A DNA stretch of 27,116 nucleotides from a virus, in IMG/VR virus record IMGVR_UViG_3300028837_000483, positions 1-27,116 of that record; one strand, 5' to 3'. Under the pieces are notes generated by a model. That model was not told the origin of the DNA. It searched no databases and saw only the letters and a program-made list of their open reading frames with translations. The position numbers and the translations under genes are program-made. Positions 1 to 27,116 of this stretch are shown here, in pieces (position 1 is the stretch's first letter; each line of letters starts with the position of its first letter).

Positions 1-645
1 TTCCGTTACCTTATGCCGCTTGGCCTTGGCATCTTCATCACCTGCAAAGCACTCGCTCAACTTGCCCGCAACAAGCCCCTGCTGGCCTGGGGTAGCAATG
101 CCCATTTTATGCACCTCGGGCTTGCCGTCAACCTTGCGGAATAACATCGTCTGCAATTTGTCGGGTGACAATGGGCGCTGTGCCTTGACTTTCGGAGACG
201 GGGCAGGCTGGCGTTGTTGAGGCTGATGTACTGGCTGGCTGGTTTCTCCGCCTGCGTCAGGATCTTCATCACCCGTGGGGATAAGAAATGTTTTGAGCAG
301 GCAATACTTGACAGCGGCAGTCGCCGCCTTGTTTATTCCCTTGTCACCCTTATCCTGTGCCTCGGCAGACCACTTGACAGCCTGGGTCGCGCCTGTATCG
401 CCGTCTGCGAAGGTGAGCACGAAGTCGGCTAGCGTTCTGTTGTCGCTCTGTCCATGTTTCTCTAAGCTAACGAACAGCGCCATATTGACTTCAGCCATCG
501 CATTGCGCACAGCCTCTAACACATCAGCATCGAGCACGAAGTCGTAGTTGAAGTAGTCATTGTGTCCGCGTTTAGGAATACGCTGAATGTCTGCCATTAC
601 CCGTGCCATTTTGCTATATAGACTTGCTTGTGCTTCATCACTCAT
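1..645 (-). CDS. erf: ERF-family single-strand annealing protein (3' end beyond the window)
   Basis: The frame is open from the left edge to an ATG at 645 (215 codons) and continues beyond the window. ERF proteins anneal complementary single-stranded DNA in phage recombination. The N-terminal half carries the family pattern: SKMARVMADIQRI near the start, NDYFNYDF shortly after, then AQDKGDKGINKAATAAVKY and KTFLIPTGDED at about residues 110-140. After that comes a Gln/Pro-rich linker and a Lys-rich tail. An earlier in-frame ATG at 651 sits almost on the AGGAG; the ATG at 645 has about 7 nt spacing and is preferred. The start overlaps the end of the upstream gene by 8 nt, so the two are probably co-transcribed. 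Family assignment is by motif recognition. Confidence 0.85.
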   Translation of the reverse strand, partial: MSDEAQASLYSKMARVMADIQRIPKRGHNDYFNYDFVLDADVLEAVRNAMAEVNMALFVSLEKHGQSDNRTLADFVLTFADGDTGATQAVKWSAEAQDKGDKGINKAATAAVKYCLLKTFLIPTGDEDPDAGGETSQPVHQPQQRQPAPSPKVKAQRPLSPDKLQTMLFRKVDGKPEVHKMGIATPGQQGLVAGKLSECFAGDEDAKAKRHKVTE

Positions 646-835
646 TACCATTCTCCTTTCCAAATTCTCGTAGTGCTGCATACACGTGCCGCCGCTCCAC
701 CGCTTCCGCTTCTGGCTCCGCCTCCGCGATCTGCTCCGCGCGGCCCAGCACCTGCGCCAGGTCGGCGACGGTGTAGGCGTCGGCTAGGGCGGAGATGAGG
801 GCTTCGGCTTCGGGTGAAAGCGGCAGCTTGTTCAT
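638..835 (-). CDS. Small acidic helical early protein
   Basis: This 65-residue protein of unknown function is Ala/Glu-rich and probably helical (SPEAEALISALADAYTVADL then a heptad-like AEAEPEAEAVERRHVY). Its end overlaps the start of the ERF gene. The frame is also open upstream, with ATGs at 853 and 922. The ATG at 835 is chosen because a TTGACA-17-GATAAT promoter places the predicted transcription start on or next to that A, which would make the message leaderless. If that promoter is not real, the start at 853 (weak AAGG upstream) is the alternative. No family was recognised. Confidence 0.6.
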   Translation of the reverse strand: MNKLPLSPEAEALISALADAYTVADLAQVLGRAEQIAEAEPEAEAVERRHVYAALREFGKENGNE

Positions 836-841
836 AGTTCT

Positions 842-870
842 ATTATCTACCATCGGTGGCCTTGTGTCAA
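842..870 (-). promoter_or_regulatory. Predicted sigma-70 promoter before the small gene and ERF
   Basis: On the minus strand, TTGACA (870-865) is followed by a 17-bp spacer and GATAAT (847-842), five of six matches to the -10 consensus. The start point would fall at about 835, the A of the downstream ATG. The 835-973 gap between genes has no other use. Confidence 0.6.
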
Positions 871-899
871 TAGCTATATCGGGCCATCTTTGCTGAAAT

Positions 900-931
900 A
901 TAGCCCTGTTGGGTTGGCCCATGTGGGCTAT
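900..931. repeat. Short inverted repeat upstream of the promoter
   Basis: ATAGCCC (900-906) and GGGCTAT (925-931) form a 7-bp stem with an 18-nt loop. It lies between the stop of the 974-1165 gene and the 842-870 promoter. On the minus strand the stem is followed by a short AT stretch (ATTT), so it could be a weak terminator or an operator. Function not established. Confidence 0.3.
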
Positions 932-973
932 TTGTCCCCGCTCCCTGCGCCCGCCGCCCGCTCAGGGGTGGGG

Positions 974-1165
974 CTAGCTGCGGGCCTCCAAGTGCATCTG
1001 ACCGATCCAGCCCCACGTTGCCCACTTGGGGCTCTTAACCTTGTAACACGGTGTTTCCTCAGCGGGTGGTCCAATTACATCGCGCCAAGTAGAAACTTCA
1101 ATCACTTCGCCCTCTGCAGGCGGGCGCTGATCTATCACGAAAACCTTATCTCCTACTTTGAACAT
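974..1165 (-). CDS. Small predicted beta-barrel protein
   Basis: A 63-residue protein with an AAGGAG 6 nt before the ATG, so the start is well supported. The beginning, MFKVGDKVFVIDQRPPAEGE, followed by short alternating strands, looks like a small SH3/KOW-like barrel of the kind phages often encode. This is inferred from the pattern only. It sits between the gene-poor stretch to the right and the promoter at 842-870. Function unknown. Confidence 0.7.
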   Translation of the reverse strand: MFKVGDKVFVIDQRPPAEGEVIEVSTWRDVIGPPAEETPCYKVKSPKWATWGWIGQMHLEARS

Positions 1166-1242
1166 TTGCTTCTCCTTTCCTTGCTACTGTCTCTGTCGCC
1201 AGCCGCCGCGCCGAGGTCGCCAGTCTCGGAACTGCTGCGGCT

Positions 1243-1617
1243 CTACGTGGCTTCGTGGAGTTTTTGAGCCATACGTTTAAGGCGCTGCCGCCGCTTGCCA
1301 CTCCTTAGAGGATGCCTTTCGAGGGCAACCTTCCACCACTCGCGCTGTTGCGGTCGGTGTGCCAGTTACCTGCTAGCAAGGTTCTCCCCGACCCACTGGT
1401 ATGGACACACTCGTTACCGTCGGTTCGACCGCATTCTGTTGCTGGCGCGGAGGGGGCCAGTCTTTCACCTGGCTCAGTAGACTTCAGACAGAAATCCTTT
1501 ACCAGTAGTGGGACTTAACCAATTGCTTGGCCGTCTACCCGTGCTGCCACTCTCAGGGCGTTTCATAAGCGCAACGCCGCCCCTCCGCGCCTGTTGCTGA
1601 TGCGACAACTGGCCCAT
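1243..1617 (-). pseudogene. Possible frameshifted early gene in three pieces
   Basis: Three minus-strand frames follow one another closely. The first (1617-1474) has an ATG and 47 codons and ends KGFLSEVY. The second (1468-1373) begins at a GTG and reads VKDWPPPRQQQNAVEP. The third (1365-1243) has no start codon and reads REWWKVALERHPLRSG followed by a basic helical tail. Their composition is more protein-like than random and they nearly abut. A single ancestral gene of about 120 residues with two frameshifts would explain this. Chance open frames in GC-rich DNA are the alternative. No family was recognised. Confidence 0.25.
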
Positions 1618-1793
1618 TCTCAACTACTAGCTAGCATTTCGTTGATTCAAGGACTTCTATACCGCCCAGTTGCCAGTCCGGTTGCCGGTTACGGGCGTCC
1701 GGCGCTGTGTTTGTCCGCCACCTTCTCCGTTTTTGGTGAAGGTCCAGCCGATTTTCGTTTGTTGGGGCAGAGACGGGGCGGGAATCTAACCCG

Positions 1794-2024
1794 CTACGGA
1801 GGACTGCGCCATGAGTCGCCTAACTCCGCTATCCCTCTCCAGGTTCTCTCATAGTCATTCCCTGGCGGTTCCCAACAGGTGTAACCCGTCCCTCGTTTGT
1901 TAAGGTGGTGGCGCGGCCTACGCTTACCCTCCCTCACAGCGTAGCCCACCAGACTGCCCTGGTCCTCCAGCCGCGCCACCGCCCCCCGCGCTGCCGCCTG
2001 GCCGCCTCGGGTTGCAGTTCGCAA
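1794..2024 (-). CDS. Uncertain small basic protein, winged-helix-like stretch
   Basis: A 76-codon frame that must start at TTG (2024), since no ATG or GTG with a ribosome site is available. The middle reads VARLEDQGSLVGYAVREGKR, which resembles the recognition-helix and wing pattern of PadR/MarR-type winged helices; it is followed by RPRHHLNKRG. The third codon position is G/C-rich, as in the neighbours. The C-terminal end overlaps a tRNA-like but non-folding segment. Real coding is uncertain because the start is poor. Confidence 0.3.
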   Translation of the reverse strand: MRTATRGGQAAARGAVARLEDQGSLVGYAVREGKRRPRHHLNKRGTGYTCWEPPGNDYERTWRGIAELGDSWRSPP

Positions 2025-2136
2025 GTCCCATTTCTGGGAGAGCCATCTGCTCGACCGCCGTCCTTAGCATAGAAGGGTCGGACTAAACGGCCCGTCGCGT
2101 ACCGGGCGCAGGGGATATGTTGCTGTCAAGGTGCTG

Positions 2137-2382
2137 CTACCTCGGCTTCCCGACGTTTGCCAACGTTGGGAAGAGTTCCCGACATACCGCTGCTTCATTT
2201 CCCAGCCGACTCCCCTGGGGTACATCACCAATGGTTCCCTGCCAGGGGCATCGGTACAAACGATAGAACAATGTTCCATCAGGATCGCGGTGTGTGACTA
2301 CTGCCTTGACAACGTAACACATCCTGTCGCCAGTCTCTATTTGGTCTGGGCCAATCGTGTAAGCATTGACTAATTTGGGCAT
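2137..2382 (-). CDS. Hypothetical early protein, 81 residues
   Basis: The ATG at 2382 is preceded by AAAGGAG with good spacing, so translation is likely. The protein has several aromatic and Cys residues (Cys at about 22, 45 and 68) and alternating hydrophobic stretches (MCYVVKAVVTHRDPDGTLFY) suggesting a small beta-rich fold. No family was recognised. It is the last well-supported gene before the 970-bp stretch with no clear genes. Confidence 0.7.
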   Translation of the reverse strand: MPKLVNAYTIGPDQIETGDRMCYVVKAVVTHRDPDGTLFYRLYRCPWQGTIGDVPQGSRLGNEAAVCRELFPTLANVGKPR

Positions 2383-2432
2383 GATTCTCCTTTCCTATTG
2401 CGGCCTCATTGCCGCCGTGCCTCCAGCGCCCG

Positions 2433-2735
2433 CTAGAATGCCGCGTCCCTGCTGTCCCCGATCTGCGACGTGGGCTCCAGGGCAGCCAGTCGCTCGTAGT
2501 CGGGGGCCATCGGGTCGAGCACTTCCACCTGCGCCAAGTGCAAGGGAACGACGACCAGTGTTGAAACGATCGCCGTGCCGCCTGCCGTTAGGCCCTTCCA
2601 ATCATCCAGGGCAACAAGCAAGCGGTCCGTGTTGCCTGAAATGGGCGACGGCAATTCCTGAACCACTGTGCCGTATTCCCAATCGTCCAGAGCGCTGGAG
2701 CGGTAGCGGATGCGGTTGCCCAAGTAGTCAGTCAT
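2433..2735 (-). CDS. Hypothetical early protein, 100 residues
   Basis: The start at 2735 follows GAGGAGG by 4 nt. The N-terminus, MTDYLGNRIRYRSSALDDWEYG, with later VSTLVVVPLHLAQVEVL, suggests a small beta-barrel of the type that binds proteins or nucleic acid, but no family is recognised. Its ATG lies within the 3' end of the 2732-2923 gene, so the two are probably translationally coupled. Confidence 0.7.
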   Translation of the reverse strand: MTDYLGNRIRYRSSALDDWEYGTVVQELPSPISGNTDRLLVALDDWKGLTAGGTAIVSTLVVVPLHLAQVEVLDPMAPDYERLAALEPTSQIGDSRDAAF

Positions 2736-2923
2736 TGTGCCTCCTCTCTAGCGATTCTGATTGTGACGCCCTCAACGCCCATCCTTTCAGCAGCACGGCA
2801 AGCCAATTCATGCCATGCATCTGAGGGAACGAAAATCACATCACCGCGCTTGGCTGTTTCGAGTGCCTCACTAAGCGCATACGGCATATTCCCTGCCTCT
2901 GGGTTAATCCTGTACGTTGTCAT
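2732..2923 (-). CDS. Hypothetical early protein, 63 residues
   Basis: A short frame with AGGAG about 10 nt before the ATG. Its end overlaps the next gene start by 4 nt and its own start overlaps the previous gene end by 4 nt, a compact operon arrangement. The sequence (ALSEALETAKRGDVIFVPSDAW followed by a helix and VTIRIA) looks like a small alpha/beta fold. Function unknown. Confidence 0.65.
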   Translation of the reverse strand: MTTYRINPEAGNMPYALSEALETAKRGDVIFVPSDAWHELACRAAERMGVEGVTIRIAREEAQ

Positions 2924-3504
2924 TGCCCTTCATCTCCTGTTCCCGCCGCCAGCCTCAGCGCCCGCTGGCAGGCCGCGAGCATCCGCGCGCCGCTGGCCTC
3001 CCACTCTTTAACCGAGCGGTCATCAGGGCCGGTCAGATGAAAATCAGTCACGGCTCCCGCCAGCACTACCAGCGCCTCCCGCATCTCCTGCGCCGCACAC
3101 AGGAGGCGGGCGGTGGCGGGGTCGCAGTGGCAGATAGTTGCCACGAGTTCGCCTGTCTCTGTGCGGATCATCCAGAAGTTGCCACCAGATTCGTCTAGTT
3201 GCCAGGTCATTGCTTCTCCTTCGTGCTCAGCGCACATTAGCCCGTCGGTCCACGCCTGAATATCTTGATCTGGCTCAGTTGTATCAATTTCAATCTCGGC
3301 TATCGTTCTGCCCGTGGTCCGAGGCAGCGCCTCATAGTCGGCGGCACTGCGTAGGCAGTCCCGCTCAGTTTCTTCGAGAAGGGCCTCAAATGCGAAGCGC
3401 TCTTGTTCTTTGTTCTCTGTCATCGCTCCTCCCCTCCGCCGCCCCGGTCGCTGGCGCTCCTTTGTCGTCGCCTCTTTGCCAGTTAATCTGTTCACGAGTG
3501 GCAT
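2920..3504 (-). CDS. Hypothetical early protein with several possible starts
   Basis: The frame is open from upstream of 3504. The ATG at 3504 has AAGGAG 8 nt before it and is used here, giving 194 residues. Two internal ATGs also have good ribosome sites: 3423 (GGAGG, MTENKEQERF) and 3210 (AAGGAG, MTWQLDESGG). The C-terminal third is helical (REALVVLAGAV, then ARMLAACQRALRLA), like many small phage proteins of unknown role. The first 27 residues are basic and low in complexity, so 3423 may be the main start. The protein may be a fusion of two small genes, or it may be made in more than one form. Confidence 0.65.
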   Translation of the reverse strand: MPLVNRLTGKEATTKERQRPGRRRGGAMTENKEQERFAFEALLEETERDCLRSAADYEALPRTTGRTIAEIEIDTTEPDQDIQAWTDGLMCAEHEGEAMTWQLDESGGNFWMIRTETGELVATICHCDPATARLLCAAQEMREALVVLAGAVTDFHLTGPDDRSVKEWEASGARMLAACQRALRLAAGTGDEGQ

Positions 3505-3677
3505 TGCTCTATCTCCTTGCTGGCGGCGGGCTGCTGGGCCCGGCGGGCCTGCTCGCTCTGCCACAGCCTGTCTACGGCCACCCTGACAACGGCAGCCATG
3601 CTGCCGTAGTGCTCGGCTAACTCTTCGAGCTTCTGGCGGGTAGCTGTGCCCAGGGTGAGATTGGTTTGTTTAGACAT
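3492..3677 (-). CDS. Ribbon-helix-helix DNA-binding protein (CopG/Arc-like)
   Basis: A 61-residue protein. The beginning SKQTNLTLGTATRQKLEELAEHYGSMAAVVRVAVDRLW fits the ribbon-helix-helix pattern: a short N-terminal strand (residues about 4-9), helix A (about 11-22), a turn at YGS, then helix B. Such proteins dimerise and repress their own or nearby promoters. It is the second gene after the early promoter at 3899-3926, so autoregulation of that promoter is plausible but inferred. The ribosome site is weak. Its stop overlaps the next start by 13 nt. Confidence 0.7.
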   Translation of the reverse strand: MSKQTNLTLGTATRQKLEELAEHYGSMAAVVRVAVDRLWQSEQARRAQQPAASKEIEQCHS

Positions 3678-3682
3678 AAGTA

Positions 3683-3868
3683 TTATGCCCTGCTCGCTAC
3701 TTCTTCCAGCAGCTCATTAATGCGGCCCAAGTCACCGACGTGTCCCCAGTGCAACTTATCTCCTGCGTCTGCCCTGTGATCCTCAACCATGTGCCGTATT
3801 CTTTCCAGCTTGCTCTCAATTTCCCTTCTCCGTTCCTCATGCTGTGCTTGTGCTCTCGGGTTAGACAT
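3683..3868 (-). CDS. First early gene: small charged coiled protein
   Basis: A 61-residue protein directly downstream of the early promoter. The AGGGAG 7 nt before the ATG supports the start. It is highly charged (EERRREIESKLERIRHMVED) and predicted to be two helices. No DNA-binding motif is evident and no family was recognised. As the first gene of the early transcript it should be among the first products made. Confidence 0.7.
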   Translation of the reverse strand: MSNPRAQAQHEERRREIESKLERIRHMVEDHRADAGDKLHWGHVGDLGRINELLEEVASRA

Positions 3869-3898
3869 TTACTTCTCCCTTCCCTCAAATCTGACTAC

Positions 3899-3926
3899 AG
3901 TATAGCATATTTCTATAGTTTGTCAA
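3899..3926 (-). promoter_or_regulatory. Strong early promoter (sigma-70, extended -10)
   Basis: On the minus strand, TTGACA (3926-3921) is followed by a 16-bp spacer and TATACT (3904-3899), preceded by TGC (extended -10). The predicted start, near 3892, is about 24 nt upstream of the first early ATG. It is the best match to consensus in the early region. Confidence 0.85.
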
Positions 3927-3927
3927 G

Positions 3928-3953
3928 ACATTGCTCAAAATTGACCTAAATTG
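3928..3953. promoter_or_regulatory. Helically phased hexamers upstream of the early promoter
   Basis: Three related hexamers on the plus strand, ACATTG (3928), AAATTG (3938) and AAATTG (3948), are spaced exactly 10 bp apart directly upstream of the -35 box. One-turn spacing suggests an UP-like or curved element, or a protein binding array. Inference only. Confidence 0.4.
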
Positions 3954-3974
3954 CCCCCTTTTCGTAGCCGTTAG

Positions 3975-4014
3975 CGTGTAAAAACCGTGCAATCTATCAT
4001 TGCATTTTTACACG
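3975..4014. repeat. Long inverted repeat between terminator and early promoter
   Basis: CGTGTAAAAA (3975-3984) pairs perfectly with TTTTTACACG (4005-4014). Inside, GCAA (3989-3992) pairs with TTGC (4000-4003). No U-run follows on either strand, so it is not a simple terminator. It lies about 50 bp upstream of the early -35 box and could be an operator or part of an origin. The loop shares CAATCTATCAT with the leader at 13511-13630. Confidence 0.5.
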
Positions 4015-4026
4015 ACAATTCACGAG

Positions 4027-4062
4027 AAATAAAAGGCCCCCATCGCATAGGCGACAGGGGCC
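4027..4062 (-). terminator. Intrinsic terminator of the late operon
   Basis: On the minus strand, GGCCCC (4062-4057) pairs with GGGGCC (4040-4035). An inner TCGC/GCGA stem lies between, and TTTTATTT follows (4034-4027). It sits 84 bp after the stop of the last late gene and just before the early control region. Confidence 0.85.
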
Positions 4063-4090
4063 AGATTCCCGCTCCATGCCCGCTTCCTGT

Positions 4091-4134
4091 CACGGCGCCG
4101 TGCGACGAAACCGACTCCCGCTGGCTGGTTTCGT
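4091..4134. repeat. Palindrome and inverted repeat after the last late gene
   Basis: CACGGCGCCGTG (4091-4102) is a perfect 12-bp palindrome. Next to it, ACGAAACC (4105-4112) pairs with GGTTTCGT (4127-4134). There is no U-run, so these may protect the 3' end of the late message or bind a protein. Function unknown. Confidence 0.35.
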
Positions 4135-4145
4135 GACTCAGACTA

Positions 4146-6089
4146 TTACGGATACCGCTCTAGCATCGCCGCCTCCAGCGCCAGCATTTCGGCCTCAGTC
4201 ACGCGGAACGAGTCCCAGTCGTCTCCCTTGATGTGCGTAGTGAAATACAGTGCACCAAGATACCGGTCGCCGTGTTCAGTATTCCAGTCAGCGGCCATCT
4301 GGTCGAACAGCATTATGTCCTCTAGCGTACGCTGCCAGTCGCCGCCGTACACCCCATCGCCACGCCAGCCCTCATGCGCGCTGCGAATGACGCCGCTCTC
4401 ACCGCTGTACCAGAGCGGCGTAAGGCCGAGGTCTGCCAGCACTGCGTCCATTTCAGTCCACCGGCCTGCGTACCAGTCCCAGCCGTCCACTATCCCACCA
4501 CGCGTGACCCACCAGTAGTTGTGGTAGCTGAATATAGCGTCGTGGCGCATCGCCAGTTCTGCCAGCGGTGCCAGCAGATGGTACTGTGATTCGTTCGGAT
4601 TGCCGACCGGGGCGGTCAGCACCGCCGCGCCCACCTTGTCACCAAACTCAGCATGCATCTCCTGGACGAAAGCATAATCAAAGGACAGGGCCCGCTCCAC
4701 AATAGCTAGGTCATTGCTGTATGTCTCATTCAGGCTAGCCATGCGGAACAGCGGCCGGCGGGTGCGGTGGCCTTGCGCTTCGATCTCTTCCACCCGCGCC
4801 CAGATGGAGTCCTTGAATCGCCCGATGAAGTCACGCGCTGCCTCGTTGTGATTGCTGGCTTTTAGATACGGGTCATTGTCGTTGTTGATGAATTGCCGTC
4901 CGACGACCTCCGTGTCTGGCGACCAGGCCAATATCTTCGGAATGTCCTCGAAGATGAAGCACTTGGCGACGGGCGGCTTGACGTTCCTGTGGAATCGTTC
5001 GCTGCCGTCCAGCAGCTCTTGGAGATGCAGGCCCCAGTGCCCGCGCGTCTGTCGTGTAGGCGTTGGCGGAGGCTCAGGCGGCGGCTCTGGTGGCACTGGC
5101 GTCAAGCTGCCCATCAGCGCCCTTTCTAGTTCTTCGGGAGTAGATACCGTGAGGGGGGAGTAAATCACGCCTGGGTAGTGCGTCTCAAAGAATGCCCCCA
5201 AGTCGTCCCCCCAATTCCCTGGATTCACGGCGATGACCGTCCTAGATTCCAGCCCGCGCCCGATCCCTGCGTCATCGGCACTGTAGCCGATGGTATTGCG
5301 GTCGTCGTGACTACCTACTGCCGCCGCCATCGCCCAGGCTGTATCGGCGTCTTGCGGCATTAGCACATAGGTCCGCGCATATGGCATGCGCGGATCGCCG
5401 TCGCTCGGCGCAGGTGGCGGTGACCCTGGTGCTGGCGGTGGTTCCGGCTCGCCGCCTACCGCCTCCAGGCGGAAGCCATCCATAAAAAAGCCGTTGTTCA
5501 TCAAGCCCCACTTGGCCTTGCATTCCAGCCATATCCGAACTTCACCAGAAGCAGGCGCGGTGAACGTCACCCACACGTCGCCGTACTTGCCAAAGTCGAA
5601 ATTCCCGCTTGGCTTATTGAACCATTCCGACCATCCCACGTCACCGTCACCGCCCGCAGGCCACGGCGTATCCAGCTCGCTCCAGCCCGCCCGCGCCTCG
5701 GCGGCCCAGGGGTCGTCGGCCCAGATCTTGTTCGCGCCGCTGTAGCCCTGCACGATGTCGGGGAACACTTGCGCCATAAAGCGGTAGCGGGCATCTGGTG
5801 TCAGGCCGGTGACGTGCTGCGTCAAGGCGAAGTAGACGGACGCATGAGATTTGAATATTTTCAGGCAGTAGTCACCGTCTAGGAAGAACAGGGCGCGCTC
5901 GTGCTCCGGTGCGCCCTGGATATTCCATACAACTGATTCAGGCCGATAAGCGGGTGGCGTGCCGATGCCAGGAAAGTCGGCGTTGTCCAGATAATAGAGG
6001 TGCCAGCCGTCGGGGACGACGATTTCTGGTATGCCGTCCTGGTGATGATGGCCGTCCTCAAAGCTCCAGTTTGTCAAGTGGTTCATCAT
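4146..6089 (-). CDS. Tail-associated protein with carbohydrate-binding and glycosidase-like domains
   Basis: A 647-residue protein, the last gene of the late operon. Residues 1 to about 210 look like a carbohydrate-binding jelly roll (SFEDG at the start, then FALTQHVTGLTPDARYRFMAQ and VWVTFTAPASGEVRIWLECKA). Two proline-rich linkers follow (about 213-235 and 335-350). The C-terminal 290 residues resemble a TIM-barrel glycosidase of clan GH-A type: Asn454-Glu455 in SLNETYS would be the acid/base and Glu564 in WYSGESG the nucleophile. It may cleave host surface glycan during adsorption; no separate lysin gene is seen. The substrate is unknown. The start overlaps the previous stop (ATGATGA). Confidence 0.65.
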   Translation of the reverse strand: MMNHLTNWSFEDGHHHQDGIPEIVVPDGWHLYYLDNADFPGIGTPPAYRPESVVWNIQGAPEHERALFFLDGDYCLKIFKSHASVYFALTQHVTGLTPDARYRFMAQVFPDIVQGYSGANKIWADDPWAAEARAGWSELDTPWPAGGDGDVGWSEWFNKPSGNFDFGKYGDVWVTFTAPASGEVRIWLECKAKWGLMNNGFFMDGFRLEAVGGEPEPPPAPGSPPPAPSDGDPRMPYARTYVLMPQDADTAWAMAAAVGSHDDRNTIGYSADDAGIGRGLESRTVIAVNPGNWGDDLGAFFETHYPGVIYSPLTVSTPEELERALMGSLTPVPPEPPPEPPPTPTRQTRGHWGLHLQELLDGSERFHRNVKPPVAKCFIFEDIPKILAWSPDTEVVGRQFINNDNDPYLKASNHNEAARDFIGRFKDSIWARVEEIEAQGHRTRRPLFRMASLNETYSNDLAIVERALSFDYAFVQEMHAEFGDKVGAAVLTAPVGNPNESQYHLLAPLAELAMRHDAIFSYHNYWWVTRGGIVDGWDWYAGRWTEMDAVLADLGLTPLWYSGESGVIRSAHEGWRGDGVYGGDWQRTLEDIMLFDQMAADWNTEHGDRYLGALYFTTHIKGDDWDSFRVTEAEMLALEAAMLERYP

Positions 6090-6364
6090 ACCGCCTTTGT
6101 CAATCCTTCATACCACCAGCTTGTGCCATTGCTCGCCACTAGCCACACCGTAGTATCCGCGTCGTTGTCGTCCACCAACGCCAAGAATCCGGCGCCGACG
6201 TTTGCAGGCAGGCCAAAAGCCGTATCAAGTTCCGCGTCGGTCGGCGGGCTGCTCACATCAGCCCGGCTCACCGGCACCAATGTTTCAGGCAGTTTAAGGT
6301 TTTCGGCCCACTTCTCCAATCGCGCCAGGCGGCGCACAATATCGCGTGTCAATTGATCTGTCAT
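6086..6364 (-). CDS. Small tail-tip protein between hub and glycosidase
   Basis: A 92-residue protein. It has an N-terminal helix (TRDIVRRLARLEKWAENL), probably a coiled coil for trimerisation or attachment, then a compact beta domain (LDTAFGLPANVGAGFLALVDD to SNGTSWWYEGLTKA). That domain pattern is common in phage fibre or tip proteins as I recall them. Start and stop overlap both neighbours (TGATG junctions), so translation is coupled. Role inferred from position. Confidence 0.55.
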   Translation of the reverse strand: MTDQLTRDIVRRLARLEKWAENLKLPETLVPVSRADVSSPPTDAELDTAFGLPANVGAGFLALVDDNDADTTVWLVASNGTSWWYEGLTKAV

Positions 6365-7509
6365 CAGTTGCTCTCGTTGTCCATGCGCGCCTGGATGCTC
6401 TCAGTGCCCGCGCTACTGAGGTCGATCACCACCGACCGCACGATGGCGTCAAACTCAGTCTTGCGGTAGCGTTGTCTCACCGTGTAGCCGAAGTCCCAAT
6501 CTATGCCGAAGCGCGTAATCAGCGTGTCTAGCGGCTTGCCGCCCACGCGCCACACTGGCCGCCCATCGGCCAGCCGTGAGCGGCCCGCCTCACGTATAGC
6601 ATCGGTATCGGTGCCCTGGCTCTGCGCCTGCGTACTGGCTTCGCAACGGTTCCATTGCGACAGATTATAGCGATCAGCGCGGTATACCTGTTCCACTATC
6701 CGGTCAGCTTCTTGCCCGCCGCCGCAGGCGTAGATGTAGTTGGCTTCGTCCGTGGCGTCGTATTCCAGGTACGGATCTTCCAGGTTGCCGCGTTCCTGGT
6801 CGAATACCACGCGGTCACTCACGTCCATCCCTGGTTGGCCAGTATAGGTGCGGAACTCGAATGTGATGGCGGTTGACGAAATTGTCTTCGGCACGATGTC
6901 GAAAAAGACCTCCGTGCCCGCTTCCCGCGCCGCGTCTGCGATCTGCGCCAACACGCCGCCGCCGCTCTTGGTGAGCAGCGGGTCAAACGCGAATGACTTG
7001 CCCAAGGACGGTCCGTCGCCCAGGTCTGGTGCTACGCTCAAATCCGCCCACACGCGCGTCCCTGCATCTGGCGTCGGGTCCACGCCATCGGCCATGCTCT
7101 CCGTGACAACCTCCTTCATCATATCGTCGGCGTAGTCGTCTTTTGTAGCCTGCGTCTCGCCAGAGTACGCCGCCACGATGCGCCGCCGGAGCAAGTCGTT
7201 CACATCTGGCCCCGAGATGATGAGGTGTTCAGCGCTGCCCGTCGTCTCCCATCGCCATTTGCGGATGAAGTACGGTCGCCACAGCCCCAGCCGCCCGCCT
7301 TGCGGCGCGCGCCAGAACTGGAGCATGTTGTCGATGCGCAAGATGCTGGTATCGAAGGACGGCGGTAGTGCCAGGCGAAAAGAGCCAATCTCGTTGACGA
7401 TGCGCGTGAACGTGCCCCAGAGCACATTGTCAACCACGGTCTCACCGCGCTGATTGGTGGTGCGTCTGCCGTAGTCGTCGGTCAGCCAGAATTCGTAATT
7501 TGCGCCCAT
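6364..7509 (-). CDS. Gp37-like tail hub/baseplate protein (ReqiPepy6 Gp37 family)
   Basis: A 381-residue protein directly after the distal tail protein, where siphoviruses encode the tail hub. The N-terminus (NYEFWLTDDYGRR, then GTFTRIVNEIGSFRLALPP) and the middle (HLIISGPDVNDLLRRRIV, FFDIVP, VFDQERGNL) match the Siphovirus ReqiPepy6 Gp37-like family that replaces the classical tail hub in many phages. No peptidase domain is visible. It lacks a clear ribosome site and starts 4 nt after the previous stop, so it is probably coupled. Confidence 0.7.
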   Translation of the reverse strand: MGANYEFWLTDDYGRRTTNQRGETVVDNVLWGTFTRIVNEIGSFRLALPPSFDTSILRIDNMLQFWRAPQGGRLGLWRPYFIRKWRWETTGSAEHLIISGPDVNDLLRRRIVAAYSGETQATKDDYADDMMKEVVTESMADGVDPTPDAGTRVWADLSVAPDLGDGPSLGKSFAFDPLLTKSGGGVLAQIADAAREAGTEVFFDIVPKTISSTAITFEFRTYTGQPGMDVSDRVVFDQERGNLEDPYLEYDATDEANYIYACGGGQEADRIVEQVYRADRYNLSQWNRCEASTQAQSQGTDTDAIREAGRSRLADGRPVWRVGGKPLDTLITRFGIDWDFGYTVRQRYRKTEFDAIVRSVVIDLSSAGTESIQARMDNESN

Positions 7510-7512
7510 CGT

Positions 7513-10071
7513 TCAGTCCACGAAACAGGTAACGATGTTATCACCTGGCTGGATGCTGAATTGCGCAAAGTCGCTGTTCGCCAGAATCGCGTCGGGGCGC
7601 GGGCCGAAGAAGCTGGATATGATGCGGCGGTTGGGCGGCTTTAGGTAAATGGTCAACGTTTCACCGTCAAGCAAGGTGTAATTAAACAGCAATTCCTTGC
7701 CTATCGTCTCATTGCGCAGGGAATAGAGAACGCGGTCACTGCCTCCGCTAGCCGTGATTTTGATGGTCGGATAGAAATGCGCTGTGCCAGGATTGGTTAT
7801 GATTGTATCTCCTGCCAGGTCGCCAGAACCGGTGGTATCAAAGCCAACGTAAATATCATAATTCTTGCTTACTACAGGATCATAGTTGCAAAGATAGACA
7901 ATGTCTGGGACCGGCGATCCAGGCAAATCAATATCAAGATAAGTCCATACTTCACCGTTCCATCGTGCTATCTTGTCCGCACCCACCACTCCGCCAATCT
8001 CTGTAAATGCGCCAACAACATGTACCGCGCCATCTTTTGAAATTGCAATGTGTCGTATGCTTCCGTTGGCACCAGTACCTAGTGCTGTAAATGTAGTCCC
8101 GTTATATCTGCAAATGCGGTCTGCATTTGCATCGCCACCTGCATTTGTGAAAATGCCACCTATGTAAAGCAAGCCTGTCTTGCTAAGGGCAAGAGCATAT
8201 ACCTGGTTGTTCAGTGCCGTGCCAGACAATGAGGTGTATGCTCCGCCAGCAGAAATATCGTATTGACAGACATAGTCAGCATCGGCATCTCCGCCCGCGT
8301 TCGTGAAGTTACCGCCGATGTAGAGTATCTGATTGGGAATATCTACAGCCAAAGCATATACAGTCAGGTTGAGCGGTGTAGCATTTAGTGCGCTATATGC
8401 GCCTGTAGAGGCGTCAATCTGACAAGCATAATCAGCGTCGGCATCACCGCCTGCATTTGTGAATATGCCGCCAATGTAGGTTGTGCCATCTGCCCCGACT
8501 GTAATAATAAATACTTGATCATTAAGCGGCGTAGCATTTATTGAACTGAAGACTCCCGTGCTGGGATTATATTGACAGAAATAATCCGCATCGGCATCTC
8601 CTCCTGCATTAGTAAAATTCCCGCCGAGGTAAATTGTACCGTCCGGGCCAACAGCCAATGCGTTCACTACGCCATTAAGCGGTGTAGCATTTAGTGCACC
8701 ATACGCCCCAGTTTCAGGATTATATTGTACGATGTAATCAGCATCAGCAATGTTGTCAAAATTAGTAAAATCGCCTGCGATATAGATTGTACTATCCTGT
8801 CCCTCAACAATATCGGCGGTGGTCGCGTATGTCCCCGCCGCGTCTGGCGGCCCCATATCGTCCCACTGTCCTGTGTCCCGATTGCGCCTCGCCACAATGC
8901 GGAACGTTAGGCTGTCCTCTTCATCCAATGTATCGGACGATTCTCCAATCTCGTACCAGAACGGGTCGGGTGCGACGAAGCGGATGGGTAGCTTTTCGTG
9001 AATGCGATTCTCCAGCTTGATGCTCGCCTCCAGGCCCGTCACGTAATGCGCCTTGATCTCCTTGATGACAGTTGCTCCCGTGAACCATAGTCGTATCGGT
9101 TGCCAGCCGGAGACATCTTTGGGATAGCGGTCGTGCGCTAACTCCTCCACTAGCGCCTGGCGCGCCGCATGAATGTCGCACGTCGCGCTGGTGCCTTTCA
9201 ACGTGCCCATCAGTGTGAATGTGCGGGCGTGCGTTTTCTCGGCGTTCAGTTCGCCACCGGGTAGCAGGGCGTACTCGTCCACGCTCAGCGTCAAGGGCGC
9301 GCTGCCCGTGCCCAGGAATTCGCTCACGCCGAAGTTGTAGTCGTCTTTGAGGTCACGCACCCATCCACCTGCGCGGCTCTGTGCACTGCGGCTGGAGGTG
9401 CTAGCGTGCTCGGCGCCGTTCCACTCGCAGCCCTCCTGGTCGCCGTCTACATAGGTCGTCCACCAGTCTGCTTTTTCCTCAACTTGCACGCCGTCCATGT
9501 AGAAATCGCCGCTCGTACCGCCTCCGTTCTGGCGGATGTAGAGCGTGGTTGAACCGTTGGCCTGTGCAGCAGGGAAACCCACGCCGTAGATCGACCAGTT
9601 GGAGTCAATCTCATACATCAGTGTCGGCGCGGTATATGTAGTGTCGTCCAGCGACCAATCCCAGGCCGTCGGCAAGCTGCCACGAACAAATGCCGTGGCA
9701 TAATGTGAGGCGTTTTCTAGTGCGTCCAGCGTGAGTGACATACCGTCGCTGTCGGCGGCTGTCTGGACGCGGTATGAATATACCCCCCACTTGCTGTACG
9801 TAGTGGAGCGGGTGACGGTGCCGCCGCCCAGCGCGGCGTAGTTGCTGGTGGTCTCACCGCTGGGGTTGAGCACCATATTCTCAGTTGCTTCAGGAACGAT
9901 GATCTTCCAGTCAGACACGTCGGTCCTCCTGAATATGCGCGGCGGTACACGCCAGCGTGTGCGCCATAGCGCGTGTACATCTATGTCGCCGCTGCTGTCG
10001 GCCAGCGCCGGCGCGAACAGGCCCAACGTCAGCGCTGCCAGCAGTGCGGCGAATGCGAGCCGTTTTAGCAT
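7513..10071 (-). CDS. Distal-tail-like protein with signal peptide, jelly-roll and beta-propeller insert
   Basis: An 852-residue protein after the tape measure. Start at 10071 is firm (GGAGG, 5 nt spacing). Residues 1-24 form a typical Sec signal (MLKRLAFAALLAALTLGL, then APALA), unusual for a virion protein. About residues 64-215 resemble a carbohydrate-binding jelly roll (NMVLNPSGETTSNYAALGGG). The Dit-like part continues from about 230 to 395 (ending FVAPDPFWYEIGES). About residues 405-735 hold six repeats of about 51 residues with a GGNFTNAGGDADADY core, a predicted beta-propeller. The C-terminus resumes with a tail beta-sandwich ending in FSIQPGDNIVTCFVD. The repeat section is visibly richer in A/T than the flanks, suggesting a later insertion. 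Domain names are inferred from pattern. Confidence 0.7.
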   Translation of the reverse strand: MLKRLAFAALLAALTLGLFAPALADSSGDIDVHALWRTRWRVPPRIFRRTDVSDWKIIVPEATENMVLNPSGETTSNYAALGGGTVTRSTTYSKWGVYSYRVQTAADSDGMSLTLDALENASHYATAFVRGSLPTAWDWSLDDTTYTAPTLMYEIDSNWSIYGVGFPAAQANGSTTLYIRQNGGGTSGDFYMDGVQVEEKADWWTTYVDGDQEGCEWNGAEHASTSSRSAQSRAGGWVRDLKDDYNFGVSEFLGTGSAPLTLSVDEYALLPGGELNAEKTHARTFTLMGTLKGTSATCDIHAARQALVEELAHDRYPKDVSGWQPIRLWFTGATVIKEIKAHYVTGLEASIKLENRIHEKLPIRFVAPDPFWYEIGESSDTLDEEDSLTFRIVARRNRDTGQWDDMGPPDAAGTYATTADIVEGQDSTIYIAGDFTNFDNIADADYIVQYNPETGAYGALNATPLNGVVNALAVGPDGTIYLGGNFTNAGGDADADYFCQYNPSTGVFSSINATPLNDQVFIITVGADGTTYIGGIFTNAGGDADADYACQIDASTGAYSALNATPLNLTVYALAVDIPNQILYIGGNFTNAGGDADADYVCQYDISAGGAYTSLSGTALNNQVYALALSKTGLLYIGGIFTNAGGDANADRICRYNGTTFTALGTGANGSIRHIAISKDGAVHVVGAFTEIGGVVGADKIARWNGEVWTYLDIDLPGSPVPDIVYLCNYDPVVSKNYDIYVGFDTTGSGDLAGDTIITNPGTAHFYPTIKITASGGSDRVLYSLRNETIGKELLFNYTLLDGETLTIYLKPPNRRIISSFFGPRPDAILANSDFAQFSIQPGDNIVTCFVD
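7880..8860 (-). repeat. Six-fold coding repeat (propeller blades)
   Basis: About 153-bp units encode a repeating pattern of YIGG, FTNAGGDADAD, a short connector with NATPLN, and a V.ALAV strand. The FTN core falls at about residues 435 and 689 for the first and last units. The four central units are the most alike in DNA, suggesting recent duplication or gene conversion. Confidence 0.7.
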
Positions 10072-10089
10072 AGAGCCCTCCGTTCATCG

Positions 10090-12207
10090 TTATGCCCCCA
10101 CCATCGCCCGTATCTCCTCGAAGCCCATTCGCGCGGCGGCAGGCGATGCATCGTGGATGGTCTGGCTGAATTCATAGTATGTGTCACCGCCACCTGCACC
10201 CATCGCTACCAACCCCGTCGGCGCGGCCAGTTGTCCCAGTTGCGCTTCCAGGCGCGGGAATTCCACGTCGGTCAATTGGCGCACGGCTTCGGCTACGCCG
10301 ATGAAGCCAATTTCGAGTTTCATCTGAGGTGATTCAAACAAGCCTTCGGCGGCCTTCGCCATCTTGTTGACCCAATCGATGGCCGTCTGAATCTTGTCGA
10401 TCACCCATTGCACTGCATCGGCTACGGCCTCAAAAGCATTCTCCAGCGTAGGAAGCACTGTGCCTGCCAGCCATTCCAGCGGCGGCCCCAGCTTGTCTTG
10501 TGCGGCACCTGCCGCCTCTGTGAAGATCGGGATGATATTGCCGGAGATGAAGTCCCACACTTTGGAAAGCGCGGGGTACAGCACGGTGTCCCAGATTCCG
10601 GCCAGAACCGTGATCGCCAGGCCAAGGACCGCTTGGGCCAAATCGGCCAAGGCAGAGAACAGCGGCATGACACTGCCCTGGATGAAGTCCCACACCAACA
10701 CCAGAACCGGGTAGAGCACATTTTGCCAGATGTCGGTCAGTTGCGTGATGGCTGCGCCGACGACCACTATGGCTATCTCGGCGACCGTCGTGAATATCGG
10801 TATCAGAACCTCGGAGATGAAAGCCCATATATTCTGCATTGCTGGCAATAGAACACCTTCCCAAAAGCCGCGCAGTGTCTCAATCGCAGCGGGGATATTG
10901 ACCTGCAGCCAGACCCACAATTGCTCTAATGCTGGCTGGGCCACGCCTTCCCAGAAGTCGGTCAATGCTGTGCGGATACCCAAGAAGTCGCTTTCCCAGA
11001 CCGCGCGGAGCAGTGCTACAGCGGCAACTATGAGCGCAAAGATTGCTATGATCTCTATGAACGGGGCCATCATCGCCCATACAGCAGGCACAACAACAGA
11101 GGCAATAACGACGCTCAGGGCAATGAGCACGTCCTGGAGTTCCACGTTTTGAGCAATCCAGTCCACGACGGGCTCCATGACTTGCCATACTTGTTCAAGG
11201 AAAGCCTGAATCTGCTCAATGATGTATTCAAATTGCACGGCCAATTCATCAAGGCCAATGTCACGTAGCGCGCCAGTGAAAGCATCGACCGGGCCTTTCC
11301 CGGACAGGATCGCGGCCACGAGGGAATCAAAGAAGAAGGCGGCGGTTTCAAGCATTGGCACCAGCTTAGTCTCAAATAGTTCTACTAGCGGCGGCAGGAT
11401 ACGCTCTGCGACGGCGCTAAAAGTTTGCATTACTGAATCAAGCACGGGGAGCAAGGCTAGGCCCAGCGTGTCTTTCGTGTTCTGCATTGTAGCCTGGAAT
11501 TGCGCCATCCGTTCCGCCGCCGTCACCTGCCCGCCGCCGAACTGGTCTATCATCTTCTGTCCAGCCTCGACGGTGGCATTCAGCAATGCGATTTGCTTTT
11601 CCTCGGCGGTCAGGTCTTCCACTGACTTGCCCAGCGAGGCAGCCATTGCCTCATTGGCTTCGCCTAATTTCAGCACGAGCCCAGTATTGTCAATCAACAT
11701 CGGCGAACTGCGCTTGACGCCAGAGACGAGGGAATTAAAGAGGAAGTCCACGTCTTGACCGGTAGCACGCGCTGCCGACCGCGCGATCTCCAGCAGCGCA
11801 GGTAACTCCTGTCCCATTGCCACGCCCAAGTCTTCACCTGCGCCGGTCAAGGCGACGTTGGCGGCTTTCATCAAATCGAAATCGGCTACTGTGCCTGCCG
11901 CTGCTGTGCGCAGCGCGTCCAGGGACAAGCCCACGTCGCCTGCCATCGCCTCAAAGGCTATGCCGATACCTTCCAGCGGCGCAGCCTCTATTGCCAGGCC
12001 AGCCAGCGCCGCGCCGATGCCAACCACGGCACCAGCGGCAGCAACCGCGCCTGCCGTAACTGCGCCCAGTGCTACTGTGCCGACGGCTTGCAGGCTGTCG
12101 CCCCAGCCCTTGGCCTGGTTGATTGCGCCGTCAAGACCCTTTTGAAATTCCCCGGTCTCCACAATCAGCGGAGCAACGAGTCGTGCTACTTCAATCGTGG
12201 TAGCCAT
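10090..12207 (-). CDS. Tail tape measure protein
   Basis: A 705-residue protein placed after the frameshifted chaperone pair, which is the standard location. It sets tail length and may form the DNA channel. The N-terminal 100 residues contain an Ala/Gly-rich hydrophobic stretch. Residues about 355-400 include hydrophobic segments (IVASVVVPAVWAMMAPFIEI, then IFALIVAAVALL). From about 415 to 595 there are roughly 45-residue repeats of the form VWDFI..IPIF......W..VLYP. No lytic or peptidase domain is apparent. At 705 residues the tail would be of moderate length, roughly 100 nm if the common 1.5 angstrom per residue rule holds. The start overlaps the previous stop (TGATG). Confidence 0.85.
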   Translation of the reverse strand: MATTIEVARLVAPLIVETGEFQKGLDGAINQAKGWGDSLQAVGTVALGAVTAGAVAAAGAVVGIGAALAGLAIEAAPLEGIGIAFEAMAGDVGLSLDALRTAAAGTVADFDLMKAANVALTGAGEDLGVAMGQELPALLEIARSAARATGQDVDFLFNSLVSGVKRSSPMLIDNTGLVLKLGEANEAMAASLGKSVEDLTAEEKQIALLNATVEAGQKMIDQFGGGQVTAAERMAQFQATMQNTKDTLGLALLPVLDSVMQTFSAVAERILPPLVELFETKLVPMLETAAFFFDSLVAAILSGKGPVDAFTGALRDIGLDELAVQFEYIIEQIQAFLEQVWQVMEPVVDWIAQNVELQDVLIALSVVIASVVVPAVWAMMAPFIEIIAIFALIVAAVALLRAVWESDFLGIRTALTDFWEGVAQPALEQLWVWLQVNIPAAIETLRGFWEGVLLPAMQNIWAFISEVLIPIFTTVAEIAIVVVGAAITQLTDIWQNVLYPVLVLVWDFIQGSVMPLFSALADLAQAVLGLAITVLAGIWDTVLYPALSKVWDFISGNIIPIFTEAAGAAQDKLGPPLEWLAGTVLPTLENAFEAVADAVQWVIDKIQTAIDWVNKMAKAAEGLFESPQMKLEIGFIGVAEAVRQLTDVEFPRLEAQLGQLAAPTGLVAMGAGGGDTYYEFSQTIHDASPAAARMGFEEIRAMVGA

Positions 12208-12551
12208 CAGTTTACGCGCTCATCAGTGTATTCACCGCCGAACAGGAAATTGAGAAAGCGCACTTGCCCAAACAGCTCGTCGGCTGTCTTTTGTTTCGGC
12301 GGCGCAAAGTTCGGCATAAAATCCTTGACTTCAAAAGCGGGCTGTCCCTTTTTGCGGGCCAGACAATTGGCAATCGTCGATGCCACAATTCCCGCTCTCA
12401 GGTCAGCCCGCTCTTCTCCGAACGGTTCTATGCGTGTGTACTCAATCCATTCCAGGAAAACGCGATGCGGCATGCGCGCCAGCATTGCATCTGGATTCGA
12501 TTCTCCCAGCGCCAGCGCCAGCCGGTACGCGAAGCGCCGCGCTGGCGTCAT
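12207..12551 (-). CDS. Tail assembly chaperone, frameshift extension (GpT-like)
   Basis: A 114-codon frame overlapping the previous gene by 4 nt, in the -1 frame. The sequence (MPHRVFLEWIEYTRIEPFGEERADLR) resembles the DUF4035/GpT-like chaperone part seen in many siphoviruses. It is most likely made mainly as a fusion to the upstream chaperone through the slippery site at 12560-12554. Independent initiation at the ATG at 12551 lacks a ribosome site but could occur by re-initiation. It is followed at once by the tape measure gene, which the fusion would bind. Confidence 0.75.
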   Translation of the reverse strand: MTPARRFAYRLALALGESNPDAMLARMPHRVFLEWIEYTRIEPFGEERADLRAGIVASTIANCLARKKGQPAFEVKDFMPNFAPPKQKTADELFGQVRFLNFLFGGEYTDERVN

Positions 12552-12949
12552 GCGTTTTTTGCGGCTTCCTCCTGGCCTTCTGGTGCAGTCAAGTCAGTCA
12601 GTCCTAGTGCTGTATTCACTACACGCTGGAGGGCTTCACTTGACCGTGCCCGCAATTGCCGCACATCCTTTTCAGACAGAACGGGATTCAGCTCTTCGTC
12701 AACTATGGCATACGCCGCGATCATCGGAAACACGGGCGCGAGTTGGGCAATGTCCAGATTCTCCAGGCTGGCATTATCTACACGCCCCCCCGCTGCTGCC
12801 ACGGCCTGAAGCCCAAGTTCAGTAATTTCGTGCGCATACAATTCGCGCACCAGAACACTGCCGCCCCATTCAGATACTTCTACTTCCTGCGTCTTGACGC
12901 CCGCCTGGGCAGCAAGGATTTGCTCACGGGTCAGGAATTTCTTCGCCAT
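12548..12949 (-). CDS. Tail assembly chaperone (GpG-like)
   Basis: A 133-residue protein starting at 12949, with GGAGG 4 nt upstream. An earlier in-frame start at 12961 is less likely. The sequence contains KKFLTREQILAAQAGVKTQE, VSEWGGSVLVRELYAHEITE and a helical C-terminus (VRQLRARSSEALQRVVNTALGL), a layout typical of the short siphovirus tail chaperone. The last codons are GCA AAA AAC GCA TGA, containing the slippery heptamer. Together with the next frame it prepares the tape measure for tail tube assembly. Confidence 0.75.
   Translation of the reverse strand: MAKKFLTREQILAAQAGVKTQEVEVSEWGGSVLVRELYAHEITELGLQAVAAAGGRVDNASLENLDIAQLAPVFPMIAAYAIVDEELNPVLSEKDVRQLRARSSEALQRVVNTALGLTDLTAPEGQEEAAKNA
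12554..12560 (-). other. Programmed -1 ribosomal frameshift site
   Basis: On the minus strand the heptamer A AAA AAC (12560-12554) lies in the correct phase (GCA AAA AAC) four codons from the chaperone stop. A -1 slip joins EEAAK to KRMTPARRF, in the frame of the next gene. Just downstream CGCCAGC and GCTGGCG can form a stem, which would favour pausing. Confidence 0.8.
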
Positions 12950-12988
12950 CTTCCCTCCCAAGAATTGTGCGCCGCTCGCAAGCGGCCA

Positions 12989-13435
12989 CTAGCTCATAGT
13001 CAGCGTCGGCACGCCGGAAATCTTGACAGACACCGCTGCCGTATTCTGGCCCTCGACCGGATACGATGGGCTGAACCCAGTCAAGAATCCGTCGAATGTC
13101 CAAATCGCCGTGCCGGTACATATATTCATCGACAGTTGCCAGGTCGTCATCGTGCACTGCTCGTCCAGGAAGTCACTGAGAATTCCGGTGCCCGCTGCCG
13201 TCCCGTGCGCGGCGTCAACTGGGCTCCAGCCGATGGAGAACGTCAGATCGCCTGCGTCGGGCAGGCCCGCCAGGTATTCGCGGTAGCCGCTGGTAGAGTC
13301 GTGGTCTGTCACGTCTACAGTGCCGCGCGTGATGTTCGGCCCGCTGATGTCTTGGACTTGGCCGATGGCGGTGTAAGTTGTTCCGCCTGCGTAGTCTACA
13401 CTTAATGCTGCTCCAAACGAGGGGTGGTGGGTCAA
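12989..13435 (-). CDS. Major tail (tube) protein
   Basis: A 148-residue protein just upstream of the tail chaperones, the usual place for the tube protein. The pattern is typical: an early strand region (TYTAIGQVQDISGPNITRGTVDVTDHDST), GYREYLAGLPDAGDLTFSIGW in the middle, and a C-terminal YPVEGQNTAAVSVKISG. Translation appears to begin at TTG (13435), because the nearby ATG frames stop at once; GGAGG lies 9 nt upstream. The gene is separated from the rest of the late operon by the endonuclease insertion at 13436-14146, and a TATAAT on the minus strand at 13464-13459 may supply a local promoter. Confidence 0.8.
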   Translation of the reverse strand: MTHHPSFGAALSVDYAGGTTYTAIGQVQDISGPNITRGTVDVTDHDSTSGYREYLAGLPDAGDLTFSIGWSPVDAAHGTAAGTGILSDFLDEQCTMTTWQLSMNICTGTAIWTFDGFLTGFSPSYPVEGQNTAAVSVKISGVPTLTMS

Positions 13436-13458
13436 TTTCTCATACCTCCATCTTGTTT

Positions 13459-13505
13459 ATTATACCACTACGCCAGCTTGACAATCTCGACCAGCGTGGT
13501 ATAAT
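13459..13505. promoter_or_regulatory. Divergent promoter region with symmetric -10 boxes
   Basis: ATTATACCAC (13459-13468) and GTGGTATAAT (13496-13505) are a perfect 10-bp inverted repeat, so each strand carries GTGGTATAAT. On the plus strand TTGACA at 13478-13483 and a 16-bp spacer complete a consensus promoter for the endonuclease gene. On the minus strand the -10 (13464-13459) faces the major tail protein gene but its -35 is weak. The repeat could also be an operator. Confidence 0.6.
13478..13505 (+). promoter_or_regulatory. Consensus promoter of the first HNH gene
   Basis: TTGACA (13478-13483), 16-bp spacer, TATAAT (13500-13505), with TGG before the -10 (extended -10). Both hexamers are perfect matches. 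The predicted start is about 13512, at the start of the structured leader. Confidence 0.85.
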
Positions 13506-13510
13506 CTAGC

Positions 13511-13630
13511 TACCACAACGTCAAGTATATTTGAGTTTAACAATCTATCATCTTGCAATTTCGCCGTCAGGCACTTGACGTTGTGGTAACTCAAGTACAG
13601 CCTGGCGGCGTTTGCTTTTTGGAGAAAACG
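13511..13630 (+). ncRNA. Structured 5' leader A of an HNH gene
   Basis: The leader contains three pairs of complementary segments in the order 1-2-3-1'-2'-3'. Segment 1 is TACCACAACGTCAAG (13511-13525), perfectly complementary to 13574-13588. Segment 2 is TATTTGAGTT (13528-13537), complementary to 13588-13597 with one G-U. Segment 3 (13555-13572) is complementary to 13600-13615 with an 11-bp core including one G-U. The pairings cross, so they imply a pseudoknot or a choice between folds. The same order occurs in the leader at 18519-18639 with different bases in the helices. Ends with GGAG before the ATG. Confidence 0.65.
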
Positions 13631-14146
13631 ATGGAAAATTGGCGTCCAGTGCTTGGCTATAAAGACATTTATGAAGTCAGCAACCTCGGCAAGGTCAGGC
13701 AAATTAAGGCAGGTCCTAAAGTTTCCGAGGGCTATATATTGAAACAACCCACGACAAAAGCGGGATACCGTCGCGTTACCCTTTATTCGCGAACTGGCAA
13801 AAGGTGTTTCTTTGTCCACGTTCTTGTTCTCGAGGCCTTCATCGGTCCCCGCCCCCTTGGCCTGGTTACTAATCACAAAAACGGGGACAAGACCGATAAT
13901 CGCGTTGAAAATCTTGAATGGACCACGCAAAGAAAAAACGTCCATCATGCTATTCGCTTGGGCAATTTCTTTATTGCACGCGGCGAACAACACGGCGGAT
14001 CTAAACTTACTCGCCAGCAAGTCAAAGAGATTCGCTGCCTTCACAAAGCAGGCAGGTATACTAACGCCCAACTTGGCGCGATGTTTGGTGTATCTGACGT
14101 TATGATTTCCAATATCGTAAAACGCCATAATTGGAAACATATCTAG
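13631..14146 (+). CDS. NUMOD4/HNH homing endonuclease A
   Basis: A 171-residue protein on the strand opposite to the late genes. The N-terminus (WRPVLGYKDIYEVSNLGKVR) is a NUMOD4 DNA-binding motif. The middle (VTNHKNGDKTDNRVENLEW, about residues 78-97) is an HNH_3-type nuclease core with Asn-His, Asp and Asn in place. The C-terminal SKLTRQQVKEIRCLHKAGRYTNAQLGAMFGVSD is a helix-turn-helix for target recognition. Start at 13631 has GGAG 6 nt upstream. It ends at TAG 14144-14146, one base offset from the stop of the convergent late gene. The DNA is more A/T-rich than its neighbours. It is a paralogue of 18640-19170. Confidence 0.9.
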   Translation: MENWRPVLGYKDIYEVSNLGKVRQIKAGPKVSEGYILKQPTTKAGYRRVTLYSRTGKRCFFVHVLVLEAFIGPRPLGLVTNHKNGDKTDNRVENLEWTTQRKNVHHAIRLGNFFIARGEQHGGSKLTRQQVKEIRCLHKAGRYTNAQLGAMFGVSDVMISNIVKRHNWKHI

Positions 14147-14322
14147 TCGCCTTCGGGTTGCCTTTCTTCCTTCTTCTTCTGCGGTGTCTTCTTCTTCTCA
14201 TCACAACCGCCGCAGTCTTCCTCCTGCAGCTTGCGATGCCAACCAGGAACGTTTTCAGCCTCGGCCTCCAACTTAGCCTTAGCTTCCTCAATTTTCTGTT
14301 TCGCGCTTTTCACTTCTGCCAT
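14143..14322 (-). CDS. Small Lys/Glu-rich protein with a CGGC motif
   Basis: A 59-residue protein. The ATG at 14322 overlaps the end of the glycosyltransferase gene by 13 nt and has GAGGG 4 nt upstream. Residues 1-25 form a charged helix (AEVKSAKQKIEEAKAKLEAE), followed by GWHRKLQEED, a CGGC motif at about residues 38-41 and a Lys/Glu-rich tail. The two cysteines could bind metal or form a disulfide. Its stop codon (14145-14143) overlaps that of the endonuclease on the other strand. Function unknown; co-translation with the glycosyltransferases suggests a linked role. Confidence 0.7.
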   Translation of the reverse strand: MAEVKSAKQKIEEAKAKLEAEAENVPGWHRKLQEEDCGGCDEKKKTPQKKKEERQPEGD

Positions 14323-15119
14323 ATTGCCCTCAGTATCTTCTCCCAGAATTCCGCGCCTGCGTTCTGAAAGTCTGTCATCTCAACCCACTTCCAGAACGCC
14401 TCTACGTCGCCGCCCAATATCAGCTCGCATCCAGCGGCCCACGCTTCCACAGCTACCCGTCCGCACACGTCATGCTTAACGGGCAGGTGAATGAATTTTT
14501 CGTAGCGGGCCAGCAGTTCAGGCAGGTCGCTGTATGCTACTGGCCCGCAGTAACGGCAAGGCGGGACAAGTTGCGCGTGGGTCATTGGGCTGTTGCTGTA
14601 GCCGTATATGTCCACGGGCGTATCGTTGCGCAATGCCCAATCTACCACATTCTGGATGCCCTTACCGACCTCCACGCGCCCCAACCATATCACGCCTTGT
14701 CGGTCGCCCTCGTGTGCTTTCGCCGCTGCCCTGAATCGCGCCACGTCCACGGGCGGCGGTACGTAGGCGTAAGGTACTCCCACTGGAAACTGGAATATCT
14801 CGCGCTGCTTTGGACTGTTGAATATCACCAGCGCTGCATTGTCTAGTACCCATCGCCGCACATAGGGCGAGCCAAACGGCCAGAGGTCGTGTATGTGCTT
14901 GATCACGGGCCGCTGGCGCAACACTTCCAGCCACGGGTCGCCGTAGAATATGCAGTTATTAAGTATGAATGCGTCAATCTTATCTATCGGCGGGCGCTTC
15001 CTTGGCGGCCACTGCAGCACCTCTACGCCTTCGGGCGCGGCTGCTAGAAAAGCATCGTCGCTCAGTTCTGCGCCGCCCGTCACGTCGCTGTAGCGATCAG
15101 CCAGCCACGCGATCACCAC
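14310..15119 (-). CDS. GT-B glycosyltransferase (GT4-like), second of a pair
   Basis: A 269-residue protein, shorter than usual for the family. N-terminal part: MVIAWLADRYSDVTGGAEL, then IDAFILNN and IKHIHDLWPFGS. The C-terminal nucleotide-sugar half has GVIWLGRVEVGKGIQNVVDWA and HLPVKHDVCGRVAVEAWAAGCELI, the latter being the sugar-nucleotide binding signature with the second Glu of an E-x7-E-like motif, although Asp-Val replaces the first Glu region. It starts at GTG 15119 with GGAGG 7 nt upstream and overlaps the first glycosyltransferase by 7 nt. The acceptor is unknown. Confidence 0.8.
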   Translation of the reverse strand: MVIAWLADRYSDVTGGAELSDDAFLAAAPEGVEVLQWPPRKRPPIDKIDAFILNNCIFYGDPWLEVLRQRPVIKHIHDLWPFGSPYVRRWVLDNAALVIFNSPKQREIFQFPVGVPYAYVPPPVDVARFRAAAKAHEGDRQGVIWLGRVEVGKGIQNVVDWALRNDTPVDIYGYSNSPMTHAQLVPPCRYCGPVAYSDLPELLARYEKFIHLPVKHDVCGRVAVEAWAAGCELILGGDVEAFWKWVEMTDFQNAGAEFWEKILRAIWQK

Positions 15120-16270
15120 AGTTCCGCCTCCACTCGCTCCAGGAATGGCAACCAGTATTTCAGCATCACGTGCGGCCAGGAGTAGTTATCACGAATGAAA
15201 CTTACTCCCTGTTCGGCGTACCGTTGCCGCTCTGCCACCGGCCAGCCGTGCACTTCCTCTAGCGCTGCCCTTATGCCTGCTACGCTGGGTAGCTGCCACC
15301 AGTAGCCTAGCTGTGGCACCCACAGCGGTTGCACGGACCTTGCCGCGATCCCGTTGGCCGTCAATTCTGACATGGCCGAGCAGTCCTGCGTGATGACTGG
15401 ACAGCCGCACGCCTGCGCCTCCGCCACCGGCAGGCAAAAGCCCTCGCCCATCGCTGGATTCAACAGCACGTCGGAAGCACGATAGATGTCCGCCATCTGT
15501 TCGTCAGGCACGCCGACAGCCACCTCGCCCTCATCGGCATACGTAACCGCGCCATTGATTTTCAGTGCCTGTGCTAGTCCTTCCAGGTACACGCCGTCCT
15601 CACTGCCGTATGGCATTCGCGTCGAATGCACATACAGCACCGCTTCGGGATGCTTGCTGTGAAACTCCGCAAAGGCCATCAGCGACTCGGGCCATGCCTT
15701 GCGCGGCGGATAGCCCTTGTTCGCAGCTACCATCGTCACCAGCCATATATCCTCAGAGATGCCCAGCCGTTCACGCGCTTCTCGTTTGTCGCCTGGTTTG
15801 AACACGCCGGTATCAATGCCCAGCGGAATATAAGTTGCTTCGATCCCCGCTTCCCACAACTCATATTTGCCAAACGCGCTGAATGCGACGGGATAGTCAG
15901 CCGTCCTGATACGCGCCAGCATGTGCTCGTTGACTGGCGTGCCGTCCACCGGTATCAGCGCCACCCACGGGCAGGGCAATGACCGACATACATCCTTTGG
16001 CAGTGCCCAGATGTCATACAGGGATATTACGATGTCAGCACCAAAATGCCTGGCGTAGTGCCCCACCACGTCCGCGCCCAGCGGGTCGCGTCGGGCGGGA
16101 TAGATAGTGATTCCGCGCCAGTCTATGGCGCTGCCGAGCAGCCCGGCCAGTCCCAGTATTGCAACCTCGTGACCGAGGTCTTGTAAACGTGCAGAAATCT
16201 CTTTTGTTTGGCGACCGTATCCCGTAAGGGTCCAGGGACTATTTCCCCAAAAAAGCGTTCGCATTGACAT
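15113..16270 (-). CDS. GT-B glycosyltransferase (GT4-like), first of a pair
   Basis: A 385-residue retaining-type glycosyltransferase. The N-terminal domain begins RTLFWGNSPWTLTGYGRQTKEI, with a Gly-rich acceptor-side loop. The C-terminal domain has LVTMVAANKGYPPRKAWPESL and the E-x7-E signature GEGFCLPVAEAQACGCPVI. It sits between the tail terminator and major tail protein genes, an unusual position for such enzymes, so a virion protein is a possible acceptor. There is no clear ribosome site before 16270 or the in-frame ATG at 16264; the plus-strand promoter of the next endonuclease gene overlaps this start, so the insertion may have replaced the original initiation region. Confidence 0.85.
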   Translation of the reverse strand: MSMRTLFWGNSPWTLTGYGRQTKEISARLQDLGHEVAILGLAGLLGSAIDWRGITIYPARRDPLGADVVGHYARHFGADIVISLYDIWALPKDVCRSLPCPWVALIPVDGTPVNEHMLARIRTADYPVAFSAFGKYELWEAGIEATYIPLGIDTGVFKPGDKREARERLGISEDIWLVTMVAANKGYPPRKAWPESLMAFAEFHSKHPEAVLYVHSTRMPYGSEDGVYLEGLAQALKINGAVTYADEGEVAVGVPDEQMADIYRASDVLLNPAMGEGFCLPVAEAQACGCPVITQDCSAMSELTANGIAARSVQPLWVPQLGYWWQLPSVAGIRAALEEVHGWPVAERQRYAEQGVSFIRDNYSWPHVMLKYWLPFLERVEAELW

Positions 16271-16291
16271 TTTGCGTTATTCTGGTATACT
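16264..16291 (+). promoter_or_regulatory. Promoter of HNH gene C
   Basis: TTGACA (16264-16269), 16-bp spacer, TATACT (16286-16291), with TGG before the -10. Same geometry as the other two endonuclease promoters. The -35 overlaps the first codons of the opposing glycosyltransferase gene. The leader is short (about 20 nt) and unstructured. Confidence 0.8.
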
Positions 16292-16317
16292 AATGCACCA
16301 CAGCGAAAGGATATAAG

Positions 16318-17139
16318 ATGCCTAAAGGACAACACTTGCGTAAATTGTCAGATAATGATATTCAAGAAATTGTTCGCATCTATACCACTCCCAACCCAGA
16401 CGGGACATGGACAGGGTGCACTGCAATTGCCCGCCTGTTCTCTGTTACAGATACGACAATTCAGCGACGTCTCAAACAACAAGGTGTCAAGATGCGCACA
16501 CTCAAAGAAGCGCACGCGCACGGCAAAACATGTCGCCCCATTGTCAATCTCCCTCCGCCAGGAGATTCGCCGCCATTATGTAAATGTGGATGCGGGGAAT
16601 CTGTCAAATGGAATCGCCGCAAAAAGCAATGGTATGTCTATATCAAAGGACACTATCGCCAGCACCAACTATATCATGATAAACAATGGCTAGAGCAGGA
16701 ATATCTACACAAGGGCCGTTCTATGCTCGACATAGCCACTGAATGCGAAGTATGGCCAACGTCTGTCGCAAAGTTCATGCGTAGATTTGACATCCCCACT
16801 CGCACAGTCTCAGAATCCTTGCGCCTCTCAGGTTCCGTGCGCGGCCCCAACAATCCTGCTTGGAAAGGCGGAATTGCAAAGTGGGAATATTCCCACGATT
16901 GGAAAGCAATCTGCCAAGACATCAAGAATCGGGACAGTTGGATTTGTCAACTTTGCGGCGAACAAAGAAAGCGATGGGGACACAAGCTACATGTTCATCA
17001 CATTGACGGCGACAAGCTAAACAACCATCCCCACAACTTGATTTCACTCTGTGCCAGTTGCCATGCTCCTGTTCATGGCGATAATGAAGCTGTTAATGTT
17101 CTATGTGCTATAGCTATTAGAAACACACAAGTCAAGTAG
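16318..17139 (+). CDS. HNH homing endonuclease C with two helix-turn-helix segments
   Basis: A 273-residue protein. The first helix-turn-helix is near residues 10-60 (TAIARLFSVTDTTIQRRLKQQG). A Cys-rich element CKCGCGE follows at about residues 88-94. A second helix-turn-helix is at about 125-155 (SMLDIATECEVWPTSVAKFMRR). The motif NNPAWKGG precedes a classic zinc-finger HNH nuclease: WICQLCGEQ, LHVHHIDGDKLNNHPHNL, LCASCHAPVH. The ribosome site AAAGGA is about 6 nt before ATG. The stop lies 6 bp past the stop of the convergent tail terminator gene, an 8-bp overlap. It belongs to a different HNH type from A and B, so it is an independent arrival. Confidence 0.9.
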   Translation: MPKGQHLRKLSDNDIQEIVRIYTTPNPDGTWTGCTAIARLFSVTDTTIQRRLKQQGVKMRTLKEAHAHGKTCRPIVNLPPPGDSPPLCKCGCGESVKWNRRKKQWYVYIKGHYRQHQLYHDKQWLEQEYLHKGRSMLDIATECEVWPTSVAKFMRRFDIPTRTVSESLRLSGSVRGPNNPAWKGGIAKWEYSHDWKAICQDIKNRDSWICQLCGEQRKRWGHKLHVHHIDGDKLNNHPHNLISLCASCHAPVHGDNEAVNVLCAIAIRNTQVK

Positions 17140-17542
17140 CGTGCTCAATTATCACGTCCACTATCTCGCGGTGGACTTTCTGCGCGCTGCTCGCTGCGGG
17201 CCACATCAGCCCAGTCGCCTTGATTCGATTGGCGACGAAAGCATAGCCGATGGTGCATTCATCACTATGTCCGTCCCACGCTGCCCACACCTGGTCTGCC
17301 AGCGCCGCCGCATCGTCACCGGTGTCGTCGTAGCAGTTGAATTGCACTCTACTGACTGTGCGCCCGCCCGCGCCGTCGTGCGTCCTGTATGGTGATGAAT
17401 CATCGCTGACAGGTGCCAGGTAGGAGATAGCAGGATACGTCACGTTCTGCGGCAATTGGTCGGGATAGCATCGCGTCCCAATCAGCGCCGCCGTGCCCGC
17501 GTGCCCTGCACATCGGTCGTAGACATCTTCCCGCAGCGTCAT
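17132..17542 (-). CDS. Tail terminator / completion protein (DUF3168-like)
   Basis: A 136-residue protein between connector-type genes and the tail tube gene. The beginning (LREDVYDRCAGHAGTAALIGTRCYPDQLPQNVTYPAISY) and later SRVQFNCYDDTGDDAAALADQVWAAWDG fit the tail terminator family, which caps the growing tail tube and joins it to the head. Separated from the major tail protein by the glycosyltransferases and two endonuclease insertions. The ribosome site is weak (ATAGG). Confidence 0.75.
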   Translation of the reverse strand: MTLREDVYDRCAGHAGTAALIGTRCYPDQLPQNVTYPAISYLAPVSDDSSPYRTHDGAGGRTVSRVQFNCYDDTGDDAAALADQVWAAWDGHSDECTIGYAFVANRIKATGLMWPAASSAQKVHREIVDVIIEHAT

Positions 17543-17550
17543 TGCCTATA

Positions 17551-18474
17551 TTACGCCGGGTCAGTTTCCGTCGTGCCCTTCCAGTTCTGCATCCAGTGGT
17601 TGGCCGTTGTCACATCCAGGTAAGGATTCTGCGTCATCGTGGCCTTCCCATAGTTGGCGCGGTTGCCAGCGATAATCCAGTTAGCCACGTTGGCATGACC
17701 AATTGTGATAGCCAAACCATCAGCAGCATCAGCACCTAAAGCGAAGGTGTTGTCCAGAATCATGCCATCCCCGGCAACGCCCATCACATAGATACATTTG
17801 ACTGCCGCCCCCAAGTTGCCAAAGACGTTACGCTCGTATCGAAGCTGATACCCAGCAACTGAGTAGATGCCTCCATCGGTGAGCGAACCCTGGAAGTAGT
17901 TCTCCACCACATGATGCCCGCCGCCTGCCGTTCCGTCCAACAGGACGCCGTAGGCCCCGAAGCCGAAGTAGTTGTCCCTAAAGCAGCAGCGGTGAACGTT
18001 GGTCGTGGATACCTGAATGCCTGCTTTCCCGGCACCCGCCCTGGTTTCAAAGCCCTGAATCAGCACCCAGTTCGAGGCGACGACGAACACGTCCTCAACG
18101 GCGGTGCGTGCGTCCAACCTGATTCGTGAGTAAAAGCCGGGGGCAGGGTAGCCGATGACATTGGTGCGCGCCGCGTCGATAGTGATTGGAAACGTATCAC
18201 CGGGCAATCCACCCACGATGATATTATCCACCACGTCATCACTATCCGTGCAAAGTGAGATAGCGCCATCTGTGCCGCCGATAGTCAACTTGGGGGCCAG
18301 TGGGTCCGTACCTGGATTGTCATCGTCCCCACCGTTGGCAGCAGAGTTTACAAAAATGGTCACGCCATTGCTCGCCCTCAAGTTGCCAAAGGTATCCACC
18401 AAGTCCCGATTATAGTCATCAGGATCGCGCTCCATAAAGTAATTCTTCAGCCATTGATTCGTCCGAACGGTCAT
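17551..18474 (-). CDS. Right-handed beta-helix protein in the head-tail cluster
   Basis: A 307-residue protein with a strong ribosome site (AGGAGG) before 18474. It contains repeated short beta rungs of the parallel beta-helix type: VLIQGFETRAG, CCFRDNYFGFGAYGVLLDG, HHVVENYFQGSLTDGGIYS, LRYERNVFGNLGAAVKCIYV, MILDNTFALG, WIIAGNRANYG. Such folds are common in surface-exposed phage proteins that bind or cleave polysaccharide. The position between the gp10-like and tail terminator genes is unusual for a tailspike. It may be a head or neck appendage. No catalytic residues can be assigned. Confidence 0.65.
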   Translation of the reverse strand: MTVRTNQWLKNYFMERDPDDYNRDLVDTFGNLRASNGVTIFVNSAANGGDDDNPGTDPLAPKLTIGGTDGAISLCTDSDDVVDNIIVGGLPGDTFPITIDAARTNVIGYPAPGFYSRIRLDARTAVEDVFVVASNWVLIQGFETRAGAGKAGIQVSTTNVHRCCFRDNYFGFGAYGVLLDGTAGGGHHVVENYFQGSLTDGGIYSVAGYQLRYERNVFGNLGAAVKCIYVMGVAGDGMILDNTFALGADAADGLAITIGHANVANWIIAGNRANYGKATMTQNPYLDVTTANHWMQNWKGTTETDPA

Positions 18475-18490
18475 TCTATTATCCTCCTAT

Positions 18491-18518
18491 TTGACAAGCT
18501 GCCGTTTTCTGGTAGAAT
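18491..18518 (+). promoter_or_regulatory. Promoter of HNH gene B
   Basis: TTGACA (18491-18496), 16-bp spacer, TAGAAT (18513-18518), with TGG before the -10 (extended -10). Same geometry as at 13478 and 16264. Confidence 0.8.
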
Positions 18519-18639
18519 GTCGTTGTCACACGTTAAGCGTTACTTGCACTTAAAATCCTATCTTGGCAAACGCGCCGCTACCGCTTGACGTGTGACAACG
18601 CAAGTATTGTAGCGGCGTTTGCATTTGTAAAGGAGTACG
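18519..18639 (+). ncRNA. Structured 5' leader B of an HNH gene
   Basis: Three complementary segments again appear in the order 1-2-3-1'-2'-3'. Segment 1 is CGTTGTCACACGTTAAGC (18521-18538), pairing with 18583-18600 with one G-U. Segment 2 is TACTTGC (18541-18547), pairing with 18600-18606. Segment 3 is GCAAACGCGCCGCTAC (18566-18581), pairing with 18609-18622 except for a 2-nt bulge. The 3' ends of leaders A and B share GCGGCGTTTGC, while much of the helix sequence differs with pairing kept. AAAGGAG precedes the ATG. Confidence 0.65.
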
Positions 18640-19170
18640 ATGATTGAACAATGGCGCGATGTAGTTGGTTATGAAGGTTATTACCAAATTAGCAATCTGG
18701 GACACGTAAAGCGTATCCACGCAATCACTTGCGCTAAAGTAGGCCATATTCTTAAGCCAGATATTGCCCATAATGGATACCTTAGAGTCACTTTGTGCAA
18801 ATTCAATAAGCCCAAGAAGTTTCCTATTCACCATCTAGTACTCATTGCCTTCGTTGGTCCGCAACCATCACCAGTCCATCAATGCAATCACGCAAATGGA
18901 GACAGGGCAGATAACAGACTAGAAAACCTGTCTTGGGTTACGCCTTCTGAAAATCAACAGCATTCTTTTAAAGTTCTTGGTCGGCGCAGTAGTGGCCCTA
19001 AAGGGGAGCGCTGCGCACTTTCAAAACTCACGACTAAACAAGTCATTGAAATCAGGCGCTTGCACGCTTCTGGTAAACTCACTGCGCTTGAACTCGCGTC
19101 CATGTTTCACGTAGCCAGAAGAACCATATACGGCATTGTAAACAGGAAAAGGTGGAAACACATTTCCTAG
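18640..19170 (+). CDS. NUMOD4/HNH homing endonuclease B
   Basis: A 176-residue paralogue of endonuclease A with the same layout: NUMOD4 (WRDVVGYEGYYQISNLGHVK), HNH_3 core (QCNHANGDRADNRLENLSW, about residues 80-98), and a C-terminal helix-turn-helix (SKLTTKQVIEIRRLHASG, ELASMFHVARRTIYG). The ribosome site AAAGGAG is 4 nt before the ATG. It ends at TAG 19168-19170, sharing a CTAG with the stop of the convergent late gene. It is A/T-richer than the surrounding late genes. The two copies differ throughout, so they are not a recent duplication. Confidence 0.9.
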   Translation: MIEQWRDVVGYEGYYQISNLGHVKRIHAITCAKVGHILKPDIAHNGYLRVTLCKFNKPKKFPIHHLVLIAFVGPQPSPVHQCNHANGDRADNRLENLSWVTPSENQQHSFKVLGRRSSGPKGERCALSKLTTKQVIEIRRLHASGKLTALELASMFHVARRTIYGIVNRKRWKHIS

Positions 19171-19547
19171 AGTTTGACAACGTGTGCCCATTTTCCCCCT
19201 AAACTCTGCGCGGTCGTTAGCATGGCCGCGTGCTTCGCCGTGTCTACCGCCGGGCGCAAGTATGGCCGCGCCGGGATGGTGTAAGTCTCTGAAAGCGCCA
19301 GCGCCTTCCACATTTCGTCTCCTTCCGCAGACCACATGGCCCAGAAAAAAGCGCGCTGCCGGTCGGTGATGATCTGCTTGTCTAGGCCGAACTCGTGCAC
19401 AGCTGCCCAAACGACTTCTTCGTCACCTGCCTGCACGTCCACCCGATACTGATTGACCTTGACGGGCTTGATGCTGTCGTGAAGCGCCATCGTATCGTAC
19501 AGGCCCTGCGCCATCACGTTCTGCTGGGCCTGCCATACGATCTCCAT
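19167..19547 (-). CDS. HK97 gp10-like head-tail protein (start uncertain)
   Basis: A 126-residue protein after the head-closure gene. The pattern MAQGLYDTMALHDSIKPVKV, then VVWAAVHEFG and IPARPYLRPAVD, is characteristic of HK97 gp10-like proteins, which contain a conserved arom-H/E-Y/F-G and a RPF/RPY-L motif and take part in joining. The annotated ATG has GGAG 9 nt upstream. However, 26 coding-like codons (KVVGGAELADSLEKG and so on) lie in frame before it, up to a TAG at about 19626. There is no good start in them, so the true N-terminus may be longer. Confidence 0.7.
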   Translation of the reverse strand: MEIVWQAQQNVMAQGLYDTMALHDSIKPVKVNQYRVDVQAGDEEVVWAAVHEFGLDKQIITDRQRAFFWAMWSAEGDEMWKALALSETYTIPARPYLRPAVDTAKHAAMLTTAQSLGGKWAHVVKL

Positions 19548-19588
19548 TGCGCCTTTCTCCAGCGAGTCGGCTAGTTCTGCGCCGCCGA

Positions 19589-19942
19589 CTACCTTGGCGA
19601 TGGCCCGCAGGTTGGCGGCTTTGTGCTACTGCGTTTCAACAGCGCCCGCACCGTAAACGGCCCTGCGTCCACGCTGCTACTGTCCGAGCGTAGAATGATG
19701 TCCTTGATACGATCTTCCTCAATGACATCTTCGCCCGTGTTGACGAGCAGCAGGTGTGATTCACGCACTATCAGCGCCAGCGATGCGTCCGCTATGCGCT
19801 CCCGTTTTTCAACGTATCGGCAGTTTATGTCACCAACTTCGGCCCACGAGTCTACCGGCTCGCCGCTGCCTGATTGTACCGGCGTGGTGCGCTCTACCGT
19901 GCACTGGTGTATCAGGTGCTTCTTAAAGTGCACATTTGCCAT
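19589..19942 (-). CDS. Head closure / head-tail joining protein
   Basis: A 117-residue protein three bases after the connector gene. It shows the typical small barrel pattern: HLIHQCTVERTTPVQSGSGEPVDSWAEVGDINCRYVEKRERI, then a polar region and IKDIILRSDSS, FTVRALLKR. Such proteins close the head after DNA packaging and bind the tail. The last 14 residues (SSTKPPTCGPSPR) are unlike the rest and overlap the upstream extension of the gp10-like frame, so the 3' end may be altered. Confidence 0.7.
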   Translation of the reverse strand: MANVHFKKHLIHQCTVERTTPVQSGSGEPVDSWAEVGDINCRYVEKRERIADASLALIVRESHLLLVNTGEDVIEEDRIKDIILRSDSSSVDAGPFTVRALLKRSSTKPPTCGPSPR

Positions 19943-19944
19943 AG

Positions 19945-20388
19945 TCAGTCCATGTAACTATCTGGCGGCGTCTGTTCCTCCAGGTCCTCGTATGAGATGA
20001 CCTCGAAGAAAGGCCGCTTGAGCCCCACCCGCGCCAGCATACCAGAACAGTCCAGCACCAAGGCTTGTTGCCCGTACAGACTGGCGTCCAGACCCAAGCC
20101 GTCCTTGCCCAGGTACTTCACCGACCACTCGCCCGCCACGCTCTCGCTCGAAGTCTGGCGCTCGCGGATGGTGATGAGGTGCGCGGCCAGCCACATGATG
20201 ATATTGCATTCAGCGGTAGCGCCGCCGCAAGCACCAAGATTCCCACTCAGCGGGCGTGTGATGTAGTACGCCGTGTTCAGAAATGCATTGATTTGCGCAT
20301 CGGTCAGGTCAGTCTCAATGATTTCCTTGACAGCATCTGCATTCAGGTCAGCGCACAGCGCCGCCAGGTTGGCGTCAAGCGTCGCCAT
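19945..20388 (-). CDS. Head-tail connector protein (gp6-like)
   Basis: A 147-residue helical protein directly after the capsid region and before head closure. It reads LTDAQINAFLNTAYYITRP, IIMWLAAHLITIRERQ, WSVKYLGKDGLGLDASLYGQQALVLD, matching the helical connector (adaptor) type with a C-terminal GQQA-like element. It would form a ring below the portal. Ribosome site is weak; it starts 7 nt after the previous stop. Specific family (DUF4054 or gp6) is not certain. Confidence 0.7.
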   Translation of the reverse strand: MATLDANLAALCADLNADAVKEIIETDLTDAQINAFLNTAYYITRPLSGNLGACGGATAECNIIMWLAAHLITIRERQTSSESVAGEWSVKYLGKDGLGLDASLYGQQALVLDCSGMLARVGLKRPFFEVISYEDLEEQTPPDSYMD

Positions 20389-20394
20389 AGACTG

Positions 20395-20577
20395 TTACAG
20401 CACTTCAAACTTGTCGCCGAACGATACCAGCTCGTCCTCGGAGACCTCTATCACGTCGCCCGCAACCACTCGCGGCCCCGGCGCGCCTTTCGGCACTGCC
20501 CCCGGGTCATAGTCCTTCGGCAACTGAGTGTGCCTGAAACCTTCCTTGATCCGCACCTTGATTTTCTTCTTCGCCAT
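20395..20577 (-). CDS. Small basic protein after the capsid gene
   Basis: A 60-residue protein with AGGAGG 8 nt before the ATG. It starts with a Lys-rich stretch (AKKKIKVRIKEGF) and continues with GPRVVAGDVIEVSEDELVSFGDKFEVL, which resembles a small barrel seen in other phages between capsid and connector genes. Role unknown; the position suggests a minor head component. Confidence 0.65.
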   Translation of the reverse strand: MAKKKIKVRIKEGFRHTQLPKDYDPGAVPKGAPGPRVVAGDVIEVSEDELVSFGDKFEVL

Positions 20578-20594
20578 CTATGCTGCCTCCTATG

Positions 20595-21623
20595 CTAGCA
20601 AGCTGTGGCGTGGGCAATTCCCGCAGCCCCCGCGTAGTCGGTCTTGAGCCTCGGAACGGCGCTCATCATCACCACGAAGAACATAGCACTGCCGTCTGGA
20701 GTCTCCCACCGGCGGTTTTCCATTGAAAGCGCCAGCTCGATGTCCACCACGTTGCGCGTCATCTGCGCCATCACCAGGTCGCCCGCCGTGCCGATCAAGT
20801 CATTGGCTTCAATGCTCTGAATCTGCGGTAACTGGAGCACGCGCTGGAGCGCGGTCTGTCCGCTGCCGTCGGAGTACACGTCAAGCATTTGGTGATACTG
20901 CGTATTGTGGATGTAGCATCGAAATGGCCCGTAGTATCTATCGTTGGCCAGATTGGTCAGCATGCCGGTGAACGTCGGGTAGATATTCGAGATAGTACCA
21001 AAGTCGCCGCCGCCGTAGGCCGCAGCGGTTCCAGTGTCCCGCGCCGCCAGGGTGCGGTAGCCAGGGATTGAGTTGCCATCCACGACTACGCCAGTTTCAC
21101 CGTTCATCAGGATGTCCTCGGCGCGTTCAGCGACGGCCGCCGCCGCTTCCTCGGCCTCGAAGGTCTCGACGTCCTGCCCCGCCGCGCGGCTGGACAGCAA
21201 TTCCCGTCGTCCCAGAGTGTACATTGCACTGATGATCGGAATGGGCGCACCGTAGGTTTTCTTGTCAGTACGATCTTGCGTCAACTGCGTGCGAAAGTCC
21301 ATTGTCACATCGGCGGCGATGCGTTCGCTCGCCACGCGCCACTTGGTGTACATCGCGGCGACACTCGACTGCCGCGTCAGGTCAGCACCGATAACGTCAG
21401 CCCAGGCGTTCAACCGCTGTTTGCCGCGAGCGATCACGGCGCTATCCAACCGCTCCCACTCTTCCCTACTGAGAAAGGCGTTGGTGCGCAGTGCGCGCTC
21501 GTTGACCATCAGGCGGCCTCTGTCATCTGTCGGCCTGCCCTTGTTGTCGAAGCCTCCGGGATGCCAGGAGTTGGAGATAAAATCTACCGCGTCCTGCCCT
21601 TGGGCAATTCTCACTTCTGCCAT
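20595..21623 (-). CDS. Major capsid protein (HK97-fold, encapsulin-like family)
   Basis: A 342-residue protein after the decoration gene, with AGGAGG about 10 nt before the ATG. The N-terminal part (GRLMVNERALRTNAFLSREEWERLDSAV) and the later DVTMDFRTQ, GAPIPIISAMYTLGRRELLSS, AERAEDILMNGETGVVVDG, and IQSIEANDLIGTAGDLVMAQM fit the encapsulin-like capsid group of the HK97 fold. Gene order (protease-scaffold, decoration, capsid, connector) strongly supports the role. There is no long N-terminal delta region, consistent with a separate scaffold domain in the protease gene. Exact family (for example DUF6260) needs a profile search. Confidence 0.85.
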   Translation of the reverse strand: MAEVRIAQGQDAVDFISNSWHPGGFDNKGRPTDDRGRLMVNERALRTNAFLSREEWERLDSAVIARGKQRLNAWADVIGADLTRQSSVAAMYTKWRVASERIAADVTMDFRTQLTQDRTDKKTYGAPIPIISAMYTLGRRELLSSRAAGQDVETFEAEEAAAAVAERAEDILMNGETGVVVDGNSIPGYRTLAARDTGTAAAYGGGDFGTISNIYPTFTGMLTNLANDRYYGPFRCYIHNTQYHQMLDVYSDGSGQTALQRVLQLPQIQSIEANDLIGTAGDLVMAQMTRNVVDIELALSMENRRWETPDGSAMFFVVMMSAVPRLKTDYAGAAGIAHATAC

Positions 21624-21641
21624 TATGTCATTTCCTCCTTG

Positions 21642-22124
21642 CTAGGTGATGCGCACCCGGCAGCGTGCCGTCGCCGTGCCGCTAGTCACGTCTTCGTCAG
21701 CATAGCCAACAATGGCGTTTGCCAGGGTGCCAGCCCCAACGGTCGCGGTCTTGAGCGTGCCGTCGCCGTTACTGACCAACGGACTGATGCCCATCGTGGC
21801 GGTCTGCCCCGTCGCCAGGATCATATTGTACACGTCGCCCGGCTGGCCTTCGGCGTAGTATGCCAGATCGTCCGCCGCATACGGAATGTCGATGGCCGCC
21901 GTGGTCGGGTAAGTGTCGGTGTCCGGGGTCTGTGATTCCAGGACCACCAGCTTGCCAGGAAGCGCACCGTCACCGGTGGCGTGCAACTCCAGTTCCTCGG
22001 ATGCATCGAAGCGCACCAGGTGTCCAGGGGTTATCGCCTCGTCGGCGATGGCCTCTTGGCGCAGCACGCCGAACTTGCTGGCGCTCTTGACGACTACTGT
22101 ATGTTCAGTCGTTGTCCTTGCCAT
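21642..22124 (-). CDS. Head decoration protein
   Basis: A 160-residue protein between the protease-scaffold and capsid genes. It shows the pattern of beta-rich decoration or stabilising proteins: AITPGHLVRFDASEELELHA, GKLVVLESQ, DIPYAADDLAYYAEGQPGDVYNMIL, then TMGISPLVSNGDGTLKTA and AIVGYADEDV. GGAGG lies 8 nt before the ATG. It probably binds the capsid surface after expansion. Confidence 0.75.
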   Translation of the reverse strand: MARTTTEHTVVVKSASKFGVLRQEAIADEAITPGHLVRFDASEELELHATGDGALPGKLVVLESQTPDTDTYPTTAAIDIPYAADDLAYYAEGQPGDVYNMILATGQTATMGISPLVSNGDGTLKTATVGAGTLANAIVGYADEDVTSGTATARCRVRIT

Positions 22125-22140
22125 TTCTGTTTCCTCCTCG

Positions 22141-22707
22141 TTAGTCTGCCTGAGCTGGAAACAGCGCAGGCATCTCGTACTTCTCGAACTTCACGTTGGC
22201 TCGCGGGCCGCCGCCCTGCCCGCTGTAGTCTGCCGGGCTCAGGGAGCGCGCCAGCGCCTCCAGGTCCGCCACGGGCATTTCGGCCAACCGCTCCTTCGTG
22301 AAGGCGCAGGCGGAGTTGGTCGCCAGGTCTGCCACCAGGCCAGCGCGCTTTTCTGCCTCGCCTTCCTTGACCTGGGCCTCCAGCGCCACGATGCGCGCTT
22401 CCAGTGCCGTCACGTCGCAAGGCTCGGCGTCGCCGCTGTCTACTGGCGCGGGATCGGGTGAAGACTCGGACGCAACCTCTTGCTCTTGCTCTTCCTCTTC
22501 GTCCTCTTCCTCTACGTCAGCCTCCAGCGATTCCGCCAGCGCCTGCAACACGTCTTCGGGCAGGCCGTCAAGCTGGGCTTCGTCCAGCCCCAGCCGCCCG
22601 CTCTCCAGAATTGCTTGCTTATGGGTCATTTCTTTGCCTCCTGCAAAAAAGTCTTCCAATGCATCTATTAGAGTTTGTAGTACGCCCAATATGCGGTTAT
22701 CTGTCAT
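22141..22707 (-). CDS. Nested scaffold protein (internal start, predicted)
   Basis: Within the protease gene and in the same frame, the ATG of Met250 (22707) has AGGAG 9 nt upstream and would yield a 188-residue scaffold without the protease. A second ATG, Met276 (22629), has GGAGG at 7 nt and would yield 162 residues. Nested scaffolds are known in other phages (lambda C/Nu3). Which start is used is not decidable here. Confidence 0.5.
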   Translation of the reverse strand: MTDNRILGVLQTLIDALEDFFAGGKEMTHKQAILESGRLGLDEAQLDGLPEDVLQALAESLEADVEEEDEEEEQEQEVASESSPDPAPVDSGDAEPCDVTALEARIVALEAQVKEGEAEKRAGLVADLATNSACAFTKERLAEMPVADLEALARSLSPADYSGQGGGPRANVKFEKYEMPALFPAQAD

Positions 22708-23454
22708 AGATTTGTTCTCCTTTTCAGGCTCTTTATCGAGTAGCTGCTGCGCTGCCGCTTGCGCGTCTTCCCCGGCCACCAGTCCCGCGTCACACTTAGG
22801 ACAGGTCATCGACCGGCATGGTACGCCGCGCTCTTTTGGCGCTTCGTAGCCGCAATCTGGACACACGCACACGTTCGGGCCGCCAGGCTCTTCGTCCTGA
22901 TTCACCCTCGGAGCGCCGCAGCCGTCCTCCCAACTGCAAGCGCCCTCTACGTCTAACAGCGCCGCCAGGTGGTCAGGCCGCAAGTTGCGGGCCACGGCCT
23001 CATATTCTACGCCGCCGTGAGTGCCTTGTTTCTTTTCTTGGTCGCGCCAATAAGCTGTGCTGAGTTCCAGCGGCCTGGCTTGCTCCAACCGTTGCAGCAC
23101 CTCCGGTCCACCTGCCAACAGCTTGGCCCGTGCCACGTCCACCCATATCTCCGTTGTCAGGCGGGAGTCAACCGCCTCGGTGTTAAACAGAAAGCCTGCC
23201 TGTAGTTCCCGCAACCGCTCTGGGTCGTTGGCCGAAACGTCGCTGCCGTCCTCGCCCTTCGGATGGCCGATGACAAAGGGCCGCCCGTTCCACGCTGCTG
23301 GGAACTTATGCACCTCTTCCAGCGGCAGGTATTCGCCGTTCAGAACAGCTTCCTTGACGATGACCGCCGGTGATACGAGGTATTGCGTCCCGCCTCTTGT
23401 CTCGTGACGGATCGGCGCTATTTGATTGGAGATGAATCTAATTAGTTGCATCAT
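22141..23454 (-). CDS. Prohead protease with zinc-ribbon insert fused to scaffold
   Basis: A 437-residue protein. Residues about 25-175 resemble the DUF2213-type prohead protease: VSPAVIVKEAVLNGEYLP, WNGRPFVIGHP (His64), LELSTAYW (Ser132) and RPDHLAALLDVEGA. A four-Cys element follows (VCVCPDCGY at about 196-203, then CRSMTCPKC at 213-221), likely a zinc ribbon. From about 250 the sequence becomes acidic and coiled (VEEEDEEEEQEQEV near 316-330, ALEARIVALEAQVKEGEAEKR near 355-375), typical of scaffold. The protein should cut itself and the scaffold during head maturation. Two internal starts could make scaffold alone. Confidence 0.75.
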   Translation of the reverse strand: MMQLIRFISNQIAPIRHETRGGTQYLVSPAVIVKEAVLNGEYLPLEEVHKFPAAWNGRPFVIGHPKGEDGSDVSANDPERLRELQAGFLFNTEAVDSRLTTEIWVDVARAKLLAGGPEVLQRLEQARPLELSTAYWRDQEKKQGTHGGVEYEAVARNLRPDHLAALLDVEGACSWEDGCGAPRVNQDEEPGGPNVCVCPDCGYEAPKERGVPCRSMTCPKCDAGLVAGEDAQAAAQQLLDKEPEKENKSMTDNRILGVLQTLIDALEDFFAGGKEMTHKQAILESGRLGLDEAQLDGLPEDVLQALAESLEADVEEEDEEEEQEQEVASESSPDPAPVDSGDAEPCDVTALEARIVALEAQVKEGEAEKRAGLVADLATNSACAFTKERLAEMPVADLEALARSLSPADYSGQGGGPRANVKFEKYEMPALFPAQAD

Positions 23455-24056
23455 TCAAATCTGTCAAATCCGTATGCAATGCAATCAAAGCCGTCTACGC
23501 CAGTGCAATCGTCGCGCACCTTCAATACTAGCCGTTGCGTCGTGCCCCGGTCCAGCTTGATGCCGAACGGCGGAACGAACCGCCGCAGGTCCAGCACAGG
23601 AATGTAGCCCTCGCTACTGCCGACAATATTCTTGCCCCTGAACGCCTCGGCGGCATCGCCAAACGCGGGCGTCCCCAGGCATAGCCGCACGAAATCAAAG
23701 TTGCTTTTAAGTGCATCATGTATGTAAACGGTTTGTGCCAACGTCTCGTAATACAACTGGCAACCGTTCGTCAGTGCTGTCACGTTCCCGAACTTGTTCA
23801 GTGTCGCGTTAACATCGGCAATCACAAAGCTCAGTGTCGTGATGTAGCGGTCATCGTCGCTGTCTGCCGCCACATAGAATTCAACGGCGGTCGTGGAGCC
23901 GTTCACCTTCATGTCCTCGCTGCTCGCGCTGTTCTTAAGGTACTCTCGGAAGACGCGATTTTTCTGCGGCTCCAGCGGCGGGCAACCCACGTCGGAAACA
24001 AGTAGGGCATGTTGATCTGAAATCTTCCCGCGCCTGCCCGTGCCCGCGCCGTCCAC
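23451..24056 (-). CDS. Structural protein of unknown role upstream of the protease
   Basis: A 201-residue protein. The GTG at 24056 overlaps the previous stop (TAGTG) and is preferred over a TTG at 24089. The sequence is beta-rich (STTAVEFYVAADSDDDRYITTLSFVIADVNATLNKFG, then VLDLRRFVPPFGIKLDRGTTQRLVLKVRDD) and could be a small jelly-roll or fibre head protein. The end overlaps the protease start by 4 nt. No family was recognised. Confidence 0.65.
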   Translation of the reverse strand: MDGAGTGRRGKISDQHALLVSDVGCPPLEPQKNRVFREYLKNSASSEDMKVNGSTTAVEFYVAADSDDDRYITTLSFVIADVNATLNKFGNVTALTNGCQLYYETLAQTVYIHDALKSNFDFVRLCLGTPAFGDAAEAFRGKNIVGSSEGYIPVLDLRRFVPPFGIKLDRGTTQRLVLKVRDDCTGVDGFDCIAYGFDRFE

Positions 24057-24307
24057 TATACTTGCTCGGCAGATGCCACGCGAAACCAAATGCCCTCGAG
24101 GCAGATGTCGGTATCGGAGTTGTTTTTGATGTACAAGAAACAGTCGTTTGCGCCCGTCGGAGTTTGACTGAACAGCAGATGGTACGCCTCGCCGTCGTTG
24201 TGGTTGACGCTATGCTCCGCTGTTATTGTGACGGCATGCACGTCAAGGCGCTGGTGCGCATCAACTTTGGCCTTCCTGCCAGAACCCCCACCATCCTCAA
24301 TCTGCAT
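24056..24307 (-). CDS. Small beta-rich structural protein
   Basis: An 83-residue protein starting just after the previous stop (TAA, one base, ATG). It reads VHAVTITAEHSVNHNDGEAYHLLFSQTPTGANDCFLYIKNN and ends in CLEGIWFRVASAEQV, a compact beta-sandwich-like pattern. Its role may be linked to the next gene, to which it is translationally coupled. Unknown family. Confidence 0.6.
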   Translation of the reverse strand: MQIEDGGGSGRKAKVDAHQRLDVHAVTITAEHSVNHNDGEAYHLLFSQTPTGANDCFLYIKNNSDTDICLEGIWFRVASAEQV

Positions 24308-24308
24308 T

Positions 24309-24521
24309 TTATCCCTCGTCTGTTATGGCGAGCAAGTGCACGTTCACCGCCCGCAGTTCCGCCAGTATCTCACGCAATAGGTCGCGCGCTTCCAGGCCAG
24401 TGAACACGCGCAAGGCCCCAGTATCTAAGGCAGCCAGCGGTATCTCATCGCCGTCTGCCAGTTCGCCGTAAACTAGCTGGTCGCCACCGCCGCGTTTCTC
24501 ATACCGTATCGGACCACTCAT
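24309..24521 (-). CDS. Hypothetical protein, 70 residues
   Basis: Start and previous stop overlap (TAATG). An N-terminal beta part (SGPIRYEKRGGGDQLVYGELADG) is followed by a C-terminal helix (ARDLLREILAELRAVNVHLLAI), an arrangement often seen in phage fibre or adaptor proteins that trimerise by the helix. No family recognised. Confidence 0.6.
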   Translation of the reverse strand: MSGPIRYEKRGGGDQLVYGELADGDEIPLAALDTGALRVFTGLEARDLLREILAELRAVNVHLLAITDEG

Positions 24522-24739
24522 TATGCTGCTACCACGCTATCAAAGAACAGTAGGCCGCTTTCCACTTCAATGGCCTCTTCCTCGCCAGCCTCTCTCACCA
24601 TCGCCTGCGCAAAGTGCTGATTCGGTCCCATCACCAGCATCGTCACCCCGCCCTGCGGTCGCCAACCCTCGCCAACCAACCGCATAACGTGAGCGACAAG
24701 GTAGTCAATTTCAATCTCTGCTGCGACGGTGTATTCCAT
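24521..24739 (-). CDS. Hypothetical protein, 72 residues
   Basis: Starts at an ATG overlapping the previous stop (TGATG); a TTG at 24742 is also possible but less likely. It contains IEIDYLVAHVMRLVGEGWRPQGGVTMLVMGPNQHFAQAMVR, an alpha/beta pattern of the DUF1737 type (small domain with a GWxPxGG motif) found in many phages. Function unknown. Confidence 0.6.
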   Translation of the reverse strand: MEYTVAAEIEIDYLVAHVMRLVGEGWRPQGGVTMLVMGPNQHFAQAMVREAGEEEAIEVESGLLFFDSVVAA

Positions 24740-25158
24740 CAAATCGCCGTAGTCACGACCGCGCTGTCGATCTGGCCCGCTGTCCCGCCAACCGCACCCA
24801 CTTGCACCTGGTACTGGACGTATAGCACTACGCCGTCAAGGTCAGAAATCAAAAGCACTGATTGGTCAGCGTCTACGTTGAATTCCATGTATTCATCTTC
24901 TATGGACACAGCAGCGGCCCCGACCGTGCGAATAGCTAGTGCGTATTCATTCGTGCCAGCTGACGTATGCTTCGCCAGTACCCGCACCCGTGCGTTAGTA
25001 GAGCCGTTGATGTCGAGCTCCACGTACAGGCCGATGAAACGCGCCCCGCCGACCGTCAACTCGCTGCCCAAATCAGCCCAGTTCGCCGTCAGGTCTTGCG
25101 CTGCCGCTATGAGCGTGTGCGGCCCGCCGTATCGTCCGTCAAATTCCAGATTTGCCAT
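24739..25158 (-). CDS. First gene of the operon behind the leader terminator; beta-rich protein
   Basis: The ATG at 25158 follows GGAG by 4 nt. An in-frame upstream start at 25248 would run through the terminator hairpin and encode a basic extension, and is rejected. The 139-residue protein is beta-rich (ARFIGLYVELDINGSTNARVRVLAKHTS, DEYMEFNVDADQSVLLISDLDGVVLYVQYQVQVG), resembling a virion decoration or fibre domain. It starts 9 nt after the U-run of the terminator, so its expression requires read-through. Unknown family. Confidence 0.65.
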   Translation of the reverse strand: MANLEFDGRYGGPHTLIAAAQDLTANWADLGSELTVGGARFIGLYVELDINGSTNARVRVLAKHTSAGTNEYALAIRTVGAAAVSIEDEYMEFNVDADQSVLLISDLDGVVLYVQYQVQVGAVGGTAGQIDSAVVTTAI

Positions 25159-25166
25159 AAGTCTCC

Positions 25167-25227
25167 AACAAAAAGAGCGCCGCCTTCCGGCAGCGCTTGT
25201 GTACGCTGTCAACAGAAGGCGGCGCTC
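25167..25227 (-). terminator. Intrinsic terminator in the leader of the late operon
   Basis: On the minus strand, GAGCGCCGCCTTC (25227-25215) pairs perfectly with GAAGGCGGCGCTC (25187-25175), and an inner CAGCG/CGCTG stem lies in the loop. The U-run TTTTTGTT follows (25174-25167). It lies about 25 nt after the predicted start site of the promoter at 25287-25259 and just before the ATG at 25158, so it acts as an attenuator or a barrier needing antitermination. Confidence 0.8.
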
Positions 25228-25258
25228 AATGATACGCCTGATATGCAATTGTGCCGTT

Positions 25259-25287
25259 ATTTTACCACGGCTTTAGAAATGTGTCAA
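25259..25287 (-). promoter_or_regulatory. Strong late promoter (extended -10)
   Basis: On the minus strand, TTGACA (25287-25282), a 17-bp spacer and TAAAAT (25264-25259), preceded by TGG. The -35 overlaps the stop of the 25284-25508 gene. The predicted start is about 25252, leaving a 94-nt leader with the terminator inside. Confidence 0.8.
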
Positions 25288-25508
25288 GTGCGGTTGCGCT
25301 CCCTCCACCACTTCCGTATCTCCGCCGTGCGCGGGCCGCTGATATGATGCATCTGAATTAGCAGCCGTTCCCGTTCGTCTACCAACGCCAAGAACAGATC
25401 GCGCTCCCGGCGCACTTGCTCCAACACGCAGGTGGTCCAGTCTACCACTACTGTCGGCGTGGTCTCCAGCGGCACAGGGGCAGGGGTGGCGGTTGCGTTG
25501 TCAGTCAT
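25284..25508 (-). CDS. Small protein with helical C-terminus
   Basis: A 74-residue protein overlapping the previous gene by 4 nt. A Pro/Thr-rich start (TATPAPVPLETTPT) is followed by a long charged helix (CVLEQVRRERDLFLALVDERERLLIQM) and an Arg-rich end. It may be a coiled-coil connector or regulator. Its stop lies inside the -35 box of the late promoter. Function unknown. Confidence 0.6.
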   Translation of the reverse strand: MTDNATATPAPVPLETTPTVVVDWTTCVLEQVRRERDLFLALVDERERLLIQMHHISGPRTAEIRKWWRERNRT

Positions 25509-25738
25509 CTTTCTTCTTCCATAAGTACAAGTGGCGATAATCCGTGCATTTCAAGTGTCCAGCCTGCTTCTATTGGCAAGAATCGAATATATCCATCATT
25601 GCCAAGCGCGTCAACCGAGCCAAGATAAGACACTGGCACGCCAAAAACCAAAGCCTCGCCAGAAAGTGTTATACCGTTTGGAAACCTGATTGTTATTGCC
25701 GCTTCAGCTTGTAAAAGACGATTGCTCATATCAGTCAT
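25505..25738 (-). CDS. Hypothetical protein, 77 residues
   Basis: Starts within the end of the LamG-like gene (8-nt overlap); an internal ATG at 25729 is an alternative start. The sequence (AAITIRFPNGITLSGEALVFGVPVSYLGSVDALGN) suggests a small beta domain. Codons are more A/T-rich than the neighbours. Function unknown. Confidence 0.6.
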   Translation of the reverse strand: MTDMSNRLLQAEAAITIRFPNGITLSGEALVFGVPVSYLGSVDALGNDGYIRFLPIEAGWTLEMHGLSPLVLMEEER

Positions 25739-26435
25739 CCTGGCTCTTGTATGCCGTGCGCCATATCGTGCGCACGCTCATCTCGCCAGGGCCGATTTTA
25801 CGGCCATCATCATTGGCCCGAAGCTCATCCAAATAGTAGGTGCCATTTGCTCCGGCTGGCACGTTCCACAACGCCCCGAAATACACGTCCCGCAGACCAG
25901 CGCCGAAGATGGCCCAGTTGTCCATGCTGGACAGCGTGCCCTGTGACACGTCGTCCACCCACAGCTCCGCCGTCCCGTCGTCGGTGCCGTCTCCAGATTC
26001 CGCGACGGCATGAAGCTCGATGTAGTGCGCTGCATCGGTGACGTTGAACCAGCCGAGCCACAGGTCCCAAGCGCCATCATCGTCCTCGAATTGGGCCGCC
26101 ACGCGGTAGCCCCCTGCCACCGTGTAGCCGAAGAAGATTATCGCAATGATATTGCCGCCAACAGCGTACCAAGTGCAAATCGGCCAAAAGGTCCCGTCGG
26201 CAATTGTGATCCCGTTCGGGTCGAGATAGAACCTGAATCTAATTTGCGTCAGTGCCGTTGCTATATCTTTTACACCGTAGATTTCAACTTGGTCATCTAT
26301 CAACAATTGCAAGCCCCTGGCTGTGCCACCCATCGCCGCTGCGATAGTCACGGATAAGTCACCTCCATCTATGACCGTGGTATCGTATTCGCTCAGGTCG
26401 ACTTCGTGCCTGATGTTACACAATTCATCACCCAT
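25731..26435 (-). CDS. LamG/concanavalin-like surface protein
   Basis: A 234-residue protein. The ATG at 26435 has GAGG 7 nt upstream and begins MGDELCNIRHEVDLSEYDTT. The frame continues further upstream but overlaps the sulfotransferase. It has the pattern of a LamG-like jelly roll: FRFYLDPNGITI, FFGYTVAGGYRVAAQFEDDDGAWDL, YIELHAVAESGDGTDDGTAELWVDD, VYFGALWNVPAGANGTYYLDELR. Such domains bind glycans and are often on phage surfaces. Likely exposed on the head or used in adsorption; a coupling to the neighbouring sulfotransferase is possible. Confidence 0.65.
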   Translation of the reverse strand: MGDELCNIRHEVDLSEYDTTVIDGGDLSVTIAAAMGGTARGLQLLIDDQVEIYGVKDIATALTQIRFRFYLDPNGITIADGTFWPICTWYAVGGNIIAIIFFGYTVAGGYRVAAQFEDDDGAWDLWLGWFNVTDAAHYIELHAVAESGDGTDDGTAELWVDDVSQGTLSSMDNWAIFGAGLRDVYFGALWNVPAGANGTYYLDELRANDDGRKIGPGEMSVRTIWRTAYKSQDD

Positions 26436-26437
26436 GT

Positions 26438-27116
26438 TCAGTCCTCGTATCCCAGCCGCACAAGCCACCCGTTCTTATCGGTTTCCTGAAATAGCCGCTT
26501 GTGTCGTTCCGTGAATTCCTGTCGCCAGTCCCCCACATTGCCCTTGCGGAACGTGAGCGACTGCTCCCGCTGTTGTCCTCTTGCTACCATTGCTCCGATT
26601 GCCGCGCTCACGGCGTCCTCATTCACTACGACTTCGTGTAAGTGACCCAGTTGCCAGCGAGAGAATCCGTAGCGGATAATATCCTCAGCTACGGCCTCCG
26701 GCTCATTGCGCGCATCCTCGAAGCGTATCTTGTGCACCCAGTCCACTTCCAGCCACGGCGCGTACAGTTTCCAGCGAGCCATCACGCCGGGATATTTGTC
26801 CACGCCGACGATGACCGCTTCCAGCACTTCGTCAAAGCTCATTCCCTGGTATGCATCGCGGCCAGGGTGCAAGAATCGCTCCTCATCGTCGGACATGATA
26901 TGATGCGCCTGGCTCACCGCCACGTCACGGAAGTCGCGGTAAATGAAGATGTGTGACGTGCCCAAGTAGTACAGAAACCGTTCAACTTCATACGTGTAGC
27001 CCGCGTGCGATTTGATGAACTGATTCAAACCCAGATTGCCGATGCGGCACAATGCCACTTCCATCGGTGCCCACTCGCTTGACCAGGCATTGTGCTGAAA
27101 TGTGCCCGCCCACGGC
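26438..27116 (-). CDS. Sulfotransferase, 5' part beyond the window
   Basis: The frame is open through the right edge; sequence before Met at 27064 is also coding-like (GTFQHNAWSSEWAP), so the gene is truncated. The protein moves sulfate from PAPS to a hydroxyl or amine. The 3'-phosphate binding segment IFIYRDFRDVAVSQAHHI and the C-terminal FRKGNVGDWRQEF, which is the conserved RKGxxGDW motif, are typical. The 5'-phosphosulfate binding loop is not in the window. A phage-borne copy next to a surface protein, and with two glycosyltransferases further on, suggests glycan modification. The target is unknown. Confidence 0.8.
   Translation of the reverse strand, partial: PWAGTFQHNAWSSEWAPMEVALCRIGNLGLNQFIKSHAGYTYEVERFLYYLGTSHIFIYRDFRDVAVSQAHHIMSDDEERFLHPGRDAYQGMSFDEVLEAVIVGVDKYPGVMARWKLYAPWLEVDWVHKIRFEDARNEPEAVAEDIIRYGFSRWQLGHLHEVVVNEDAVSAAIGAMVARGQQREQSLTFRKGNVGDWRQEFTERHKRLFQETDKNGWLVRLGYED

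Follow-up and report, generated by a model that had tools for sequence, protein, structure and literature searches.

Two viral homing endonuclease genes share a predicted crossing-helix leader RNA

Introduction

Homing endonucleases must be made in amounts that allow them to spread without harming their phage. How might this balance be struck at a locus where nuclease genes lie antisense to structural genes? The window studied here (the whole stretch of DNA analysed, 27,116 bases of a virus record) carries tail tube, tape-measure and capsid (with DUF6260) genes on its minus strand, and three HNH-type genes on the plus strand, antisense to them. Each of the three has its own sigma-70-like promoter.

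13631–14146, plus strand: gene A, NUMOD4-HNH homing endonuclease (Pfam NUMOD4 5.7e-14, HNH_3 7.5e-13)
16318–17139, plus strand: gene C, with only a weak Pfam HNH match
18640–19170, plus strand: gene B, NUMOD4-HNH homing endonuclease (Pfam NUMOD4 6e-15, HNH_3 7.7e-11)

The minus strand holds several features of separate note. A tail-region protein (7513–10071) contains tandem repeats of a motif like FTNAGGDADADYxCQYNPSTG. Two glycosyltransferase-like genes (14310–16270) lie among the tail genes; they occur in the phage L052 and are absent between the same neighbours in L050 and L051. At 25174–25226, a perfect 13-bp inverted repeat (GAGCGCCGCCTTC) is followed by TTTTTG and then by GGAG, which is the ribosome site of the gene downstream on that strand; the result is a terminator-like hairpin immediately before a start codon.

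Results

The leaders of genes A and B each contain three segments and their complements between promoter and ribosome site.

Leader A
13478–13505, plus strand: promoter from sequence, TTGACA, 16 nt, TATAAT; −10 box to helix 1, 6 nt
13511–13526, plus strand: segment 1, 16 bp, perfect, partner 13573–13588
13528–13536, plus strand: segment 2, 8–9 bp with one G-U, partner 13589–13597
13555–13572, plus strand: segment 3, 11 bp plus a 4-bp extension, partner 13600–13615
13573–13588, plus strand: segment 1′, pairs with segment 1
13589–13597, plus strand: segment 2′, pairs with segment 2
13600–13615, plus strand: segment 3′, pairs with segment 3, ends 15 nt upstream of the ATG

Leader B
18491–18518, plus strand: promoter from sequence, TTGACA, 16 nt, TAGAAT; −10 box to helix 1, 2 nt
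18521–18539, plus strand: segment 1, 19 bp with one G-U, partner 18582–18600
18541–18547, plus strand: segment 2, 7 bp, partner 18600–18606
18566–18581, plus strand: segment 3, 14 bp with a 2-nt bulge, partner 18609–18622
18582–18600, plus strand: segment 1′, pairs with segment 1
18600–18606, plus strand: segment 2′, sharing base 18600 with 1′
18609–18622, plus strand: segment 3′, ends 17 nt upstream of the ATG

The order read in the initial annotation (promoter, 1-2-3-1′-2′-3′, ribosome site, NUMOD4-HNH gene) is exact in both leaders, and a scanner for three mutually crossing stems recovers the same segments. Helices 1, 2 and 3 measure 16, 9 and 11(+4) bp in A and 19, 7 and 14 bp in B, and the joints 1>2, 3>1′, 1′>2′ and 2′>3′ span 0–2 nt in both (in B, one base belongs to both 1′ and 2′). 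The ribosome sites, GGAG at 13621–13624 in A and AAGGAG at 18630–18635 in B, fall outside segment 3′. The crossing-stem score is 78 for A and 84 for B, whereas 4000 dinucleotide shuffles per leader never score above 57 (z of 6.5 and 7.7); 0 of 4000 shuffles of either leader reach the observed score. Dinucleotide shuffles served as controls because crossing order survives reversal, which makes reversed sequences unfit for the purpose. A three-helix match at 25097–25226 in the first scan was judged to be partly chance, a real hairpin together with coding matches. Gene C provides an internal negative case in the same phage: its promoter is TTGACA-17-TATACT, its leader is only ~30 nt long, and no crossing structure was found in that leader.

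An ortholog of gene B, 80% identical in protein, is present in two contigs of a related phage (L015 and L016), inserted at the same syntenic site. The L015 leader keeps the order 1-2-3-1′-2′-3′ with helices of 16, 9 and 13 bp, while helices 2 and 3 and the inner part of helix 1 are made of different letters. A relative with 52% identity (L064) is likewise antisense and adjoins a tape-measure gene; in its leader helix 1 (17 bp, with a bulge) crosses helix 3 (22 bp), and no helix 2 adjoining segment 1 was found. Shuffle tests of two relatives also count in support of the leader structure. When A, B, L015 and L064 are aligned at the junctions, all cells are paired (100%), with both-side changes in 16 of 16 columns of helix 1 and 9 of 10 of helix 3, and in 6 of the 7 columns of helix 2 among A, B and L015, the only three independent leaders with all three helices. 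Because the helices were picked for being paired, these counts show only that complementarity is not due to conserved sequence, and significance rests on the shuffle test. The compensatory changes first noted between A and B hold, and they are reinforced by L015, where the helix letters are mostly different, and by L064 for helices 1 and 3 only. Since pairing is kept in the relatives despite the changed letters, the leader RNA is probably real, and sequence comparison confirms a crossing, covarying leader common to genes A and B. The three-helix layout, initially described as the shared plan, stands for A, B and the B ortholog only; the core common to more distant genes is the crossing pair 1-3-1′-3′, to which helix 2 is an addition.

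Non-Watson-Crick juxtapositions in the helices, read on the plus strand, comprise nine G-U and one A-C, the latter at an outer helix edge. This is the pattern expected if selection acts on the sense RNA, and it argues for such selection over selection on DNA or antisense RNA. The −10 box precedes helix 1 by 2–6 nt in A, B and L015 and by ~4 nt in L064, so the predicted transcript start lies at or within a few nucleotides of segment 1. At the other end, segment 3′ stops 15–19 nt upstream of the ATG in all four leaders, and the Shine-Dalgarno sequence is free of structure in each.

Comparison with syntenic phages indicates that leader and gene form one unit. At the B site, L052 has only a 15-nt intergenic gap that lacks both gene and leader, and its A site has no endonuclease gene; the A site of L050 is a gap of ~25 nt. 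The joint absence of leader and gene in L052 and at the A site of L050 implies that they come and go together, which bears out the earlier suggestion that the leader RNA might belong to the mobile unit. In viral contigs the DNA pattern CAAGTA-N3-9-GCGGCGTTTGC gave 29 matches and 0 leaders. By blastn, neither leader A (searched against phages) nor leader B (searched against plasmids) had a relevant match, and a first scan of genome contigs found no relatives.

Can the three helices coexist? Nearest-neighbour energies of helices 1 and 3 are −27.3 and −25.7 kcal/mol in A and −25.6 and −25.0 kcal/mol in L015, and nested-fold predictions pick one or the other, never both. As the two helices are nearly iso-energetic, energies do not separate nested folds from a pseudoknot. 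In a model of rigid A-form helices with linker limits, which ignores threading and electrostatics, the three helices fit together without clashes in A and L015, as they do in B once one outer helix 1 pair opens. Simultaneous pairing is thus possible, being permitted rather than proven by this coarse model, and the idea that joints of 0–1 nt bar helices 1 and 2 from coexisting is contradicted for A and L015. The initial annotation held that crossing implies a pseudoknot or a switch; one or the other is indeed implied, but the coarse steric model does not force a switch in A, B or the B ortholog. As complementarity, the three mutually crossing stems of an ABCABC pseudotrefoil are present in A, B and L015.

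For other NUMOD4-HNH genes, leaders delimited by their promoters were examined in 58 tests at 49 loci. A crossing pair 1-3-1′-3′ at p ≤ 0.01 appears in 11 of the 58, against 0.6 expected, a count that includes duplicates and the four leaders of the A/B/L015/L064 group. Control ORFs at the same loci have a crossing pair in 8 of 170 cases, three of which are endonuclease leaders (A and L064 again, and the second NUMOD4-HNH gene of L004). Against these controls, enrichment beyond the founding group is modest. Distant NUMOD4-HNH genes with their own promoters often appear to carry the simpler crossing pair. In several of them, segment 3′ contains or abuts the Shine-Dalgarno sequence: GAGGTG in L154 and L073, AGGAGG in L071 and GGAG in L105. 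Before a gene without a Pfam match, L091 has a crossing pair at 670–808 (TCTCGCTTG..GCCTATCC..CAGGCGAGA..GGGATAGGC), possibly a further member of the leader class.

One set of alignable leaders, family X, comprises L066, L004 (2273–2371), L120 and the isolate Polaribacter phage P12002L (KR136259). Both of its crossing helices covary: 98.1% of cells are paired, 6 of 13 pairs are changed on both sides (slid controls reach at most 2), and the covariation score is 0.54, against at most 0.17 with partners slid. Drawn from four sequences and distinct from a formal R-scape result, this covariation is suggestive support for a wider leader class; searching with a covariance model built on family X added no member to the four. 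Segment 3′ of family X is doubled in tandem, the second copy lying no more than ~8 nt from the start codon; each copy covaries with segment 3, the second as well as the first. The order 1-3-1′-3′ with compensatory changes in both stems, which is that of an H-type pseudoknot, is found both in family X and in the A/B/L015/L064 comparison. Leaders with a doubled 3′ before the start codon are located as follows.

L066: 1390–1488
L004: 2273–2371
L120: 1396–1494
L289: 726–822

In these four leaders an extra small hairpin between segments 1 and 3 seems to covary too.

Discussion

The leaders have four constants: an own promoter, segment 1 at or near the transcript start, a 1′ flanked by 3 and 3′, and a 3′ that adjoins or covers the translation start. 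The reading we consider somewhat better than even is that they are 5′-terminal, cis-acting RNA control elements of a mobile NUMOD4-HNH cassette, acting on translation initiation as a pseudoknot or a switch. The cassette would bring its own promoter, with transcription starting no more than a few bases from segment 1. As the RNA emerges, helix 1 (1:1′) would close first, its loop holding segments 2 and 3 captive; the closing of helix 3, adjoining the ribosome site in A and B or covering it in some relatives, would then complete a long H-type pseudoknot, whose two loops would be linked in three leaders by a short third helix. Only complementarity and spacing are conserved, so that the fold would carry the function. 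By setting or delaying ribosome loading, the leader would probably limit or time the output of nuclease from a gene that lies antisense within a late operon. The second 3′ copy of family X, beside the start codon, points at translation initiation, while the free ribosome site of A, B and L015 means that direct masking is not the mechanism there. The transcription start, that the helices form simultaneously, that they control translation, and the direction of this control are what we infer from sequence.

The strongest rival to translation control is mRNA stabilisation, in which helix 1 would seal the 5′ end while the pseudoknot, with the ribosome site left open, would protect the message from 5′-end-dependent decay and from invading antisense RNA of the phage operon. 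We regard this as unlikely, if worth weighing: helix 1 does lie at or near the predicted start, the Shine-Dalgarno sequence is free in A, B, L015 and L064, and the fold alone is conserved, but a simple hairpin would suffice to stabilise, and this rival does not account for a 3′ that covers the ribosome site, as in L154, L071 and L105, or for the two copies of 3′ by the start codon of family X. Rather less probable is an autogenous operator: the endonuclease or a phage protein would bind the crossed RNA and repress translation of its own message, much as gp32 acts at the T4 gene 32 pseudoknot. Gene 32 likewise has a 5′ pseudoknot that precedes the ribosome site (PMC535899), and across A, B, L015 and L064 the leader accompanies a single protein family; yet helix letters are almost wholly different between orthologs with 80% identical proteins, and no conserved protein-contact motif was found.

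Transcription attenuation, with helix 3 and a U-run terminating unless helix 1 or a factor prevents it, seems improbable to us. A U-run follows 3′ in A (TTTTT), L003, L096 and L186, but not in B, L064, L154, L071 or L105, and the GC-rich hairpin with a direct U-run typical of an intrinsic terminator, present in A and some relatives, is absent from B, L064, L154 and L071. The disfavoured alternative is a DNA-level element, the inverted segments forming a binding site, operator or homing target. The leader does belong to the mobile unit, and I-TevI represses its own promoter by binding DNA (PMC2988022). The crossing order would be useless in duplex DNA, though, and the nine-to-one excess of G-U over A-C is strand-specific, as expected only for sense RNA, leaving this reading very improbable. 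A ribozyme or intron was rejected, there being no conserved core and no Rfam match; for the P3-P7 crossing of a group I intron core there is likewise no Rfam match, and the leaders are only ~90–145 nt long.

The initial annotation knew of no described RNA with this layout, and in part this stands. Rfam 15 gave no match at the gathering threshold for the window and eight relatives, permissive scans of A, B, L015 and L064 returned only matches far below gathering scores, and a search of openly accessible papers found no description of such leaders. The ABCABC order itself has a name, the pseudotrefoil, and is rare but known (51 RNA STRAND sequences against 1688 simple H-type; PMC3390330). It has the identical order of three crossing stems but is a topology class rather than a family; stems in the window's leaders measure 16–19, 7–9 and 10–14 bp.

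Leader-RNA control of homing endonuclease translation is a function class already known in T4 (PMC2988022); the crossing architecture is new. The T4-type genes I-TevI, I-TevII, I-TevIII, segB and mobE have leader hairpins that sequester the ribosome binding site, and seg43 of Aeromonas phage 25 has a hairpin upstream of it (PMC2988022). Like them, the window's leaders place structured RNA directly before a phage homing-endonuclease start, and as in seg43, where the hairpin base can sit just upstream of a free ribosome binding site, the site itself can stay open. The T4-type structures, in contrast, are nested hairpins; they arise mostly on read-through transcripts, and the gene's own late promoter avoids them. 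Here the helices cross, and transcription from the gene's own promoter includes the complete structure. The promoters of A and B precede the whole structure instead of lying inside it, and the Shine-Dalgarno sequence, unpaired in A, B, L015 and L064, is paired in L154, L071 and L105.

Two other pseudoknots invite comparison. In a phage mRNA, the T4/RB69 gene 32 operator places a 5′-proximal H-type pseudoknot ahead of the ribosome site, with a fold that is kept as its sequence drifts (PMC535899), but it is ~28 nt long and serves an autogenous single-strand-binding repressor, whereas the window's leaders and their relatives have helices of 7–22 bp, sometimes a third helix, and a nuclease gene. 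In timP mRNA, mutually exclusive folds precede a harmful gene and a pseudoknot sets translation (PMC11228461); that pseudoknot activates translation and is broken by an antisense sRNA, and no such sRNA was identified for the window's leaders.

A broader reading, which we hold tentatively and below the translation-control proposal, is that homing endonuclease leader RNAs conserving only the crossing of their segments are widespread and fast-evolving, the window's being a long-stem, three-helix pseudotrefoil that acts as a kinetic translation switch with competing partners for segment 3. Unrelated-looking leaders with the same crossing plan and almost no conserved letters would be missed by scans based on sequence or nested structure. 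Such leaders would add an RNA control class to mobile endonuclease genes and offer natural long crossed helices for folding studies, and being short and cloneable they make the restraint of antisense-inserted endonuclease genes testable. A different arrangement occurs in Enterococcus phage FX417 (L321, ~340–401), where the endonuclease Shine-Dalgarno sequence can pair with CCTCCT inside the gene's own promoter, so that masking would be confined to read-through RNA, as it is for T4 I-TevI.
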